A stretch of 64,000 nucleotides of DNA from Bacteriovoracia bacterium (lineage in GTDB: Bacteria; Bdellovibrionota; Bacteriovoracia; Bacteriovoracales; Bacteriovoracaceae), in the NCBI GenBank assembly GCA_030431635.1, contig JAUIIL010000001.1, positions 372,001 to 436,000 of the forward strand. Reading direction: 5' to 3'. The position numbers were made by a program, and so were the translations under genes. Positions 1-64,000 of the stretch are shown here, piece after piece. The notes under the pieces were generated by a model. The model was not told the origin of the DNA. It made no database searches and worked only from the letters and a program-made list of their open reading frames with translations. Every line of letters starts with the position of its first letter. Positions within the stretch are counted from its first letter, which is position 1.

Positions 1-2700
1 CATGCATCTTGTTCCAAAACGCCAACCAGCTGAGCTAGAAGCATCATAGACGTAATGAGCAAATCTACTACCATTGACATATTCGTTTGCATGCCCCATG
101 ACCATCATTCTCATGTTTGAATCATAGTAAGTATATTGATCAAAGTTAACAAAAGCGCCGGACTGATAGTTATTAACTAGTGTTCCATAACTTGCATGAG
201 AAACTAAGAGATCATCACTGGAACAGTTAGCGGAGCACCTTAAAATAATCCCCATTGGAAGGTTAATGTAGCGCTGATATCCACTTGAGATATCTAAGTT
301 ACTATTGTAAGTTGTGTACATTTGATCATAAACACCACTACTTGCTAAATGGGCCTTAAGGTAATCTCCGTTGCCATTAACCCAGTCATTTCTAAAATTA
401 CTATCAAATAGAGGGGTGGTGTTTTCCATATCAAGATAAGGATTAGAGGAATAACCTTGAATGTGATCAGTGACTATTTCTGATACATTGCCCACCATAT
501 CTTGAACGCCAAATCGTGAACGGCATGCGCTTGTGTGAGATGTACCAGCAGGCATTCTGGAATCATTATTTGAAGAATTATCCACAACCCAATGAGAATC
601 AGAATAAGCAGGAAGATTCGCGGATCCAACTGTTTTATCCTTTATATTGCAGGAATTCGCTGTGACTTCAGACTCTAACTTATAAATTTCTCCTCCGGTT
701 AGAGTTGATGGCCACCACGAAGCTGCTGCATACTCTTTACGTCTTAGCGTCCTTTTTCTAAAAGTAGTAGAACTTCCAGAAATATCAATATCAACAGTTT
801 GAGATTCACAAAGTCGATAGGCTTGTGAAAGGTTGATCCTTTTTATTGACGGAAGATTAACTTTGTTAGCTGCTAAGTAACTTCCATAATTGTTTCCTGT
901 AAAAGCAATATCCGTATTAGAGTCCATATTTTCTAGCTTGACCCAGTTGGGGCTAGCTGGGTTAGAAGAAGTTTGAATATAACATCCCGCTGTGTAAGAA
1001 CGGCCATAATAAATAGAATTCTGTGCTGCTTGTAATGAACCAGGACCACCATTTCCAACACAATCAGTTGTCGTCGTTGTCCCCACAGAATGAGAAGTGC
1101 AAGCACCAACAGAGAAGTTGCAACCTAGTTCATTAACATCAACAATTAAGTCCTTTCCTATATCATAATAATGAGTTCCCCCATCATCAGTTGAACCCAG
1201 GCCATTAAATTCACAGCGGTAATGATTTGCGACATCCACTCCCTTGGTAGCTCCAATATCTCTTTGATAAGCATTGCATGTCGTTCTATTAACTATCCAG
1301 CGGTGAACGAGGGCCATATTTTGAGGAGGGTAAAGAATACGAATAACTGTGTGATCGGTTGGCGCTGTAGGAGTTGGAGCTGATTCAACCCCATCGACAA
1401 TTGCACTTACTTTAAACCAATAAACTTTTCCTGGTGTTAAACTTCCTACAGGAATGGAGTAGGTAATATCAGCTCCTCCACCATCAGCAATCGCACTCCC
1501 ATTAATTTTAGTATAAGTACCGGCCACAGAGTCAGAGTAGTAGAGGTTATATCCAGTTAAGGTCCCTGAAGACGTAGTCATTTGTCTCCATGTTAAAGTT
1601 ATATTTTCTGTCTCAGTCGTCGTCCCTTGAAAGTCAACTCGAGGGCCAACGGAATAGACATGTGACCACCCGTTGTGAGTGACAGCAAAACTTAGAGTTG
1701 TTCCAGAGACAGCGTTAGTATTAGAGTCTTCTCCTCCATTAGAATCAACAGAGCGTACAACATAAGAGTAGCCGGTATTTGGAGTTAGCCCTGTTACAAC
1801 AAAATAATTTGTTGGAGCGGTTACCGTGTAAAGAGAAGTATTAAGATCACTTGAAAGATAGACTTTATAGGATGAAGCACCTCCGATATGAGTCCAGTTA
1901 ATTTGCATGGAAGAAGTGGTTACATTTGTGACTGATGTTGCACCAGCAAATGCAAGTGCGGCTGCAGTTGCTTGAGTAACATCGTTGGTATTATCATCTG
2001 TATAACCATCACTATCTACATAACGAACTCGGTAGGTGTAATTTGTGGATGGCTCTAAATTTGTAATGGTATAACTTGTATTTGAGTTTGAAACAGAGTT
2101 AACAAAAGAGACACTTGCACCATTAATACGATAAATATTGTAAGCACTGGCACTTGCTTCACTGGTCCAGTTGAGTCTCATTGTGGTTGAAGTCACATTA
2201 TCAATAGAATCAATTCCACCAAAAGCTGCTGTTGCAGCTGGGGTTGTAATATTAGTAATTTTTGTATTTGTGTCATAAGTTCCTTGAATAACATCTAAAA
2301 CTCTCACGCTAATATTGTAGTTAGTTGAAGCACTAAGACCTGTGACATCAACGCCATAAAGTCCTCCACCGTAAGAAGTGTATTGCCCTAGACCAAAGTT
2401 TTGATAAGGTGATACGAAGTTATTATTAAGAAAAATGGTGTAGGTATAAATTCCGCTTCCTCCGGTAGCTGAAGGAAAAAAAACACGAACGGAGCTTTGA
2501 GTCAGTGAAGCGGCTGAATCCACTCCTGTAAAGTTAACACTGGTATAAGTAACTCCATTGCCAGAGCTCCCACTAACTCCAGTAGAAACTGAAGGTTGCC
2601 CTCCAAAAACATCATCAATTTCATCTTCATTACTAGACAAGCAAGAACAGAGTCCTACTAGTAAAGAAAAGTGAATAATAAATCGAAGCAACTTCTCCAT
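1..2700 (-). CDS. Large surface lipoprotein with fibronectin III repeats and FGE-sulfatase-like domain (partial)
   Basis: The reading frame is open for 900 codons from ATG at 2700 to base 1 with no stop, so the end of the protein lies outside the window. The N-terminus is a lipoprotein signal (hydrophobic stretch, then LCSC with lipidated Cys20). Several repeats of about 90 residues follow, with fibronectin-III-like strand patterns (for example NYTYRVRYVDSDG and GYSYVVRSVDSNG). The last ~350 visible residues carry CRSRFGVQDMVGNVSEI and GWRFGTRC, typical of the formylglycine-generating-enzyme/SUMF1 (C-type-lectin-like) family, although the usual GNVWEW is GNVSEI. In such surface proteins this domain is often a binding module and not an active oxidase; that is inference. 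The start is uncertain because no good ribosome site precedes 2700. Exported outer-membrane lipoprotein is likely. Confidence 0.8.
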   Translation of the reverse strand, partial: MEKLLRFIIHFSLLVGLCSCLSSNEDEIDDVFGGQPSVSTGVSGSSGNGVTYTSVNFTGVDSAASLTQSSVRVFFPSATGGSGIYTYTIFLNNNFVSPYQNFGLGQYTSYGGGLYGVDVTGLSASTNYNISVRVLDVIQGTYDTNTKITNITTPAATAAFGGIDSIDNVTSTTMRLNWTSEASASAYNIYRINGASVSFVNSVSNSNTSYTITNLEPSTNYTYRVRYVDSDGYTDDNTNDVTQATAAALAFAGATSVTNVTTSSMQINWTHIGGASSYKVYLSSDLNTSLYTVTAPTNYFVVTGLTPNTGYSYVVRSVDSNGGEDSNTNAVSGTTLSFAVTHNGWSHVYSVGPRVDFQGTTTETENITLTWRQMTTSSGTLTGYNLYYSDSVAGTYTKINGSAIADGGGADITYSIPVGSLTPGKVYWFKVSAIVDGVESAPTPTAPTDHTVIRILYPPQNMALVHRWIVNRTTCNAYQRDIGATKGVDVANHYRCEFNGLGSTDDGGTHYYDIGKDLIVDVNELGCNFSVGACTSHSVGTTTTTDCVGNGGPGSLQAAQNSIYYGRSYTAGCYIQTSSNPASPNWVKLENMDSNTDIAFTGNNYGSYLAANKVNLPSIKRINLSQAYRLCESQTVDIDISGSSTTFRKRTLRRKEYAAASWWPSTLTGGEIYKLESEVTANSCNIKDKTVGSANLPAYSDSHWVVDNSSNNDSRMPAGTSHTSACRSRFGVQDMVGNVSEIVTDHIQGYSSNPYLDMENTTPLFDSNFRNDWVNGNGDYLKAHLASSGVYDQMYTTYNSNLDISSGYQRYINLPMGIILRCSANCSSDDLLVSHASYGTLVNNYQSGAFVNFDQYTYYDSNMRMMVMGHANEYVNGSRFAHYVYDASSSAGWRFGTRCM

Positions 2701-2749
2701 CAGAAATCATTTCGGAGAAATGAATGAATAAATTAAAACACTCGGATAC

Positions 2750-2776
2750 AAAAAGCCCTCTTTTTTAAGAGGGCCT
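2750..2776 (-). terminator. Rho-independent terminator of the histone-doublet gene
   Basis: Read on the minus strand, an 8-bp stem (GCCCTCTT/AAGAGGGC, loop AAAA) is followed by TTTTT. It lies just downstream of the gene ending at 2812 and upstream of the lipoprotein gene starting at 2700, so it separates the two transcripts. Confidence 0.8.
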
Positions 2777-2811
2777 TCTTATTAACCGACAATTAAGAGT
2801 TGGTATTTAGA

Positions 2812-3207
2812 TTATTCTATTGTTGGTTCAGTAAAATCTCTGTCCATTACAGTCTTTCTTTTGCTACTTTTAGCATTTTCAATAGCTTTTAAACAGGCTT
2901 TTTGGACTCTAACTGTTAACTGATCAAAGGCTTGAGAAGAAGTGCTTAGACCTTCTTTATCTTTGATATATTTTTTCACTTTTGAGGCCACAACAAGAGA
3001 CTCATCAATACTTGGGTTTTCAACGTAAATGCTGAAGTCTCGTCCCATCACAGTCTTTCTTCCTGCTTTTTTTGCTTGAGCAGAACCAGAATCAAGTGAA
3101 GCGATAAGATCTTCATTCAATTTTTCAAAAAAGTTAGCACTTGTACTAAGGCCAGCTTGGTCTTTAATAAACTTTTTGACTTTTGATACAACAACTAGGT
3201 TATCCAT
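2812..3207 (-). CDS. Bacterial histone doublet (two tandem histone folds)
   Basis: This 131-residue protein is an internal duplication. Residues 4-60 and 71-126 align closely: LVVVSKVKKFIKD..GLSTS against LVVASKVKKYIKD..GLSTS. Each half ends in RKTVMGRDF or RKTVMDRDF. This matches the loop-2/alpha-3 region of archaeal histones (AGRKTIKAEDI in HMf-type proteins), including the Arg and Asp of the R-D clamp (R50/D57 and R117/D124). Single-fold histones are known in Bdellovibrio bacteriovorus (Bd0055), where they bind DNA in an unusual mode; here two folds lie in one chain, so one molecule could form a pseudodimer. ATG at 3207 is chosen because GGAGAAG sits three bases upstream; the in-frame ATG at 3219 overlaps that ribosome site. 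It is probably a nucleoid protein. The histone assignment rests on motif and repeat pattern, without a structure search. Confidence 0.82.
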   Translation of the reverse strand: MDNLVVVSKVKKFIKDQAGLSTSANFFEKLNEDLIASLDSGSAQAKKAGRKTVMGRDFSIYVENPSIDESLVVASKVKKYIKDKEGLSTSSQAFDQLTVRVQKACLKAIENAKSSKRKTVMDRDFTEPTIE

Positions 3208-3241
3208 GGGCTTCTCCATTTGAAATTAATCTCATTGCCAG

Positions 3242-3264
3242 TGTAGGGCCCAGTTGGGCCTACA
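3242..3264. repeat. Inverted repeat in the histone-gene leader
   Basis: TGTAGGGCCCA and TGGGCCTACA form a near-perfect inverted repeat (one bulged G) around a 2-base centre, 35 bases upstream of the histone start. It could be an operator or an mRNA hairpin. Confidence 0.6.
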
Positions 3265-3306
3265 AGCAAGCTGCAAAGTGGCGAGAGCCTTTATGATGCG
3301 ATGCTT

Positions 3307-3312
3307 ATTATA
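3307..3312 (-). promoter_or_regulatory. Possible -10 box for the histone-doublet gene
   Basis: TATAAT occurs on the minus strand about 100 bases upstream of the histone start. No convincing -35 box is seen at 16-18 bases, so the call is weak. A transcript from here would carry the inverted repeat at 3242-3264 in its leader. Confidence 0.35.
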
Positions 3313-3353
3313 CTTTATTATTGAATAAGAGCAGTTTTAGAGCTAAGTTATTG

Positions 3354-3369
3354 ACTTGATTTATCAAGT
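3354..3369. promoter_or_regulatory. 16-bp palindrome before the lipid/olefin operon (candidate operator)
   Basis: ACTTGAT-TT-ATCAAGT is a perfect inverted repeat ending just before the ribosome site (GTGAGG) of the ketosynthase gene. Its size suits a dimeric repressor, but no cognate regulator is identified. Confidence 0.45.
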
Positions 3370-3380
3370 GAGGATGTGAA

Positions 3381-4622
3381 TTGGCCCTAGAGGATAGAAT
3401 CGTCATTACGGGAATTGGTCTAACTGCTCCCAATGGTAATAATCTTGCAGATTTTAGAAAATCCATGATTGATGGTGTTTCAGGTATTACAAAAACTCAA
3501 ATTCGTTATATGGGAGAGCAAGCTGCTGGCTTATGTGATTTTGATGAAAGAAAATACCATTCTAAAAAAGCAAGACGTCGGGGAACAAGAGCAGGCTCTA
3601 TTGCTATTTATTGTGCTAATGAAGCCCTTAATGATGCTGGAATAGAAAAAGAAGCGCTCGAAAAAGATAGATGTGGTGTTTTTATAGGGATTACCGAGCA
3701 TGGTAACGTTGAGACAGAAAACGAAATTTATGAACTTCACCAAAACGACCTTGATACAAAGCTTTGGACTCCTCACCATAACCCAAGAACTGTGGCCAAC
3801 AATCCAGCAGGAGAAATCACTCTTAATTTGGGGATTACTGGGCCACACTATACAATAGGCTCTGCTTGTGCTGGTGGTAATGCTGGTATCATTCAAGGAG
3901 TTCAACAATTAAGGCTTGGTGAAATTGACGTGGCCATTGCTGGGGGAATTTCAGAGAGTCCTCAGACTTTTGGTATTTTTGCAGGTTTTGGTGCTCAAGG
4001 GGCTTTAGGCTACGATAGTGAAGATGTCACAAAAAGTATTCGTCCTATGGATAAGAATCGTCAAGGTACGGTTATATCGGAAGGGGGCTGTCTCTACATT
4101 CTTGAGAGATATGAGTCAGCGAAAGCCCGTGGAGCAAAGATTTATGGAGAAATTATTGGTTATGCACTTAATTCAGATGCAACTGATTACGTAAATCCTT
4201 TTACTCAGAGGCAAGCAGAATGTATGAGACTGGCATTAAAGAGGGCCGGTATTAGTGAAGAGGACGTTGATATAGTTAACATGCATGCAACGGGAACAGG
4301 AGCGGGTGATATTTCTGAAGCTGCCGCAATCAATATGCTTTTCTCTCAATGTGAGAAAACATATGTGAATTTTTCAAAAGGTCATATTGGTCATTCAATG
4401 GGAGCTGCTGGTGCTTTAGAACTTGCTGGTAACTTACCTGCTTTTGAAGATGGAATTGTTCATTTAGGTCTTAATGTTGATGAAATCGACCCAGAATGCG
4501 AGATGAGAAATTTAGTGATTAAAGAATCAAAATATGTTGGAGATATCAATATTATTTTGAATAATTCATTCGGAATGTTGGGAATTAACTCAACAGTGAT
4601 TGTAAAAAAATTAAAAAAATAA
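3381..4622 (+). CDS. FabF-like 3-oxoacyl-ACP synthase (KAS II family)
   Basis: The 413-residue thiolase-fold condensing enzyme is normal in length for FabF. The full catalytic set is visible: Cys163 in GSACAGG, His302 in MHATGTGAGD, and Lys333/His338 in KGHIGHSMGAAG. It should condense malonyl-ACP with an acyl primer. It starts with TTG; the nearby ATG (3374) is followed directly by a stop, GTG (3376) runs into a stop after four codons, and GTGAGG lies upstream. A dedicated ACP gene follows after 25 bases, then a CrtI-like oxidoreductase and oleABCD. This points to a secondary fatty-acyl or polyketide-like pathway, not the housekeeping fatty acid synthase. Which chain it makes cannot be read from the sequence. 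Confidence 0.9.
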   Translation: MALEDRIVITGIGLTAPNGNNLADFRKSMIDGVSGITKTQIRYMGEQAAGLCDFDERKYHSKKARRRGTRAGSIAIYCANEALNDAGIEKEALEKDRCGVFIGITEHGNVETENEIYELHQNDLDTKLWTPHHNPRTVANNPAGEITLNLGITGPHYTIGSACAGGNAGIIQGVQQLRLGEIDVAIAGGISESPQTFGIFAGFGAQGALGYDSEDVTKSIRPMDKNRQGTVISEGGCLYILERYESAKARGAKIYGEIIGYALNSDATDYVNPFTQRQAECMRLALKRAGISEEDVDIVNMHATGTGAGDISEAAAINMLFSQCEKTYVNFSKGHIGHSMGAAGALELAGNLPAFEDGIVHLGLNVDEIDPECEMRNLVIKESKYVGDINIILNNSFGMLGINSTVIVKKLKK

Positions 4623-4647
4623 ATATTAAGGTTTGAAGGAGTTTAGA

Positions 4648-4896
4648 ATGTCCCCAGAAGAAGTTAGACAAGTTGTTATTGATATCATCGCTGATATTGC
4701 ACCTGATGAAGAACTTGATAATCTAAAAGACGATGTAAGCTTAAGAGAGCAGCTTGATCTGGATTCTATGGACTTTTTGGATATTGTGATGGAATTAAGA
4801 AAGCGCTATAAGATTGAAGTTCCTGCTGATGATTATCCTCAGCTAGCTTCTTTAAGTAGCTGTGTTAGCTATTTAACTCCTAAAATGGTTCAGTAA
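4648..4896 (+). CDS. Dedicated acyl carrier protein
   Basis: This is an 82-residue acidic, helical ACP with the 4'-phosphopantetheine attachment site LDLDSMDFLD (Ser40). The ATG at 4648 is preferred because GGAG lies eight bases upstream; an upstream TTG at 4633 overlaps that site. It sits between the FabF-like ketosynthase and the CrtI-like oxidoreductase and probably carries the growing acyl chain for them. The motif is DSMDF, not the DSLD of housekeeping AcpP, which fits a specialised carrier. Confidence 0.9.
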   Translation: MSPEEVRQVVIDIIADIAPDEELDNLKDDVSLREQLDLDSMDFLDIVMELRKRYKIEVPADDYPQLASLSSCVSYLTPKMVQ

Positions 4897-4904
4897 AGAT
4901 ATCA

Positions 4905-6305
4905 ATGAATGGGCCTTCTTTAGATGCTATCATCATTGGGGCCGGCATGTCGGGGTTGGCAGCAGGCATACGTCTTGCGATGTATGATAAGAAAGTTGTC
5001 ATTTTTGAAAAGCACTCTATTGCTGGAGGGCTTAACTCTTATTATCAAAGAAAGAATCTTCAAAGTAATGGTCTTCGAAAATTTGATGTTGGACTTCACG
5101 CCCTGACTAATTACATTGAAAAAGGGGAAAAGGGAAAACCCTTTAGCAAACTTCTAAAACAACTAAGAATTAAATATGATGATTTTAAGATTTGTCCTCA
5201 GAGTTTTTCTCGAATCCAGTTTCCTGATGCTCATTTAAAATTCTCTAATGACTTTGAACTTTTACGTGAGGAAGTTCATGCAAAGTTTCCTGGTCAAAAA
5301 GATGGATTTGAAAAACTTGTTAAGTATATTAGTGAGTTTAATGAATTAAGCCTTGAACTTGACTACACTTCCTCAAGAGAAAAACTGAAAGAGTACCTAT
5401 CAGAGCCACTCCTTCTCGAAATGCTATTATGCCCACTTCTTATCTATGGCTCCGCCTGGGAAGAAGACATGGACTTTGCTCAATTTGTGGTGATGTTTAA
5501 ATCTATCTACTTCGAAGGTTTTTCTAGACCCGAGGGAGGAGTGCGCACCATTATCGACCTTCTGATTGAAAAGTATAGGTCTCTTGGAGGAGTTCTTTGT
5601 TTTAAAGAGCCAGTAGAGAAAATTCTAACCAAAAATGAAAAGTGCATAGGAGTGAGAACGACAAAGGGAGAGTATTTTTCAAATAAGGTTTTCTCTTCAG
5701 CTGGTTTACCTGAGTCTTATAAGCTCGTTGAAGGAAAAATAAGTCATGAAGTGGGTAAGTTAAGTTTCACGGAGTCTATTCTTTGTCTTGATAAAAAAAT
5801 TTTACAAAAAGATTTAAAGGAAACCATTATTTTTTATAATTCTAAAAATAGTTACACCTATAAAAAACCATCGACTTTGTTTGATGACACTAGTGCTGTT
5901 TTTTGTTGTCCTGATAATTACGAATCTCATGATAATGAAGGGGAAGGAATTATTAGAATTACCTATATGGCCAATTATGATTTATGGAAGAATCTCGACA
6001 GAGAAACATATCTTAGAGAAAAAGAGCGTGTTTTTGAATCGGCTTTAAAGCTTACTCGAAAACTAGTCCCTGATTTCAATCAAGAGATTCTTTTTAAAGA
6101 TGTGTTTACTCCAACAACTATTGAGCGTTATACATGGCATGAACAGGGAACTGTTTATGGAACCCCTAAAAAGGTAAGAAATGGTAAAAGTCGATATGAT
6201 GGGCTCTATATTATTGGAACAGATCAAGGTTTTTTAGGAATTGTGGGGTCAATGCTCTCTGGAGCTTCTATAGCAAATCTGTATGGCCTTATGGAGGGAC
6301 AATGA
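4905..6305 (+). CDS. CrtI/phytoene-desaturase-like FAD oxidoreductase (A)
   Basis: This 466-residue flavoprotein has an N-terminal dinucleotide-binding fold (IIIGAGMSGLAAG, then acidic FEKH and AGG about 30 residues on) and the C-terminal pattern of phytoene desaturase/carotenoid isomerase/RetSat relatives (ERYTWHEQGTVYG, then GLYIIGTDQGFLGIVGSMLSG). No phytoene synthase or prenyl synthase gene is nearby; it lies between ACP and oleA. A role in desaturating, saturating or isomerising an acyl chain is therefore more likely than carotenoid synthesis (inference). It overlaps oleA by ATGA. A paralogue with the same ERYTxH motif is at 18108-19592. No clear ribosome site is seen before ATG 4905. 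Confidence 0.8.
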   Translation: MNGPSLDAIIIGAGMSGLAAGIRLAMYDKKVVIFEKHSIAGGLNSYYQRKNLQSNGLRKFDVGLHALTNYIEKGEKGKPFSKLLKQLRIKYDDFKICPQSFSRIQFPDAHLKFSNDFELLREEVHAKFPGQKDGFEKLVKYISEFNELSLELDYTSSREKLKEYLSEPLLLEMLLCPLLIYGSAWEEDMDFAQFVVMFKSIYFEGFSRPEGGVRTIIDLLIEKYRSLGGVLCFKEPVEKILTKNEKCIGVRTTKGEYFSNKVFSSAGLPESYKLVEGKISHEVGKLSFTESILCLDKKILQKDLKETIIFYNSKNSYTYKKPSTLFDDTSAVFCCPDNYESHDNEGEGIIRITYMANYDLWKNLDRETYLREKERVFESALKLTRKLVPDFNQEILFKDVFTPTTIERYTWHEQGTVYGTPKKVRNGKSRYDGLYIIGTDQGFLGIVGSMLSGASIANLYGLMEGQ

Positions 6306-7333
6306 ATTTTCAAAAAACCTTCATTGATTCTTTTGCCTATGAAACTCCTCCCAACTATTACACCTCAGAAGAAGTAGAAAAAGAATTAGCGCCCGTTTAC
6401 CAAAGATTAAAACTTCCAGAAGGAAGATTAGAGCTTCAAACAGGTATTAAGAGAAGAGGATATTGGGATATTGGAACCAGACCAAGTGATATTGCGACCA
6501 AGGCAGCTTTAAAACTACTTGAAAAATCTCAAATTAAAAAAAATGAAATTGATCTTCTTATTTTCTCATCTGTTTGTCGTGATTTTTTAGAGCCCGCGAC
6601 TGCGAGTGTTGTTCACTATAACCTTGGGCTTTCATCACATACACAAAGTTTTGATCTCTCCAATGCCTGTTTAGGTGTTCTTAACGCAATTGATATTGCG
6701 TCCAAACTCATCGAAGGGAATTCAATTCGAAATGCTCTCATTGTCTCTGGAGAAAACTCTGGTCCTCTACTAAAAGAGAGCTTTAAGTTTCTTAATGAAA
6801 ATATGAATTTAACAAGAAAGAGTATAAAAAAATATATCGCGAATCTCACAATTGGAAGTGCAGGTGTGGCAGTAATGATGTCACATGAAAACTATACTTC
6901 ATCCAAACATCAACTCCTTGCTGTTCAGTCGATGTCAGACACGACGACAAATCATTTATGTCAGGGAAGCGGAACAACTGAGGGGCTGATGATGGAAACA
7001 GAGTCAGAAGAGCTTTTGCATGCGGGGATTTCTCTCGCTCACAACAATTGGCAAATACTAAAGAAAAAACTTAACTGGGAAAATGAGACTCCTCAAAAAA
7101 TTATTACTCATCAGGTAGGAGTTGCTCATAGAGATCTTCTTTTTAAGTCACTGAAGCTTGAAAGAGAAAAAGATTTTTCTACTTTCGAAATGTTTGGTAA
7201 TACAGGCTCAGCTGCTCTTCCCTTAACTGTTATGTTAGCTGATGAGAATCATTTTCTTAAAAGTGGGGATTTATGTGCTTTTTTAGGGATAGGTAGTGGG
7301 TTGCATTCAATTATGATGGGGGTAAAGTGGTAG
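6302..7333 (+). CDS. oleA: OleA, head-to-head acyl-CoA condensing thiolase
   Basis: The 343-residue FabH/thiolase-superfamily enzyme has catalytic Cys123 (SNACLGVLNAID), His270 (THQVGVAHRD) and Asn300 (MFGNTGSAALP). Glu97 (FLEPA) matches the position of the glutamate that OleA uses as a base to join two acyl chains. OleA performs non-decarboxylative Claisen condensation of two acyl-CoA molecules to a beta-keto acid. Assignment is strong because the next three genes are oleB, oleC and oleD in the standard order. Its ATG overlaps the stop of the upstream FAD enzyme, implying coupled translation. Confidence 0.93.
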   Translation: MNFQKTFIDSFAYETPPNYYTSEEVEKELAPVYQRLKLPEGRLELQTGIKRRGYWDIGTRPSDIATKAALKLLEKSQIKKNEIDLLIFSSVCRDFLEPATASVVHYNLGLSSHTQSFDLSNACLGVLNAIDIASKLIEGNSIRNALIVSGENSGPLLKESFKFLNENMNLTRKSIKKYIANLTIGSAGVAVMMSHENYTSSKHQLLAVQSMSDTTTNHLCQGSGTTEGLMMETESEELLHAGISLAHNNWQILKKKLNWENETPQKIITHQVGVAHRDLLFKSLKLEREKDFSTFEMFGNTGSAALPLTVMLADENHFLKSGDLCAFLGIGSGLHSIMMGVKW

Positions 7334-8211
7334 AGAAAATTGAAGTTCATCAAAGAACAAAATCACCTTTTCAAACTCTTTATCCTTTTCGATCAAATTA
7401 TTTGAAGATAGGAGAAAATAAATATCATTTTATTAACGAGGGAGTCGGTGAAACAATTTTGATGTTACACGGAAACCCAACATGGTCTTTCTACTACCGG
7501 AATTTGGCCAAGATACTAAGACGGAATTATCAGGTTGTTGTTCCTGATCATATGGGATGTGGGCTATCAGACAAGCCACAAAACTATGAATACACACTTG
7601 AAAACCATATTTTTAATGTTCTCTCTCTTATAAAAGAACTAAAAATTGAAAAATTTCACTTAATCGTTCACGATTGGGGAGGAGCTATTGGCTTTGGTGT
7701 GGCCAAAGAGCTGAAAGAGAGGGTGAAAAGTATTACGATTATGAATACGGCGGCTTTTGAAAGCGATATGATTCCAAAAAGAATAGCTTTCTGTCGGAGT
7801 GCTATAGGTGGTTTTTTAGTTCAAGCGCTTAATGCTTTTGCGTGGCCCGCGACTTTTATGACAACAACTAAACCCTTATCTCATATTATCAAAAAAGCGT
7901 ATCTTTACCCTTACGATTCTTTTAAGAACCGTATCGCGATTAAGAACTTCGTTAAAGATATTCCCATGGAAAAAGAGCACAGAAGTTATGCTCTTTTGAA
8001 ATCAATAGAGGAGTCTCTTCCTCAAATCAAGTGTCCTAAACTTATTCTTTGGGGGGCTGATGATTTTTGTTTTAATCGCTCTTTCTATGAAAAATGGTGT
8101 CAAATCTACCCAGAGGCACAAGCTCATTTATTTGAAAAGACAGGGCACTATGTTTTAGAGGATGCTTTTGCTCAATGTTTACCTCTCATCAAAGCATTCT
8201 TAAAAAAATGA
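7327..8211 (+). CDS. oleB: OleB, beta-lactone decarboxylase (haloalkane-dehalogenase-like fold)
   Basis: This 294-residue alpha/beta hydrolase resembles haloalkane dehalogenases: oxyanion-hole motif HGNPTWSFYYRN, nucleophile Asp116 in VHDWGGA, likely acid in LWGADD, and His274 in KTGHYVLED. OleB family members convert cis-beta-lactones to cis-olefins with loss of CO2. The GTG start at 7327 lies 7 bases inside oleA, with GGGGG just upstream. It ends in an ATGA overlap with oleC. Alone it could be read as a dehalogenase; the operon decides the call. Confidence 0.92.
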   Translation: MVEKIEVHQRTKSPFQTLYPFRSNYLKIGENKYHFINEGVGETILMLHGNPTWSFYYRNLAKILRRNYQVVVPDHMGCGLSDKPQNYEYTLENHIFNVLSLIKELKIEKFHLIVHDWGGAIGFGVAKELKERVKSITIMNTAAFESDMIPKRIAFCRSAIGGFLVQALNAFAWPATFMTTTKPLSHIIKKAYLYPYDSFKNRIAIKNFVKDIPMEKEHRSYALLKSIEESLPQIKCPKLILWGADDFCFNRSFYEKWCQIYPEAQAHLFEKTGHYVLEDAFAQCLPLIKAFLKK

Positions 8212-9818
8212 ATATAGCTGACTTCATTGACAAAAATGCAATTGAAATCCCAGAGAGGAAATCAATTATTTGTTCTGATTCAAGTGGAGAGTATACCACT
8301 TATACTTTTAAAGAATTTCATTTAAGGTGTAATCAATTTGCTAATACTCTAATAGATAGAGGAGTTCAAAAAAGTGATAAAGTTCTTCTTTTTGTAAAAC
8401 CTTCTCTTGATTTTTCAGTTCTTGTTTTTGCTTTATTTAAAATAGGGGCGATTCCCATCTTTATGGATCCAGGAATGGGGCGCAAAAATCTTCTTCACTC
8501 TATCAAACAGTGCCGCCCAGATATTATGATTTCTGAGTGGCAAGTAAGTGTGATTAAGTTTTTTTATTTAAATATTTTTCAATCGATCAAAAAAACAATT
8601 ATTTTTGGAAAGGTTCCTTTTTTCAAGGAATCTTCTTTCAAAAAACAGTCAAAAGAAAGCAGTGCCTTATTTACGAATGCTCATATGGATGAGAAAGAAA
8701 TGGGGGCCATTTTATTTACTTCTGGTGGAACAGGAATACCTAAAGGAGTAGTCTATACGCAAGAGATTTTTAAACAACAAACTCTCATGCTTAAAGAGAT
8801 GTATTATTTAACACCTCAAGAAGTTGATTTACCCGGTTTCCCTCTTTTTTCTCTTTTTACTCTCGCTATTGGAATGAGCAGTTGTATTCCAGAGATGAAT
8901 CCAGCGAAACCTGCTCAAGTCGATCCTCAAAAAGTGGTTAAGAACATTATTGATAATAATGTGACTTTTGCAGCAGGCTCTCCTGCTATTTGGGATGTTG
9001 TTGCTAAGTATTGTATTGATAAAAACATGACCCTCTCGAAGGTCAAATATCTTGTTATGTTTGGGGCGCCTGTTTCCATAGAACTTCATGAAAAACTTAT
9101 AAAAATTCTTCCTCATGGCAACACGTATACCCCTTATGGAGCGACTGAATGTCTCCCCATAACTCATATCTCTGGACGTGAGGTTTTGGAAAAATATAAA
9201 GAGGGGTTTTTAAATGGAGCTGGTGTTTGTGTGGGAATTCCACTTAAAGGAGTTGAAGTTAAAATTATTAAGATAAGTGATGAGTTTCTTACGTCATTTG
9301 ATAAAGTAGAAGAGCTTGAGCAAGATTGTATTGGTGAAATCATAGTCTCTTCACCTACGGCCACTTCTGGTTATTATATGATGGATGAGCAAACACAAAA
9401 GGCCAAAATATATCAAGGTCATAAATTATGGCATCGAATGGGTGATGTTGGTTATCTTGATAAAGAAGGGAGTCTTTGGTTTTGTGGCCGTAAGGCCCAT
9501 AGGGTAGAACTTGAAAATAAAACTCTTTATAGTGTTCCAACTGAGTCTTATTTTAATCAGCACAGTGACGTTAAAAGAAGTGCTCTTATTCGTTATAAAG
9601 AGAAGAGTGCCGCTATTGTTATTGAACGTCATGATAAGAAGACCCACTTCACTTCTTTAGAGAAGGAGCAATTTATCCTTGAGTTAAAAAAGGTTGCTTA
9701 CCATTTCAGTGAACTTGATGAGATTAAAGAATTCTTTTTTAGTGCTGGTTTTCCAGTTGATGGACGACATAATATAAAAATTAATAGAGAGCAATTGGCC
9801 AATGAGTATGGGAAATAA
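8208..9818 (+). CDS. oleC: OleC, beta-lactone synthetase (AMP-binding superfamily)
   Basis: This ANL-superfamily adenylating enzyme is about 536 residues long. The ATP-binding loop is FTSGGTGIPKGVV, and TPYGATE and GDVGYLD motifs follow. OleC activates the beta-hydroxy acid made by OleD with ATP and closes the beta-lactone; earlier annotations call such proteins acyl-CoA synthetases. I take ATG 8208, which overlaps the oleB stop as ATGA; the in-frame ATG at 8175 lies inside oleB and adds 11 residues without family support. Confidence 0.92.
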   Translation: MNIADFIDKNAIEIPERKSIICSDSSGEYTTYTFKEFHLRCNQFANTLIDRGVQKSDKVLLFVKPSLDFSVLVFALFKIGAIPIFMDPGMGRKNLLHSIKQCRPDIMISEWQVSVIKFFYLNIFQSIKKTIIFGKVPFFKESSFKKQSKESSALFTNAHMDEKEMGAILFTSGGTGIPKGVVYTQEIFKQQTLMLKEMYYLTPQEVDLPGFPLFSLFTLAIGMSSCIPEMNPAKPAQVDPQKVVKNIIDNNVTFAAGSPAIWDVVAKYCIDKNMTLSKVKYLVMFGAPVSIELHEKLIKILPHGNTYTPYGATECLPITHISGREVLEKYKEGFLNGAGVCVGIPLKGVEVKIIKISDEFLTSFDKVEELEQDCIGEIIVSSPTATSGYYMMDEQTQKAKIYQGHKLWHRMGDVGYLDKEGSLWFCGRKAHRVELENKTLYSVPTESYFNQHSDVKRSALIRYKEKSAAIVIERHDKKTHFTSLEKEQFILELKKVAYHFSELDEIKEFFFSAGFPVDGRHNIKINREQLANEYGK

Positions 9819-10800
9819 GAAAGAAAAAGTTCTTGTCACTGGTGGAGGTGGCTTTTTAGGGAAGGCCATTATCAAATTTCTTATTCAAGATGAATTTGAA
9901 GTCTTCTCTTTTTCAAGAAGCTATTATCCAGAGCTTGAATCTTTAGGGGTTACGTGCATTCAGGGAGATTTAACAAATTATACAGATGTGAAAAGGGCCT
10001 TGGAGGGAATAGATGGGGTTTTTCATGTGGCCGCTTTGGCCGGAGTTTGGGGGAAGTATGAAGACTATTTTCAAACGAACGTCATAGGAACTAAAAATAT
10101 TGTCAATGCTTGTCTTGAGCTTGGAATCAAAAAACTGGTGTATACCAGCAGTCCAAGTGTTATCCTTGATAGTTCTGAATCATTATCTGGGGCCAATGAA
10201 AGTTTGGATTATCCTCAAAAATACTCAAATTTTTATGGAGAAACAAAAGCTGTGGCCGAACGTTATGTACTTTCTTCTAATGGAGAAAAAATATCAACAT
10301 GTGCACTCAGACCCCATTTAATATGGGGACCTGGTGACCCGCATATTTTTCCTCGAATATTTGGTAAGGCCCAAAAAAAACAACTAAGAATTATAGGAGA
10401 TGGGCTTAATAAGGTTGATATTATTTTTGTAGAAAACGCAGCGAAAGCTCACCTTCTCGCTTATAAAAAGCTAGCTCACCTTAGTGAGGTTGCTGGCCAA
10501 GCTTATTTTTTAGGTCAAGAAGAAGAAGTTTTTCTTTGGGATTTTATTAATGAGGTTCTCAAGAGAGGAGGATATAAAGCTATTAAGAAGAAAATACCAT
10601 TCAAGCTTGCTTATTTTATTGGATTCATATTTGAAGTTTTTTACCGAGCTTTGAGAATAACAAAAGAGCCTCCTCTGACAAGATTTGTTTGTAATCAACT
10701 TGGAAAGGATCATTATTTTTCTCATCAAAAAGCCAGGGCGCATTTTGGGTATTGTGCGGAAATTTCAACGCAAGAAGGACTTAATAGATTTTTTCATTAG
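9802..10800 (+). CDS. oleD: OleD, NAD(P)-dependent 2-alkyl-3-ketoalkanoate reductase
   Basis: This 332-residue extended short-chain dehydrogenase (3-beta-HSD type) has the nucleotide-binding motif VTGGGGFLG near residue 12 and the catalytic Tyr-x3-Lys in FYGETKAVAE, with TSSPSVI supplying the serine. OleD reduces the OleA product to the beta-hydroxy acid used by OleC. It overlaps the end of oleC by 17 bases (11 if ATG 9808 is the start). It is the last gene of the operon, converging with a phosphoesterase gene 7 bases away. Confidence 0.92.
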   Translation: MSMGNKKEKVLVTGGGGFLGKAIIKFLIQDEFEVFSFSRSYYPELESLGVTCIQGDLTNYTDVKRALEGIDGVFHVAALAGVWGKYEDYFQTNVIGTKNIVNACLELGIKKLVYTSSPSVILDSSESLSGANESLDYPQKYSNFYGETKAVAERYVLSSNGEKISTCALRPHLIWGPGDPHIFPRIFGKAQKKQLRIIGDGLNKVDIIFVENAAKAHLLAYKKLAHLSEVAGQAYFLGQEEEVFLWDFINEVLKRGGYKAIKKKIPFKLAYFIGFIFEVFYRALRITKEPPLTRFVCNQLGKDHYFSHQKARAHFGYCAEISTQEGLNRFFH

Positions 10801-10807
10801 TTAAGAT

Positions 10808-11731
10808 TCATCTTAACCCTTGTCCTAGTATTTGTTTTTTATGCCCCAGTTTTCTTTTACTCTTATCATCAACCTCAATAAATTCGTAACGGGCCTGGAT
10901 TTTTTTATGAGCTCCTTTTGAAAAGAGAACTACTATATAACCCAAGTTTGATTTTCCGTACCCTCCATGAGGTTTTTTTGTTAGTGTTCTTAATTTTGCT
11001 CCGGCCCCACTGATAAGCTGTGTTGTTCCTTGGTAAATTCCCTCATCTGAAAGATGATGATCGTGGCCAGAAATAAAAAGATCGGTTTTTCCTATAACAA
11101 ATTGATTTAAAAAACGCTTTAAGTAACCGCTAGCATTTCCATGCTCTCCTGAACTAACGTAGGGGTGGTGAGAGACAACGACTGAGAAAAGACACTTACT
11201 TTTAAATTGTGAAGTAACCTCTTTTAGCCAAGTGAGCTGTGTAAGCACAGCTTGCCGGTAAAGAAGGTAAGAGCTAATAGATTCGGTATCTAGATTAAGA
11301 AAACAGAGCCCATCTTGATATATTTCTGCATAAAAAAGGTTAGGAAAGAAAACAAAACGATTTTTTTCAGCAACTTTTATCCAGGCCATTTCATTTAATC
11401 GATGGTCATGATTTCCCATAACAGGTCTCATTAAGTTTTTTCGCTTCAAAAGATCCTGATAAGGGGAGAAGAATTTTTCTTTTAATTGAGAGTCGTTTTC
11501 ATCTTTAATTCCATTTGGATAAATAAGGTCTCCCAAAATTCTTATTTCATGGCAGTTTTCTTTTTCCAGCGCTTTGGCGACAATCTTTTGACCTTTTTCC
11601 CCAGTTCCAGTGTCACCCACAAAGCAAAACTTGTAGGGCTTGCTACTGGGAGTCGTTTCATAGCGAAAGGTAAAATTTTGAGCGAAAACCAGAGAAGAAA
11701 TAAAAGCTGTTAAAAAGAAGATAGTTTTCAT
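10808..11731 (-). CDS. Secreted metallophosphoesterase (purple acid phosphatase-like)
   Basis: This 307-residue protein has a Sec signal peptide (MKTIFFLTAFISSLVFAQ). The calcineurin-type metal-binding motifs occur in order: GDTGTGEKG, GDLIYPNG, GNHDHR, VVSHHPYVSSGEHG and SGHDHH. It probably hydrolyses phosphomonoesters in the periplasm or outside the cell. The substrate is unknown. It converges on oleD and has its own upstream region. Confidence 0.85.
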   Translation of the reverse strand: MKTIFFLTAFISSLVFAQNFTFRYETTPSSKPYKFCFVGDTGTGEKGQKIVAKALEKENCHEIRILGDLIYPNGIKDENDSQLKEKFFSPYQDLLKRKNLMRPVMGNHDHRLNEMAWIKVAEKNRFVFFPNLFYAEIYQDGLCFLNLDTESISSYLLYRQAVLTQLTWLKEVTSQFKSKCLFSVVVSHHPYVSSGEHGNASGYLKRFLNQFVIGKTDLFISGHDHHLSDEGIYQGTTQLISGAGAKLRTLTKKPHGGYGKSNLGYIVVLFSKGAHKKIQARYEFIEVDDKSKRKLGHKKQILGQGLR

Positions 11732-11776
11732 CAGGCACTCTTTTTCTTTTTATTTAATCAAATCAGAAAGGCTTTG

Positions 11777-12358
11777 TTAAGTTGAACTTTTCTTTATCAT
11801 TCGATTAAATGACGAAGGATTCATCCCAAAATGAAGGGCCAAATGATATTGTGGAATCCTTGAGAGAAGATCGGGGTGCTCTTTCTGGTACTTTTTATAG
11901 CGAGTTTTTCCATCAAGAGTGAGGAGTTCTAGTTCTCTTTCAGATTTAATAATAAAATTGGTCTCCATGAACTTTCTACTGATAAGACTCCAGAAAGGAT
12001 CTTGCTCATAAAAGGACTCGAAGGCTTTATAATCTATTTCATAGAGAACTGTATCTTCAAGTGACTCGATTCCCATAGGAGAGGGTTTATTTGTTAAGAG
12101 AGGGTAATAGGCCGCGACAACTTCGTTTTCTTTCTTAAAGGATTGATTAAATTCAAGGCCATCTCCAGTGATAACATAAAAGCGCACAAGACCCTTTTGA
12201 ATAAAGGCGATTTTTTCGACTTTATCTCCAATATTCACGTAGTGCTCATTTTTGGAGATCTGCTTTTTTTTAAGTAAAGGTTTTAATTTTTCCCAACGCT
12301 GCTCTCCTAAAGGCATTAATTTGTTGAGATGGTCCCAGATGAAATTAATTTCTGACAT
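11777..12358 (-). CDS. Crp/Fnr-family transcriptional regulator
   Basis: The 193-residue protein has an N-terminal cyclic-nucleotide-binding-type beta-roll (VNIGDKVEKIAFIQKGLVRFYV, shown in part as IGDKVEKIAFIQKGLVRF) and a C-terminal helix-turn-helix (RIPQYHLALHFGMNPSSFNR). The linker LLTLDGKTRYKKYQKEHP is typical of the Bacteroidetes-like Crp subgroup with a compact C-terminus. No Fnr-type cysteine cluster is seen. It lies divergent from the pseudouridine synthase gene. The ligand and targets are unknown. Confidence 0.85.
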   Translation of the reverse strand: MSEINFIWDHLNKLMPLGEQRWEKLKPLLKKKQISKNEHYVNIGDKVEKIAFIQKGLVRFYVITGDGLEFNQSFKKENEVVAAYYPLLTNKPSPMGIESLEDTVLYEIDYKAFESFYEQDPFWSLISRKFMETNFIIKSERELELLTLDGKTRYKKYQKEHPDLLSRIPQYHLALHFGMNPSSFNRMIKKSST

Positions 12359-12408
12359 TCTAGATTCCCCTCTATTTAAAAATATTAAAATTTATGTATC
12401 ATAGGGGT

Positions 12409-12975
12409 ATGCATCTATATATCGCACTACACAAGCCCTATGGAGTTCTTTCACAGTTTACCCCAGATACGCCTGGTCAGAGGACTCTTGAAGAATTTGG
12501 GCTTCCGAAAGACGTTTACTCGGTTGGTAGACTTGACAAAGATAGTGAAGGTCTTTTGATTCTCACTAATGATGGAGTTCTAAAGAATAAACTACTAGAT
12601 CCCAAATTTGGTCATAAAAGAACTTATTGGGTTCAAGTTGAAGGTGTTCCAAGTCCTGAGGCCTTAGAAAAGTTAAGAGAGGGTGTTTTTATTAAAGATT
12701 ATAAAACCAGGCCCACTGAAGTGGAAATTCTCTCCCATCCACCAGTTGATTATGAGCGTGATCCGCCTATTAGAGAGCGAAAAAATATTCCGACGACTTG
12801 GATAGAAATAACTCTAAGTGAAGGAAAAAACAGGCAGGTGAGAAAGATGACTGCTTCTGTTGGGTATCCTACACTTAGACTTATTCGAAAAAGCTTTGGA
12901 AATATTTCCTTGGGGAAGTTACAATTAGGTGAGTGGATTGAGATTAAACGCAAAGACCTTCTAGGTCATTCATGA
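12409..12975 (+). CDS. rluE: RsuA/RluE-family pseudouridine synthase
   Basis: The catalytic motif VGRLDKDSEGLLILTNDG contains the catalytic Asp. ALHKPYGVLSQF at the start and EGKNRQVRKM near the end are typical of the single-domain RluE subgroup, which modifies 23S rRNA U2457 in E. coli. There is no S4 domain. ATG 12409 fits family N-termini best; an in-frame ATG at 12394 would add five residues. Neither has a well-spaced ribosome site, and GGGG lies only a few bases before 12409. Confidence 0.85.
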   Translation: MHLYIALHKPYGVLSQFTPDTPGQRTLEEFGLPKDVYSVGRLDKDSEGLLILTNDGVLKNKLLDPKFGHKRTYWVQVEGVPSPEALEKLREGVFIKDYKTRPTEVEILSHPPVDYERDPPIRERKNIPTTWIEITLSEGKNRQVRKMTASVGYPTLRLIRKSFGNISLGKLQLGEWIEIKRKDLLGHS

Positions 12976-12988
12976 AAAAGGAATTTTT

Positions 12989-13738
12989 ATGAAAAATGTT
13001 ATTTTATGTTTTGCTTTCATTTTTGGAACTGCTTTGGCCCAATCCCCTGATTTAACAATACCAAGCGAATCACAACTTAAGGCCATTTTAAAAGATTTTA
13101 GTGGGAATATGGTTCCTTCAACTGCAACGGGGGCGCATTCTGCTAATTTAATGGGATTTGAGTTTGGACTTGTGGCCTCAACCATTGAATCTCCTAATCT
13201 AGAAGCTGAAGATTCTGATATTGATAAACTCGCTAATGCCGGTTTATACGCGAAGCTTGAAATTCCTTTTGGACTTGGAGCTGAAATTATTCATGCTCCT
13301 TTTAAAACAGATGACCTTGACTATAATTATACGAGTGTGGCCGGAGCGATTTCTTTTTCGGGAACTTTTTTTGATACAAAACTAAAGCTTTTCGTCATTA
13401 ACTCAACAATTGAGTTCACCGACAGCAGTTCAGCAGTTGTAAGCTACAAAAACCAGGGTTATGGAACAACTCTCACGTTCGGAAAAAAATTCTTAATTAT
13501 CGAACCTTATGTAGGAGTTGGTTATGTTGACTCTGAAAGTACGATGACGGCCACGGCTTCAGCTGTTTTTGGTGGAAGTACTTACGTCCAAAATTTGGCC
13601 TCTGCTGGTATTTCTGAAAGCGATGTTTATTTTTATGGTGGACTTGATCTCGACCTACTTTTTGTCAGTGTTGGTCTAGAGGTCTCAAACCCTTATGGAA
13701 ATAACAAAATTGCTGGAAGACTAGCTTTTGGTTTCTAG
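12989..13738 (+). CDS. Predicted outer-membrane beta-barrel protein
   Basis: The 249-residue protein begins with a signal peptide (MKNVILCFAFIFGTALAQ). Alternating amphipathic strands follow, and the C-terminus ends in aromatic phenylalanine (GRLAFGF), as outer-membrane barrels do. A weak resemblance to the DUF6588 barrel family is noted but not certain. The gene follows rluE by 13 bases and overlaps the convergent CPBP protease gene by 4 bases at its end. Function is unknown. Confidence 0.65.
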   Translation: MKNVILCFAFIFGTALAQSPDLTIPSESQLKAILKDFSGNMVPSTATGAHSANLMGFEFGLVASTIESPNLEAEDSDIDKLANAGLYAKLEIPFGLGAEIIHAPFKTDDLDYNYTSVAGAISFSGTFFDTKLKLFVINSTIEFTDSSSAVVSYKNQGYGTTLTFGKKFLIIEPYVGVGYVDSESTMTATASAVFGGSTYVQNLASAGISESDVYFYGGLDLDLLFVSVGLEVSNPYGNNKIAGRLAFGF

Positions 13739-14352
13739 GCCAAATAACTCCAAAAGTGAGTGAGGAAAAACCCTAAATTGAAGCTCATATGTAAGGCCAC
13801 AAGGGTCGTGTAGGATCGTCTTTGATAAAAATCTAAGGCCCACATGACTCCTATGAACAAAGTGTATAAAGTTTGAAACAGGACAAAAGTTTTAAAATTA
13901 TCTGGGACTAAATAATAAGCATAGAAGTGTGATGCACTAAAAAAAAGACTTGTTAAAATGATATGATCGTATTTAAAGCGCAAGGGCATATTCTCAATAA
14001 GTTTCCAAAAACCTAGGCGAAACAATAACTCTTCAACCACTGGCCCTAACAAAACCATATGAAAAAAGAGGCTTGGCTCCTGAAAATCAAATGGGATACT
14101 CCATTGATTAAAACGTGCGGTTGCGAGACAAATCCCCCCTAATAAAAAATAAATGAAAAAAAGACGCTTATCAAAGAAAAAATTAATAAAATCGATTCCC
14201 TCCCAATAAATAATAATACAAGTAAGTGCAAAGAGTACTTCGAATAAGAGTGAGCTATAACTTGGTAAAGAGAGAAGATCTAATAGGTAGTAGCGCACAA
14301 GTACATAGAAAAGAAAAAGGAGGTAAGGTAAGATTTTTTTCATCCCTCTCAT
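13735..14352 (-). CDS. CPBP-family intramembrane metalloprotease
   Basis: This 205-residue multi-spanning membrane protein contains the CPBP/CAAX-prenyl-protease motif GPVVEELLFRLGFW (EExxxR), then SASHFYAY and ALHMSFNLG with the metal-binding histidines. Family members cleave membrane-anchored substrates or mediate immunity to bacteriocins. No partner is obvious here. The end overlaps the barrel gene by 4 bases on the opposite strand. Confidence 0.82.
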   Translation of the reverse strand: MRGMKKILPYLLFLFYVLVRYYLLDLLSLPSYSSLLFEVLFALTCIIIYWEGIDFINFFFDKRLFFIYFLLGGICLATARFNQWSIPFDFQEPSLFFHMVLLGPVVEELLFRLGFWKLIENMPLRFKYDHIILTSLFFSASHFYAYYLVPDNFKTFVLFQTLYTLFIGVMWALDFYQRRSYTTLVALHMSFNLGFFLTHFWSYLA

Positions 14353-14558
14353 TTTAGCTTAAAAATAGTTGTTAGAAAACTCTAAAACTTTGTTATATTG
14401 GGCACTTGGCCGTTAAAGCTGATCATTATTTTGACACCATAAATAAAATTCAAAAAATGTCATTGGCCTATCCCCTTAGATTATAATGATTCCTATTAAC
14501 TATCATGGTGATGTAATATCTTTTATTTTGAGTGTCAGTTCAAATAGAGTAAAACTAG

Positions 14559-15803
14559 ATGAGAATAAGAGTAAATAAAATTATCTTGCTTCTTTTGATG
14601 ATCTCTTCAGTGGAAGCTTCATCTTTTTTTATAGAGAGCTTTTTTCAAAGGAATCATTGTGAGAAATTATTTAAAAACATTGATAAAACTGAAAATGTAA
14701 TAGAGATAAATAGTAGCAAGATAAATCTTTTAGGATTAAAGAGAAAAACAATCGAGGGTTATATCAAGCAGCTCGATCCATTTCATTTAGAGCAGAATCC
14801 TGAAATAACTTTGAGATTGACGAAAAACTTTACTTTAGTGATTAAAAGTAATGATGACTATTCTATTGAAAGAGCTCGTATTGGGTTATATTCTCTTTAT
14901 CTGCAAAAAATTGGAGTAGCTCATAAACTAATTAGAGAGTCTGAGGGGACAGATGGTGCATATTTGTGGTTTCTTGAAATACTGCCAAGCCAATCAAATT
15001 ATTTAGCTAAAATGGCCCAAAAACTAAAACAAGATTTTCCAAGCTTTAGGCTTGGATTCTTTTCTTTATTGCCAAGTTATCAGCATGTTAATATTCCGTT
15101 TCGTACTGAAAGAGACAATTTTAAGGGTGTATCTAGCTTTATTGGGTTAAACTTATCAGATTTAGAGAAGAAAAAATTAAATGTAGTTGAATTAGATCAT
15201 GAAATAGGACATGCGATAATGGGTCTTCCTGATAATTCAGACCATTATCTACGAGGGCAGTATTATACTGAAGGAGAGTATCTCTATAGTAATGGAAGTT
15301 TTGACGAGGTATTGCAAATAATCCGTTCAATAAAAAAAGAGATCGAAGAGCATAATTTTTATAAAAATGATCCTGATTCTTTTTTCTCTTCAAGAGTAGA
15401 TTATATTAGTAACATGTCACAAGTCCTCCTCTCTCTATCTAAAATTAAACTTAACAGTTTAGCGACTCAAATTGAAAAAAAGGTAGCTAAATTCAAATTT
15501 ATGATTGGACAAAATGAGGTCGTTTACGTTGAAATTTCAAATTTAGGTAACTCATCCTCGTTTAGCATAGTTCTCCCCTCTAAAAAATTTGGAAAAGATA
15601 AAGAGAAAATAGTGAAGAGTTTTCCAGAACGTCTAAGAAAATACTCTGAATGGGTAAAAGAAGTTGATAGAAACTTTGAAGATTTAATTACTACTAACAA
15701 TCAAAACATAGTTAAAAACTGGTATAATTTTTCAATAAATATGTTAAAGAAAGTTGAAGGACTTGACGATCTATTACCTCCAGAAAATCTTTTATCAAAT
15801 TAA
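14559..15803 (+). CDS. Secreted protein with HEIGH (HExxH) motif, putative zinc metallopeptidase
   Basis: The 414-residue protein has a short signal peptide (MRIRVNKIILLLLMISSVEAS). Near residue 218 is ELDHEIGHAIMGLPDN, an HExxH zinc-binding motif followed by a glycine and an Asp that could serve as third ligand. The spacing differs from the metzincin HExxHxxGxxH consensus, so the family is unassigned. The C-terminal third is lysine- and glutamate-rich. The gene holds only one GGCC tetramer, unlike its neighbours, which may indicate acquisition. The upstream 200 bases contain a TTGACA (about 14433) without a matching -10 box. Confidence 0.6.
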   Translation: MRIRVNKIILLLLMISSVEASSFFIESFFQRNHCEKLFKNIDKTENVIEINSSKINLLGLKRKTIEGYIKQLDPFHLEQNPEITLRLTKNFTLVIKSNDDYSIERARIGLYSLYLQKIGVAHKLIRESEGTDGAYLWFLEILPSQSNYLAKMAQKLKQDFPSFRLGFFSLLPSYQHVNIPFRTERDNFKGVSSFIGLNLSDLEKKKLNVVELDHEIGHAIMGLPDNSDHYLRGQYYTEGEYLYSNGSFDEVLQIIRSIKKEIEEHNFYKNDPDSFFSSRVDYISNMSQVLLSLSKIKLNSLATQIEKKVAKFKFMIGQNEVVYVEISNLGNSSSFSIVLPSKKFGKDKEKIVKSFPERLRKYSEWVKEVDRNFEDLITTNNQNIVKNWYNFSINMLKKVEGLDDLLPPENLLSN

Positions 15804-15809
15804 GTAAAA

Positions 15810-16148
15810 CTATTTAGGGTCAAGAGTGAGTTTTAACTCAAGAGCCCGACCTGAAGTTGTGGCCGGAAATTTCATGTCATTAACAACCTTAAGTATACAA
15901 TCAGCTGTTTTTTCATTCAGTTTACCAGAAACTTCACTGGAGTGAGTTTGACCGTTTGAAAGAATGATAAAATTTAAAAAAACCTTTTGGCCCTCGTTCT
16001 CTAGGCCACAGTCTGTGAATTCATCATCATAACCATTAAAAACTTTCATAATCACTTTTTGATCGCTTTCATAGGAGTAGGAATCTCCTTGAAGCTTCGT
16101 TTGAGAGCAAGCAATAAAGAGGATGATGAAAAGAAGATGATAAAACAT
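15810..16148 (-). CDS. Lipoprotein with TonB/AgmX-like C-terminal domain
   Basis: Starting at ATG 16148, four bases after the FabI-like stop, gives a 112-residue lipoprotein with lipobox FIAC (Cys14). Residues about 50-105 resemble the AgmX/PglI-type TonB C-terminal fold (VFLNFIILSNGQ, then CILKVVNDMKFP). A longer in-frame start upstream would overlap the previous gene and bury the signal. It is the last gene of the second lipid operon; any link to lipid metabolism is only positional. Confidence 0.6.
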   Translation of the reverse strand: MFYHLLFIILFIACSQTKLQGDSYSYESDQKVIMKVFNGYDDEFTDCGLENEGQKVFLNFIILSNGQTHSSEVSGKLNEKTADCILKVVNDMKFPATTSGRALELKLTLDPK

Positions 16149-16152
16149 AGGA

Positions 16153-16953
16153 TTAAAGAAGCTCTTTTGCTGCGCTTTTAACGAGGTTCTCATCAAAACC
16201 ATTACAATTCATACCGGCGTCGACGTAAACTGTTGTCGCGTTAATTCCAGAGGAGCGCTCACTTAGAAGAAAGAGAGCAGTATCGGCAACTTCTTGTGTT
16301 TGAACGGCTTTCTTTCTAAGAGTCATTTGTTCAGAGAAAACGTAGTTTTCAATATAATTAGGAATTCCCGCTGAAGCGGATGTTTTAAGTGGACCGGCAC
16401 CAATGGCATTAAATCTTACTTGAGAAAACAAGCTAAAGCTTTTTGCCAGATAATGAACATTAGATTCTAGCATGGCCTTAATAGGACCTAAATAACCATA
16501 AGAAGTGGCCTTCGTATTTGAAATGGAAATAGTTATGACAGATGCTTTTTCTTTTAAAATATCTTTGAGCTGATTGGCCAAAAGAGTAAGAGAAAAACAA
16601 GAAATCCTGCAAGCTTGAGCGTAGTCTTTCCAGCTTGTTTCATGAAAAGCTTTAAGGCCATCAGAAAAATTAGCAAAAGCTATAGAATGAACAAAGCCAT
16701 CAAGTTTAATCTCTTTCTCGTTTAGGTGCTTTGTGAGTAATTCAATCTGATTATCATCTTCAACATTACAAACAATAATCTCTGAGTCAGGAAAGAGTTT
16801 TTGCGCTTTCTCTAAATTCTCTTCATTTTGAACAGTTAAAAAGACATTGGCCTTTTGCTCTAGAAGAGCTTTTGCAATAAAAGTGGCTACACTTTTTTTA
16901 TTGGCCACTCCACAAATAAGAAAATTTTTATTTTCAAGGTTTAGATAACTCAT
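16153..16953 (-). CDS. FabI-like enoyl-ACP reductase (SDR)
   Basis: The 266-residue protein shows the FabI pattern: N-terminal ICGVANKKSVATFIAKAL, SIAFAN in mid-sequence, and Tyr152-x6-Lys159 (SYGYLGPIKAMLESNVHYLA), the enoyl reductase spacing. FabI reduces the trans-2 double bond of acyl-ACP with NAD(P)H. It overlaps the FabZ-like gene by ATGA. Its sequence departs from housekeeping FabI in several places (for example CGVANKKS for the usual xGVANxxS and no AERA motif), so it may be a pathway-specific paralogue. Confidence 0.8.
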   Translation of the reverse strand: MSYLNLENKNFLICGVANKKSVATFIAKALLEQKANVFLTVQNEENLEKAQKLFPDSEIIVCNVEDDNQIELLTKHLNEKEIKLDGFVHSIAFANFSDGLKAFHETSWKDYAQACRISCFSLTLLANQLKDILKEKASVITISISNTKATSYGYLGPIKAMLESNVHYLAKSFSLFSQVRFNAIGAGPLKTSASAGIPNYIENYVFSEQMTLRKKAVQTQEVADTALFLLSERSSGINATTVYVDAGMNCNGFDENLVKSAAKELL

Positions 16954-17381
16954 AACTTAGTGTTTTCAACAATCGTGCAAGCAAAATCAATTGTCATGAC
17001 AGTTTTGTTATTGCTGGTTATTTTTCCTTTCATATAAGCAGCACTACCAAGCATTTCTTTTAGTTCAACTTCTATTGTGAGAGTTTCACCTGGTCTCACT
17101 ACATTTTTAAATTTAACTCCCTGAATTCTTGTGACAAGAGCTGTTGTTTGCTCTTGTGCTTTTTCTCCGTGATAACTCATAAGAAGAGCGCCTGTTTGAA
17201 AAGCCGCTTCACATTGAATAACACCAGGAAGAATAGGGTTACCAGGAAAATGGCCCTTAAAAAAATCCTCATCTCCTGTAATTTTTTTCTGAGTGACAAT
17301 TCTATTTTCAACTCTATCAATCACTGTATCAATAAAAAGAAAAGGGGGACGTTGAGGGATTCTATCGAGAAAATCAAGCAT
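16950..17381 (-). CDS. FabZ-like 3-hydroxyacyl-ACP dehydratase
   Basis: The 143-residue hot-dog-fold enzyme has catalytic His44 (KGHFPGNPILPG) and Glu58 (IQCEAAFQTGA), and the N-terminal IPQRPPFLFID expected of FabZ. It dehydrates beta-hydroxyacyl-ACP. Its start overlaps the FabG-like stop as TAATG and its stop overlaps the FabI-like start as ATGA, so the three reductive-cycle genes are translationally coupled. Confidence 0.88.
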   Translation of the reverse strand: MLDFLDRIPQRPPFLFIDTVIDRVENRIVTQKKITGDEDFFKGHFPGNPILPGVIQCEAAFQTGALLMSYHGEKAQEQTTALVTRIQGVKFKNVVRPGETLTIEVELKEMLGSAAYMKGKITSNNKTVMTIDFACTIVENTKL

Positions 17382-18121
17382 TAAAGACCTCCAGTCACTT
17401 CGAGAGTACTTCCAGTTATATAAGAAGCTTCTTTTGAAGCAAGAAATAAAACAGCACTGGCCACTTCATGGACTTGGCCAAAGCGCTTCATGGGGACACT
17501 CTTTTTATATTCACTTATTTGCTCTGTTGGTAAATCTGAAATAAGTTCAGTTTCAATAAACCCTGGGGCCACACAATTAACGGTAATCTTTTTCTTTGCT
17601 ACTTCCTTACTTAAGCTCTGAGTTAGAGCAATTTGACCAGCTTTAGAGGCCGCGTAATTGGCCTGTCCATTAAGACCCAACTTACCACCAATAGAGCTCA
17701 TATTAATAATTCTGCCATAGCGGTTTTTAAGAAAATGCATGACCGCAAGCCGGCTCATTAAAAACGTTCCTTTTAAATTAATATCGAGGACTTTATCCCA
17801 GCTCTCTTCACTCATCGTGGCCAGCAAAGAGTCAGAGCGAATCCCTGAATTATTAACCAAAACATGGATTTCTTCAGCTTCTTGTTCAATTTCCTGAAAA
17901 GCTCTCTCGCAATCTTGTCCTTGAGAGACGTCAAATTTTTTTAAAATAAGTTTCTCTGCATATTGAGAGTTCTCTTCTTTAAACTGCTGAGCGGCTGATT
18001 CGTTACGAGTGTATGTTGCAAACACTCTTGCTCCCTCTTTAAGGAAGCTCTCGGTGATTCCACGGCCTATACCTCTGGTTCCACCTGTAACAATAATATT
18101 TTGGTTTTCAAATCGTCGCAT
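17381..18121 (-). CDS. FabG-like 3-oxoacyl-ACP reductase
   Basis: This classical short-chain dehydrogenase of 246 residues has the cofactor motif [15 protein letters not shown], catalytic Ser in SSIGG, and ANYAASKAG (Tyr-x3-Lys). The start is placed at ATG 18121 because AGGAG lies five bases upstream; a longer frame would run into the upstream gene. It overlaps the CrtI-like gene by 14 bases. It presumably reduces beta-ketoacyl-ACP in the same pathway as the FabZ- and FabI-like enzymes that follow. Confidence 0.88.
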
Positions 18122-19592
18122 GTTGCTCCTGTGATTGATAATCATTTGATTTTTTTTGTCCAAGCTCTTTTTCAAGTTGGTAGAGATAACTCTCAACTTC
18201 ATTAGCTTGAATCACTCCATAGTTGGCAGCTCCAAGCCAGCCAGACATGATAATGCCAACTGAACCACTATGGAAAAGTCCTGGAATCTGTTTGTGTAAA
18301 TTCATACTTACTTCAAGACCTTCAAATTTAGTTCCAAAAGATGACCCCTTTTTGTGATGAGTATATCTCTCAACAGTCTTTGGAGTCGCGCATTCGATGA
18401 AATCAAGTTTTTCTCTGATGTTAGGAATAAATGTTTCAAGGCTTTTAAGAGTATCCTCAATAAGTTTTTCTTTTTCTTGAGCATATTCTTCTTCATTTAA
18501 TGAAGCCCAGTCTTCATATTGAGCGTTTGTTGATGAAACAATATAGTATTTTTCAATTTCTTCCTGTGGTCTTGTTTCTGGATAATAAACTGAAAAAGTT
18601 CGGCTGGTGACATTTTTATCTAAAAGCTCTTTGGTATTAAAAGTCTTGGCAGTCGAAGTAAAAACAAGGTCTCCTATAAAAGGAATTGATTCACCTTCTT
18701 TAATGGCCATATAGACTTGGCAGCTACTTGAGTTAAGCCTTACTGCTTTTGCTTTCTGGATAAATTCGTCGGAAAAATACTCTTCTCCAGTCATATCAAA
18801 AATAGTGCTTAAAAGATTTGAGTTTGAAAGCACCGCTTGAGAAGAGATAAAATCTCCATCAAGCATGATCCCCTTCGTTTTACCTTCTTCAATCACAATC
18901 TTTTCAACTTTTGAATGCATTTTAATATCAACGTTATTCTTAAGGAGTTCGTCTCTCATCATCCTAATCATGAGATCAGTTCCTCCACTAAAAGTGTAAA
19001 CTCCTTTACTCATAAAATTAGAAAAGACAATTCCATAAGTGATGGCAGGGTCTTCTAGGGTAGAGCCGTTAGCATAAGTGATAGGCTCCATTAAAAAACG
19101 AACAACGTCACTACGGTTAGGGAAAAACTTGGCAAAAAGCTCTTTATTTGTCATTTCATGGCCATCGTAGAAGTTCATAGAGCTTACATAATCAAAAAAA
19201 TCAGAAACCGTTTTCTCGTTGATATTGAAATGCTGAATTAGTTTTTGGGTAAAATCTTCTCGTGTAAATTCTGTATCAAGTTCAAACTCAGGATTAACAA
19301 AGCGGACCCCCTTAAGTTGAATGATCTTATCAGCGATTTCTTTGTTCCAATACTTACGACAAGTTTTTTTCATTCCAATAGGAAAGCCATGGAGTGAGAC
19401 ATCAAAGATATATTTTTTCTGGGCCCGGTAAAACCAAGTAGCGAATCCACCTAACTTATTATGGGCCTCGAGCAGAAGAACTTTATGGTTATTTTTAGCG
19501 AGCTTATTAGCGGCTGTTAGACCAGCTAAACCACTACCAATAATGATTACATCATATTCGTTTTCAATTTTTTGATTTCTCTTTAAAAGCAT
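18108..19592 (-). CDS. CrtI/phytoene-desaturase-like FAD oxidoreductase (B)
   Basis: The 494-residue flavoprotein has an N-terminal FAD motif ([23 protein letters not shown]) and a C-terminal [13 protein letters not shown] followed by [20 protein letters not shown], the CrtI/CrtISO/RetSat pattern. It is paralogous to the enzyme at 4905-6305 and leads an operon with FabG-, FabZ- and FabI-like genes. Two such enzymes beside acyl-chain genes and no carotenoid genes suggests action on acyl chains. This is an inference; the reaction could be desaturation, saturation or isomerisation. Confidence 0.8.
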
Positions 19593-19689
19593 AGACTTCG
19601 ATCCTGATGCCGCTTAAAATAAAAGCATAGTTAAGTTGTCCAACAGTATCATGGGGCGAGTCAAAGCTCAATTCTTTGGAGAGTAGGTT

Positions 19690-21492
19690 TTGGAAAAAAT
19701 CCTCAAATTGTTCAAGAATTCCTTAACGATAGATTTGAGGTCACTCGCTTTGTTTCGCGTTGCGTTTGGCTGTGTGCTTTTTATGGACTTGCTTACGAGA
19801 CTTAGAGATATCTCTTTTTTCTATTCTGATCAAGGACTTCTCCCACGTGATGTTTTTCTCACCAAATTGGCCAATCCCTGGAATTTCTCACTGCTGCTTG
19901 TCTCTGGCGAGTCTTGGGTCATCGCTATTCTTTTTATCCTCTCTCTCATAAGCTGCGCTCTTTTTATTCTTGGGCATAAGACTAGGCTTCAAAGTTTATG
20001 TCTCTGGCTTTTTGTTGCTTCAATGCATAATAGGAATTGGCTTATTAATAGTAGTGCTGATGATATTATTCGCTTATTTTTATTGATTAGCTTTTTTCTT
20101 CCTTTAGATGCTTACTACAGCGTTGAGAGCGCCATGAGTGAAGAGAAAGAGAGAGCAAAAGATTTTTTTAGTGTTTGGAATATTATTCTCTTTTTTCAAA
20201 TTGGAATCATTTATTTTATAAGTTATTTATGGAAAGATCATCCAAGGTGGCATACAGAGCTAAGTGCTGTTTATTATGCTCTACAAATTGAAAACTTCTC
20301 AACTTCGCTTGGCCATTTTTTAAGCTCATTTTTTCCTCTTACTCAAATTCTGGCTTTTCTAACCTACAAACTTGAAATGCTTGGACCAATCATTCTTTGG
20401 ACTTCGATTTTGTACGGGAGAAAATGGGCACAATTAACTCGTTTTTTTATCGCCGTCTGTTTTATTCTCTTCCATTTAGGATTAATTTTTACATTAGAGC
20501 TTGGAACCTTTCCTTATGTGCTTATCAGTCTATGGTTTCTTTTTATTCCTTCCTTTATCTGGGATTGGGGCGAAAAGAAAATAACAAATCCTTATAGGTC
20601 GGCTTTAGAGATTTATTACGATAAAGACTGCGGTTTTTGTCGTAAGCTTTGTTTTATTTTAAGAGAATTTTGTTTTCTATCTCAAGCAAAATTGGCGGAG
20701 GCCCAAAGTATTGAGCCAATAGAGAAGCTCATGAGAGAGAAGAATTCTTGGGTTGTTAAAGATAAAGAAGGGAGAGAGCACTGTCATTTTGAGGCCTTTA
20801 TTTGTTTTTGTAAGCACTCTCCCGTTTTAAGTTCTTTTAGCTTTATTTTGAGATTTTCGCCTATTAAAAAAATCGGAAATATTATCTACAGGTGGGTTTC
20901 TTACAATCGAAATAAGGTGAGTTTTCTCACAAGTCCTTTTGAAATAAAAAAAAGATACTTTTTTAAAAAGTGGAAATTTCTCTCTCTTTGTATGGCTTTT
21001 CTCTATTTTTTAAGTTCTTGGCAATGGAACTTTCAAAAAATAGCGCCAGACTTGAGTCTAAAGAAAAACTTTAATCTTATTGAAACAGCAAGGTGGATGC
21101 AAACTTTTCAAGAATGGGATATGTTCTCTCCTTATCCTTTGACTCATTCTCGTTGGTATGTTGTTTTGGGCACTTTTGATGATGGCAGTCAAAAAAATCT
21201 TCTCTCAGGTGAAACAAGCTTTGTCATAGGGGAAAAACCAAAAAAACACCTCTCTAAAATTTTTCCATCAAAGCTATGGAGAAAGCTCTCTAACAACATG
21301 GAAAAACAGGAACAAACACGAGTTTTTTTCTTACAAGCGATGTGCCGAATTTTTGCATATGAGGAAGTAAATTCGCTGTCACTTAAAAAAGTTCAGCTTT
21401 ACTTACATGAACTACCAACAAAAAACCCTCCAAATGAAGGAGGGCCAAAAAAACTTAACTTTTATATTCAAGAAGAACTTAATTGTTATTAA
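19690..21492 (+). CDS. HTTM-domain (vitamin K gamma-carboxylase-like) membrane protein fused to DCC thiol oxidoreductase domain
   Basis: The 600-residue protein has an N-terminal multi-spanning HTTM region (LALFRVAFGCVLFMDLLTRL, then several membrane helices to about residue 300). Next comes a DCC/DUF393 domain beginning EIYYDKDCGFCRKLC (Cys-x2-Cys), one more membrane segment near 435, and a soluble tail with WQWNFQKIAPDLS and EWDMFSPYPLTHSRW. HTTM proteins are homologues of vitamin K-dependent gamma-carboxylase; DCC domains are thioredoxin-like. It starts with TTG, with GGAG eight bases upstream. It diverges from the second lipid operon. Substrate unknown. Confidence 0.78.
   Translation: MEKILKLFKNSLTIDLRSLALFRVAFGCVLFMDLLTRLRDISFFYSDQGLLPRDVFLTKLANPWNFSLLLVSGESWVIAILFILSLISCALFILGHKTRLQSLCLWLFVASMHNRNWLINSSADDIIRLFLLISFFLPLDAYYSVESAMSEEKERAKDFFSVWNIILFFQIGIIYFISYLWKDHPRWHTELSAVYYALQIENFSTSLGHFLSSFFPLTQILAFLTYKLEMLGPIILWTSILYGRKWAQLTRFFIAVCFILFHLGLIFTLELGTFPYVLISLWFLFIPSFIWDWGEKKITNPYRSALEIYYDKDCGFCRKLCFILREFCFLSQAKLAEAQSIEPIEKLMREKNSWVVKDKEGREHCHFEAFICFCKHSPVLSSFSFILRFSPIKKIGNIIYRWVSYNRNKVSFLTSPFEIKKRYFFKKWKFLSLCMAFLYFLSSWQWNFQKIAPDLSLKKNFNLIETARWMQTFQEWDMFSPYPLTHSRWYVVLGTFDDGSQKNLLSGETSFVIGEKPKKHLSKIFPSKLWRKLSNNMEKQEQTRVFFLQAMCRIFAYEEVNSLSLKKVQLYLHELPTKNPPNEGGPKKLNFYIQEELNCY
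21420..21446 (-). terminator. Minus-strand terminator inside the end of the HTTM-DCC gene
   Basis: On the minus strand, CCCTCC pairs with GGAGGG across a 7-base loop and is followed by TTTTTT. It serves the S41 protease gene ending at 21493, yet lies within the last 25 codons of the opposing gene. Confidence 0.75.
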
Positions 21493-23526
21493 TTACTTCT
21501 TTTTTGCAATTCTTTTCGCTGCAAAGGAGTTACCTTTTGGAAGGAAATGCTTAATACATGGAAAATACTTTACCTTGTTTTCAAGTTGAGTCAGTTGGAT
21601 AAAGCGAGCTAGGTTTGCATCATCTCCAACAATAGCGAACGCACTTTCAATAATGGTAGCATATCCATCGGTTCTATCGAAAACACGACTTGTCTTCACA
21701 TCTACCTGAACTCCGTTGTTCTCAATAAAAGTTCCATCATTTTTTACTAAAGCCGATTCAGTAACTCTCATCTCTCCATGGCTAAATGGAGTCTGATTCT
21801 TTTTCACAACGTTTCCACCAGCACCCATTGTATCCCATCCAACAATAGGGCCTAGTTTATTAATTTTGGCCGTATAAGTACTGATATCTCCAGATGAAGC
21901 ATTTCCATGGTTAGCAAGGAAAATAAGTTTTAAATCTTTAGAGAGACTCTTATTTGGCTCAAGCATAAAGCCCATGAGGCTATCGATTTTGTATGTCTTA
22001 GTTGACATCTTTTTCCCTGCTTCATAATCTTGAACAAGCTCATCGAAAACACGTCTGGCGATCTCACTTTCTGAATCCATTCCTAGTGCCATACTCATTG
22101 ATTGAAAATCTGAGAGCCAGTTTCTATTGATTCCAAAGCGCATACCAATTGTTTCAATTTTCTCTTTTGAAAAAGCTTGAATCACATTATTAACGAGTCT
22201 TAATGAACCACCCGGGTTATCCATCGTATCAACAACGATATTTTCAACCTTCATTGATTGAAATTTATTTAATGTGGCGTAGAGCTCGGCCATGACAATT
22301 TCTTCTGGAGCTTGTGGACTAAAAGTTCCAATTCTAATGTATCCTACATTTTTTGTCGTTCCATCTGGCATTCGTTTTACGTAAACATAAGCTGGATATG
22401 TGTTGGCCTCAGAGAGAAAAAGGGCGTTTTCTGGAATATAGCGTCCTTCATTTTCTAAAATATCTCTTCCTGTTGCATTAAGACGTGCTTCATATTTCTG
22501 CCAGTTAGTCGAGATAGTTGAGTATTCGTTAAAGGCCATAAAGTCTAAGCGGCTCTTTCTTGGGTTATCAAGATCAACTTCTTTTTCTAGGCCCATTGCT
22601 CTGTAAAGATTAACCGGATAGCCATTAGATTGAACAAAAACCATGGGAAAGACTTTTCCAGTAGGTTTATGACGAACGTTAAGTTTGAAAGGATTTTCTT
22701 TAAGTTCATTTAATTTATAATTAAATTCAGAGTAGGATCTGATTTTCCAGGGAAGAACAAGATCTCCTTTGTCTTTAATAGTAACAACCAAGTCAGAGCC
22801 AACCGCTGGTAGTTCATGGCGAAGAGAACTTCTATTAAAAATAGAGTTAATAAGAAAGTCCATATTGGATTCTTCTTTTCCTAAACTTCTAAAGCGGGAG
22901 ATTTCTGTGTTGATATATTTTCTAATAGTCATTCCATTAACATGAGTAATCTCATCTCCTGGAGCGATTTTTCGAATAAACTCATCAGAGGCAGACATTA
23001 ATGGATGAATTTCTTTAACAAGAGCATTCTCTCCTCTTCTTTCAACAAAGACTCCAACATAGGCCAGTTGTGAGTTATCTTGGTAGCCAGGTAGTGGGGG
23101 CATATTATTAGGAAGATAAGAAAAGGAGTTATGAGCATCTTCCATTGAGGCGACAACCTCTTGGACAAGTGAAGGATAGCGCTGAGTTGTTATAGCGCCA
23201 CTTTCGATCATCCTTGTCACTTTTGATTCAAGTTGGTTAATTGATTTATAAGCTCGCCATTCACCAGCGTTAATATTTTTCACATGGGGTCCTCTAAAGA
23301 GAAGTCCTTTTTTCCCTTTAAGTCCAACATGCTCGGCCCTATAGTCAACAGACTGTAATTTATAAGGCAGGAGGGCATAATTTGTTCTGTAGTGACCAAA
23401 AACTGTTTTGATATCTGCTATCATCTCTTCTTTTGTAAGAGGAAAGTTTGGAAACGGATCTTGAAAACAGGAAGTAAGCAAAAGGGTGAACAAAAAGAAC
23501 AAAGAAATTTTTCTCAAAAAAGACAT
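21493..23526 (-). CDS. S41-family peptidase lipoprotein with PDZ domain
   Basis: The start at ATG 23526 has GGAGGT seven bases upstream. The 677-residue product begins with a lipoprotein signal (lipobox LTSC). A PDZ-like segment (ALVKEIHPL ... IAPGDEITHVNGMTI) precedes a tail-specific-protease core: VDTMDNPGGSLRLVN and LANHGNASSGDIS, where the second Ser of SSGD is the expected nucleophile. It is longer than typical CtpA enzymes because of an insert of about 150 residues after the PDZ region. It is probably anchored in an envelope membrane and degrades or processes periplasmic proteins. Confidence 0.8.
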   Translation of the reverse strand: MSFLRKISLFFLFTLLLTSCFQDPFPNFPLTKEEMIADIKTVFGHYRTNYALLPYKLQSVDYRAEHVGLKGKKGLLFRGPHVKNINAGEWRAYKSINQLESKVTRMIESGAITTQRYPSLVQEVVASMEDAHNSFSYLPNNMPPLPGYQDNSQLAYVGVFVERRGENALVKEIHPLMSASDEFIRKIAPGDEITHVNGMTIRKYINTEISRFRSLGKEESNMDFLINSIFNRSSLRHELPAVGSDLVVTIKDKGDLVLPWKIRSYSEFNYKLNELKENPFKLNVRHKPTGKVFPMVFVQSNGYPVNLYRAMGLEKEVDLDNPRKSRLDFMAFNEYSTISTNWQKYEARLNATGRDILENEGRYIPENALFLSEANTYPAYVYVKRMPDGTTKNVGYIRIGTFSPQAPEEIVMAELYATLNKFQSMKVENIVVDTMDNPGGSLRLVNNVIQAFSKEKIETIGMRFGINRNWLSDFQSMSMALGMDSESEIARRVFDELVQDYEAGKKMSTKTYKIDSLMGFMLEPNKSLSKDLKLIFLANHGNASSGDISTYTAKINKLGPIVGWDTMGAGGNVVKKNQTPFSHGEMRVTESALVKNDGTFIENNGVQVDVKTSRVFDRTDGYATIIESAFAIVGDDANLARFIQLTQLENKVKYFPCIKHFLPKGNSFAAKRIAKKK

Positions 23527-23629
23527 TCTGACCTCCAAATATAGGAGTTTTGTATGTTTTTTCTTTGAAATAAGCTAGTTAACTTTATCCAGTGAGTAAT
23601 AAGAATAAACGCAAAGCATTAAAATAAGG

Positions 23630-25831
23630 CTATTTTGTTGTAAATGTTATGACTCCATCCCAACTATCTTCGGGAGGATTGGCAATAAACTCTTCACAAT
23701 ATCCCTTAAGCCTTTGAGTAGGTACATCTTGATGCTTTTGGTGAAGTTTATCAAAAATAACCAGGGCCTCTTCAAATTCCCTCTGATGATAGAGTCTGTA
23801 GGCCTTAATATAGTCATGATAATCTTCTTTATTGAGAAGATAGGGGTGAGTTTCATGAAAAACTTCATAGAGCTCAACTGGTTTTGTTTTTCCTTTCACT
23901 CGTACTTTGTCTACAGGTCGGCAGATAATAGCGTCCTGATCAAGACGAGCAAAAGTATATTCAGAGACAAGAATTTGGGCCCCATAAGGTTTACACATTC
24001 CTTCAATTCTCGCTCCTAAGTTCATATTATCTCCAAGAGCGGTGTAAGAGAAAATACTGTCACTACCCATGTTCCCTACTGAGCATTCTCCTGAATTAAG
24101 GCCGATTCCAACTCTAAATTCAGGAAACCCCTGTTCTTCAAAAGAAGCGTTAATTTCTGGCATGAGGTTAATCATAGCGATGGCCGCTTCAACAGCTTTC
24201 TGAGGATGATTATCAAAAGGAACAGGAGCTCCCCACAGCGCAACAACAGCATCACCAATATATTTATCCAATGTACCTTGATATTCAAAAACAAGATCAG
24301 TCATCTTCCCCATGTACTGATTAAGGCAATTTCCGAGATCTTCAGCAGAGAGATTTTCTGAAATGGAAGTAAAGTCTCTTACGTCAGAAAACATACATGT
24401 AATATCTTGTCTCGTCCCTCCAACTTTTAGATTTTCAGGATCTTGAAGCATTTCATTAACAACAGCAGGAGAGACGTAACGAGAAAAAGCACCCTTAATT
24501 TGTTTTTTATCTTTATTTGACTGGTAAAAGTTTAGGAACGTATCCCAAACATACTGGAGAATAAAGGAGTTCAGAGTAAAAAAGATTCTTATTTCATAAC
24601 CTTTAGGAATAAAATAATGAGCATCGAGATAAAGTGTTGCAGAGACAACCACAACAACCCCAAGAACATCAAGAAGTGGTTTATCAAATCTTTGTAGTAT
24701 CAGAAGAATAATTGTTCCAATGGCCAAGAATAAAAGAGAGTAATAAATAGAATCTTCGACTGGTTTGAAATAATAAGCATTATCAAGCATATGGACAAGA
24801 TTCATGTGAAAATAAACCCCAGGAAGTTTCGCATCAACTGGAGTATTTCTTAAGTCGTGCGCTCCTAGAGCAGTTGAACCAAGAAAAATAATTCTATTAT
24901 GAAGAAGTTTTGTTAGTTTTTCTTTGTCTGGATTAGGCTTTAGCACTTGATAGAGCCCAATACTTTCAAATTTATCAACCCCACCATGATAACGGATCTT
25001 AAGCTCTCCCTGGTTGTTGACAGGAATTTTACTTTCTCCAGCAATAAGTTGAGCTGAACCATCAATATTAATGATAAGTTTAGGTGTTACCTCCCTAAAA
25101 TTTTGAAAGCCTAATAAACCTATAGAAGGTAGGTAAAGAGAGTCAAAGTTACTGGCCACATGGTAGTGTCTGAAAACACCATCAGAGTCTTCAATATGGT
25201 TAAGCGTTCCAAGTCCAGGAGAAGCTTCCCTTAAGGCCTTAATGGGAAAAGTCTCATTTGAGACATATTCTTTTTTAAGACCAACTTCACCGGCCTGTTG
25301 GGTGTCCATAATAAAATTGAAAAGATCTTCAGGCAGTTCCTTGAAGCCACCAGAAGGGTGATCGGCCACGGAATAGGGGAGGATAACATTTCTCCCGGGT
25401 GTATTTTGAAAGTTTGTAATGGCCCTGGCGAAAATATTATCGGGATTATTGTACCCAGTTTCACAGGCGAGGGCTTTTTCGGGAAAAAGAACATCGAAAA
25501 CAACCGTCTTGGCTCCATACTCAGTGAGTCGGTTAAGAAAATCAGCATAAACAGTTCTAGGAAAAGGATAAGTACCTACAGCTTGCATTGATTCATCATC
25601 AATTTCCACGAGTGTTATTTGTTGGTTAATTTCATTATCTTTAATAATCTTATTGGCCCTGTAATCAAAAAATCTGTTTTCAAAAAAAGAGGAGTAAGCA
25701 ATAGCTTTTTTAATGCCTGGATCTTGAATATCTCGTTCAATAAAACTGAAAAACATACTCAATGTACAAAAGAGAGTAATAAAGGCCACTCCTAAGTAGC
25801 GTACAGTTGCAGACATTAAGTTAATTTTCAT
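23630..25831 (-). CDS. CHASE2-domain class III adenylate cyclase
   Basis: The 733-residue protein starts with a membrane segment and a large CHASE2 sensor domain (about 40-350; VEIDDESMQAVGTYPFPRTV is typical). About three membrane helices follow (350-430), then a class III cyclase domain (about 470-640) with CMFSDVRDFTSIS and LDKYIGDAVVALWGAP. These supply the two metal-binding aspartates and the adenine-specifying Lys. The C-terminal ~75 residues look helical, TPR-like. It should make cAMP in response to an extracytoplasmic signal. It diverges from hemF. Confidence 0.88.
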   Translation of the reverse strand: MKINLMSATVRYLGVAFITLFCTLSMFFSFIERDIQDPGIKKAIAYSSFFENRFFDYRANKIIKDNEINQQITLVEIDDESMQAVGTYPFPRTVYADFLNRLTEYGAKTVVFDVLFPEKALACETGYNNPDNIFARAITNFQNTPGRNVILPYSVADHPSGGFKELPEDLFNFIMDTQQAGEVGLKKEYVSNETFPIKALREASPGLGTLNHIEDSDGVFRHYHVASNFDSLYLPSIGLLGFQNFREVTPKLIINIDGSAQLIAGESKIPVNNQGELKIRYHGGVDKFESIGLYQVLKPNPDKEKLTKLLHNRIIFLGSTALGAHDLRNTPVDAKLPGVYFHMNLVHMLDNAYYFKPVEDSIYYSLLFLAIGTIILLILQRFDKPLLDVLGVVVVVSATLYLDAHYFIPKGYEIRIFFTLNSFILQYVWDTFLNFYQSNKDKKQIKGAFSRYVSPAVVNEMLQDPENLKVGGTRQDITCMFSDVRDFTSISENLSAEDLGNCLNQYMGKMTDLVFEYQGTLDKYIGDAVVALWGAPVPFDNHPQKAVEAAIAMINLMPEINASFEEQGFPEFRVGIGLNSGECSVGNMGSDSIFSYTALGDNMNLGARIEGMCKPYGAQILVSEYTFARLDQDAIICRPVDKVRVKGKTKPVELYEVFHETHPYLLNKEDYHDYIKAYRLYHQREFEEALVIFDKLHQKHQDVPTQRLKGYCEEFIANPPEDSWDGVITFTTK

Positions 25832-25918
25832 AATCAGGACTTTTGCTAAGCTTTATCAGTATTTTATGTTTATATCTTTCATGATAAGCTGCTCTCGTAT
25901 AGAAGCAAGAGGTAAGAT

Positions 25919-26821
25919 ATGCTTGAGGATTATAAAAAGAAATTTGCTGCTCATGTGAAAGATCTGCAAGACACAATCACAAAAAAACTTTTCGAACTCG
26001 ATCCTGAGATTAAACTCACTGAAGATAACTGGAATCGTCAGGATTTTGAGGGAAATAATGGCGGAGGAGGAATTACTCGAGCTTTTGAAGGAGATATCAT
26101 TGAAAATGCAGGAGTCAACACCTCACTTGTGTATGGAAAAATTGATCCGAAGTTTGCGGGACAATTAAAAGGCAAATCTGATGAACTGTGGGCCACAGGG
26201 ATATCGCTCATCATTCATCCTAGAAATCCAAGAGTTCCTACAACTCACGCCAATTTCCGCTTGATTCATCAAGGGGATTCCTATTGGTTTGGTGGGGGAG
26301 CGGATTTAACACCTTTTTATCCTCATAAAGAAGACTTTGAGTATTTTCATCAAACATGGAATGAGTACTGTTCTCCATTTGGAGTTTATCAAGAATTTAA
26401 GAAAAACTGTGATGAATATTTTACGAACCATCATCGTGATTATAATGGGGAAAAAGAAATGAGAGGTATTGGTGGGACTTTTTTTGATCATTATAACTCC
26501 GGAGACTTGAGTGCTGATTTTGAGATGGTTAAGAAGATCTCCGAAGCTTTTATTCCTTCATATTTCCCTATCGCGTGGAAAAGAAAAGATGAATCCTACA
26601 CTGAAGAAGATGTTGAGTTTCAACTTCACAGAAGAGGGCGCTATGTTGAATTTAATCTCTTGCATGATAGAGGAACTCATTTTGGATTGAAATCAAATGG
26701 ACGCGTGGATTCTATTCTTATTTCGCTTCCTGCAAGGTGTAAATTTTCTTATCAATACGCTCCAAACTCTGAAGTGCACAAGGAAATGATGGAGTACTAT
26801 CTTCCCAAAGAGTGGATCTAG
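25919..26821 (+). CDS. hemF: Oxygen-dependent coproporphyrinogen III oxidase
   Basis: The 300-residue protein carries conserved HemF blocks: GGGGITRAFEGDIIENAGVN, HPRNPRVPTTHANFR, WFGGGADLTPFYP and FDHYNSGDLS, and near the end RRGRYVEFNLLHDRGTHFGL. HemF decarboxylates coproporphyrinogen III to protoporphyrinogen IX using O2, a heme pathway step. The length is standard. AGAGGTAAG lies just before the ATG. Oxygen dependence implies aerobic growth. Confidence 0.95.
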   Translation: MLEDYKKKFAAHVKDLQDTITKKLFELDPEIKLTEDNWNRQDFEGNNGGGGITRAFEGDIIENAGVNTSLVYGKIDPKFAGQLKGKSDELWATGISLIIHPRNPRVPTTHANFRLIHQGDSYWFGGGADLTPFYPHKEDFEYFHQTWNEYCSPFGVYQEFKKNCDEYFTNHHRDYNGEKEMRGIGGTFFDHYNSGDLSADFEMVKKISEAFIPSYFPIAWKRKDESYTEEDVEFQLHRRGRYVEFNLLHDRGTHFGLKSNGRVDSILISLPARCKFSYQYAPNSEVHKEMMEYYLPKEWI

Positions 26822-26853
26822 CCTCATAATCATTTTCTCAAGGAGAATTATTC

Positions 26854-28119
26854 ATGAAACTCATAACATTTATTTTGTTATTCCTAAATGTTTGCCGCTC
26901 TCATGTTGTTGTGGAGGCCATCTGGGAGGAGATTCTCACTAGAGTCCCAGAAGAGAGGAGAGCTTTGTATCAAAACTCGCTATCAGAGGTTGCTCATAGT
27001 GAAACTAAAATTGTAGAGGAAGTTATTTACGAGAAACAAAAAACTCGTGGAGAGAAATATGTTGAGGCCAGAACAGGTGGTGGAAAGAAGAAAATAGAAG
27101 AGCTTTTGGCCAAAAATAGGCAGAAGCTTAAAAGCAAGTCTGAAGACGAACATGAGAATTTAAAGCTTGAAGATTTTGCCAAAAAAAATGAAGCTTTTTT
27201 AAAAGGAAAATCTCAAAAGGTAAAGAATCAGCTTTTGAGCTGGAGAGAAAAAAACAAGGAAACTTTGAAAGAATGGTCACGGGCCAGAGAGAAATTTATC
27301 AAGCAAATAAAAGAATATAAGAAAACAACCTTTGAAATTCCTATTGAAATAACACCTGCTTTAAAAAAGAAAGTGATTAAAAAAGAAATAACAATAACAA
27401 CTCCTAAAAATTTTCATGTTGTACAAAAAGTCCTTGAAATACCTATTAAAGATCAAAAAAGAAGGGCCACATGTTCTTCCTTTGCAGGAATAAGAGCCAT
27501 TGAGACAATTTCAAGACAGAAGGGGGAGAGTGTTGATCTTTCTGAACACTATTTTTACTGGGCCAGTAAACCCAAATGTCAAAGATCTCCCTGCTCGACT
27601 CAGGGATCATGGGTAGGATATGGTCTTGAGTATTCAAAAGAAAAAGGAATACCTCTAGAGAAGGATTGTCCTTACATCGAAAACAGAAATGGAAATAATG
27701 AGACTTTTACCCCTGTGAGCTCAAACTGTCATAGTCATGTTGTTAAAGTTGATAGCTATAAAACAGTTGAGACACTTGATGAAACAATCTCAGAGCTAGA
27801 AGAGAATAGACCAGTTATTGCAGGGTTAAAGTTAAAAGAGAATTTTTATCAAAATAAAGGGATTGTTTTTCTTACAGATAAGCTCGCTCGTAGCTCAGGA
27901 AGTGATTCCCATGCCTCAGGCCATGCTGTTTTATTTATTGGGTATATAAAGCTTCCCCCAGAGCTTCATCAAAAAGAAGGAAAGTTATGCTTCTTAACGG
28001 CCAATAGTTGGGGAATCGGCTGGGGTCTTGGAGGTCACGCTTGTCTTTCTGAAAAATGGGTTCTTCAAAACAGAGGTCGAAACCCTTTTGTTTCAGTGAC
28101 CTCTGTGAGTCAGATTTAA
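26854..28119 (+). CDS. Secreted papain-like (C1A) cysteine protease with long charged pro-region
   Basis: The 421-residue protein has an N-terminal hydrophobic signal, a highly charged helical region (about 25-165) that may be a propeptide, and a papain-type catalytic domain. Oxyanion Gln201 lies six residues before catalytic Cys207 (DQKRRATCSSFAG), with His357 (SGHAVLFIGY) and Asn384 (NSWGIGWG). The usual CGSCW is replaced by TCSSF, but the triad is intact. It may be a digestive or virulence protease. AAGGAG precedes the ATG. The end nearly touches the convergent barrel gene. Confidence 0.83.
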   Translation: MKLITFILLFLNVCRSHVVVEAIWEEILTRVPEERRALYQNSLSEVAHSETKIVEEVIYEKQKTRGEKYVEARTGGGKKKIEELLAKNRQKLKSKSEDEHENLKLEDFAKKNEAFLKGKSQKVKNQLLSWREKNKETLKEWSRAREKFIKQIKEYKKTTFEIPIEITPALKKKVIKKEITITTPKNFHVVQKVLEIPIKDQKRRATCSSFAGIRAIETISRQKGESVDLSEHYFYWASKPKCQRSPCSTQGSWVGYGLEYSKEKGIPLEKDCPYIENRNGNNETFTPVSSNCHSHVVKVDSYKTVETLDETISELEENRPVIAGLKLKENFYQNKGIVFLTDKLARSSGSDSHASGHAVLFIGYIKLPPELHQKEGKLCFLTANSWGIGWGLGGHACLSEKWVLQNRGRNPFVSVTSVSQI

Positions 28120-28120
28120 T

Positions 28121-28978
28121 TTAGAATAGATAGTAATAAGTAAAATCAATTCCCTTGGCTTCTATTGCTATCGATGTAGAGGGGAGGTATTTAGCATCAT
28201 AATCAGCTTTTAGAATTTCAATTGTTAGAAGTTGATTAGAAGCAAACTTATGTCCATATTGAAGAGAATAGGTGAAAATAGGATCATAGTCTAAAACGTC
28301 TCCATCTGATTGATTAATGTTACCTAACTTCTCCCTTGAGATTCCAGCTCCTACATAAGCTATTTCAGAAAGAGTGTATTGAAGAGTTGCCTGAAGTGTT
28401 AAATCATTGCGTGCTTTTTCTGTTAATCCTGAAGTATCTTCAGTTTTGGCATTATATTCAAAAATTGTCCCTATTGAGTAGGAGAACTCATTTCCAAAAA
28501 AGGCCAATACGGCTCCCGTTTGATAAATTTCTCCACCTGGACGGTTATTTCCCTTTGTTGTTGCAGTAGCTGAGCGAGATTTTCCAAGGGAAGGTTTTAG
28601 GCCAAATAAAAAATCAATTGCGTAAGAGTTTTTTTCATAAAAGCGATAGAGGTAGTTAAATTCAAGTCTATCAATTTGCGATTCATTTTCTCTATCTGCT
28701 AAACCATTACTATAACTAATTTCTGAACTCAGAAAGTAAGTAAATCCAACTTCAAAGGCAGAGGTGTCAGTCGTGCTATAGGAGAGTTTTTGTTCTAGAA
28801 AAAGGTTCTCTATCCTAGCTGTACTTGAACTAGTGGCTTCTAAGTTTGCCTTGTTAAGAGAGGTTGTAGAGGCAAGAGTTCCTTCATAGGGAAGAAAGAG
28901 GATATCGGTTACGTCTCGCTTTCTTTGAGCATAGGTTAAGCCTATTGAAGCCATTAAAAAAATAAGTAGAAATTTCAT
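28121..28978 (-). CDS. Outer-membrane beta-barrel protein (paralogue 1)
   Basis: The 285-residue protein has a signal peptide (MKFLLIFLMASIGLTYAQ) and repeated amphipathic strands, ending in YYYLF. The start of the mature protein (VTDILFLPYEGTLASTTSL) and the PSLG..R.ATATTKGNNRPGG region match the next gene upstream, so the two are tandem duplicates. Function is unknown. The ribosome site AGGAG overlaps the end of the preceding terminator. Confidence 0.7.
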   Translation of the reverse strand: MKFLLIFLMASIGLTYAQRKRDVTDILFLPYEGTLASTTSLNKANLEATSSSTARIENLFLEQKLSYSTTDTSAFEVGFTYFLSSEISYSNGLADRENESQIDRLEFNYLYRFYEKNSYAIDFLFGLKPSLGKSRSATATTKGNNRPGGEIYQTGAVLAFFGNEFSYSIGTIFEYNAKTEDTSGLTEKARNDLTLQATLQYTLSEIAYVGAGISREKLGNINQSDGDVLDYDPIFTYSLQYGHKFASNQLLTIEILKADYDAKYLPSTSIAIEAKGIDFTYYYLF

Positions 28979-28990
28979 TGGATTTCTCCT

Positions 28991-29017
28991 AAAAAAAAGG
29001 AGGACCTAAGTCCTCCT
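28991..29017 (-). terminator. Strong rho-independent terminator between the two barrel genes
   Basis: On the minus strand GGAGGAC-TTAG-GTCCTCC forms a 7-bp stem followed by eight Ts. The T run is directly followed by the AGGAG of the next gene, so any readthrough transcript would supply that gene's ribosome site. Confidence 0.85.
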
Positions 29018-29047
29018 CTTATTACTTTAAAGTGGGTCAAGCAATTC

Positions 29048-29962
29048 TTAGAATTGTCTTGTGTATCCAAAAGTAGCTGAATGAGCATGTGATTTATACT
29101 CATTAGCAGCTGAAGATGGAAGAAGAGCATACTCAACATTAGCATTCTCTAACTTAAGAGTAAGTAGAGAGTTGTCATTTCCAAGAGTATAACCAACAGT
29201 TAATCCCCAGTTGAAATAGTCATCAACTTCAGTAGCTGTTTGAGAGTTGCTTGAGTAAGCTGGAGTGTTAACGTTTCCAAGACTTACATAGTCTAGTTCA
29301 CCTCTAAAGAAAAGATTCTTTTTGAAGTCATACTGGATACCAAGGTTAAGAGCTACATCGTTTCTCTCATTGTTAGTTGTGTGCACTACACCGTTTGTCC
29401 CTTCTGTATCAACTTCTCCATTGTTTGTGAAAGTTAACCCAGCAGCATAAGACATTTTACCGTGAGAGCAACCATACTCAACACCAAGATCGTAGCTATC
29501 ACCACCGGCCATGTTGTTACCTTCAACAGTAGCAGAAGCAGTTTTAGCATCTCCTAAGCTTGGGCTGTAGTTAAAGAACACGTCTAAGTTAGAGTGTTTC
29601 TTAACATTGAAACGGTGACGATAACCAAGAGTTAGAGTTTGAACTCCTGACTCGTAGTTATCAATAGCTGCAGTTGAAGATCCTACAGTCGAATCTTCAC
29701 GATCGATGTAGTAATCAAAATCAACAGTTACTCTTGAATTATCTTTTAAAGAGTAACCAACTTCTTGATTAATAAAGTTTGACTCAGTCTCAGTTACAGT
29801 TGCACTTGCAGCTGCACCAGTTTTTGTCGTTGACATTGTAAGCTCTGTAGTTGAGTTCCAAGTTCCGGCACCAGGGAAGTACATAAGGTCAGTGATACTT
29901 CTGTGGTGATCGGCCATTGCAACACTACTAACAACAGCAAGACCTAATAACATTTTCTTCAT
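29048..29962 (-). CDS. Outer-membrane beta-barrel protein (paralogue 2)
   Basis: The 304-residue protein has a signal peptide (MKKMLLGLAVVSSVAMA), regular alternating strands and a terminal aromatic (FGYTRQF). It shares ITDLMYFPGAGTWNSTTEL and NYSPSLGDAKTASATVEGNN with the downstream paralogue. A good promoter, an AAGGAG ribosome site and a strong terminator suggest an abundant porin-like or structural outer-membrane protein. The gene is richer in preferred-looking codons (CTT/ACT/GTT) than its neighbours. Confidence 0.72.
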   Translation of the reverse strand: MKKMLLGLAVVSSVAMADHHRSITDLMYFPGAGTWNSTTELTMSTTKTGAAASATVTETESNFINQEVGYSLKDNSRVTVDFDYYIDREDSTVGSSTAAIDNYESGVQTLTLGYRHRFNVKKHSNLDVFFNYSPSLGDAKTASATVEGNNMAGGDSYDLGVEYGCSHGKMSYAAGLTFTNNGEVDTEGTNGVVHTTNNERNDVALNLGIQYDFKKNLFFRGELDYVSLGNVNTPAYSSNSQTATEVDDYFNWGLTVGYTLGNDNSLLTLKLENANVEYALLPSSAANEYKSHAHSATFGYTRQF

Positions 29963-30041
29963 AACGGTTCTCCTTGTTAGATGAAGAGTTTTTTAATTTT
30001 AAATGTGCGTTAAGTTAATGGTAATGTTGATATTTATCGTC

Positions 30042-30070
30042 TGTATAGACTCAGTGCGCATTGGTGTTAA
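30042..30070 (-). promoter_or_regulatory. Sigma70-type promoter of the barrel gene
   Basis: TTAACA and TATACA are spaced by exactly 17 bases on the minus strand, giving a leader of about 70 bases to the ATG at 29962. The remaining 29963-30248 region holds nothing else I can support. Confidence 0.6.
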
Positions 30071-30248
30071 TTTTTTGACGCCTGGCCATAGCCGCTCTGG
30101 GACGCAGTTTTCTTCAACTTTAAGGCCTAAAGTGTTATTGAGACAAGAATTTTTACAAAATTTTTTTTCTTTTTTTCTCTTTTTTGCTCAATAAGTTTTT
30201 GAATTCTACTCATTTTAAAGAAGAAGCTCTAGTGTTTATTTCACAAAT

Positions 30249-32597
30249 TTATTCGCAAGCCTTTTCTTTTTCATAAAGAGTTGGGATGATAGGTTTCTTC
30301 TTTTGAAAATCGAGACGGGTTTTATAAAACCCATTACTAGCTCCGTAGAAAATGGTGTCTTCTTTAAAAGCATTAATAGCACTAGAGGTATTTACGCTTT
30401 TAGGTGTATCATGATGAAAAATAAGTTCTGCGTTCTGCCTTCTTAGTTGATAACCACCGCCATAAGAAATCCAGATGAGCTTCTCTGAGTTGAGTTCAAT
30501 GAAGTGCGCAGGAGAATACACTCTTTCAAAGCCCCCGATAAAATATTCTTCTTGCTCATCACCTTCAACTAAGGATGAATGGGTTAATTTAAAGCGTTTT
30601 TCTATGACTCCTTTTGGATTAAGGATAAAGCCAGTTAGTCCAGCTGTTAGAAAAATATTTCCAGAATCCAGTACTAGCGGAGGATAATAAATGGCCCTTT
30701 CTGAACTTTGTAGGGTTCGTGGAACTTGGAATAAAAATTCATCTTTTAAGGTATCAAGGGAGAGCTTTCTTAATTCTCCAAACTTTGTTCCATAAATCAG
30801 AGCATTCTCTTCAGAATGATAGGTCAATGAAAGAACGTTATTACTTTCTTGAATTCTATATCTATCATACTCAACTTTAGGATGTTTTGAGTTTTCCATA
30901 AAAGAGCCCTTATGGAATAGCTCAAATTCTTTATTAAGTTGGTACATATCTCCATGAGATGTGAAGAAATAGAGATTATTATCAACTTCGACTGTATTTG
31001 TCATGTCATTTCCCTGAAAGCTTGCTTCTTTGATGAGATTCAGATCCTTATCATAGACAGATACAGTATTGAACGCGATATTTGGGTAATCGGTTTTTCT
31101 TCCAAAAAGAATGAGATGCTCATTAAAAATATGGGGATGAGAGATTCTCGCACCATCCTTATTTAAACTGGGAAGAAACTCTTCTTCACTGGTTGAGTAG
31201 ACCCTTATTCTTGACTTTGAATCTCTAAAGAGAATTTTATCTTGGAAATGAATAAGACGAGTATCAGAAGGCTCAAGGTAAGAAGTGGACTTTTTAATTA
31301 GTTTTTCGTTACCATCAACAAAAACAAGCTCTCCTTCGATACTGTTGCTGCAAACAAAAGCGTATTGTTTATCATTTAAAAGTATTGCAGCGCTACAGTA
31401 TTCACTGATTTTATTTTTAATAACATACTGCTCTTTAAAGTCATAAAGTTGGCTTGGAATAATATCAAAGCAAAGGTTTTGTGGGCGATCCCAAGCATGG
31501 TAAGTATTTATCTCTTTGAGTTGAGAAATGATTTTTTCCATTCTTTCTCGCTCTTCATTAAATCTGATATCTATCGCGTCTTGTTTCTCTTTTTCAAGAG
31601 ATTTGACGAGATTTTTTGTTTCTTGAATTTTCTTTTCAACTCTCTCTTTAAGGGCTTCTATATTAAGAATTGAAATTTTTATATCAAAAAAACCAACCGC
31701 TCCAGATAGGTTTTGTTTACGAGGTTGATTAATTCGACAACCAAGCTCAATAGAGTTTTTCTTATCTTGAAGATAAGACTTTTCAATACCATCTTTGTCT
31801 CCACTATAAATAAGATTATAGTAGGTATCTTCTTGCTCTGATGCTTCTTCTCCACAGACAAGACTCCATTTATTACTTAATTCGAGATTCTTATATGATC
31901 CAGCTGAGTTACGTTCTCCAGCGTAATTAAATTTTGCTCCTCCAGCTAATTTATCAACGAGCAAGAAGTTGTCGCTATAGGCCTGGAAAAGAATTAGCTC
32001 TCCTTTATTGATTTTAGAAATAGAAGTATTTTTATCATTAACAGGGATAGAGAATTTTTGGTTTAATCGAATAAAATCTTTAGCATCTTTCATTTTAAGA
32101 ATATCGGAGTATTTTCTATTCCGAATAAGTGATTGGGTTTGCTCTAGTTGCTCTAATTCTTCTTTTGAATTTGAAAGCTCAAATTCATTAAATTGGATGT
32201 AGTAGTAATTTTTTCTTTTGATACTATACTTAACATCAAGAGTACTCTCTTCTAATTGAAAAATTGTTGGGATAAAGCAATTAAGTTCAATTTCTCCTTT
32301 ACCCTCAAGTTGATATTTTTGCTCACGGGAGCTTTTTTGCTGCTCTTCCTCTTTAACCAAATATTGACTGCCTTGACGTATTCCAAGTTCACAAGAGAAC
32401 TCATCATGAGAGGTTATCTCAATATTTCCATCGAAACGACCTTTGAAAAGTGCTGTTTTCTCTGGTGAGAATTTGTTTTTAAGAAGAGTAAATTCTTGAT
32501 GAATAACAACAAATTCATCTTCCCTAGTGTAACCACTACTCTGAAAGAGCATCAAAAAGATAGCTAAAGAGAAAGACAATTTTACAGCACTCATCAT
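30249..32597 (-). CDS. Large secreted protein with coiled coil and propeller-like repeats
   Basis: About 782 residues from ATG 32597 (ATG 32594 is equally possible; neither has a clear ribosome site). The N-terminus is a signal peptide (VKLSFSLAIFLMLFQSSG). The first ~300 residues are strand-rich and unlike any family I know. A strongly charged coiled coil follows (about 320-370: KKIQETKNLVKSLEKEKQD). The C-terminal ~400 residues show repeated four-strand blades (for example NNLYFFTSHGDMYQLNKE, ENALIYGTKFGELRKLS), as in a PQQ/WD-like propeller. Only two GGCC tetramers occur in 2.3 kb, unlike core genes here. Function unknown. Confidence 0.65.
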   Translation of the reverse strand: MMSAVKLSFSLAIFLMLFQSSGYTREDEFVVIHQEFTLLKNKFSPEKTALFKGRFDGNIEITSHDEFSCELGIRQGSQYLVKEEEQQKSSREQKYQLEGKGEIELNCFIPTIFQLEESTLDVKYSIKRKNYYYIQFNEFELSNSKEELEQLEQTQSLIRNRKYSDILKMKDAKDFIRLNQKFSIPVNDKNTSISKINKGELILFQAYSDNFLLVDKLAGGAKFNYAGERNSAGSYKNLELSNKWSLVCGEEASEQEDTYYNLIYSGDKDGIEKSYLQDKKNSIELGCRINQPRKQNLSGAVGFFDIKISILNIEALKERVEKKIQETKNLVKSLEKEKQDAIDIRFNEERERMEKIISQLKEINTYHAWDRPQNLCFDIIPSQLYDFKEQYVIKNKISEYCSAAILLNDKQYAFVCSNSIEGELVFVDGNEKLIKKSTSYLEPSDTRLIHFQDKILFRDSKSRIRVYSTSEEEFLPSLNKDGARISHPHIFNEHLILFGRKTDYPNIAFNTVSVYDKDLNLIKEASFQGNDMTNTVEVDNNLYFFTSHGDMYQLNKEFELFHKGSFMENSKHPKVEYDRYRIQESNNVLSLTYHSEENALIYGTKFGELRKLSLDTLKDEFLFQVPRTLQSSERAIYYPPLVLDSGNIFLTAGLTGFILNPKGVIEKRFKLTHSSLVEGDEQEEYFIGGFERVYSPAHFIELNSEKLIWISYGGGYQLRRQNAELIFHHDTPKSVNTSSAINAFKEDTIFYGASNGFYKTRLDFQKKKPIIPTLYEKEKACE

Positions 32598-32690
32598 AGA
32601 GAAATAATGCTGCAAATAGAAAGCCAAAAAACAGCTGATAACCGCATGATATTATAGAAATAATGAGACTTTGATGAAGGGAGATTGGCC

Positions 32691-32713
32691 GATCGTCTAA
32701 AGTTTAGACGATC
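32691..32713. repeat. 23-bp palindrome with terminal GATC sites
   Basis: GATCGTCTAAA and TTTAGACGATC are perfect 11-bp arms around a single G. There is no T run, so it is not a simple terminator. It lies between the four-helix-bundle gene and the propeller gene; both ends are Dam (GATC) sites. Confidence 0.8.
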
Positions 32714-32752
32714 CTGGCACCCTTTAACAAAAAAGGTTAAGCTCTTGATTTT

Positions 32753-32776
32753 CAGAACCAGAACCAGGATCAGAAT
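32753..32776. repeat. Degenerate hexamer tandem repeat
   Basis: Four units read CAGAAC, CAGAAC, CAGGAT, CAGAAT on the plus strand. On the minus strand they continue the four-helix-bundle reading frame past its TGA as DSDPGSGSE, suggesting a former C-terminal tail. Confidence 0.65.
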
Positions 32777-32780
32777 CAAG

Positions 32781-33083
32781 TCACAGTGGACAGTTTTGGT
32801 GAAGCAGATACAGTTGAGCTCCGATGATATCTGCTAACTTTGTTAGTTCCATAAGCTCCTCCATCTCAATTAAAGCTTGAACTTCTCTATGAGAGGTAAG
32901 CGCAATATTAAAAAACTTCTTTCTATCTTTGAGTCCATTTCTATTATTTCCTTCCGCTAGATTTAAACACACACTCATAGAAGCTCTTATTATCTGATCT
33001 CTCACTGCTCCTTTGAGTTTTAACGCCTTCACTTGTTGATAGAGTTTGACTGCTTTTTGATAGACTTCAAGATTTGTCCCCAT
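32781..33083 (-). CDS. Four-helix-bundle (23S rRNA IVP/S23-type) protein
   Basis: The 100-residue protein matches the four-helix-bundle family found in 23S rRNA intervening sequences and elsewhere: YQKAVKLYQQVKALKLKGAV, RASMSVCLNLAEGNNR, KKFFNIALTSHREVQALI. It is related to Avd accessory proteins of diversity-generating retroelements, but no reverse transcriptase is present. It lies head to head with a paralogue at 33141. The frame continues after TGA as a low-complexity D/S/G/P tail, so the stop may be a recent truncation. Role unknown. Confidence 0.82.
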   Translation of the reverse strand: MGTNLEVYQKAVKLYQQVKALKLKGAVRDQIIRASMSVCLNLAEGNNRNGLKDRKKFFNIALTSHREVQALIEMEELMELTKLADIIGAQLYLLHQNCPL

Positions 33084-33084
33084 T

Positions 33085-33139
33085 CTCTTCTCCTTTTTTA
33101 GGGTTGCACTATGGGCAGAACCCTAAAAAAGGAGAAGAG
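33085..33139. repeat. 21-bp perfect inverted repeat joining two divergent paralogous genes
   Basis: The arms lie at 33085-33105 and 33119-33139, separated by 13 bases. Each arm reads AACCCTAAAAAAGGAGAAG plus AG toward its gene and ends one base before the ATG, so both genes share an identical ribosome-site leader. The duplication includes the promoter-proximal leader, not just the coding sequence. Confidence 0.9.
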
Positions 33140-33140
33140 G

Positions 33141-33452
33141 ATGTTAAACAATTTTATAACTTATCAAAAAGCAAAAGAGCTCTATTACAACTGCAGAGAA
33201 CTTAAACTCAAAGGAGCGATGAGAGATCAACTTGAGAGAGCGAGCCTTAGTATTTGTCTTAATCTCGCAGAAGGATGTGGAAAAGCGACTGTCAAAGATA
33301 GAAGACGCTTTTATTCAATTGCTTTGGGAAGCTTAAGAGAAGTTCAAGCTGTTTTAGATATTTTGAATCAAACTGAACTCATTAAACAAGCAGATGAAGT
33401 AGGAGCTCTTATCTACCGGTTAAACCAGAATCCTGGATCCTTAGGCCCCTGA
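33141..33452 (+). CDS. Four-helix-bundle (23S rRNA IVP/S23-type) protein, divergent paralogue
   Basis: This 103-residue protein starts at ATG 33141 with GGAGAAG upstream; the ATG at 33111 falls in the loop of the inverted repeat and is unlikely. It shows the same blocks as its neighbour: YQKAKELYYNCRELKLKGAM, RASLSICLNLAEGCGK, RRFYSIALGSLREVQAVL. The C-terminus (NQNPGSLGP) carries a short low-complexity tail like the one lost from the other copy. Function is unknown. The pair looks like a small mobile or recently duplicated unit. Confidence 0.82.
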   Translation: MLNNFITYQKAKELYYNCRELKLKGAMRDQLERASLSICLNLAEGCGKATVKDRRRFYSIALGSLREVQAVLDILNQTELIKQADEVGALIYRLNQNPGSLGP

Positions 33453-33471
33453 TGACCTGAGTTTTAAATAA

Positions 33472-34026
33472 CTACTCGGGTTTTTGTTCGAAATTCTCTT
33501 TTCCTGGAGTGGCCGATTTCACTCGAGCATATCCTTGCTCAACATCAAGAGTGACATTTGTCTTATCAGCTTCTTTGGTAAGACCAAACTTTTCGATGAA
33601 AGGGTCTTGAAAATAGAACTTAGTTTCTTTTTTGGTGGGAAAGAAGTAGCGCATTTTATCTGTTAAATCATCTTCAAATACATTCAGATCTACTGTATTT
33701 CCTTTGACATAAACATTTCCATCAATATCATCCATGGTAATAAGACCATTACTCATCATAACTGAAATATTCACTCCATTGACTCTTAAAACACAGTTAA
33801 CTTTCGCATCACTCGTTTTAAGAATATTGCTCTCTTTCTTAAGTGTAAAAGCTCCTTCTTTGCATTCAAATTCTGTCTTATCAAGAGACTTTGTTATCGC
33901 AATATGGCCATCTTTCATCTCGATATTAACTTTCTTTAAATCTGAAATATCAAGTTGAAGCTTCTTTTTAGGGCTTTCAAAGCATGAGCTAAGGGTAAAA
34001 AGAATCAATAAAAGTCCATATTTCAT
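33472..34026 (-). CDS. Lipoprotein with DUF4097-like beta-strand repeats
   Basis: The 184-residue product starts at ATG 34026 with GAAGGAA upstream and has a lipoprotein signal (lipobox LSSC). The mature part repeats short strand units with D-G turns (VNIEMKDGHIAI, VSVMMSNGLITMDDIDGNVY in part as SNGLITMDDIDGNVYVKGN), similar to DUF4097-type beta-helix proteins. The family call is tentative. A weak bidirectional hairpin (about 33456-33482) lies at its 3' end. Confidence 0.6.
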   Translation of the reverse strand: MKYGLLLILFTLSSCFESPKKKLQLDISDLKKVNIEMKDGHIAITKSLDKTEFECKEGAFTLKKESNILKTSDAKVNCVLRVNGVNISVMMSNGLITMDDIDGNVYVKGNTVDLNVFEDDLTDKMRYFFPTKKETKFYFQDPFIEKFGLTKEADKTNVTLDVEQGYARVKSATPGKENFEQKPE

Positions 34027-34084
34027 AGTGAGTTCCTTCTGTTTTTTGATACAAAAATCATACATATTTTTTATCTAATATGCT

Positions 34085-34951
34085 ATGAAAAAGTCTATGA
34101 AACGTTTAAAAGGCGAAGACGCGTTCGATCAGTTCTACTCTAAACTCTATCCTGGCAGGTGGGATGAGTTAAAGCGAGCTCTTTTGTCAGAAAAAAACTA
34201 TGTTGCCTATTATAATCCCTACCTTGTTCAAGACTACGAAGGGGAGAAAAAATCGTCTCATCTTTATGAAAAAAAAGAGTGGGACGCTCCGAGTTTTATT
34301 GGCGAACTTAAGAACTACTATCTGCTTGATTATGCTTCAACTCTACCTGTTAAGGCCTTAGAGGTTAACTCTCATGATACTGTCATTGATTTATGTGCTG
34401 CCCCAGGGGGGAAAAGTCTTATGATAATGGGGCATAATCCTCTTTCTCTCGTTTGTAATGATCTCTCCCATCAAAGGCTTCAAAGACTCAAGAAAACAAT
34501 GCAAGACTACCTTCCAACTGAGCAAAGAGAAAAAATCACCTACACCAAGAGAGACGCGAGTAAATGGGGGCTTTTTGAAAAAAATGTTTATTCAAAAACT
34601 CTTTTGGATGCTCCTTGCTCATCAGAGCGGCACTTTTTAGAAAAAAAAGAACTGATGCAAGATTGGAGCGAGGGGCGCAGCCGCCGCTTGGCCATGTTAC
34701 AGTTCTCCCTGTTGGCCGCGGCCATTGATATTACTCAATCAGGGGGAAGTGTCGTTTATTCCACTTGTTCTATAAGTCATTGGGAAAATGATGAAGTGAT
34801 CCGTAAGGCCTTGAAAAAAAGAGAAGGAAAGTTTGAAGTTCTTCCTCTTTCATTAGAAGATGAATCGGAGAGAACTGAGTTTGGAATTCAATTTCTTCCT
34901 GATAAGTCAAAGTTTGGCCCTTTTTATTTATGTAAATTACGTATTTGTTAA
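34085..34951 (+). CDS. NSUN4/RsmB-like rRNA cytosine-5 methyltransferase
   Basis: The 288-residue Nol1/Nop2/Sun-family enzyme has the SAM-binding motif IDLCAAPGGKS and both family cysteines: Cys178 in LLDAPCSS (motif IV) and Cys228 in YSTCSIS (motif VI, the catalytic one). It lacks the NusB and PUA domains of RsmB and RsmF. The start (DAFDQFYSKLYPGRW) resembles NSUN4, the small mitochondrial-type 12S rRNA methylase. The most likely substrate is 16S rRNA cytosine; the exact base is not known. Confidence 0.85.
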   Translation: MKKSMKRLKGEDAFDQFYSKLYPGRWDELKRALLSEKNYVAYYNPYLVQDYEGEKKSSHLYEKKEWDAPSFIGELKNYYLLDYASTLPVKALEVNSHDTVIDLCAAPGGKSLMIMGHNPLSLVCNDLSHQRLQRLKKTMQDYLPTEQREKITYTKRDASKWGLFEKNVYSKTLLDAPCSSERHFLEKKELMQDWSEGRSRRLAMLQFSLLAAAIDITQSGGSVVYSTCSISHWENDEVIRKALKKREGKFEVLPLSLEDESERTEFGIQFLPDKSKFGPFYLCKLRIC

Positions 34952-35190
34952 ATCTTTTGAGACCTCAAATGTATTCTTATTGTTTTTTGCTCCGGTTTAA
35001 AGGTTCAGAGCATCGTAATATTAATGCGTTAAGTAGGACATTTTGGCTGAAAAACAACAATAGAACAGAATTGTCGAAAAGTTACACACCACTATGTAAA
35101 TGTGAGCCATAGAATGGCGTCAAATTAAAAAAGCAGAGATAATGCGTGCATTAGATTTATAAAAATCATTACTATATTGAGGAGTAATTT

Positions 35191-35610
35191 ATGAAATATC
35201 TATTATTGGCCCTTTCATTGAGTTTACCATTGAGCTCATACTCAGCGTGCTCATCTTCTAAGCCTTCTGATGAACTATTAACAAAAGACGAAATTACCGA
35301 GCTTAGAGGAATAAAAAAGAGAATAGTAAAAATATCACAAAAAATTGAACAATTAACTGATAAGATGATTGTAAGAGACTTAAGTCCTCTTTCAGCAAAT
35401 GGTCCTGCTTTAAAAAACTTCAAAAAAATTCTTAAAGCTACACACAAAGATATAAAAACGGATCAGAGCATCACTTTAGAAGCTTCATTAGTTAAGAATT
35501 TTTCAACTATACTTGAACTAGAGCAAAAAGACGCAAAAACGAGGCTTAGAATTCTTACTGGACGTGAAGAAGGTGGATGCAAAATATTTAATGATGTTTT
35601 AGACGTTTAA
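35191..35610 (+). CDS. Small secreted protein, unknown
   Basis: The 139-residue protein has a signal peptide (MKYLLLALSLSLPLSSYSA); the following Cys20 could be lipidated, although YSAC is a poor lipobox. The rest is helical and lysine-rich (LRGIKKRIVKISQKIEQLTD). GAGGAG precedes the ATG. No family was recognised. The 239-base gap upstream contains a possible TTGTCG/TATGTA promoter (weak) and a TTTGAG-AC-CTCAAA inverted repeat after the methylase gene. Confidence 0.6.
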   Translation: MKYLLLALSLSLPLSSYSACSSSKPSDELLTKDEITELRGIKKRIVKISQKIEQLTDKMIVRDLSPLSANGPALKNFKKILKATHKDIKTDQSITLEASLVKNFSTILELEQKDAKTRLRILTGREEGGCKIFNDVLDV

Positions 35611-35727
35611 TTGGACTGAGCCCTTCATAATACTGACTTAGCGTGAAAAACAGATTTTTGAAACAAGATTTATAGAAAAGCTGAGATATACTGCTTAACT
35701 TTGTTAGATTTTTAACTGGAGAATAAA

Positions 35728-36171
35728 ATGAAACTTTTTTCACTTCTTTTTCTTTTCTCCCTTTTGGGCAAGTCTGAAGAAGTAGGCTTAATTCGACATG
35801 TGATGTGTATAAAAGCAATTAATAATGTCAAAGTTGTTGGAACAGAAACAATGATTGAGTTAAGTTCAAAGTCTAAATCTGAGGTGGATAAAAAAACCAA
35901 AGAAGAACTTAACCAATGTGTCAAAGAAGCTAAAGAATTAGTCTCTCAACACAATGAAAACGTTCATTTTACTTTTCATGCCTATGATATTTTGAAAACT
36001 AATTACTATGTTTATGGTTCATTCCCAACTAATCATAGAGAAATTAATGATTACTTAGAGAGTGTTGTTAAAAACCAACCAAGAGAAGATAGACTGTTTG
36101 AAGTCAAAGCCGTTGTGAAAAAAAATGGCAAAGTGAAAAACTATCAGACGAGAGAAATTTGGGGCTTATAA
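35728..36171 (+). CDS. Small exported protein, unknown
   Basis: The 147-residue protein has a short hydrophobic start (MKLFSLLFLFSLLGKS) consistent with a signal peptide, then VGLIRHVMCIKAINNVKVVG and a lysine-rich C-terminal half. TGGAG lies upstream of the ATG. It is not recognised. The gene holds no GGCC tetramer. It precedes trmH by 26 bases and could be co-transcribed. Confidence 0.55.
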   Translation: MKLFSLLFLFSLLGKSEEVGLIRHVMCIKAINNVKVVGTETMIELSSKSKSEVDKKTKEELNQCVKEAKELVSQHNENVHFTFHAYDILKTNYYVYGSFPTNHREINDYLESVVKNQPREDRLFEVKAVVKKNGKVKNYQTREIWGL

Positions 36172-36197
36172 AAAAACAAAGCAGGGTATAAAGTTGT

Positions 36198-36878
36198 ATG
36201 TTTGACTATAATGAACTCATTGGCATTAATGAAAAAAATTGGAATTACCAATATGTTTTGGAGAAGCTTACTCCTTTTACAACTCCTGAGCGTCTAGAGA
36301 AGATTAAACGGGTTATTGAAGGCAGAACAAAAAATATTGGCGTTTTAATGGAGCGGGTTTGTGACATGGGAAATATGGCCGCTGTTATCCGTTCTATGGA
36401 AAATCTTGGTTTTCAAAAACTCGATATCATTGAATCTGAAAAAATCAAATTAAGCTCAAGAGTCACTAACGGTGCCCACAAGTGGGTAGAGAGAAGAAAG
36501 TGGGATAATGTCGTTAATTGTATGGAAAAACTTAAAGCGCAAGGCCACCAAATTGTGGCCACCTCACTGCAAGTTGATAGCGTTCCCATGACTCAAATTG
36601 ACTTTACCAAACCAACAGTCGTTTGTTTTGGAAATGAAAAAGATGGAGTTAGTCAGGAGCTTCTTAAGTACACTGATATTAACTGCACGATTCCAACTGT
36701 TGGCTTCTCACAAAGTTTTAATATTTCTGTGGCAGCAGCGATTTTACTAAGCTATATAAAGCTTCAACGGGAAGAGAAACTTGGAAAGCAAGGGGATCTT
36801 TCTGAACGAGAAAAAGAAATTCTAAAAGCACACTATCTTATTAAGTCCTGCAAAAATCCTGAGCGTTATTTTCAGTAA
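36198..36878 (+). CDS. trmH: TrmH-family (SpoU) tRNA/rRNA 2'-O-methyltransferase
   Basis: The 226-residue SPOUT enzyme shows the knot motifs: NIGVLMERVCDMGNMAAVIR near 50 (motif 1), CFGNEKDGVSQELL (motif 2) and CTIPTVGFSQSFNISVAAAI (motif 3). The sequence and length fit TrmH, which makes Gm18 in tRNA. An rRNA target cannot be excluded. Confidence 0.85.
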   Translation: MFDYNELIGINEKNWNYQYVLEKLTPFTTPERLEKIKRVIEGRTKNIGVLMERVCDMGNMAAVIRSMENLGFQKLDIIESEKIKLSSRVTNGAHKWVERRKWDNVVNCMEKLKAQGHQIVATSLQVDSVPMTQIDFTKPTVVCFGNEKDGVSQELLKYTDINCTIPTVGFSQSFNISVAAAILLSYIKLQREEKLGKQGDLSEREKEILKAHYLIKSCKNPERYFQ

Positions 36879-37720
36879 CGACTTCCTCTGAGTTCTGACT
36901 CATAAAACCACCAAGAATAACCAATGGCCCAAGCCCACTGAGATGTGTCAACTAAAAGAGGACTCTCTTCATTTTGGGCCCCATTTAGACTTAAGTGTTG
37001 TACGCCACTAAAAAAAGTGTGCTTTTTTTTCAAAGTGAAGGCCATTCCTAGATAAAGTCCTGTTTGAAGGTATCCTGCTTTCGCGTCGTAGTAAGGTCTT
37101 GATGAAGTGACGTACTGTGGATCGACTTGGTAATAGTAATCCATATATTTTTCTGTGGCCCATCTGATATCAATCCCACTAAAAAGAATCAGATCAGGAT
37201 GAAGAAATTTTTCTCGCACAAAAAAAAGAAAAGGATTAAAGACAAATCCTCTCTCATCAAAACGCTTCCAATCTGTAGAGATAGCATAGCGAAGAGGAAG
37301 AGCGAGGGAGAGTCGGTAGGGTGTTTTCCCTGTACTTCTTTTCAGTCTTATAATGAGACTAGGACCAAATTCTCCCAATCCATCAAGATCTGGCATTCCA
37401 CTGCGCACGGGGTTTTCATCTGAGCGCGAAGAAAAAGTGAGGCTTCCACTAAAGCTGAGTTCATAATTGGGATTTTGAATAAAGCGTCCTCTGATACCTG
37501 CGTCTTCATCGGCCCTTAAAGTCTCTCCTCGGTACAGTCCAGTTGGAAAAGGAAAAGTGTAAACCTGACTTCTGGATGCACCTGGGTAATCAGGTACAGA
37601 CACTGAAATAACACCGGCCCCAAGTTCTAAAAGAGGCAATGAGTCTTTAGAGGTTGTTCGTGTCACTTGCCCTAGAGTGGCCAAGGGCATTATAAGAAAA
37701 AGGATAATGAAGTATTTCAC
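36872..37720 (-). CDS. MipA/OmpV-family outer-membrane protein
   Basis: The 282-residue protein has a signal peptide (MKYFIILFLIMPLATLGQ). The MipA/OmpV pattern follows: ELGAGVISVSVPDYPGAS, VYTFPFPTGLYRG, then barrel strands. The C-terminus is WAIGYSWWFYESELRGSRY. MipA of E. coli is a scaffold for murein hydrolases; other members are porin-like. The 3' end overlaps trmH by 7 bases on the other strand. Confidence 0.8.
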   Translation of the reverse strand: MKYFIILFLIMPLATLGQVTRTTSKDSLPLLELGAGVISVSVPDYPGASRSQVYTFPFPTGLYRGETLRADEDAGIRGRFIQNPNYELSFSGSLTFSSRSDENPVRSGMPDLDGLGEFGPSLIIRLKRSTGKTPYRLSLALPLRYAISTDWKRFDERGFVFNPFLFFVREKFLHPDLILFSGIDIRWATEKYMDYYYQVDPQYVTSSRPYYDAKAGYLQTGLYLGMAFTLKKKHTFFSGVQHLSLNGAQNEESPLLVDTSQWAWAIGYSWWFYESELRGSRY

Positions 37721-37791
37721 GAAGTTAAAATGACACAGCGTCTGTCATCTTGTCATTAACAAAGTGTGAGAATTAAAGTACTCTGCGTGCC

Positions 37792-38592
37792 ATGAAACCT
37801 TTTTTAAAATGGGCCGGAAATAAATACAAAAGCGTTGAGCGGATTAAAGGTCTTCTTCCTCAAGGCAGAAGACTTATTGAACCATTTTCAGGAACTGGAG
37901 CACTGTTTCTTAATACTGATTATGAAGAGTATTTATTGACTGATAGTAATAGCGATCTGATTGATACTTTTATTTCTCTCAAGGAAGGACAGGAAGAGTT
38001 TATTGAGTTTGTGAGAAGTTTTTTTACGTCAGAAAATAATACTGAAGAAAAGTTTTATCAGTGGAGAGAAACTTTTAATCAAACTAAAGATGTAAGTCTA
38101 AAGAGTGCTCTTTTTATTTATCTTAATCGTCATTGTTATAATGGGCTTTGCCGCTATAACAAAAGCGGTCAATTTAATACTCCATTTGGGCGGTATAAAA
38201 CTCTTTATTTTCCCGAAGAGGAGATGCGCTATTTTTATCAGAAGGCCCAAAAAGCTTCTTTTCAAGTCAGAGACTTTGAAGAAGTGATGCTAGAAGCCAG
38301 AGAAGGGGATGTTATTTACTGCGATCCTCCTTACGTTCCTTTAAGTAAAACCGCCAGTTTCACTTCTTATGGTGAGGGCGGTTTTAATGAATCTAAACAA
38401 GTTCGTCTTGCTCGTGTGGCCGAACTCGTTGCCCATAGAGGAGTTCCTGTTCTCATCTCAAATCATGAAACAGATTTTACTCTCAAAGAATATGAGAGGG
38501 CCCAAATTGAAAAGTTTGAAGTCAGAAGAACGATTTCAACAAACGCGAGTAAGAGAGAAAATGCTCCTGAGCTTCTTGCTCTTTTTACCTAA
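37792..38592 (+). CDS. dam: Dam-family DNA adenine methyltransferase (GATC)
   Basis: The 266-residue D12-class enzyme has FLKWAGNK at the start, the SAM motif PFSGTGALFLN, RYNKSGQFNTPFGRY, and the catalytic DPPY at 178-181. This set matches Dam, which methylates adenine in GATC. No restriction enzyme gene is adjacent, so it is an orphan regulatory/repair-type methylase. It is followed after 9 bases by greB. Confidence 0.9.
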   Translation: MKPFLKWAGNKYKSVERIKGLLPQGRRLIEPFSGTGALFLNTDYEEYLLTDSNSDLIDTFISLKEGQEEFIEFVRSFFTSENNTEEKFYQWRETFNQTKDVSLKSALFIYLNRHCYNGLCRYNKSGQFNTPFGRYKTLYFPEEEMRYFYQKAQKASFQVRDFEEVMLEAREGDVIYCDPPYVPLSKTASFTSYGEGGFNESKQVRLARVAELVAHRGVPVLISNHETDFTLKEYERAQIEKFEVRRTISTNASKRENAPELLALFT

Positions 38593-38601
38593 GATTGTCC
38601 T

Positions 38602-39075
38602 ATGAAAAATTATATCTCTCATGGTGGTTATCAAAAACTTCTCAGCGAGTATGAAGAGCTTCTTCACAAGGAGAGACCTAAAATTTGTGAGGTCATTGCT
38701 TGGGCCGCAGGTAATGGTGATAGGAGTGAGAACGCGGACTATATTTATGGAAAAAAACGCTTAAGAGAAATTGATAAAAGGCTTCGCTTTCTCGCTGGTA
38801 GGCTTGAGAAGAGTGAGGTTGTTGATTATCTTAAATCTCCTAGTGAGAAAGTTTTATTTGGGGCCAGTGTTGAACTAGAAAATGAAAATGGAGTAAAGAG
38901 TTTTATTATTGTAGGAGCTGATGAAATTGAGACGAAAGAAAATAAAATCAGCTATCTTAGTCCCATTGGGAAAGCTTTAATGGGGAAGTCCTCTGGAGAT
39001 GTTGTATTAGTCAATGCTCCTAAAGGAGACCAAGAATGGAGAATTCTAAAAGTGCATTATCAAAAATGGGATTAA
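38602..39075 (+). CDS. greB: Transcription elongation factor GreB
   Basis: The 157-residue protein carries the GreA/GreB coiled-coil signature including the acidic tip (AAGNGDRSENADYIYGKKRL) and a C-terminal FKBP-like half (YLSPIGKALMGKSSGDVVLV). It promotes transcript cleavage in backtracked RNA polymerase. GreB is preferred over GreA because of the AWAAGNGDRSENADY variant. Its 3' end overlaps an opposing gene by 56 bases. Confidence 0.9.
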   Translation: MKNYISHGGYQKLLSEYEELLHKERPKICEVIAWAAGNGDRSENADYIYGKKRLREIDKRLRFLAGRLEKSEVVDYLKSPSEKVLFGASVELENENGVKSFIIVGADEIETKENKISYLSPIGKALMGKSSGDVVLVNAPKGDQEWRILKVHYQKWD

Positions 39076-39532
39076 CAAGACATACACTTCTGTCTTGATT
39101 AATTTTATATTTTTCAACTCCCTCATCTAAAATAAGATCTTTCATTAAGAATTTCCCCTTAAGCTTTTCAATCACAGTAAAATCTTCTGTTTGAGTTAGG
39201 TTTTTCAAAGGGAGTTTAAGTTTTAAATGGTAGAGTTCTTGGTTTTTCTCAATTCGTTTTTTAGGGGAGCGAGCTTTAATAGTTCTCACTCTCAAGAAAT
39301 TTCTTATTTTAGGTTCAAGAGTTTTAAGTTCAATAACACTATTGCCCCAAATGGAACTAGTTACTTTTTTAGCGAGCATTTTGATTTCTGAGTTCTCTTC
39401 AATGACTCTTATAACTAAAAAATCTTCTTCGACTTTCTCATATTTTTGAGAAATGAGCTCCATTTCACAATGGTAGAGAATTTTAGAGAAGGAGCAAAAA
39501 CAGAAGAAAAACAAAAATAAATTTAATCTCAT
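39020..39532 (-). CDS. Small exported protein, unknown
   Basis: The 170-residue protein begins with a hydrophobic stretch (MRLNLFLFFFCFCSFSKILY) that may be a signal peptide. The rest is strand-rich and lysine/glutamate-rich with no recognised motif. It overlaps the greB 3' end by 56 bases tail to tail. A genuine gene is likely but not certain. Confidence 0.5.
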   Translation of the reverse strand: MRLNLFLFFFCFCSFSKILYHCEMELISQKYEKVEEDFLVIRVIEENSEIKMLAKKVTSSIWGNSVIELKTLEPKIRNFLRVRTIKARSPKKRIEKNQELYHLKLKLPLKNLTQTEDFTVIEKLKGKFLMKDLILDEGVEKYKINQDRSVCLVNPIFDNALLEFSILGLL

Positions 39533-39651
39533 AAGAAGTTAGCTACCATTAACTATGGTATACTCGCAAGAAAGAATAAAATGAGAGCGGGAAATCAAGA
39601 TTGCCTGTCTTGTGAGTTTTTGCTAACTTTCAGATTGATGAGGGAGATGTC

Positions 39652-39927
39652 ATGGCGCTAATTAAGGCGAGAATAAGAGGAATAGCTAAAGAGTTTAGTT
39701 GTGATGCAGGGCAGACATTACTTGACGCAGCAATTGCAGCTGGAGTTAATCCTCCTTTTAGCTGCAGCGCAGGGGCTTGCCAAATGTGTAAGGCCAGCGT
39801 TGATTCAGGTGAGGTGTCATGCATCGAAGAAGGCTCCCAAACCCATCAAGCTGGTGGGGGTAATGTTTTGACTTGTCAGTCAATTATGAAATCTGATGAA
39901 ATATCAATTAGTTTTTTAAACTCTTAA
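39652..39927 (+). CDS. Plant-type [2Fe-2S] ferredoxin
   Basis: The 91-residue protein has four cluster cysteines, Cys38, Cys43, Cys46 and Cys75, in the CX4CX2C...C arrangement (SCSAGACQMC ... LTC). It is an electron carrier of unknown partner. GAGGGAG lies upstream of the ATG. It is followed by a small basic/acidic protein gene 10 bases on, perhaps co-transcribed. Confidence 0.9.
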   Translation: MALIKARIRGIAKEFSCDAGQTLLDAAIAAGVNPPFSCSAGACQMCKASVDSGEVSCIEEGSQTHQAGGGNVLTCQSIMKSDEISISFLNS

Positions 39928-39937
39928 GGAGAAAGTT

Positions 39938-40153
39938 ATGGAAGTTGTGAAAGAGACAAAAGAGTACACTATTTATAAAAAGAAATCTGGGCGCTACGGT
40001 GTCAAAGATAAGTCAAAAAAATGGGTTAACTCTGAAGAGAAAGTCAAAATTCTTCTTAGCGAGGGGTTAATTAAAGTCACTCCGAAGAAAAAAGAGGAAC
40101 CAGCTGAGGTTGAGCAAACAGAAACTGAGTCCGAACCTTCTGCTGAAGCTTAA
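39938..40153 (+). CDS. Small charged protein, unknown
   Basis: The 71-residue protein has a folded-looking N-terminal part (YTIYKKKSGRYGVKDKSKKW) and a highly acidic tail (EEPAEVEQTETESEPSAEA). AAGGAG lies at the right distance before the ATG. It may be co-transcribed with the ferredoxin. No family recognised. Confidence 0.7.
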   Translation: MEVVKETKEYTIYKKKSGRYGVKDKSKKWVNSEEKVKILLSEGLIKVTPKKKEEPAEVEQTETESEPSAEA

Positions 40154-40170
40154 TTTTTCTCTTATATCGT

Positions 40171-40215
40171 CCAGTCTTGTTCCATTTTACTTTTAAGATG
40201 GGTAAGCAAGACTGG
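40171..40215. other. Long imperfect hairpin after the ferredoxin pair
   Basis: CCAGTCTTG (40171-40179) pairs perfectly with CAAGACTGG (40207-40215), and inner CCAT/ATGG can extend it across a bulge. There is no T run, so it is not a plain terminator. It may be an RNA processing or stability element. Confidence 0.55.
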
Positions 40216-40255
40216 AGAGTTAAGTTTTCTAAAACAATCATTAAAAAATAAAAGG

Positions 40256-40292
40256 AGTTATCCTAATTTTAATTTTTAGGGGATAACTTTTT
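40256..40292 (+). terminator. Rho-independent terminator
   Basis: AGTTATCC and GGATAACT form an 8-bp stem, extended inside by TAA/TTA pairs, followed by TTTTTC. It probably ends the ferredoxin transcript. Confidence 0.8.
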
Positions 40293-40361
40293 CTTAAGAC
40301 TTGTGTCTGAATTCATAATTCCAAGCTCTTGGAATTTCATTTATGAAAATTATTTTGAAAA

Positions 40362-40404
40362 GTACCAGAATGAATTTTTGCGGTACCAGAATGAATCTTT
40401 CTGG
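40362..40404. promoter_or_regulatory. Tandem operator-like repeats upstream of the HTH gene
   Basis: GTACCAGAATGAAT occurs twice (40362-40375 and 40383-40396) with a 21-base period, two helical turns. The second copy also forms CCAGAA/TTCTGG. They lie 32-74 bases before an XRE-type regulator gene, as expected for autoregulation. Confidence 0.55.
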
Positions 40405-40435
40405 CAATGATTGAGTTTCGAGGCAAAATAATTTT

Positions 40436-40735
40436 ATGAATGAAAAACCCTCTCTTCCTTTTAAAGAGAATCTGCAGCTTTTATTAAAACAAAAAAAACT
40501 AAAAGTGAGCACATTGGCCCGAGAACTTGGGATGAATAAAAGCACTCTTCATAACTATCTTAACGGTTCTGTTCCTCAAAGTGTTAAGGCGATTAAAAAG
40601 CTCGCCACCTTTTTTAACTTGGAGGTCGATGAGCTTGTTTTTCATTCTCTCAAAAAGAAAAAAGAGTCAAATGATGAAGCTCAATCTTTGGAAGGAGAAT
40701 ATGTATTAACGATTTACAAGAAGGAATCCCAATGA
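40436..40735 (+). CDS. XRE/Cro-CI family HTH regulator
   Basis: The 99-residue protein has a helix-turn-helix at about 22-55 (LKVSTLARELGMNKSTLHNY, then LNGSVPQSVKAIKKLATFF), typical of the Cro/C1 fold. The C-terminal 35 residues are charged and may bind a partner. It overlaps the next gene by ATGA, so the two form an operon. Tandem repeats upstream suggest self-regulation. The ribosome site is weak (GAGG 13 bases upstream). Confidence 0.82.
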   Translation: MNEKPSLPFKENLQLLLKQKKLKVSTLARELGMNKSTLHNYLNGSVPQSVKAIKKLATFFNLEVDELVFHSLKKKKESNDEAQSLEGEYVLTIYKKESQ

Positions 40736-41088
40736 AAATAGCTATTTTAGAACCAACAAAAGACTGGGATTTTCTTTATAAAGATGCTTTTTTGAACTCT
40801 GATTATGAGTTATGTTTTTTTCGTGATTTTGAGGACTATAAGCTTGGGAGAAAGAGCGAAGTCATAACCTTTATTGATTTTGAAATTCTTCTGGGCCTAA
40901 GTCTTAGTGAAAAAAAGCTTCTTTCAAAGCCCACTGTGGTTTGCCTACTCCCTCATTTCAATCCAGAAACTTATCAACTGGCCACTCCCTTTTTTCTTAT
41001 GGCCATTGTAAAAAATAAGGCCCTTTTCAGTCGTAATCTTCGTGAAATCATGGATATAGAAGGTGTTAAAATTCTAACAGGCATGTAA
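40732..41088 (+). CDS. Unknown protein coupled to the HTH regulator
   Basis: The 118-residue protein overlaps the HTH gene by ATGA. Its alternating strand-helix pattern (KIAILEPTKDWDFLYKDAF, VITFIDFEILL, VVCLLPHFNP) recalls a response-regulator receiver-like fold, but the phospho-acceptor Asp is not clear. It may modulate the upstream regulator. No family recognised. Confidence 0.6.
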   Translation: MKIAILEPTKDWDFLYKDAFLNSDYELCFFRDFEDYKLGRKSEVITFIDFEILLGLSLSEKKLLSKPTVVCLLPHFNPETYQLATPFFLMAIVKNKALFSRNLREIMDIEGVKILTGM

Positions 41089-41155
41089 TATCTTCAGTTT
41101 TCATTGTGGAAAATACTGGAACTGATAATATCGTCTCAATATTGTTGGAGTCCTA

Positions 41156-41752
41156 ATGATAAGACTTATGTATTTTATGTTTTCTCTTCTTTTTCTGAAT
41201 CTTGGGTTGGCCCAGGATAGCTATGACAGAGGATATTACTATGCTCATAAGTGCCGCTTGAGAGAGTACTCGGTTGCTGGAGAAGAAAAGGATGCTAATA
41301 GTCTTCTTGCCCCAGGAACAAATACAGCAATTTTAGAGAAGACTTTTTATGCGGGAACAATGAAGAGAGGGGAGGCCATTTGTTATAATCTTCCGGTTGA
41401 AGGCATTAGTCTTAATAGCAATATACAAAGTGATGAGCTGGTTAAGTTGTACCAAAAACTCTCCCGTCAAGGGGCCGATGAAACTGTGGTCAGATGGGAG
41501 ATGGAGAAGCTTTTAAGGCACGACCTTGTTTTGAAACCTATTATGGTTTTAGAGTTTGATACAAGGCATGGAATGCGGGTAGGTCTTGATTACCGCCGGG
41601 ATAACCATGAGGTGGGGGATGAGTATCCTTGCCAGACAGATTTTAGGCAAGGAACTAAAAACGTGCGCTTCACAAAGCAGAGAATCGTTCAAGATTTCTC
41701 ATTAGGCTCTCACACTATAACGCTAGACTGTAGTCCAGTTTTAACTGAATAA
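41156..41752 (+). CDS. Secreted protein, unknown
   Basis: The 198-residue protein has a signal peptide (MIRLMYFMFSLLFLNLGLAQ) and three or four cysteines in the mature part that could form disulfides (HKCRLREY, AICYNLP, YPCQTDF, LDCSPV). GGAG lies five bases before ATG 41156. No family recognised; it is probably periplasmic. Confidence 0.6.
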   Translation: MIRLMYFMFSLLFLNLGLAQDSYDRGYYYAHKCRLREYSVAGEEKDANSLLAPGTNTAILEKTFYAGTMKRGEAICYNLPVEGISLNSNIQSDELVKLYQKLSRQGADETVVRWEMEKLLRHDLVLKPIMVLEFDTRHGMRVGLDYRRDNHEVGDEYPCQTDFRQGTKNVRFTKQRIVQDFSLGSHTITLDCSPVLTE

Positions 41753-41753
41753 T

Positions 41754-41984
41754 TTAAACTGCTCTGGCCATATTCTCATCACCTGGGGTGTAGAGAATCC
41801 AATGCCTAGAATCCTTATCAAAAGAAATGCTCTCACCAGTGCAAAGAACTCCAACGAGGTTTTTTCCAGCACTGTCTTTGCCGTGAATTTCAAAATATTT
41901 CCAACGGTGATTCCAGTCAATATATCTTACTTTGACGCCTCTTTTTGAACCGGCCAACTCCCATAGTTGCTCAAGTGTGATCAT
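41754..41984 (-). CDS. Small protein, unknown
   Basis: The 76-residue product starts at ATG 41984, preceded by AAGGAG with good spacing; the longer frame to 42041 has no ribosome site. It is strand-rich with aromatic residues (VRYIDWNHRWKYFEIHG). It converges with the secreted-protein gene, one base apart. No family recognised. Confidence 0.6.
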   Translation of the reverse strand: MITLEQLWELAGSKRGVKVRYIDWNHRWKYFEIHGKDSAGKNLVGVLCTGESISFDKDSRHWILYTPGDENMARAV

Positions 41985-42135
41985 GCCCTCTCCTTGGTTA
42001 TTCCCTTTCTTTATTTTCGGAAACTCTAGAGAAAAAAACAAGCGAAAATTCGCTATATGTTAAAGCGTATATTCCTGGAGTGTTGCCAGAAAGAAGAACT
42101 CCTTATTAAATAGCTCTAGTAAAGAAGGAGAGTTT

Positions 42136-42645
42136 ATGAGTGAAAAAGCGACTTCTAAGGCCACAATTGGCGCCGGATGTTTTTGGGGAGTTGAATATAT
42201 ATTTGAAAGAATTGCTGGCGTTTTGAATGCGGTTTCTGGCTATAGTGGAGGAGAGGTTGAAAACCCAACCTATCAAGAAGTATGCACGGGAACGACAGGA
42301 CATGCGGAAGTTGTGCAGCTTGAGTTTGATCCTGGTGTGATTAGCTTTAAAGAAATACTTGATTATTATTTTCGCTCTCACGATCCTACTCAACTCAATG
42401 GACAAGGACCAGATTTAGGTCATCAATACCGCTCAGTTGTTTTTTATCATAATGAGGGACAAAAAAAAGAAGTGGAAGACTTCATTCAGAAGCTCAATGA
42501 TGGAGAGTATTTTGACGCTCCGGTTGTGACTGAAGTGAAGGAATTGAAAAAATTCTATCCAGCGGAAGAATACCATCAAGATTACTACTCAAAGAATAAT
42601 CAAAGACCTTATTGTCATGTTTTGCGTGAGAGTTTTAAGCTTTAG
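42136..42645 (+). CDS. msrA: Peptide-methionine (S)-S-oxide reductase MsrA
   Basis: The 169-residue protein has the MsrA signature GAGCFWGVEYIF with catalytic Cys, GYSGG, GTTGHAEVV, and HDPTQLNGQGPDLGHQYRS. It repairs methionine-S-sulfoxide in proteins. msrB lies separately at 47475. AAGGAGAG lies before the ATG. The length fits the single-domain enzyme. Confidence 0.95.
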   Translation: MSEKATSKATIGAGCFWGVEYIFERIAGVLNAVSGYSGGEVENPTYQEVCTGTTGHAEVVQLEFDPGVISFKEILDYYFRSHDPTQLNGQGPDLGHQYRSVVFYHNEGQKKEVEDFIQKLNDGEYFDAPVVTEVKELKKFYPAEEYHQDYYSKNNQRPYCHVLRESFKL

Positions 42646-43674
42646 TTACTGTTCTGTCTGCGAATTTATTTTTTTTGTTTCACCAAAATCTAAGGTGAAA
42701 AAGTCTTGTGGAGACACTTGGTTTTCTTTTAAAGCATTTTCAAGGTCGATGAGAGGTTGTTCTATGGATTCATCAGTCAAAGGAAATGTTCCAAAATGAA
42801 TACCTAAGCTTTGCTCACATCCAAGTTCTTTGTGGGCCTTAACGCTTTCCTCAGGATTTACGTGAGCATTTTTCATAAACCATCGCGGTTCATAATGCCC
42901 GATAGGTAAGAGGCAAAGTTTAAAAGGGCCATAAGTTCTTCCAATATAGTTGAAATGATCAGAATAACCAGTGTCTCCAGCAAAATAGATTTTTCCCTCT
43001 TTTGTTTCTAAAATAAAGCTTCCCCATAGGTGCTCTCTTCTATCATCAATCCATCTAGCAGACCAATGCTGGGCCCTTTCAAAAGTAATAGGAATTTGTT
43101 TTACGCTTTGTCTATCTTTCCAATCCATTTCAAGAAAACGGGTTTGTTCTTTTTCTTCTAATAAATTTGAGCTACCTAATCCAAAGAGAATGAGAGGATT
43201 ATCTCTTTGAGCAATTTTAGTTAGTGTTGGAACATCAAAATGATCGTAGTGATTGTGACTAACTAGAACAATATCGATAGGAGGAAGAGAGTCAAAGGCC
43301 ACTCCTGGAAGTCTTACTCTTTTAGGGCCAATCCAACTAAAGGGAGAAGCTCTATCAGCATAGGTCGGATCGGTTAAAATATTCACTCCTTGAACTTGAA
43401 TGAGAACAGTTGAATGATTAATAAAAGTAAGAGAGATTCCTTCTTTTACTCGCGTTTGTGGAACTTGTTGTTGGCTTGATTCTACCCACTCTGGCCAAGT
43501 GGCCTTATCTCCAGAAAAACGCCACTTGAGAAGAGTCCATAGAGATTTATCAGTTTGAAGTGAATTATAATTTGAAAACTTCTCTCCATTAAAGTGATCA
43601 GACTTAGGGCCATGATAACCTTGCGGTGACATACAGGAGAGGAGAGAGAAAAGAAGAGGTAATAGTTTGATCAT
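42646..43674 (-). CDS. Metallo-beta-lactamase-fold lipoprotein (NAPE-PLD/UlaG-like)
   Basis: The product of about 342 residues starts with a lipoprotein signal (lipobox LLSC). The metal-binding motif is VLVSHNHYDHFD, and IYFAGDTGYSDHF and GIHFGTFPLT follow, as in the NAPE-PLD-like hydrolases. The substrate is unknown, perhaps an N-acyl phospholipid. Envelope location is predicted. ATG 43674 is chosen for the signal peptide; no ribosome site is obvious. It diverges closely from the DUF2905 gene. Confidence 0.82.
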   Translation of the reverse strand: MIKLLPLLFSLLSCMSPQGYHGPKSDHFNGEKFSNYNSLQTDKSLWTLLKWRFSGDKATWPEWVESSQQQVPQTRVKEGISLTFINHSTVLIQVQGVNILTDPTYADRASPFSWIGPKRVRLPGVAFDSLPPIDIVLVSHNHYDHFDVPTLTKIAQRDNPLILFGLGSSNLLEEKEQTRFLEMDWKDRQSVKQIPITFERAQHWSARWIDDRREHLWGSFILETKEGKIYFAGDTGYSDHFNYIGRTYGPFKLCLLPIGHYEPRWFMKNAHVNPEESVKAHKELGCEQSLGIHFGTFPLTDESIEQPLIDLENALKENQVSPQDFFTLDFGETKKINSQTEQ

Positions 43675-43701
43675 AATAAATACTTTTTGTATAACAATAA
43701 T

Positions 43702-43926
43702 ATGAATCTCCATCCAGTGGCCAAAGTTTTTTTCTTGATTTCCTTAGTCAGTTTTTTGCTGGGTAGTTTGTGGCAGTTTACTGGAGGAAATATACCTTTA
43801 GGAAAACTCCCTGGAGATATTCATTTTAAGAATGGAAACTCTTCCTTTTATTTCCCTCTGACAACCTGTTTAGTCATTAGTGCTCTCGTTTCTTTCCTGA
43901 GTTATTTATACCGGAATATAAAGTAA
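43702..43926 (+). CDS. DUF2905 small membrane protein
   Basis: The 74-residue protein has two membrane helices around GKLPGDIHFKNGNSSFYFPL, the DUF2905 hallmark. ATG 43702 gives the usual family N-terminus; an upstream in-frame ATG (43687) would overlap the divergent promoter. Function unknown. Confidence 0.82.
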   Translation: MNLHPVAKVFFLISLVSFLLGSLWQFTGGNIPLGKLPGDIHFKNGNSSFYFPLTTCLVISALVSFLSYLYRNIK

Positions 43927-44002
43927 CATTCTTTCCTCGTCTTTATAGGAATCCCTACTTGTCCGATAATAGAGAGAGTGTATCTGTAAGGAGGATATTT
44001 AG

Positions 44003-44638
44003 ATGGATTTAGTTTTAAAGGCCCAAGAAAGAGATCTCAGTGTAAAGGGTGTGACATTAAGAAATCAAGGATTTGTTCCTGGATGTATTTATGGTCATGA
44101 GTTCAAGTCAACACCAATTCAAATTGCTTATACTGACTTATGGAAAGCTGTTCATTCAGGTGCGATTAAGTGTGAAGTTAAATATGGGAACAAGACTCAG
44201 TTAGTGGCCATTGAAGAAATTCAGAAAAATCCTAAAGATGGTAAGTACGTTCACGTTTCTTTCCATGCTCTGAAATCAAATGAGAAAACTTGGATGCATA
44301 TTCCAATTCACTTTAAAGGAGAGTCTCTTGGTAAAAAAGCTGGGGGAATTGTTTCTCAACAAATGAACGAAGTTTATGTTTACGGATATCCTAAGGATAT
44401 TCCTGATGAGCTTGTTTTTGATATTTCTGGACTTGAGCTTGATAGTTCATTTCATGTAAGTGATATGGTCAAAGGTTACAAATTTGAAGTTGCTGAAGAG
44501 GATTTAGAGAAAACAGTAGTTGTTTGTCATTATGCTAAAGTTCAATCTGATGAACCTGATACAACTGAAACTGAACCAGAAGTTGTTGGTGAAGAGAAAG
44601 CTGTTGAAGAAAATAAGGGCGAAACGAAAGCTGCTTAA
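44003..44638 (+). CDS. rplY: 50S ribosomal protein L25/general stress protein Ctc
   Basis: The 211-residue protein has an N-terminal L25 domain (LRNQGFVPGCIYGHEFKS) that binds 5S rRNA, and a C-terminal CTC-type domain (GIVSQQMNEVYVYGYPKDIP), with an acidic tail (TETEPEVVGEEKAVEENKGE). It has a strong ribosome site (AAGGAGG) and its own terminator, consistent with high expression. Confidence 0.92.
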   Translation: MDLVLKAQERDLSVKGVTLRNQGFVPGCIYGHEFKSTPIQIAYTDLWKAVHSGAIKCEVKYGNKTQLVAIEEIQKNPKDGKYVHVSFHALKSNEKTWMHIPIHFKGESLGKKAGGIVSQQMNEVYVYGYPKDIPDELVFDISGLELDSSFHVSDMVKGYKFEVAEEDLEKTVVVCHYAKVQSDEPDTTETEPEVVGEEKAVEENKGETKAA

Positions 44639-44674
44639 TAAAAAATCTGATTTTTATTTAAATCTTAATAAGTT

Positions 44675-44698
44675 AAGGCCCTCGATGAGGGCCTTTTT
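44675..44698 (+). terminator. Rho-independent terminator of the L25 gene
   Basis: AAGGCCCTC and GAGGGCCTT form a perfect 9-bp stem with a GAT loop, followed by a T run. Confidence 0.92.
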
Positions 44699-44767
44699 AC
44701 TTTCTGCTTTCACTTCGTCTCTAACTATTTAAAATTACGTATGCCATAGTTTTTAACACCCTGAAAT

Positions 44768-44810
44768 TTTAACCATCCAGGCTTGAGAAATTAAGGTTTA
44801 GATGGTTAAA
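44768..44810. repeat. 10-bp inverted repeat upstream of 44840
   Basis: TTTAACCATC and GATGGTTAAA are perfect arms 23 bases apart, ending 29 bases before the GTG start at 44840. It may be an operator or leader hairpin. Confidence 0.6.
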
Positions 44811-44839
44811 TACTGCAACGCGTAAAAAATAGGTGTGTA

Positions 44840-46240
44840 GTGAAGTTTTCATGTCTTTTACTTTTAGTTAGTTTATTTTCTTTTGCTCAAAATAGAGCAG
44901 ACTTCTTTAGTTATGAAAACTCCAAGAAAAAGCACTCCTACCATGGTCTCCATCCTCAAATTCAACGCAATGTTTTTAAAGATTTTCTTAAGCAATACTG
45001 CGAACTTTATTACCATCCGGTGAATTTTAAAACTGGTTATGAGAAATGCCTTCTGACTTACGAAGAAGATGAAGATCTTTTTGAAGCTTTCTTGAAGGCC
45101 TTTGAAAGAAAAGTGATCCGAGCGGAGCATTTAAAAAATGGCGAGAAGCACTTTATTGGAAAGAATGAGTGCTATGTCTACCGTGGTGGAGTGCTAGATG
45201 GTGTGCTTGAAAAAGATCAGTATCTGCGTTTATGTGAATATAAAAGTATGATTAATGGTAAAGAGAGCAGTTTTAAAAACTATCTCGTTCTAAGCACACA
45301 GAATGAGAGTTCTAACCTTATTCCAATCACTCAAGGCAGAGATAAGGTTTTCTTCACATCAACGATGCCTGAGTTTTATTTATGGCGAGATGATAAGTGG
45401 AGATCTTGGTTTACTTCCATTTATTCAGCGATTAGAACTAAGGAAAGTATTGATGGTGTTAGGTTTGATTTTCATCGAAAGACTTATAATAGAAGGCGAA
45501 TAACTCTTAAAGAGCTTAAAATTGGCGACTCTATCCATATTTATTCTCGTAGTCGAAAAGATGAGGAAGTTTTTGAATTTGATTACGTCAAAATTAATGG
45601 GAAGAAATTTTATTTCACTCCAAATGGCTACCTTTTTTCATCAGACTTCATTGAGGCCACTCAAGTTAAAGGTGAATATAGATTTGCAATGGAAAATATT
45701 AAAGAAAGAGGGGTGATTAAAACTCTTGAGCCCGTTGATACAGATGAAGCAGTAAGAATGTTTGGTTATCTTCCTTCAGTTGTGGCCGCTGCTCCAGAAG
45801 GCCCTGTGGCCAGTTTGGAAAATGAGGTCGCTGTAAGGTGGTTTTTTCAATACCAAAACGAAGAGTATCCAGATGGAGAGCTTCTTTTAGAATATAAAGA
45901 TGGTAAGCCATATAAGTTTCTTATTCTTTACAACAACTTTCACTACAACACTCTTAAAATGGATAAGAACGGCTGTGATTTGGAAGGCGCTAAGCTTCCT
46001 TTCTTCGCTTATGACCCGAGTACTTTTATGATTCCTATAGGCAGTGAAGGCTCAAGTAGTTTCTTTGTTAAACTTGTTTCGGAAAATAAAGCTGTTATTG
46101 GGTATATTTCAGAAAAAGAAGAGTTAAAATTTAATAAAGGCAGCTACCTTATAAGAAAAAAAGGTGAAGAAGAGTTTGGAGATCTACCACTTGAGCTTTC
46201 AGCAGAAGAAAAACAAGAGCGAAGATGCTCAGAAAACTAA
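44840..46240 (+). CDS. Large secreted protein, unknown
   Basis: The 466-residue protein has a signal peptide (MKFSCLLLLVSLFSFAQ) and starts with GTG. It is strand-rich with many aromatic and charged residues and has no recognised motif; repeats of about 100 residues are not evident. It ends 92 bases inside the convergent Nramp-like gene. Function unknown. Confidence 0.6.
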   Translation: MKFSCLLLLVSLFSFAQNRADFFSYENSKKKHSYHGLHPQIQRNVFKDFLKQYCELYYHPVNFKTGYEKCLLTYEEDEDLFEAFLKAFERKVIRAEHLKNGEKHFIGKNECYVYRGGVLDGVLEKDQYLRLCEYKSMINGKESSFKNYLVLSTQNESSNLIPITQGRDKVFFTSTMPEFYLWRDDKWRSWFTSIYSAIRTKESIDGVRFDFHRKTYNRRRITLKELKIGDSIHIYSRSRKDEEVFEFDYVKINGKKFYFTPNGYLFSSDFIEATQVKGEYRFAMENIKERGVIKTLEPVDTDEAVRMFGYLPSVVAAAPEGPVASLENEVAVRWFFQYQNEEYPDGELLLEYKDGKPYKFLILYNNFHYNTLKMDKNGCDLEGAKLPFFAYDPSTFMIPIGSEGSSSFFVKLVSENKAVIGYISEKEELKFNKGSYLIRKKGEEEFGDLPLELSAEEKQERRCSEN

Positions 46241-47438
46241 GACCCACGAAACTTAAAACTTTCATAGGTTTTGATAGGGAAGCCTCTTTAGGAAGAGTTT
46301 TATCTTGAATCACTAAATAATTTAAAAGCGCATTCAATGGGGCCACAACAAAAGAGACAATTGTTGCAAAATCCACCATTGTTTTCATATTTTGCAAAAA
46401 TTGAAAAATAAAGAAAACAGTTCCAGTGGCCATGAAAATAAGCCAGAAGTTATAAATCTTTTTACATTGATCGTTATTAAAGTGAGCGGGAAGGAGTTGA
46501 GTTGTCATCTTTCTCATCATGCGAGGATAAGCATCTAACACTGTAAGTGTTGTACTGAGCATCGTTGTAAAGCAAGCGATCGCAATGATAGGAGCGGCCC
46601 AAGGGCCTAAGTTCTTTGTATAGAGTTCGATGAGTTTTCCTGAGAAAGCAGAAGCTGAACTTGGAAAAGCTTCTCCAGTACCATACATAACGAGGGCCCC
46701 AAGGCTTAGAAAACCCAAGGCCAAAAACATCGTGCCCACGAAGCCTACATTAAAATCAAGCATAGCATCTTTGAGAGAGGTCCTAGAGTTATCTTTTTTA
46801 TTCTTTTCAACACACCAAATAGAATGCCATACAGATAAATCAACAGGAGCTGGCATCCAACCAACAAGGGCCATGAGGAAAAAAAAGTGAGCTTGGTTTT
46901 TAAGAGAAAACGAAGCTGGAATAACAGTAGGTGGAGAAAAGTTTTTAACGGCCCCTAATAAGCTAATGAGAGTTGAGAGGCTTAGAAGGATAATAATAAA
47001 TTTAATAATTTTATCGAGAAGATTATAGCGACCAAAAATTAAGATGACTGTTGCTATAGCAAGAATAAGAGCTGATTCAATACGAATATCATAATTAAAT
47101 TTAAAGAGCTGTTCAAAGACTCCGGCAGTGACAACGGTAATGGCCCCTTGGATAATAAACATCGTTCCAAGAGTGATAAAAAGAAAAATAACAATGGCCC
47201 ATTTTCCTAGTTTTTCATAACCATCAAGGAGAGTTTTTCCAGTCACGGCACTATAGCGAGGACCGATTTGAAAAAAGGGGTATTTGAGAATATTAGAGAG
47301 AATGACAACTCCCACTAGCGCAAAACCAAACTCGGCCCCAGCGCGAGTTGATTGAACGAGATGAGAAACTCCTACCGCGGCCCCTGCATAAAGGAGACCT
47401 GGTCCAAGCTTCTGCATGAGTTCTTTGACTTTTAACAT
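46149..47438 (-). CDS. Nramp-related transporter without canonical metal motif
   Basis: The 429-residue protein has about 11 membrane helices and the Nramp framework ([20 protein letters not shown] at the start, [15 protein letters not shown] in the sixth helix). The DPGN of helix 1 is replaced by GVSH, and the MPH of helix 6 by MPA. These are the metal-binding positions in Mn/Fe transporters, so manganese transport is doubtful; Nramp-related transporters of unknown substrate share this. It diverges from msrB. Confidence 0.78.
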
Positions 47439-47474
47439 AGAAAAAGGCTAGCAAAACTCTACTTATTTTGTAAA

Positions 47475-47912
47475 ATGGCAATGATGAATGAAGATCTAAA
47501 AAAGAAATTAACTCCCCTGCAGTATGCTGTGACTCAAGAAGATGCGACTGAGCGTGCTTTTGATAATGAATTTTGGGATCATAAAGAAGTTGGTCTTTAT
47601 GTTGATATCGTCTCTGGCGAGCCTTTATTTACTTCACTTGATAAGTTTGATTCAGGTTGTGGCTGGCCATCTTTTACAAGACCTATTCATGAGAGAGCGG
47701 TGACTGAGCATGATGATCGTAAATTTTCAATGAGAAGAGTGGAAGTCAGAAGCTCAAAAGCTGACTCTCATTTAGGCCACGTGTTTCCAGATGGCCCTCG
47801 TGATAAGGGCGGGCTAAGATATTGTATTAATTCAGCTTCTTTGCGCTTTATTCCTTTTTCAGAGCTAGAGAGCGAGGGTTATTCTGAGTATAAAAGTTTA
47901 TTTCTCAAGTAA
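47475..47912 (+). CDS. msrB: Peptide-methionine (R)-S-oxide reductase MsrB
   Basis: The 145-residue protein shows the MsrB core: [34 protein letters not shown], and catalytic Cys in [11 protein letters not shown]. The structural zinc CxxC pairs are absent ([11 protein letters not shown] has no cysteine), as in the zinc-free type. It partners functionally with msrA (42136) but is in a separate transcript. No strong ribosome site is seen at ATG 47475. Confidence 0.92.
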
Positions 47913-47943
47913 ATAAATCCTTCCATAATTCCGATAAGATAGC

Positions 47944-48513
47944 ATGTTTAGTTTCTACCGTTTTTTTATTCTATTAGTTTTAAGTTTCTCCATCGAAGCA
48001 AAAACTGATTTCTTTGAGCCCAAGACTGATGAAAAGGCAGTTTTAATGAAGGGTTCTTGTCAAGTCTCAACTGGAGCAAGTGCTCCATGTATAGGGGCCA
48101 TTATAAGAAATCCTAAAACAGAGACTTTTTTCATTGGGCATTTTAACGCCAGGTTTGTGAGAGGAAAATTTTTATCAATGGTTGTTGAAGCGCTTGAAAA
48201 ACTAGGGGCCTCTCATGAGTTAGAAGTTTTTATCACGGGCTCATCTGGCCCAGAATTTGGTGGTACTCTTCTCATGGATAATAAGGAATATATTGAAAAC
48301 CTTTTAATTGAAAAAGGATTTAAGGAAGAGAAAGCTCACTTATTATGGCTTCCTGAAAAATATGTGAGTTGGATAGAGCTTAATAATGAGACAGGAGCGG
48401 CGACACTCTTCTATAACGGAACGAAAGAGTTTTTTAAAGGTGAAAAAATGAAAGAAATGGATTTAAGAGGAAGAGAGGGAAAATTTCCTAAGGGTGAGAT
48501 TTGTCTATTTTAA
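47944..48513 (+). CDS. Secreted CheD-like protein 1 (putative glutamine deamidase fold)
   Basis: The 189-residue protein has a signal peptide (MFSFYRFFILLVLSFSIEA). The sequence TGASAPCIGAIIRNP...FFIGHF aligns with the chemoreceptor deamidase CheD (LGSCVAVCLYD...MAHF): Thr43, Cys49 and His66 have the same spacing (6 and 17 residues) as the Thr21/Cys27/His44 triad of Thermotoga CheD. The rest also follows CheD: helix LVV..LEKLGA, FITGSSG for the GGA loop, IENLLIEKGF, and a final ELNNETGAATLFY. CheD is normally cytoplasmic; a signal peptide is unusual. It is paired with a paralogue. No database check was made. Confidence 0.65.
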   Translation: MFSFYRFFILLVLSFSIEAKTDFFEPKTDEKAVLMKGSCQVSTGASAPCIGAIIRNPKTETFFIGHFNARFVRGKFLSMVVEALEKLGASHELEVFITGSSGPEFGGTLLMDNKEYIENLLIEKGFKEEKAHLLWLPEKYVSWIELNNETGAATLFYNGTKEFFKGEKMKEMDLRGREGKFPKGEICLF

Positions 48514-49079
48514 AAATTTTTACCCTATTATTTATTATTTCTTTTGATTCTCAAGCTCAGTATGAAGAAGATTTTTCAGCAGAAGCTGGTGCGGAAGCGA
48601 AGCTGATGGGAGGAAATTGTGTTGTCAGTTCAGGAGCTTCAGGGCCTTGTATTGGAATAATTATTAGAGAGCCGAAAAAAAAACAATTCTATATTGGTCA
48701 CTTTTTTGCTGAATCAAATAGAAAGTCTTTCAAGTTAATGGTCAAGAAAGCGATTAGAGATTTAGGACCAGCTTCAACCTTGGAAGTCTTTGTGACAGGT
48801 TCTTCAGGGACCCCTGGTCTGTCTGACAGGCCACTTATAAAAGATAGATTTTTTGTAGAAAAACTGTTGGAAGAAAATGGCTTTTTAGAGAAGAAGACAA
48901 AGATAGCGTGGCTTCCAAAAGATCACACTGGATGGATTATTCTTGATAACAATACAGGCAGTGCCATACTTTATTATAACTATTTCAATGCTGTTGATGA
49001 AGATCCTGATGATCTTAAAGAAATCAATTTAAGACGAATGAAAGGGAAGTATCCTAAAGGGATGCCTTGTTCGTTTTAG
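48501..49079 (+). CDS. Secreted CheD-like protein 2 (paralogue)
   Basis: This 192-residue protein starts with TTG at 48501, with AAGGGTGAG just upstream, overlapping the first gene by 13 bases. It has a signal peptide (ILKIFTLLFIISFDSQAQ) and the same CheD-like core: SSGASGPCIGIIIREP...FYIGHF, giving Ser44, Cys50 and His67 at the CheD spacing (Ser instead of Thr). It then shows FVTGSSG, VEKLLEENGF and ILDNNTGSAILYY. The pair is one transcript and probably acts in the envelope or outside the cell. Confidence 0.65.
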   Translation: MSILKIFTLLFIISFDSQAQYEEDFSAEAGAEAKLMGGNCVVSSGASGPCIGIIIREPKKKQFYIGHFFAESNRKSFKLMVKKAIRDLGPASTLEVFVTGSSGTPGLSDRPLIKDRFFVEKLLEENGFLEKKTKIAWLPKDHTGWIILDNNTGSAILYYNYFNAVDEDPDDLKEINLRRMKGKYPKGMPCSF

Positions 49080-49162
49080 TTTGGTTCTTTCATAAATAAG
49101 ACTGTTCAATTTGCTGGCTATCAGGGTCCTAAGGATCCTAGATTCTAGTTTAAAATGAAATG

Positions 49163-50482
49163 TTATTTTCTCCCAAGAGACATAAATCCTTGAGGAAAAA
49201 ACTGGTTTTGAGGGTCGTGTTGTTTTTTGAGTTCTTGAAATGTTTGGTATTGAATGTCTTGCCAAAAATCTCTGATAAATTTTTGCTTAATTAAACCTAT
49301 TCCATGTTCAGCGAAAGGAGAGCAAGGGATTCTTAAGAGTTCTTTATACATCTGATTAAGCTTCTCCTGACAGGCCGGGACATCTTGTGGAGAGGGCATA
49401 AAATTAAAATGCAAATGAGCGTCCCCAAAATGGCCGAATAAGTTATACTTAACTGTTGTTTTTTGAAAGCCACGGTAAATATCAAGAAGTAATTGAAAGT
49501 TTTTTTGTCCAATTACCTGAACATCTGTCCCCATTTTAACAACACCCATTTGTGAGTTTGTCTCAAAAACAGCACGAGGAATAGAGGCCCTTAATTCATG
49601 AAATCTATTTTGAGAGATTTCAAAAATAGCGTTCTCATCGATTGGAAGTGTAGAGATAAGGTTTTCAAAAACTTCATCAAAGTCCTGACTCACAATTTCA
49701 AGAAAAATAACATCTCCATCTTTATTCACTCGTTCTTCAGGCTTAAGGTAGTTAAAAGCATTGCTATCAACCAGCTCAACACTATGAATACTTTTTCTAA
49801 AACCTTGAACTTTTTGATAGATTTCAAGATGCTTTGAGTAGTCTTCTTCCCATTTCGGTAAAAGAAGAAATAGGTATGTGACAGGGGAGAGCTCAGCTGT
49901 CTCAATCAGAGCGCTCGTAATGACTCCAAGTTGTCCTTCTGTTCCTATCATCAGATCTGTTTCATATTGAAAGCGTGGATAAGGAGCGTTCTTAAAACTA
50001 TGGTAGGCTTCATAGCTTTTTTGATACTCTTTTAACAAAGGAGTCGCTGTAAGCTCTTTTTGAGCACTCAGTTTAACCTCTTCTCCTTGATGATTTAAAT
50101 AAGTGACTTCTTTGACCTGAGATCTTAGTGTCCCATGGCCAAAGCAGCGCTCTCCGGTGCAAGAAGTTGCTAGACCTGCGAGTACCAGAGCAAGCTCTTC
50201 TGTAGGGTAAGTCTTAAGAGTTCTTCCTTTTGAATTAAGAAAGGTTCTAGCTTCTTTCCACGAGACGGCCCCAGAAATAAAAAGGAGACCCCCATCTTTT
50301 AACTCCATTTTAGGAGGCAACTGAGAAAGATCGCATAAAGTGATGCTCTCATCAAAATGCATTTTAAGCTTGTCATAAGGAATGACAGTGGAGGTTTGAG
50401 AGGAGAAATAAAAACTAGGAGCATGAGTTTTTATATGTTCAGAGAGTTCAGAATTATTTTTAAAGCGTTTTGTCGTTAGCAT
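49163..50482 (-). CDS. FAD-linked oxidase (GlcD/D-lactate dehydrogenase-like)
   Basis: The 439-residue protein has a PCMH-type FAD-binding half (LALVLAGLATSCTGERCFG; GTEGQLGVITSALIET) and the C-terminal oxidase cap ending in FNLFGHFGDAHLHFNF-type residues (LFGHFGDAHLHFNFMP). It belongs with 2-hydroxy acid dehydrogenases; the substrate is unknown. It follows the M14 deacylase by 44 bases in the lysine operon direction and may be co-transcribed. Confidence 0.82.
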   Translation of the reverse strand: MLTTKRFKNNSELSEHIKTHAPSFYFSSQTSTVIPYDKLKMHFDESITLCDLSQLPPKMELKDGGLLFISGAVSWKEARTFLNSKGRTLKTYPTEELALVLAGLATSCTGERCFGHGTLRSQVKEVTYLNHQGEEVKLSAQKELTATPLLKEYQKSYEAYHSFKNAPYPRFQYETDLMIGTEGQLGVITSALIETAELSPVTYLFLLLPKWEEDYSKHLEIYQKVQGFRKSIHSVELVDSNAFNYLKPEERVNKDGDVIFLEIVSQDFDEVFENLISTLPIDENAIFEISQNRFHELRASIPRAVFETNSQMGVVKMGTDVQVIGQKNFQLLLDIYRGFQKTTVKYNLFGHFGDAHLHFNFMPSPQDVPACQEKLNQMYKELLRIPCSPFAEHGIGLIKQKFIRDFWQDIQYQTFQELKKQHDPQNQFFPQGFMSLGRK

Positions 50483-50526
50483 TTAGCTATTTTAACATGC
50501 AAAAAAGAGAGTTCACGGCACAATGC

Positions 50527-51618
50527 TTAAGATTTAAGGAGCCTAAATACTTCAACCCCTTCATGGGCAATAGATGAGTCAAGAGCATTAATAATGACTC
50601 CCTCATACTCACTGATAAGAAGCTGCGAAGCTTCTTTGGTATTTGTTTGGAGGTGATGAAAATTGATAATTTCAGCGAGAACCTCTCCTTTCATTACTTT
50701 TTGCCCTGGACTCACTTTATAATCAACCAGCCCAGCATAAGGGGTATAAATGCTAATATAGTTTTCAAATGTATTGATGTGAAACTCTTCTTTAGGGGAA
50801 GAATAGTTTTTATCAATAGCTTTTTTTAAGGCCAGAAAATTTAAGACCCCTTGGAGATCTTCTTTAGCACTTTCTAAAGAGAACCTCTCTTGAGAGCCAA
50901 ATTCAAGAGTGTAGGAAGAACATTCAAGAGGAGCTTTGACTGAGAGCTTTTGAAGTTCCTGCTGAAGTCTGAGCCAGGGATAAACAAAGGCCCCTTCAAG
51001 ATCCCCAGTTTTAATGACAGGGGAGAGAATAATATTTTTAATCCCAAAGGACTTTGATTCTTCTTCAAGATAGTCTTGAGTGTATAAGTGTCTGGCAGAA
51101 TGTGATGCTGTATGCATATCAAGGCAAATATCGCTTGCAAAGGCCAGGCAAAAGGCTTGGTGGTTAATTTTATGAGTGTATTCACCTTTTTGATCTGCTT
51201 GGGCCAGATTAATAATGAAACTCTTAAAGAGGGACTTTAATTCACTCCATTCTTTATTTTTATGTTGAGAGGCAAACTGCTCAATCATCATTTCTTGTTC
51301 GTGGTTTGGTTTAAAATAGTAGCGGTTATAGTTTCTGCCGGAAGTGGGCTCAAATCTCCCAAAGCTATATTCACCTAGTTTAAGGTTTGTGGCATAGGGG
51401 TTAATCAAAGGAGCAATCGTGATATCACTAAGAGGAGGGTTCTTTTCAAGATATTTAATGAGCTCAAAGATAACAGCATTACCTTGAACCTCAGCTCCAT
51501 GCATGCTGGCTTGAATATAAATCTTGGGGCCAGTAGAGCTTCCTTTGAAAAAAAACACGGGAGAGGTCAGAGACTGTCCATTGGCCAAAGTTCTAGAGTG
51601 AATTTCTTTTCTATCCAT
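50527..51618 (-). CDS. M14 AspA/AstE-family N-acyl deacylase in the lysine operon
   Basis: Starting at ATG 51618 (TAATG overlap with the lysA stop) the protein is 363 residues. The zinc site HGAEVQGN gives His40 and Glu43, DMHT gives His169, YTLEFGSQ gives catalytic Glu239, and SGRNYNRYY supplies the Arg/Asn substrate-binding pair. A C-terminal barrel-like module (GLVDYKVSPGQKVMKGEVL) follows. The family includes succinylglutamate desuccinylase and aspartoacylase. The operon has DapD (N-succinyltransferase) but no DapE, so N-succinyl-DAP desuccinylation is an attractive, unproven role. Confidence 0.75.
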   Translation of the reverse strand: MDRKEIHSRTLANGQSLTSPVFFFKGSSTGPKIYIQASMHGAEVQGNAVIFELIKYLEKNPPLSDITIAPLINPYATNLKLGEYSFGRFEPTSGRNYNRYYFKPNHEQEMMIEQFASQHKNKEWSELKSLFKSFIINLAQADQKGEYTHKINHQAFCLAFASDICLDMHTASHSARHLYTQDYLEEESKSFGIKNIILSPVIKTGDLEGAFVYPWLRLQQELQKLSVKAPLECSSYTLEFGSQERFSLESAKEDLQGVLNFLALKKAIDKNYSSPKEEFHINTFENYISIYTPYAGLVDYKVSPGQKVMKGEVLAEIINFHHLQTNTKEASQLLISEYEGVIINALDSSIAHEGVEVFRLLKS

Positions 51619-52814
51619 TATCTTAGCCACATTGTTGGTTGCTCTATTTGACGAACAATTTCAGTTTTTTGATTTTTATAAACAATCTCAGCAGGAAGTT
51701 CATGACACAGAAAAAAAGGCATACTCTCAGTAAAGCCATAGGCCCCACATTGGTGAAAAACAATATGATCCCCAACTTGGATATCTTGAGGCAGTTCACA
51801 CTGGCCAAGTTTATCAAGTGAGGTACACAAAGGGCCATGCAATGTAAATGAGCTTGTCTCTTGTGAGCGCTCCTCCAGAACTTGCATAGGAAAAGACTCT
51901 TCCGCTAGCAAAGGACGGATAAGGTGGTTAATTCCACTATCAAGAATCACCAGTTTTTCTCCGGCCACTTCCTTAATATCATAAATCTGAGAGACATAAT
52001 GTCCATAAGGCCCAATCATGTAGCGTCCAAGTTCCATCCAAATTTCATTGAGTTTATAACTCTCTTTAATCTTCTCTAATGAGGAGGCGACCTGAGTCCA
52101 CTCAAGAGGTCTTTGCTCTGGATGATAAACAATTCCTAGTCCTCCTCCGACATCAAGAACTTTAAGTTCAAAGTCCAAAAGTTGAGCGAGTTCTTGTGCT
52201 TTTTGCGCGCAATAATTCCAAATGGTTTGCAGTAAATTAATATCTAAGATATTTCCCCATTGAAAACTATGAACTCCAATCACATCAAAGTGAGAGAAGA
52301 TTTTCAAATCAACTTTTTTCCAATCACTTAATGTTAATCCAAATGGAGTTAGTTTATTTCCTCCGAGAACGTTATCAAGTTCCATGTCCCACTCGAGTTG
52401 CATTCTTATGAGAACTTCAGGACGAACATTAAATTCACTGGCCACTTCTTCTAACCAGTGAAGCTGGTTAATGCTCTCAATAATAAAAGTATTGATACCT
52501 TGCTTGAGACAAATACGAAAAAATTTCTTTGATTTCGCTGGCCCTGTTGTGAGCAGTCTTGAAGAGTGAACCCGTTGTGAGAGGACTTGGTTAACTTCAC
52601 CATGAGAAGCACAGTCAAAATTAATAGGAAACTTTGAAACACTTTTAATGACACTTGATAAAGGGTTGGCCTTAGTCGCGTACCAAAGCTTAAGTCCATC
52701 AAAAGCCCTCATTTGAGAAAGTTGTTCCTCAAATGAGTCCAAATCATAAAAGAAAAAAGCACCAGGGATTTCACTGGTGAGTTTTTTTATTTCTTTGGCT
52801 ATTCTCTCTTTCAT
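51618..52814 (-). CDS. lysA: Diaminopimelate decarboxylase
   Basis: The 398-residue fold-type III PLP enzyme has the Lys in YATKANP, DVGGGLG for phosphate binding, GRYMIGPYG, and CGAYGFTESMPFF near the end. It is somewhat shorter than E. coli LysA (about 420). The start overlaps the dapD stop as TAATG. It makes lysine from meso-DAP, the last step of the pathway. Carboxynorspermidine decarboxylase is a related possibility, but the operon supports LysA. Confidence 0.85.
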   Translation of the reverse strand: MKERIAKEIKKLTSEIPGAFFFYDLDSFEEQLSQMRAFDGLKLWYATKANPLSSVIKSVSKFPINFDCASHGEVNQVLSQRVHSSRLLTTGPAKSKKFFRICLKQGINTFIIESINQLHWLEEVASEFNVRPEVLIRMQLEWDMELDNVLGGNKLTPFGLTLSDWKKVDLKIFSHFDVIGVHSFQWGNILDINLLQTIWNYCAQKAQELAQLLDFELKVLDVGGGLGIVYHPEQRPLEWTQVASSLEKIKESYKLNEIWMELGRYMIGPYGHYVSQIYDIKEVAGEKLVILDSGINHLIRPLLAEESFPMQVLEERSQETSSFTLHGPLCTSLDKLGQCELPQDIQVGDHIVFHQCGAYGFTESMPFFLCHELPAEIVYKNQKTEIVRQIEQPTMWLR

Positions 52815-53563
52815 TATCTCAGCGCATCTTCAAGAGTAAGAGAGGCGTTACTCTTCTCATCTCTATATTTAATGATAACAGGTGTTGTAATTTGCAACCC
52901 TTGCTCTTTGGCCCATTGTCCACTCGCAGGACGACTTCCTTGAACAACCACAGCTCCCTCTGGGATAGCAGCACCACGCTCAAGCTCTTTTTCATTAACA
53001 GCATCGTAGACTTTGACGGCTTTAGATAAGATAACCCCAGGGGCCAGGACTGCATTTTTTTTCACTTGAATTCCTTCAACAACCACGGTTCCAGCTCCAA
53101 TAAAAACATTATCTTCGATAACAACTGGAGCCAGCCCAATAGGTTCAAGCACACCTCCAATTTGAACACCTGCTGAGAGGTGAACATTTTTTCCAATTTG
53201 AGCACAGGAGCCAACTAAAGCATGAGAGTCCACCATACTTCCAGAGTCAACATAGGCCCCAATATTAATATAAGCAGGAGGCATTATAATCACTCCACTA
53301 GCGACAAAAGCTCCACGTCTTACTGAGCTTCCACCTGGAACCATTCTGACTCCATCAGCTTTAGTGAAGCTTCTTGGCATAATATTATTTTTATCAACAA
53401 AGCCTTGATAAATTCCTGAGCACTCTGTATTCACTCCGTTTTTGAAGGCTTCTAAAATAGCTTCTTTTACTTTTGTATTGGCCACCCAGTTTCCAGTTTC
53501 ATCTTGGTAAGCCGCTCTGACTTCTCCAGACTCAAGAGCATCTAGTATTGATTCATAACTCAT
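52814..53563 (-). CDS. dapD: Tetrahydrodipicolinate N-succinyltransferase
   Basis: The 249-residue left-handed beta-helix enzyme carries RRGAFVASGV, YINIGAYVDSGSMVD, GSCAQIGKNVHLSAGVQIGG and VLEPIG, the DapD pattern. It uses succinyl-CoA. ATG 53563 is chosen because AAGGAG lies eight bases upstream; it overlaps dapA as ATGA. It places the pathway in the succinylase branch. Confidence 0.9.
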   Translation of the reverse strand: MSYESILDALESGEVRAAYQDETGNWVANTKVKEAILEAFKNGVNTECSGIYQGFVDKNNIMPRSFTKADGVRMVPGGSSVRRGAFVASGVIIMPPAYINIGAYVDSGSMVDSHALVGSCAQIGKNVHLSAGVQIGGVLEPIGLAPVVIEDNVFIGAGTVVVEGIQVKKNAVLAPGVILSKAVKVYDAVNEKELERGAAIPEGAVVVQGSRPASGQWAKEQGLQITTPVIIKYRDEKSNASLTLEDALR

Positions 53564-54453
53564 AATGTGTTCTCCTTTTGACCCCATTGGGTCACTTCTT
53601 TATCAGCATTTAAAAGAGGACGAGGGTCAACAAGCTCTAAGTGAGTCAGTGGTGCCCTCAGTATGGGGGAACTGATAATACCTTTTTGGTGTAATAAGAT
53701 TTTTGTTGGAATAGGGTTACTGACTAAAAAAAGTGAGTCAGCGGCTTTTTGCCATAGAGGGTAGAGGTTTTGAACTTCTCCATGAATGGCCTTTTTGGTA
53801 TAGAGGTTTGTCTCCACTGGCCAAACGTTGGCCATCACTGAAACAAGCCCTTTGACGTTGTACGGGGCCATGGTTGGTAGCATGGCATCTTCCCCAGAGT
53901 AGATAGCAACGTTAGGAAGCGTTTGAGTATAGGCCCTAAAGTCATCGAGACTACCACTGGCCTCTTTTAAGGCCCAAAAGTTTTGATGGTTCTTTAATTC
54001 TTTGGCCGCATCAAGATGAAACTTCACTCCAGTTCGAGAGGGAACATTATAGAGCATGCAAGGTTTATTCACTTTACTCATCAGAGCATCAAACCAGGCG
54101 ATTTGCCCTTGAACTCCAGGCTTCGCGTAAAGTGGAGTTGGCATAAGGTAAGAGCTAACATTTTTAAAACCTTCACAATATTCTAGAAAGGAGAGAGTTT
54201 CAGGAAGATTAAATCCTCCTACTCCAACCATTAGAGGAGTTTTGAGATTAAGAGAATCACTAAAGGCCACAACCTCTCTTTTTTCTTTATCTGTTAAAGC
54301 AAGCCCTTCTCCTGTACTTCCTAGGATAAGGTTTCCATTACCAGCACTTTCTTGTCTCTTGAGTAGTGTTTCAAAAGAAGTATAGTCAATTTCTCCTTTT
54401 TCATTCATGGGAGTGACAATAGCTGTCCAGAGATAAGTTTGAGTTAGGTTCAT
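53560..54453 (-). CDS. dapA: 4-hydroxy-tetrahydrodipicolinate synthase
   Basis: The 297-residue TIM barrel has GSTGEGLALT, catalytic Tyr in LYNVPSRTG and Schiff-base Lys in WALKEASG. It condenses pyruvate with aspartate semialdehyde. It overlaps dapB by ATGA upstream and dapD by ATGA downstream, so three genes are coupled. Confidence 0.93.
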   Translation of the reverse strand: MNLTQTYLWTAIVTPMNEKGEIDYTSFETLLKRQESAGNGNLILGSTGEGLALTDKEKREVVAFSDSLNLKTPLMVGVGGFNLPETLSFLEYCEGFKNVSSYLMPTPLYAKPGVQGQIAWFDALMSKVNKPCMLYNVPSRTGVKFHLDAAKELKNHQNFWALKEASGSLDDFRAYTQTLPNVAIYSGEDAMLPTMAPYNVKGLVSVMANVWPVETNLYTKKAIHGEVQNLYPLWQKAADSLFLVSNPIPTKILLHQKGIISSPILRAPLTHLELVDPRPLLNADKEVTQWGQKENTL

Positions 54454-55124
54454 AGGTTTTCTCCTAAAAATTTTTGTGCAATATAGTCTTGAAAATCATA
54501 AAGTCCTGGTTCGGGTTCTTCTTTTAAAATAAGGCCTGCGGCCCAAAGAGCACCTTTCGCAAACAGGGCCCTATCTTTGGCTTCATGCTTGATTTGAATT
54601 TTTTCAAGCTCAGTTTCAATAGAAGCCTCATGAATACCCATCACATCAGCTTCACGAATTGAAGTGATATCTCCCTCATAACCCAACCACTGGGCCCAGT
54701 ATTTAGCGGTTCCACTAGGTTTATCTTTTTTATGAGTATGGTGAATTTCTAGCATTTTAATTCGAGGGTTACTCAGAAGAGGCATGAGTTTATTAAAGTT
54801 TTTCAGAGCCGCCCTCATTAAATTCATCCCAAGAGAGAAGTTATTCGCATGAATCCATGGTTGTCCAGATTGCTGGATTTCTTTTTTCATCTCGTCGGTC
54901 CATTCAAATCCGGTGGAGCCAGCAATGACCGGAACCCGAGCTTTAACAAGTTCGGGGAAAATATCTAAAAAGACATCGCCACCAGTAAAAACGATGGCCA
55001 CATCTGCTTGAGATATTTCTTTAGAATGAGCAGGGTTCTTCGAATTAAAAGGGCCAACAATATCTTTGTGGAGTTTTAAAACTTGTGAACCTGTTTTCCC
55101 TGTTCCAACAACCGCGACTTTCAC
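54450..55124 (-). CDS. dapB: 4-hydroxy-tetrahydrodipicolinate reductase (short form)
   Basis: The 224-residue protein has the NAD(P) motif VVGTGKTGSQV, GSTGFEW, NNFSLGMN, and the active-site EIHHTHKKDKPSGTA. It is shorter than E. coli DapB (273), as in other short DapB proteins. It reduces the DapA product. It overlaps lysC by ATGA. Confidence 0.92.
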   Translation of the reverse strand: MKVAVVGTGKTGSQVLKLHKDIVGPFNSKNPAHSKEISQADVAIVFTGGDVFLDIFPELVKARVPVIAGSTGFEWTDEMKKEIQQSGQPWIHANNFSLGMNLMRAALKNFNKLMPLLSNPRIKMLEIHHTHKKDKPSGTAKYWAQWLGYEGDITSIREADVMGIHEASIETELEKIQIKHEAKDRALFAKGALWAAGLILKEEPEPGLYDFQDYIAQKFLGENL

Positions 55125-56542
55125 GAAAAAACCTCATGAGCTGGCTCTTGTTGAATTTGTCCGAAGTTGTTTTCAATAAATCTTTGATGAAGTCTATTAA
55201 GAATATCATCAGCGTTTTGGCTAGCAACCAGAAAGCATAAATTATGAGAACTCGCTCCATGGCTCACGCATCTAATATTAAATTCTCCCAGAGAGGAGAA
55301 GGCCACAGTGCCAAGACCAGCAGCCGTATGCATATTATTACCAATAAGGGCAACGAGAGTCAGATTATCTTCGATTTCAACATGGCAGAACTGAGAGAGT
55401 TCATCAATCATTTGTTGATCGAACATGAATTCTCCTCCACAGCCATTATTATTGCCATCAAGGGTGAGAGCGACTGAGCACTCACTGGTTGTAACAAGAT
55501 CGACATTCACTTTATACTTAGCAAGAGTCGTGAAAATATTGGCCAAAAAGCCGTGGGTTCCAATCATTTTCACACTTGAGAGTGTCATGAGTTTTTGATT
55601 ACTTCTTTTGGCCAGGGCCCTAATAGCAGGTGTTGCAGCTGACTGCCCCTTTACCCACGTTCCTGGTTGTTCATGATCAAGTGAGGAGCCTACAAAAATA
55701 GGGAAGTCTCCTCGCATGGCCGGAAGTAAACAGGATGGGTGAAGAACTTTTGCTCCAAAACTCGCAAGCTCAGCTGCTTCTTGGTAAGTCAGTTCGTTGA
55801 TATGTCTGGCGTTTTTATTGATTCTAGGATCAACAGTATAGATTCCATTCACATCAGTCCAAATATAAAGCGCGTTGGCCTGAAGAGCTTCAGCGATTAA
55901 GGCCGCAGAGTAATCACTTCCTCCTCGACCTAGAGTGGTGGTTTGTCCCACTTCATTACTTCCAATAAAGCCTTGCGTGACAATAGTTTTTCCTTCATTT
56001 AAGTGTGCTCTTAAGAAAAACTCACTCATTTTTTTTATTTTATCAATCTGAGCAGAGGCATTAAGAAAGTGAGAATCTGTTTTAATGAAATTTGTGGCAT
56101 CAACTTTAACAGTGTCAATACCTAAACTCTTCATCGCGTGAGTCATAAGAACTGAGCTGATTCTCTCTCCGTAGCTATAGAGCTCATCTTGGTAAGCCTT
56201 CTTATATTTTTCTTCTGCCATGAGGAGATTAAGAAAAGTGGAACGGGCATCATCAATCAGAGAAATGATTTTCCCTGAGACTTCACCAGTTGCCAAAAGA
56301 TCAGAGGCTATTTGCAGGTGATTATCTCTTAACTGGGTAAATATTTTCTGAACAGACTCAGAAACAGAAGCTGAACCCGAATCAGCAATAGCGATGAGAT
56401 TAGCAAAAAGATTTGTTGTTCCAGCAGTCGCACTGACAGCAATTACATTGGCCTTCGTTGAAATAGCAACGTTAGCACTTCTTAAAATGGCCTGAGCATC
56501 CTTAACACTCGTTCCACCAAATTTAGCAACAATTAAACTCAT
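55121..56542 (-). CDS. lysC: Aspartate kinase (lysine-pathway LysC type)
   Basis: The 473-residue protein has the kinase N-terminus VAKFGGTSVKD and GRGGSDYSAAL, and C-terminal ACT-like segments (VNVDLVTTSECSVALTLD; NIRCVSHGASSHNLCFLV) that bind lysine. Its size and layout match the monofunctional E. coli LysC class. The gene is separated by three bases from asd. Confidence 0.93.
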   Translation of the reverse strand: MSLIVAKFGGTSVKDAQAILRSANVAISTKANVIAVSATAGTTNLFANLIAIADSGSASVSESVQKIFTQLRDNHLQIASDLLATGEVSGKIISLIDDARSTFLNLLMAEEKYKKAYQDELYSYGERISSVLMTHAMKSLGIDTVKVDATNFIKTDSHFLNASAQIDKIKKMSEFFLRAHLNEGKTIVTQGFIGSNEVGQTTTLGRGGSDYSAALIAEALQANALYIWTDVNGIYTVDPRINKNARHINELTYQEAAELASFGAKVLHPSCLLPAMRGDFPIFVGSSLDHEQPGTWVKGQSAATPAIRALAKRSNQKLMTLSSVKMIGTHGFLANIFTTLAKYKVNVDLVTTSECSVALTLDGNNNGCGGEFMFDQQMIDELSQFCHVEIEDNLTLVALIGNNMHTAAGLGTVAFSSLGEFNIRCVSHGASSHNLCFLVASQNADDILNRLHQRFIENNFGQIQQEPAHEVFS

Positions 56543-56545
56543 TTT

Positions 56546-57538
56546 TTATCCTAATGTTTGTTGAGCAAGCTCAAGATTTTTAATCGCAGCACCAGCAGCG
56601 CCTCTGACAAGGTTATGTCCCATTGAAACAAGACCGACAACCTTGGAGTTTCCACCTTGCTTAATTCTTCCAATATGGGCCCTTTGATCATCATGAGTCA
56701 GATCTCTGGCAGGCTGAGGAGAGAAGTCATCAAAATGAAGTTTATAGGCCCCAGGTAATTCTCTTTGGGCCACTTCAAAAGCTTCTCTCACTGAACTTGC
56801 TTTCACTTCATTTTCAAAAAAGACATGCATTGAAATACTATGCCCATGAACAACTGGAACACGGTTGACATGAACAGTGAGATCAAAAACAGCAGGAGAG
56901 TCGATTTCACCTAAAATCTTATTGGCCTCTTGTTCAATTTTTTCTTCTTCACCACCAATATTAGGGATGACGTTTCCAATCAAATCAAAAGAAGGAACTC
57001 CAGGGTAACCAGCTCCACTTAAGGCTTGAAGAGTTGTCACACTCACATGATTGATTTTTCCTAGCTTCATTAAAGGAGCTAGGCCCAGAGCTAAAAACAC
57101 AGTGGAGCAATTAGGATTGGTTATAATTTTTCCGGGTGTGCTCTGGGCCTTAACAAGCTCGATATGGGAGGCGTTAATTTCTGGGATAATAAGAGGGACA
57201 TTATTTTGCATCCGAAATGCGGAAGCATTACTAATAACATGAATCCCTTTTGAGGCCAGTAGAGGTTCAATCTCTTTGGCCGAATCAGCTGGTAGGGCAG
57301 ATAGGGCAAAAGGGGAAGTCACTTCACTTAGCTCTTTTAGGGTAAGAGAAGCCATCTTCTCAGGAAAGGGAAGTGGTTCTCTCCAAGTACAAGCTTCTAA
57401 GTACTTTTTTCCCTCACTTCTGTGGCTGGCCGCTACTTCAGCGACATGGAAAAGAGGGTGTTGCTCAATCATGGCGATGATTTTTTGTCCTACTGTGCCG
57501 GTGGCTCCTAAAACTGCAACTGGGATTGTATTGGGCAT
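56546..57538 (-). CDS. asd: Aspartate-semialdehyde dehydrogenase
   Basis: The 330-residue protein has AVLGATGTVGQKI at the start and catalytic Cys in NPNCSTVFLALGL; later HVNRVPVVHGHS supplies His. The sequence is of the archaeal/fungal-type subclass rather than E. coli Asd. It is first in the operon. GGAG lies five bases before the ATG and can pair with CTCC upstream, giving a translation switch for the riboswitch. Confidence 0.92.
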   Translation of the reverse strand: MPNTIPVAVLGATGTVGQKIIAMIEQHPLFHVAEVAASHRSEGKKYLEACTWREPLPFPEKMASLTLKELSEVTSPFALSALPADSAKEIEPLLASKGIHVISNASAFRMQNNVPLIIPEINASHIELVKAQSTPGKIITNPNCSTVFLALGLAPLMKLGKINHVSVTTLQALSGAGYPGVPSFDLIGNVIPNIGGEEEKIEQEANKILGEIDSPAVFDLTVHVNRVPVVHGHSISMHVFFENEVKASSVREAFEVAQRELPGAYKLHFDDFSPQPARDLTHDDQRAHIGRIKQGGNSKVVGLVSMGHNLVRGAAGAAIKNLELAQQTLG

Positions 57539-57597
57539 GAGATCTCCTATTTATTTAATGGAGAATTTCATAGGAATTAATCTGAAGGATTAACTCA

Positions 57598-57772
57598 TAG
57601 GAAGCTCTCCACGTAATTTGTTTAACGTGACAGTCGTAGGTTTTCAAACCTCTCGACCAATCCTTAATTTCGTTCGAGGAAACTAAGAATTTCGGCGAAT
57701 TAACCCTTCTTTATGCTTCAATGGTCCCGACCCCTCAACATAAATACCTGTTAAACGCTCCTCTTCCATCTT
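57598..57772 (-). promoter_or_regulatory. Lysine riboswitch (L box)
   Basis: Read on the minus strand, the leader of asd shows the L-box core in order: GGAAGAGGAGCG, AGGTAT, GTTGAGGG, GGTTAATTCGCCGAA, GGTTTGAAAACC, GACTGTCACG and GTGGAGAGCTTCC. P1 can form between GGAAG (57763-57767) and CTTCC (57600-57604). Downstream, a CTCC (57560-57563) can pair with the GGAG ribosome site (57544-57547), pointing to control of translation; no T run is seen, so attenuation is less likely. It should shut the operon off when lysine is abundant. Confidence 0.9.
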
Positions 57773-57793
57773 CGAGGTAGAAGATAATGCTTA

Positions 57794-57822
57794 AATCTAA
57801 TCTCAAACGGGCTTTGTGTCAA
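57794..57822 (-). promoter_or_regulatory. Promoter of the lysine operon
   Basis: TTGACA and TAGATT are separated by exactly 17 bases on the minus strand, placing the transcript start about 15 bases before the riboswitch. The rest of 57539-57914 is explained by the leader. Confidence 0.8.
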
Positions 57823-57914
57823 ATTAAAAGGTAAAAACGGGTAAGATTAATAGAATTTTTTCTTGGTCTTTTTGGAGGAGAGAAACAGAACCAAGAACCC
57901 CGTTAATCCAAAAT

Positions 57915-58556
57915 TTAAAAGGTAAAGTATTGAAGTCCACCAACTCCATTAACAATGAAGTAAACAGATCTTTTTGAATAATCGACAATAACTTTATTTT
58001 TCATTGAATCATAGGAAATTTCAAACCCTTCGCAGGTTCTTGGTTCAGAAGGATCATTATTATAGACTTCAGTATATTCTTTTTCGTTAAGACCAGACTC
58101 CTTACTAAGAGAGAACTTGTAGACCAGCGGTGTATTGTAAAACAAATAGAGAGCAGTGTTACGTTTATCTATCTCAGGAAGAATTCTTACTCCAAGCATA
58201 TAGTGCCCACAATTTGAATTGAAAATTTTCTCATTATCACCATCAATACTTTTTAGTAATCCAACTTGAGAGAAAGTCCAGCCTTTACCATTTTCAAAAT
58301 CTTTTTTTAGAACCTGAATATACTTATCATTCAGGAAAGCAGGTTGTGGCCAATCTTGCATTTCCACGTAGAGAACAACGTAGCCCAAAAAATCATCAAC
58401 ACAATTGATTCTCGCTTTTTCACTTTCTCCGTTAATGATAGTTTTTTGAGAGATTTGATATTTTCTATCACCACAAAAGATATCAACTGACCCTTCTTGT
58501 GATTGAGCTTGAAGAGAAATAAATAAAAAGATAACAGCCATTAAAAGTTGTTTCAT
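57915..58556 (-). CDS. Secreted protein, unknown
   Basis: The 213-residue product starts at ATG 58556, with GGAGG nine bases upstream, and has a signal peptide (MKQLLMAVIFLFISLQAQS). The mature part is strand-rich with several cysteines (DIFCGDRKY, INCVDDF, NCGHYMLG, RTCEGFEI), possibly two disulfides. No family recognised. Confidence 0.6.
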   Translation of the reverse strand: MKQLLMAVIFLFISLQAQSQEGSVDIFCGDRKYQISQKTIINGESEKARINCVDDFLGYVVLYVEMQDWPQPAFLNDKYIQVLKKDFENGKGWTFSQVGLLKSIDGDNEKIFNSNCGHYMLGVRILPEIDKRNTALYLFYNTPLVYKFSLSKESGLNEKEYTEVYNNDPSEPRTCEGFEISYDSMKNKVIVDYSKRSVYFIVNGVGGLQYFTF

Positions 58557-58630
58557 TTGTATTGCCTCCAAACTGTATAAAGTTGGTAGCTACCACAAGT
58601 TATATAACATTGGTTTACGCAAATAGTCTT

Positions 58631-59656
58631 CTACAGATAAAACTGAGAGCTTTTGATGATTTTTCCAGCGGGAGTTTTTTTAATCTCATCGATTTTAATT
58701 ACTTTTTCGATGATTTGATCCAGTTCAGTGCTTTGTATTTCTTGAGTTGTGAAAAGGGTGATTTTCTTTTGAACGCTATCAACAAAAAAAGTTCCATCAG
58801 GAAGTTTTTTACTTAATTTATATTCGATTTCATCAAGATCCAGATATTTGCCTTTATATTTAAATAAACGATCGCTTCGTCTTAGAAAAGTGAGGTGTCC
58901 TTCATCAACTTCAATTTCATCTTGAGTTTGAATATGACTGTAAGCGGTTGTTGTTTGGGTTATCTGGCCTTTAGAGTATTTAATAATAGAAGTATAGTGA
59001 TAGGGGCTATCATAAACAGCAGGAAAAGTTTCTTTGATTTGAACCCAAGGAAGAATTTTATATTTTCCATAAACATCTATTTTGGATGTGGCCACTTGAG
59101 AGCAGAGTTCTGAAAGTCCGTAGGTTGGGTAGATGAGATGAGGAGCTGTTTTCTTTGCTTGGGTAAAGAGCTTAAAGCTCATGGCTTCACCTCCAACAAA
59201 AACCATTTCAAGGGATTCTGGAAAATCGAGGTTGTTATCTAACCAAAGTTGTAATTGATAAGGGATAAGGCTCACGTGGGTAATTTTCTTTTCACGAATC
59301 GTTCGGTGAATTTCAAAAATATCTTTGGGTGAGCATTCATAGTATTCACTATTATTGGCCAGGCAGCGATAAATAACAGAGAGTCCACCCATAAAGTAAG
59401 TTGGTAGGCAAACAAGCCAGCGGTTTTGGGAAGAGAAATCAAAATGCTGCCCCAAGGCCTTAGCGTGTCCAAGCATGGCCTCATGGGAGATTTCAAAAAT
59501 TTTAATATCAGTTGTGGAGGTACCAGAAGAGGCGAAATAAACTTGTCCTTCTTCTCTAAAATACTTTCTACTAAGTAAGTCCCAAACCTCTTCATCAATA
59601 TCAGGTCGTTTAAGTACGAGGGTCTGTCTTTTTAAAATTTTATCGGCAATATTCAT
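58631..59656 (-). CDS. MenE-like AMP-binding acyl-CoA ligase (short, degenerate loop)
   Basis: The 341-residue protein resembles O-succinylbenzoate-CoA ligase (MenE) and related small ANL enzymes: CLPTYFMGGLSVIYR, HVSLIPYQLQLWL, YPTYGLSELCSQ, RRSDRLFKYKGKYLDLDEIE and KTPAGKI near the end. The phosphate loop ASSGTSTTDIKIF departs from the usual TSGTTGxPKG. It is shorter than MenE (about 450). No other menaquinone gene is nearby. It may be a MenE or a different acyl-activating enzyme. Confidence 0.72.
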   Translation of the reverse strand: MNIADKILKRQTLVLKRPDIDEEVWDLLSRKYFREEGQVYFASSGTSTTDIKIFEISHEAMLGHAKALGQHFDFSSQNRWLVCLPTYFMGGLSVIYRCLANNSEYYECSPKDIFEIHRTIREKKITHVSLIPYQLQLWLDNNLDFPESLEMVFVGGEAMSFKLFTQAKKTAPHLIYPTYGLSELCSQVATSKIDVYGKYKILPWVQIKETFPAVYDSPYHYTSIIKYSKGQITQTTTAYSHIQTQDEIEVDEGHLTFLRRSDRLFKYKGKYLDLDEIEYKLSKKLPDGTFFVDSVQKKITLFTTQEIQSTELDQIIEKVIKIDEIKKTPAGKIIKSSQFYL

Positions 59657-59769
59657 TTTTGAGTTCCATCTGTTGAGATAGGAGATGATTTAGACTTACT
59701 ATTAAATCACAGAAGACTTTTTTTTCCAGGCCCTGAGAAAAATTGCTCTTATTGTTTTGACCGAGTTTT

Positions 59770-60270
59770 TTACTCGCTCCCGAAGTTCTTCCAGGGCCTA
59801 AGGTTCACTTGCTCAAGTTTGATAATTGCACTCAACGTTTTATCAGCACCGCTAACAAGCTTATCAAGAGAATTTATTTTTTTTGCAGAAATACCTGTAT
59901 TTTGAAGTTCAGCTTTGTTGAGTGATTTAAGAAGTTTTGTCTGTTCATGGACTTTTTTAATGAGAGTTTTCTCTCTTTTTTGTAAAACTTCGCAGATGGC
60001 TTCAAAAATATGAGGATTGGCCTTGACTAATTCAGCCCCATGACGACCCTTTCCTGTTTCAAAGAGTACTTTATAGTCCTTTAAGTCATTAAGGGTCATA
60101 CTGAGAAGACCTTTTGAGATAGAGAAAACTTCTTTTAATTCTTTGGAGCTCACTTCTCTATCAACAAGATAAACATAGGCCCATATTTTGCCATGAATCT
60201 TTTTAAATCCCCAGTATTCAATGAATTGTCCGACAGAGTCACAGAGATCGAGTAATTGCTTTTCGTTCAT
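59770..60270 (-). CDS. GbsR/MarR-family transcriptional regulator
   Basis: The 166-residue protein has an N-terminal winged helix (QFIEYWGFKKIHGKIWAYVY, SSKELKEVFSISKGLLSMTL) of the GbsR type, then a helical C-terminus that would dimerise. The ligand and targets are unknown. It is upstream of the MenE-like gene on the same strand, 113 bases away, and downstream of the COG3146 gene by 37 bases. Confidence 0.82.
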   Translation of the reverse strand: MNEKQLLDLCDSVGQFIEYWGFKKIHGKIWAYVYLVDREVSSKELKEVFSISKGLLSMTLNDLKDYKVLFETGKGRHGAELVKANPHIFEAICEVLQKREKTLIKKVHEQTKLLKSLNKAELQNTGISAKKINSLDKLVSGADKTLSAIIKLEQVNLRPWKNFGSE

Positions 60271-60307
60271 GATTTATTATACGATTTAAGATTGAGATTT
60301 AAAAGTA

Positions 60308-61366
60308 CTAGTGGGAATTTTTATAAGGTAAGTACTGCTCCATTAAATGGAGTTGTTTCCCTATTTCCAGGGATTCCTGTTTGATGAAGCCTTCAATCGC
60401 TGAGTGGTACTGAGGGTGCTTGAAATGATGTGCGCTTTTAATAACAACAGGCCTAAATCCTCGTAATAGTTTTTGCTCTCCCTGGGCCCCAGCTTCAAAT
60501 AAAGATAACTTGTTTTCAATACAGTAATCGATACCCAAGTAGTAACACATTTCAAAGTGGAGGTATTGGCTTTGGTAGAGCGGGTCACAGCCCCAATAGC
60601 GTCCATAAAGAGTTGTGGATGAGTGGAAAAAAAGACTCATGGCCACTATCTTGCGCTCTTTATAGGCCAGAAAGACAAAGCCTTGATGAGAGAGTTTGTT
60701 AGTCCATAACTCAAAAGTTTTTTGATTAAGATAGGCGTTTGATTGTTTCTTATCAATGGTCTCTAAGTAGAGTCTAAAAATACTTTGAACCTCATCTCCT
60801 GTTAATTGGTGAAACTCTCTTTTCTCAATCCTAAGTCCTAACTTTTGAGCATTTAATCTCTCTTTTTTTATCATTTTCCTTTTTCTCATTTTTAAAGAAT
60901 CAAGGAAATGCTCAAAGCTCTGCCATTCATTTTTCCAATGAAACTGAATGGAGTCTCTAATAAGGTAGTCTTCTTGTGAGAGGAGTTCGACTTCATTGAG
61001 GTCAATAAAAAGATAGTGATGAGAAGAGAGGGGAGAGTTGAGATACTCTTTCTTGATTTCTCTAATAAATTTTCGTTTATTTTCCTGACCTCCTCCTATT
61101 ATTTTAGGAGAATTGACAGGCGTAAAAGGAATGGCATGAACGAGTTTGGGGTAATAAGGGAGATTATTTTGCTCGTAAGCATGGGCCCATTGCCAATCAA
61201 AAATATACTCACCATAAGAATGTGTTTTGATATAAGCATTGGTGTAACAAAATTCATTTTGAAATATTTTAAGATACCACCCCGTTTTTTCACCAATGAC
61301 TTGAGAATTTATTAGAGAATCAGAAAATTCTTGAGTGATAAAGGGGTTATCGTCTTCAAATGCCAT
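60308..61366 (-). CDS. COG3146/FemAB-like acyltransferase-fold protein
   Basis: The 352-residue protein matches the DUF482/COG3146 family (Pfam FemAB-like PF04339): YIFDWQWAHAYEQ, YYPKLVHAIPFTPVNSPKI, LYGRYWGCD and HFEMCYYLGIDYCIE. It has a GNAT-like double fold, predicted to modify peptides or lipids; no activity is established. The length is typical. It may share a transcript with the GbsR gene. Confidence 0.83.
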   Translation of the reverse strand: MAFEDDNPFITQEFSDSLINSQVIGEKTGWYLKIFQNEFCYTNAYIKTHSYGEYIFDWQWAHAYEQNNLPYYPKLVHAIPFTPVNSPKIIGGGQENKRKFIREIKKEYLNSPLSSHHYLFIDLNEVELLSQEDYLIRDSIQFHWKNEWQSFEHFLDSLKMRKRKMIKKERLNAQKLGLRIEKREFHQLTGDEVQSIFRLYLETIDKKQSNAYLNQKTFELWTNKLSHQGFVFLAYKERKIVAMSLFFHSSTTLYGRYWGCDPLYQSQYLHFEMCYYLGIDYCIENKLSLFEAGAQGEQKLLRGFRPVVIKSAHHFKHPQYHSAIEGFIKQESLEIGKQLHLMEQYLPYKNSH

Positions 61367-61393
61367 GACATGATACTAGATTCAAAGAAAAAC

Positions 61394-62293
61394 CTAGTCA
61401 AAAGAAATACTTTTTATTTCTCCAGCTTCATGTCTTATGTTTATGGTTTTAAACTTTTTGAGACTAGCAACAGAAGGTCCTTTTTTGATAATTTGATTGC
61501 AATCATAGAGACGGTTTCCAAAAGCTTGATGATGGAAACAGAAGGGGCCTAAATGAGTTGATAATAATTTATTATTTGCTTCAGAGTCTAAGTAATCAAT
61601 AACATCTTGATTAAAATCAAGGCTTGAGAGAAATTGAAGTTTAGAGGGAGAAAGATAGATTTTAAATTGATCATGACCATTGGAAAAGATTAAATCGTGT
61701 TGGTTGATTTTGACTTGATTTTTAAATTCAGTAATACTTTCTTCTTCTTTTATCGCAATTTTCTTAACAAAAGAGAACTGTTGAGGTTTGTGACTAGTTT
61801 GAAGATTTTGTCCTATTTCAATATTGTATTTTTCTTTAGGGTAGTGTTGAACAATATACTCTTGAGAGTAATTATCCAGATCTAGCTGAAATGAAAAGAA
61901 TGTATGTTTAAATTTATCAAAACTCGTTTCATAGAGAACTTCTTTCTCTTCATAGGGACGAATAGTCGCTAAAAAAGTTTCTATTGGTACTTGTTTAAAA
62001 CTAGGAAAATCTCTTAATAACAAATTTGAAGGAGTTTTTTTACAGGATATCTTTTTCTTTTTTAGAAGATCTTCTTTTAAAATAACTACATAACATTTTG
62101 AAAGATATTGAAAAAATTGTAATTTCTCAGATTCATCATTCTCAAGCACTTTTGTCAAAGGTTGGTAGTTTTTTAATTTATGATAACTTAAAGACAGATA
62201 TTCTTTAAAATTTTTTGTTTCAGTCGCTAGGTAGTAATCACGAGAGAAACCTGTAATGGAAAACAGAACAAAAATAATTAATGATTTTATCAT
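61394..62293 (-). CDS. Secreted protein, unknown
   Basis: The 299-residue product starts at ATG 62293, preceded by AGGAGAGG, and has a signal peptide (MIKSLIIFVLFSITGFS). It is rich in lysine, glutamate and tyrosine. No motif was recognised. The ribosome site lies inside a 12-bp hairpin (62301-62333), which may control its translation. Confidence 0.6.
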   Translation of the reverse strand: MIKSLIIFVLFSITGFSRDYYLATETKNFKEYLSLSYHKLKNYQPLTKVLENDESEKLQFFQYLSKCYVVILKEDLLKKKKISCKKTPSNLLLRDFPSFKQVPIETFLATIRPYEEKEVLYETSFDKFKHTFFSFQLDLDNYSQEYIVQHYPKEKYNIEIGQNLQTSHKPQQFSFVKKIAIKEEESITEFKNQVKINQHDLIFSNGHDQFKIYLSPSKLQFLSSLDFNQDVIDYLDSEANNKLLSTHLGPFCFHHQAFGNRLYDCNQIIKKGPSVASLKKFKTINIRHEAGEIKSISFD

Positions 62294-62300
62294 CAAAACC

Positions 62301-62333
62301 TCTCCTATCATTAATTTTAGCAATGATAGGAGA
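62301..62333 (-). promoter_or_regulatory. Hairpin masking the ribosome site of the secreted-protein gene
   Basis: On the minus strand TCTCCTATCATT pairs perfectly with AATGATAGGAGA over a 9-base loop. The 3' arm contains most of the AGGAGAGG ribosome site seven bases before ATG 62293. As a DNA site the same repeat could bind a dimeric repressor. Confidence 0.65.
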
Positions 62334-62386
62334 TGGCTTTATTTTTTGACAACTTTTATCGGCTAAAAAAAGCTAACATCTTACTG

Positions 62387-62983
62387 TTAGTATTGAGAAA
62401 GAACAATGATATCTAAGTGCGATGAAAGCTCATCCGTTGTGGCCATCATAGAACCTAGTCTATGAAACAGTCTTTGATCATCAATAATCACGAGTTCACC
62501 AATTGAGATATCTCTTTTTAAGAAAATAGAATGCTCGTTTTTATTAAGATGGATTGATAACTCTCCACCTTTAACATTAAGTTTATCGGCCACAAAGAAA
62601 CCAAGAGTTTTGGCCCCTGATTGTCTTAGTTCTGTCGCAAGCATTGGAGTTAATCTTTTCTGTTCAACCACAATTTCACTAAGAGAGTTTTCTTGAGTTA
62701 AGTTTGAAATAAAAGCGTTAATAATATAGCGAAAAGCAAAGCTTCTAAGCATGTTCTCATCAATAAGGTTTGCTTTCATTATTTCTTGCATATCATCAGC
62801 TTCTGAGATGATTCTATCTTGAGAAAGCCAACCGTTTTCAACTTTATACCTGGCCATTCTCTTTTCCAAGTTTAGTTCATTAAAATAAGGAGCAAGAACT
62901 CTGTGAAAACCCAGTTCACTAAAATTAATGACTGTAGGGGTTAGTGTGGAGTCTTGTTCAATGAGGTTTTTTACAACTTGCAT
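62387..62983 (-). CDS. Unknown soluble protein
   Basis: The 198-residue protein lacks a signal peptide or membrane helix. It is helical in its first 130 residues and strand-rich in the rest (GGELSIHLNKNEHSIFLKRD, IGELVIIDDQRLFHRLG). AAGGTAAGAAG precedes the ATG. No family recognised. The 62984-63250 gap behind it holds nothing else I can support beyond a TATAAT near 63239. Confidence 0.65.
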   Translation of the reverse strand: MQVVKNLIEQDSTLTPTVINFSELGFHRVLAPYFNELNLEKRMARYKVENGWLSQDRIISEADDMQEIMKANLIDENMLRSFAFRYIINAFISNLTQENSLSEIVVEQKRLTPMLATELRQSGAKTLGFFVADKLNVKGGELSIHLNKNEHSIFLKRDISIGELVIIDDQRLFHRLGSMMATTDELSSHLDIIVLSQY

Positions 62984-63250
62984 AACTTCTTACCTTTTGT
63001 TTGTTAGTTATTTCTTTATTAAAAGTCCCAAAAGTTATATCAATGGATTTTGCGCCGCGCCAATAATAAATGAAGCGGAGATATTTTTTATAGATTTCGT
63101 TTTTTCAGCTGTGTTTAAAAGTTAGACATTTCTTTTTCCCTCTGAGTTTTGACGTTAATTTAGCTGTTTAGCCTCTATACACTTTTGTAATCTTTGCCAT
63201 TTGGATGAGCTATCTCGGATGGGTTTTTTGAAAAGAGTTATAATAAGGAG

Positions 63251-64000
63251 ATGGATAAAAAATTAAAAAAGAAAGCTAAAATTCTAGGAGAGGTTATCGT
63301 TCCAGGTGATAAGTCTCTCTCTCATAGGGCCCTTATTTTTGGGGCCATTTCTCATGGAGAGTCTCGAATTAGTCAAATTCTAAGAGGGGCCGATGTTATG
63401 AGCACGAAAAGCTGTCTTGAAAGTATGGGAGCTTCTATTATTGATAATGGGGAGGAGATGATTGTTCGTGGGCAAGGAATAAAGGGACTTAAAAGAGCAC
63501 CATCGAAACTTGATTGCGGAAACTCAGGAACGACGATGAGGCTATTAATGGGTCTTTTAAGTGGACTTCCTTTTGACTCGACTTTAATAGGTGATGTTTC
63601 ATTAAGTAAGAGGCCGATGAAAAGAGTCTCAGATCCTCTTTCTCAAATGGGAGCGCATTTCGAGTTAACCAACGAGAAGTTTCCTCCTGTCTTTATTCAT
63701 GGAACTCAGCTTAAGGCGACTCACTATGAACTTCCTTTGGCCTCTGCTCAAGTGAAGTCAGCGATGCTTATCGCGGGTCTTTTGGCCAAGGGAAAGACTA
63801 AATTAACGGGTAAAATTCAAAGTCGTGACCATACAGAAAGACTACTGCCTCACTTTGGAGTTAAGCTTCACCTAAGTGAGAACGAAATTTCTATTGAGGG
63901 AGGGCAGCAGCTTAAAGGTAATGATGTGCTTATTCCTGGAGATATTTCTTCTGCTGCTTTTTTTATGGTGGCCGCTCTTCTTTGCCCAGGTTCGGAAGTG
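63251..64000 (+). CDS. aroA: 3-phosphoshikimate 1-carboxyvinyltransferase (EPSP synthase), partial
   Basis: The first 250 codons are in the window and the frame is open to base 64000. Motifs PGDKSLSHRALIFGA, LDCGNSGTTMRLLMGLL and SLSKRPMKRV at the expected order are diagnostic of AroA, which condenses shikimate-3-phosphate with phosphoenolpyruvate. AAGGAG directly abuts ATG 63251, an unusually short spacing, and TATAAT lies seven bases upstream, so a leaderless transcript is possible. Confidence 0.93.
   Translation, partial: MDKKLKKKAKILGEVIVPGDKSLSHRALIFGAISHGESRISQILRGADVMSTKSCLESMGASIIDNGEEMIVRGQGIKGLKRAPSKLDCGNSGTTMRLLMGLLSGLPFDSTLIGDVSLSKRPMKRVSDPLSQMGAHFELTNEKFPPVFIHGTQLKATHYELPLASAQVKSAMLIAGLLAKGKTKLTGKIQSRDHTERLLPHFGVKLHLSENEISIEGGQQLKGNDVLIPGDISSAAFFMVAALLCPGSEV

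Follow-up and report, generated by a model that had tools for sequence, protein, structure and literature searches.

A single-chain histone doublet of the HBb type in Bacteriovoracaceae and its conserved ketosynthase neighbourhood

Does a bacterial protein that carries two histone folds in one chain handle DNA as a histone dimer does, and does it serve the whole nucleoid or a single operon? The question is raised by a small gene near the start of the window, a stretch of 64,000 nucleotides from a Bacteriovoracia bacterium (contig JAUIIL010000001.1, positions 372,001 to 436,000). A first-pass annotation, made from the sequence, had described two tandem repeats with the motifs VxxSKVKK[FY]IKD, GLSTS and RKTVM[GD]RDF. 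The repeats are present as described. Aligned without gaps, the N-terminal half (N half) and the C-terminal half (C half) are identical at 28 of 58 positions (48%), and the BLASTP E value of this match, 1e-16, indicates that the repeat is not due to chance.

A gene with two histone folds

The gene has the span given in the first-pass annotation, lies on the minus strand and encodes 131 amino acids plus a stop codon from an ATG at position 3207, giving a protein of 14.5 kDa with a pI of about 9.3 (Table 1). This start was chosen because homologues begin there (MESLIV...) and because GGAGAAG is a good ribosome site for it. An alternative in-frame ATG at 3219, which would give 135 amino acids and overlaps the GGAGAAG ribosome site, was dropped. 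Two-half homologues in 46 of 129 Bacteriovoracaceae genomes, together with a median dN/dS of about 0.2 in each half (a rough value, with many pairs saturated), show that the gene is real and under selection. Its codon adaptation of 0.655 ranks 7th among the 62 open reading frames of the window, six ribosomal genes having 0.67–0.75; the score is compatible with good expression, although as evidence for abundance it is weak. A phage or mobile origin was rejected: there was no match in 50,697 phage records or in viral contigs, and the plasmid matches are half-length haloarchaeal sequences only, about 35% identical. At the edge of the window, the minus strand of positions 1–2702 holds a frame of about 900 codons that runs off the window start and has a lipoprotein-like beginning.

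Table 1. Positions of the doublet gene, its parts and the neighbouring features in the window. A1 is an alignment of 23 doublets.
Feature	Position	Strand	Basis
Doublet histone gene	2812..3207	-	Open reading frame and homologues
N-terminal histone fold, residues 2–58 (predicted helices 7–18 and 24–47, one-turn α3)	3034..3204	-	AlphaFold2, A1
Linker, residues 59–68, with nearly invariant aromatic Y61	3004..3033	-	A1
C-terminal histone fold, residues 69–125 (predicted helices 74–85 and 91–114)	2833..3003	-	AlphaFold2
RKT of loop 2, N half (HBb R51-K52-T53)	3052..3060	-	Invariant in aligned doublets
RKT of loop 2, C half	2851..2859	-	Invariant in aligned doublets
Shine-Dalgarno-like GGAGAAG ahead of ATG 3207	3211..3217	-	Direct sequence
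Terminator-like hairpin GCCCTCTT-N4-AAGAGGGC, T tail on minus strand, downstream of the doublet	2755..2774	.	Sequence and scan
Divergent intergenic region, doublet / ketosynthase operon	3208..3380	.	
Beta-ketoacyl synthase (KS), first gene of the divergent operon	3381..4622	+	Pfam PF00109/PF02801, synteny
Acyl carrier protein (ACP), FAD amine-oxidase/CrtI-like, ACP synthase III (OleA-like), alpha/beta hydrolase (OleB-like), AMP-binding (OleC-like), NAD-dependent epimerase-like (OleD-like, by eye)	4633..10800	+	Pfam, open reading frames

The PDB sequences closest to the doublet are HBb, the histone Bd0055 of Bdellovibrio bacteriovorus (8cmp/8fvx, E 6e-12), then 9qt0. The histone models of Pfam and NCBIfam match it only below their cut-offs (PF00808, 16.1 bits versus 21.4; NF043032, 26.2 versus 50); weak matches to Bunya_RdRp, CENP-T, OmdA and other Pfam models, also below cut-off, were taken as chance. 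The first-pass comparison with archaeal histones can be made sharper: HBb is a far better match, and the archaeal/eukaryotic Pfam models stay under their cut-offs.

The AlphaFold2 model of the single chain, for which A1 was the input, has a pLDDT of 93.4 and a pTM of 0.87 and predicts two short-α3 histone folds, with a 24-residue α2 and a one-turn α3 in each half. Both handshake folds, on whose presence the first-pass annotation had made its proposal depend, are found in the model, which along with its structural matches supports a histone doublet in Bdellovibrionota with the predicted fold of a one-chain pseudodimer. The C half of the model superposes on HBb (9f0e/8cmp) at 0.5–0.6 Å. Compared as a whole (Foldseek, VIA-align), the model matches single chains of H2A-H2B with a Z of about 11 over 127–130 residues, a value that by itself can reflect a common arrangement among helical proteins, followed by the Melbournevirus doublets (Z about 10), the Methanopyrus double histone 1f1e (Z 9.7, with a full-chain identity of only 12–20%) and the DUF1931 protein 1wwi (Z 8.9). 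The comparisons of sequence and of predicted structure agree on this fold assignment.

DNA-contact residues and the place of the doublet among histones

HBb binds DNA with no sequence preference through N22, R57, S9, T53, T8, S24, K10, K12, K52 and K16, with a clamp formed by R51 and D58, a list of contacts derived from crystals and simulations (Hu et al., PMC11317129). In HBb numbering, S9, K10, K12, K16, R51, K52, T53 and D58 are identical in all N halves (17/17) and all C halves (17/17) compared; R57 is R or K, N22 is mostly N or S, and S24 is kept in 16 of the 17 halves of each type. T8, a contact seen in simulation, is not kept, being V, I or L in N halves and mostly A in C halves. Across the doublet family, the best-conserved columns of A1 are largely the DNA-binding ones. 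Because both halves retain nearly all the HBb contacts examined, bending as by HBb is the default expectation, and the first-pass suggestion that the doublet handles DNA differently from HBb is unsupported as stated.

HBb-type histones are characterised by a short α2 and an α3 of 3–4 residues, and the modelled doublet has both. Like HBb, each half also carries RKTxxxxD and the α1 lysines. Unlike HBb, a single fold of about 60–65 amino acids that forms a homodimer, the doublet joins two diverged copies in one chain as a fixed heterodimer, and an alignment search of the window genome found no single-fold HBb-type histone beside it. Having two folds in one chain, it is a variant of the HBb type and not a plain member. 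It differs from nucleosomal HMfB-type histones, in which an α3 of about 10 residues provides for dimer stacking, in that its own α3 is a single turn. ZZ histones, which are common in Bacteriovoracaceae and coexist with some doublets, share the HBb-like histone fold but combine one such fold with an N-terminal zinc domain, whereas the doublet has two folds and no cysteine-rich N-terminus. The pseudodimer architecture itself recurs in archaeal double histones (Methanopyrus 1F1E, Haloferax HstA) and in the viral doublets of Melbournevirus, none of which is, to our knowledge, of the short-α3 HBb type.

On the strength of sequence, model and analogy with HBb, we consider it fairly probable that the doublet is a single-chain HBb-type pseudodimer and DNA bender that acts as a nucleoid protein and perhaps also in the control of the ketosynthase operon. 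The chain would fold on itself, one polypeptide offering the L1-L2 and α1 contacts to DNA as the HBb homodimer does, and, if HBb is a guide, would bind and bend DNA without sequence preference, about like one HBb dimer. With its partners locked together by the fusion and no longer alike, the doublet would be a lasting heterodimer whose two faces differ. A nucleoid role is probable, because no other histone was found in the window genome, which also has three HU/IHF-type genes. Its position suggests that it may additionally control the divergent ketosynthase operon. Hypernucleosomes, stacking and face-to-face tetramers would not be expected, given the single-turn α3 and the absence of the residues with which face-to-face histones build tetramers.

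Face-to-face histones form a torus-shaped tetramer, and doublets might likewise associate with one another into larger assemblies able to wrap or bridge DNA. Pairing via α2/α3 is possible in principle, face-to-face histones occur in the same class (PMC11390915), and Bacteriovoracaceae have face-to-face-like singlets (L094–L096, L099). We nevertheless regard such an assembly as improbable: the conserved arginine and asparagine of the dimer–dimer interface, which stand just before RKT in the face-to-face-like L094–L096, are by eye missing from both doublet halves, α3 in the model is one turn, and the halves fall among the HBb-type and ZZ histones, a long way from the face-to-face-like ones. Hardly credible to us is a DUF1931-like protein without DNA function, even though the published bacterial double histones are of the DUF1931 kind, pseudodimers such as 1R4V (Aquifex AQ328) and 1WWI (Thermus) that share with the doublet two histone folds in one bacterial chain, overlap with it in fold in the case of 1WWI and are described as having no DNA-binding residues (PMC12701072, PMC13088155). 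DUF1931 is, however, a separate sequence family, of which no Pfam match (PF09123) was found in the doublet protein or in the whole window genome, and the DNA-contact residues reported absent from DUF1931 (PMC12701072) are invariant in both doublet halves.

Distribution and origin of the fusion

A search across Bdellovibrionota, which the first-pass annotation had proposed as a check, places the doublet in one family. Among 290 genomes of the phylum, full-length matches were found only in Bacteriovoracaceae, where the 46 genomes represent 12 of 48 genera; other families have HBb-type singlets and ZZ histones. Because a PF00808 search of the window genome was insensitive and missed the doublet gene itself, a histone-domain alignment (A2) was used instead, and its two matches in that genome are the two halves of the doublet. 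Some doublet genomes also have a ZZ histone (e.g. G138, G190, G088), and some have a further short face-to-face-like histone-fold match (e.g. G093, G227, G231, G237; match only).

ZZ-type histones, which combine a cysteine-rich N-terminus with an HBb-like fold in about 150–165 amino acids, are widespread in Bdellovibrionota including Bacteriovoracaceae (L037–L041, L053–L056, L080–L081, L083–L091, L097–L098). Relatives of about 100–150 amino acids that do not have the cysteines are encoded at L051, L052, L058 and L082.

In a tree of 57 columns, the N halves of the Bacteriovoracaceae doublets cluster together (72/77), as do the C halves (98/95), which is as expected from one old fusion in this family. 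The C half has stayed nearer to HBb-type singlets and the N half has its own conserved FFEPLN-type stretch; for the window protein, identity to singlets reaches 70% in the C half and 53% in the N half.

Doublets also occur in gammaproteobacteria (n=6, L143–L148), where the model again predicts two histone folds (pLDDT 89.7, pTM 0.84). The halves of these proteins are 68% identical to each other and 42–48% identical to the Bacteriovoracaceae halves, and their genes adjoin a YajQ/DUF520 gene at 6/6 loci, with Lgt and thymidylate-synthase-like genes close by. Another doublet, from an unplaced bacterium (L156:1762-2208), has halves that are 75% identical and looks like a recent tandem duplication. 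The higher half-to-half identity within the gammaproteobacterial and L156 doublets favours separate fusions in Bacteriovoracaceae and gammaproteobacteria. Constraining the tree to a single fusion made it 24 log-likelihood units worse with a p-AU of 0.19, a difference short of rejection, the 57 columns being too few, and a partial constraint gave p 0.42.

A doublet beside a ketosynthase operon where relatives have a winged-helix regulator

The neighbourhood of the doublet, which the first-pass annotation had missed, is more surprising than its architecture. The row of genes at 3381–10800 is inferred from its sequences to be an olefin- or polyene-type lipid cluster; the Ole-type names of the genes are likewise interpretive. 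A second fatty-acid-type set lies about 5–6 kb past this cluster on the minus strand (16153–19592) and comprises, named by eye, two short-chain dehydrogenases, a FabZ-like dehydratase and a CrtI-like oxidoreductase.

Where the flanks can be read, the doublet gene is divergent to a row of KS, ACP, FAD oxidoreductase and ACP synthase III (KASIII) genes at 41 of 43 loci (exceptions L121 and L141); two further loci start at a contig edge and lie outside the 43. An orthologous KS (58–65% identity) is present in 20 of 25 relatives that have no doublet, and in 19 of these 20 a protein of 203–255 amino acids is encoded just upstream of KS on the same strand (L197–L215). Pfam identifies all four such proteins tested as winged-helix regulators (TrmB, ArsR or HTH_27 over cut-off). 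No clear orthologue of this regulator was found in any of 19 doublet genomes, the best match having 33% identity (E 4e-13, G156) and the others E 6e-7 or worse.

The KS genes linked to doublets group in one clade of the KS tree (SH-aLRT 91), into which a single outsider, G032, falls. This genome has KS but neither doublet nor regulator, and beside its KS stands a transporter-like gene that is found next to doublets at other loci, as though a deletion had removed the doublet here. Read plainly, the tree calls for the histone to have replaced the regulator once and to have been lost once afterwards. Because only two changes are needed, the arrangement goes back in essence to a single event passed on by descent, and the 41 loci do not count as independent cases. 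The link between doublet and operon is not absolute, as G192 and G283, both draft genomes, keep the doublet and gave no orthologous KS.

Such a conserved neighbourhood might point to a local task for the doublet in place of a global one. More specifically, it may have replaced a winged-helix (TrmB/MarR-like) regulator and now control the divergent KS-ACP-FAD-KASIII operon, and perhaps itself, by binding to or bending the promoter region that the two share, with genome packaging being secondary. The near-constant divergent placement beside KS, the winged-helix protein that holds this position in relatives, its missing orthologue in doublet genomes and the location of G032 inside the doublet clade all speak for this possibility. 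Against it stand the single origin of the swap, the doublets of G192 and G283, the indifference of HBb to DNA sequence (PMC11317129) and the state of the intergenic region. There, visual inspection of other doublet loci did not reveal the inverted repeat of the window (TGTAGGGCC-N5-GGGCCTACA, 3242–3264), and no common operator is demonstrated; the stretch TTTGTATAGTGAACAATT, which recurs within one group of doublet loci, could be part of a promoter, and a consensus scan upstream of the doublet found no sigma-70 promoter. On balance, a mainly local regulator remains a doubtful if serious candidate. We would put slightly less trust still in the full scenario, that in one Bacteriovoracaceae clade the doublet displaced the winged-helix factor heading a lipid/olefin-type operon and has since been dedicated to regulating that operon. 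The HBb-type DNA bender with a probable nucleoid role, and perhaps this local one as well, is the reading we prefer.

Taken together, the doublet is a well-conserved variant of HBb-type histones that its sequence predicts to be competent for DNA binding. Double histones and HBb were already known, each separately. No doublet of the Bacteriovoracaceae type was found in the text of PMC11390915. Hocher et al. (PMC10627809) defined singlets by excluding DUF1931 matches and proteins of more than 65 amino acids, so doublet sequences may be present in their table without having been described.

By uniting the pseudodimer architecture with the HBb set of DNA-binding residues, the doublet offers a natural fused HBb dimer in which the effects of fusion and asymmetry on DNA bending can be probed. 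It also shows that histone doublets can arise from short-α3 bacterial histones, perhaps more than once. Finally, the exchange of regulator for histone lets the idea of a bacterial histone as local regulator be put to a direct test, a question that touches the wider relation of DNA packaging to gene control. If the doublet is indeed a dedicated regulator of the operon, it would be a bacterial histone acting as a local transcription factor.

What the first reader, a model, noticed from the sequence alone, without database searches (positions are those of the whole stretch)
47944..49079. Tandem secreted CheD-like proteins: possible exported glutamine deamidases
Seen: both have signal peptides and the CheD active-site spacing (Thr/Ser-x5-Cys-x16-His), with further CheD-like segments to the C-terminus. 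Known: CheD deamidates chemoreceptor glutamines in the cytoplasm, and toxins CNF1 and BLF1 share the fold. Inferred: these may deamidate or de-amidate envelope or prey/host proteins, a role not described for this family to my knowledge.
Basis: partly seen in the sequence, partly recalled or inferred. Interest (0 to 1): 0.85.

Follow-up and report, generated by a model that had tools for sequence, protein, structure and literature searches.

The report
Exported CheD-like deamidase gene pair
Two neighbouring genes in a relative of predatory Halobacteriovorax bacteria encode proteins that are very probably exported and have the fold and active-site residues of CheD, an enzyme otherwise known inside cells that strips amide groups from chemotaxis receptors; the pair belongs to a wider, undescribed set of exported CheD-like proteins whose targets are unknown.

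Summary
W1 (47944-48513) and W2 (48501-49079) are 45% identical paralogues, apparently translationally coupled, each with a Sec-type signal-peptide pattern and [T/S]-x5-C-x16-H, exactly the triad spacing of CheD (T21/C27/H44) and human NTAN1 (S69/C75/H92). No Pfam or NCBIfam model names them. Iterated profile searches of 369 genomes of the phylum found about 18 divergent relatives, nearly all with signal peptides and the Cys/His pair. A nine-member profile built without CheD picks only T. maritima CheD out of all PDB sequences (E 6e-5). Profile-profile comparison with CheD gives P 1.8e-7 to 7.5e-10, far above 199 shuffled controls each. An AlphaFold model of W1 (pLDDT 76) matches CheD first (Z 13.7, 2.5 A, 139 residues), then NTAN1, YfiH/PgeF, BLF1 and CNF1. 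The genome has chemotaxis genes but no true CheD, and W1/W2 lack CheD's other signature motifs, so they are exported members of the superfamily, not CheD orthologues. Amide hydrolysis by the Cys is the likeliest chemistry but is inferred; substrate and location (own envelope, medium or prey) are unknown. A second exported subfamily (PEVxQREY) in Halobacteriovorax/Bacteriovorax links CheD to NTAN1 by sequence.

The parts
47944..48513 (+). W1: exported CheD-like protein, 189 aa
   Evidence: ORF; CheD fold in AF2 model; profile homology to CheD
47944..48000 (+). W1 putative Sec signal peptide (residues 1-19)
   Evidence: sequence pattern: Arg in n-region, hydrophobic core (max 12-residue KD 2.32), I-E-A cleavage; low model confidence in this stretch
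48070..48072 (+). W1 T43, third triad residue (equivalent of CheD T21, NTAN1 S69)
   Evidence: alignment; triad positions from PMC7022378
48088..48090 (+). W1 C49, putative nucleophile (CheD C27, NTAN1 C75)
   Evidence: aligned with the CheD catalytic Cys; Cys in all 41 aligned rows
48139..48141 (+). W1 H66, putative catalytic His (CheD H44, NTAN1 H92)
   Evidence: aligned with the CheD catalytic His; His in all 41 aligned rows
48501..49079 (+). W2: exported CheD-like protein, 192 aa, TTG start overlapping W1 by 13 nt
   Evidence: ORF; 45% identical to W1; same triad S44/C50/H67
48501..48557 (+). W2 putative Sec signal peptide (residues 1-19)
   Evidence: sequence pattern, S-Q-A cleavage; hydrophobic core KD 2.47
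48630..48632 (+). W2 S44, third triad residue
   Evidence: alignment with W1
48648..48650 (+). W2 C50, putative nucleophile
   Evidence: alignment with W1 and CheD
48699..48701 (+). W2 H67, putative catalytic His
   Evidence: alignment with W1 and CheD
47475..47912 (+). msrB (SelR, methionine-R-sulfoxide reductase), 31 bp upstream of W1; possible operon partner
   Evidence: Pfam PF01641, E 4e-49; promoter scan between the genes inconclusive

Best explanation
W1 and W2 are Sec-exported cysteine amidohydrolases with the CheD fold (CNF1/YfiH-like superfamily, CheD/NTAN1 branch). After signal-peptide removal, C49/C50 attacks a carboxamide, H66/H67 activates the thiol, T43/S44 orients the His; the acyl-enzyme is hydrolysed, releasing ammonia and turning Gln (or Asn) of an exported protein into Glu (or Asp). 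Homology, fold and triad are shown by computation; export is inferred from the N-termini; amidase activity is inferred from the superfamily; substrate and location (own periplasm, medium or prey) are unknown.
For: Same triad spacing as CheD and NTAN1. Profile A3, built without CheD, against all PDB sequences: T. maritima CheD 2f9z_C E 6.3e-5, next hit 0.26. hhalign with 20 phylum CheDs: A3 score 64.4 (P 7.5e-10), A6 51.1 (P 1.8e-7), W1+W2 alone 23.6; best of 199 column shuffles 18.7, 18.5 and 21.1. AF2 model of W1: pLDDT 76.3, pTM 0.75; Foldseek best 2f9z_C E 1.2e-7; VIA Z 13.7, rmsd 2.5, 139 residues, then NTAN1 10.0, YfiH/PgeF 7-9, BLF1 7.5, CNF1 7.4. Cys and His kept in all 41 aligned family and CheD rows. 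Exported relatives found by domain similarity nearly all start with a hydrophobic signal-like segment. NTAN1 C75A and H92A abolish activity, S69A lowers it about five-fold (PMC7022378).
Against: No activity data. The third triad residue is Leu/Ala in the two nearest relatives, L003 (which also has an in-frame stop) and L007. CheD motifs other than the triad are missing. The good AF2 model used distant exported relatives in its alignment; with W1+W2 alone pLDDT was only 53 and Foldseek matches were weak, though NTAN1 and YfiH were among the top. The five-member profile A6 alone finds no CheD in PDB sequences. No SignalP run. In B. subtilis CheD has a binding role apart from catalysis (PMC3513319), so the fold does not prove catalysis.
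Confidence: 0.62

Rival explanations
1. Exported CheD-fold cysteine hydrolase acting on something other than protein Gln/Asn, such as a cell-wall amide or a misincorporated residue, as YfiH/PgeF of the same superfamily does on UDP-MurNAc-Ser.
For: YfiH/PgeF structures, including a complex with UDP-MurNAc-L-Ser, are matched by the model (Z 7-9); export places the enzyme next to peptidoglycan.
Against: CheD and NTAN1, both protein deamidases, are the clearly closer matches (Z 13.7 and 10.0) and share the C-x16-H spacing.
Confidence: 0.18
2. Non-catalytic exported binding proteins that kept the CheD fold.
For: CheD's binding to receptors and CheC matters apart from its enzymatic activity in B. 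subtilis (PMC3513319, title and abstract); third triad residue lost in L003 and L007.
Against: Cys and His are retained in every member aligned, most under 25% identical to W1, and both paralogues here keep the full triad.
Confidence: 0.12
3. True cytoplasmic CheD orthologues whose hydrophobic N-terminus is not a signal peptide.
For: CheD fold and triad; the genome has MCP and CheA/CheW-type genes but no other CheD.
Against: No match to the Pfam CheD model; lack HxMLP, GGA and IGExN motifs; split from CheD on the tree by a supported branch (95/97, apart from one long-branch row); not in a che cluster (che genes lie on contig C2, the window on C1); relatives also carry signal-like N-termini.
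Confidence: 0.04
4. Chance motif in unrelated proteins.
For: Motif alone appears in 0.3-0.5% of shuffles.
Against: Profile, profile-profile and fold results.
Confidence: 0.02

Closest known systems
CheD chemoreceptor glutamine deamidase (PF03975; T. maritima 2F9Z)
   Same: Fold (Z 13.7 over 139 residues), triad T-x5-C-x16-H, order of strands and helices, alignment over the whole domain
   Different: Signal peptide; no HxMLP, GGA or IGExN motif; no match to the Pfam model; not with che genes; 13-20% identity in the alignments
NTAN1, eukaryotic N-terminal Asn amidohydrolase (PF14736; 6A0E)
   Same: Same triad spacing S69/C75/H92 and core fold (Z about 10)
   Different: W1/W2 are short (189-192 aa against about 305 modelled residues in NTAN1), so lack its C-terminal appendage, and lack the QRE and TTC residues near the active site; NTAN1 acts inside eukaryotic cells
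YfiH/PgeF and the deamidase toxins BLF1 and CNF1
   Different: More distant by model comparison; the toxins act inside eukaryotic cells, YfiH/PgeF acts on a cytoplasmic wall precursor
Exported PEVxQREY subfamily of Halobacteriovorax/Bacteriovorax (this work, no name found)
   Same: Signal peptide, same triad, profile match P 1.3e-8
   Different: Has QRE and TC residues as in NTAN1 and a conserved RHxDSxGGGD tail; W1/W2 have GPC or APC and no such tail

Membership tests
CNF1/YfiH-like cysteine hydrolase superfamily | alpha-beta-beta sandwich fold | tested here: met
   AF2 model; the 23 best-scoring VIA rows are all CheD, NTAN1, YfiH/YlmD/PgeF, BLF1 or CNF
CNF1/YfiH-like cysteine hydrolase superfamily | catalytic Cys and His | tested here: met
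   C49/H66 and C50/H67 align with CheD C27/H44; adjacency in 3D inferred from the fold match, coordinates not inspected
CheD (PF03975) | score above the Pfam gathering cut-off | tested here: not met
   no PF03975 match for W1 or W2; none in the whole genome at E <= 1
CheD (PF03975) | [T/S]-x5-C-x16-H triad | tested here: met
CheD (PF03975) | other conserved CheD motifs (HxMLP, GGA, IGExN) | tested here: not met
   alignments: W1 reads HFNA, TGSS and no IGExN
CheD (PF03975) | Gln deamidase activity on chemoreceptors, CheC binding | not testable with these tools
   needs biochemistry
NTAN1 (PF14736) | score above the Pfam gathering cut-off | tested here: not met
   W1/W2 no match; exported relative L076 does match, E 7.6e-8
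Exported proteins (Sec) | N-terminal signal peptide | tested here: inconclusive
   pattern and hydropathy fit, but 23 of 63 window ORFs pass the same crude threshold and no dedicated predictor was run

The most novel reading that the evidence does not exclude
A previously unrecognised, diverse group of exported CheD/NTAN1-like deamidases in Bdellovibrionota-type predators that modifies envelope or prey proteins outside the cytoplasm, with one subfamily that may be a bacterial, exported N-terminal Asn amidohydrolase.
Probability: 0.35. Interest if true: 0.78.

Novelty: new variant of a known kind. Interest (0 to 1): 0.62.

Why it matters
CheD is known as a cytoplasmic chemotaxis enzyme and its fold relatives as intracellular enzymes or injected toxins. 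Exported versions would mean protein deamidation, with its change of charge, is used in the periplasm or outside the cell, possibly in predation. The exported relatives also tie CheD to eukaryotic NTAN1 by sequence (L067 scores on both Pfam families, over the CheD cut-off; L076 is over the NTAN1 cut-off), whereas the NTAN1 structure paper reported no sequence similarity to known proteins (PMC7022378).

Tried and rejected
Pfam and NCBIfam scans of W1/W2 gave only sub-threshold noise (Rep_N, DsrD, glycogen synthase). Single-sequence search of PDB: nothing. W1 in genome contigs, plasmids and phages: no relative. A3 in viral contigs: alignment not conserved enough to search. Weak A1 and A2 hits such as UvrD-like L006/L015, the clostripain-like L008 ORF and aldehyde dehydrogenase L022 were read and rejected as chance. 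The first AF2 model (W1+W2 only) had pLDDT 53 and was not relied on. A conserved gene neighbourhood was sought and not seen: msrB precedes W1 here; L007 lies between a polysaccharide-deacetylase-like gene and a guaB-like gene; QREY-type genes have varied neighbours.

Full report
OBSERVATION. W1 (47944-48513) and W2 (48501-49079) exist as described, are 45% identical and are the only members found in their genome by W1 tblastn and by profiles A2 and A3. W2 starts with TTG inside the last codons of W1, behind AAGGGTGAG, so coupling is likely. W1 follows msrB by 31 bp. Both have a signal-peptide-like N-terminus and the T/S-x5-C-x16-H spacing. The bare motif is expected in 0.3-0.5% of shuffled copies.

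HOMOLOGY. Direct family searches find nothing. Profiles were grown stepwise in the phylum (369 genomes): A1 (W1+W2) found L003 (E 4e-10) and L007 (2e-4); A2 added L014 (1e-11) and, more weakly (E 0.0016-0.07), L016, L019, L020 and L028. I read each ORF: all carry Cys+17=His; seven of nine carry Ser/Thr at -6. Weak hits without these features were discarded, so the motif is partly a selection criterion for the weakest four, while L003, L007 and L014 stand on score alone. A3 (nine rows) then found a well-conserved exported subfamily, PEVxQREY...TC...AHxD, at E down to 1e-14, and also genuine CheD genes at E about 1e-4 to 0.1.

INDEPENDENT TESTS. A3 against every PDB sequence hits T. maritima CheD (6.3e-5) and nothing else below 0.26, with the catalytic Cys and His aligned. 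hhalign of A6 (W1, W2, L003, L007, L014) with 20 CheDs scores 51.1; column-shuffled CheD alignments reach at most 18.5 in 199 trials; A3 64.4 against 18.7; even W1+W2 alone 23.6 against 21.1. The QREY subfamily profile hits CheD (2.6e-5) and, weakly, NTAN1 (0.05) in PDB; single members exceed the Pfam cut-off for NTAN1 (L076) or CheD (L067). All PF14736 matches in 250 related genomes fall on this exported subfamily or L076.

STRUCTURE. With eight rows AlphaFold2 gives W1 pLDDT 76.3, pTM 0.75. Foldseek: CheD first, E 1.2e-7. VIA: CheD Z 13.7, 2.5 A, 139 residues; NTAN1 about 10; then YfiH/YlmD/PgeF, BLF1, CNF1/CNFy; unrelated rows below 6. Caveat: six of the eight rows are distant exported relatives; the earlier two-row model was poor (pLDDT 53) but already ranked NTAN1 first and YfiH high.

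CLASSIFICATION. PMC7022378 gives the triads CheD C27/H44/T21 and NTAN1 C75/H92/S69: the same -6/+17 spacing as here. W1/W2 miss CheD's other motifs, and the tree separates CheD from the exported sequences by a supported branch (95/97) except for long-branch L016. The genome has an MCP and CheW/CheA-type genes but no PF03975 CheD. So: members of the fold superfamily on the CheD/NTAN1 branch, not CheD orthologues.

ORGANISM. The named QREY loci (Halobacteriovorax marinus isolate, Bacteriovorax sp. DB6_IX and others) have the same proteins as loci of genomes labelled same family as the window (L073/L087, L070/L090), so the window lies in the family of Halobacteriovorax/Bacteriovorax. Whether this strain is a predator was not tested.

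MECHANISM. Inferred: a periplasmic or extracellular Cys-His hydrolase, most likely of protein side-chain amides. Extra Cys pairs shared by W1 and W2 (W1 C39 and C187) could form a disulfide in an oxidising compartment. Ser/Thr loss in L003 and L007 is tolerable in principle: NTAN1 S69A keeps about a fifth of its activity and CNF1 uses a backbone carbonyl (PMC7022378). Substrate unknown.

LITERATURE. Searches for secreted or periplasmic CheD, Bdellovibrio deamidase and CheD with NTAN1 found no description of exported CheD-like proteins; the library holds open-access papers only.

Noticed in passing
L065-L074, L077, L028, L087-L092: An exported, conserved protein subfamily in Halobacteriovorax/Bacteriovorax (PEVxQREY ... 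QTxGxxTC ... AHxD ... RHxDSxGGGD) resembles eukaryotic N-terminal Asn amidohydrolase NTAN1 as well as CheD; some members pass Pfam cut-offs for one or the other.
   Followed up: partly
L003:1378-2238: The nearest relative outside the window genome has an in-frame TAA after an A-run between the Cys and His; pseudogene or sequencing error.
   Followed up: no
L047, L048, L054, L055, L082, L083, L085: CheD domains in long ORFs (about 310-540 aa), several (L082, L083, L085) continuing into a response-regulator receiver-like region, which suggests CheD-CheB-type fusions in this phylum.
   Followed up: no
window 42136-42645 and 47475-47912: msrA (PF01625) and msrB (PF01641), both methionine sulfoxide reductases, lie within 6 kb, msrB directly before W1.
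   Followed up: partly
window 44840-46240: 466-aa ORF with signal-peptide-like N-terminus and no Pfam match.
   Followed up: no
L019:826-1962: Exported relative in which the CheD-like domain follows a long N-terminal region with an EF-hand-like DLDHDRRISEVE stretch.
   Followed up: no
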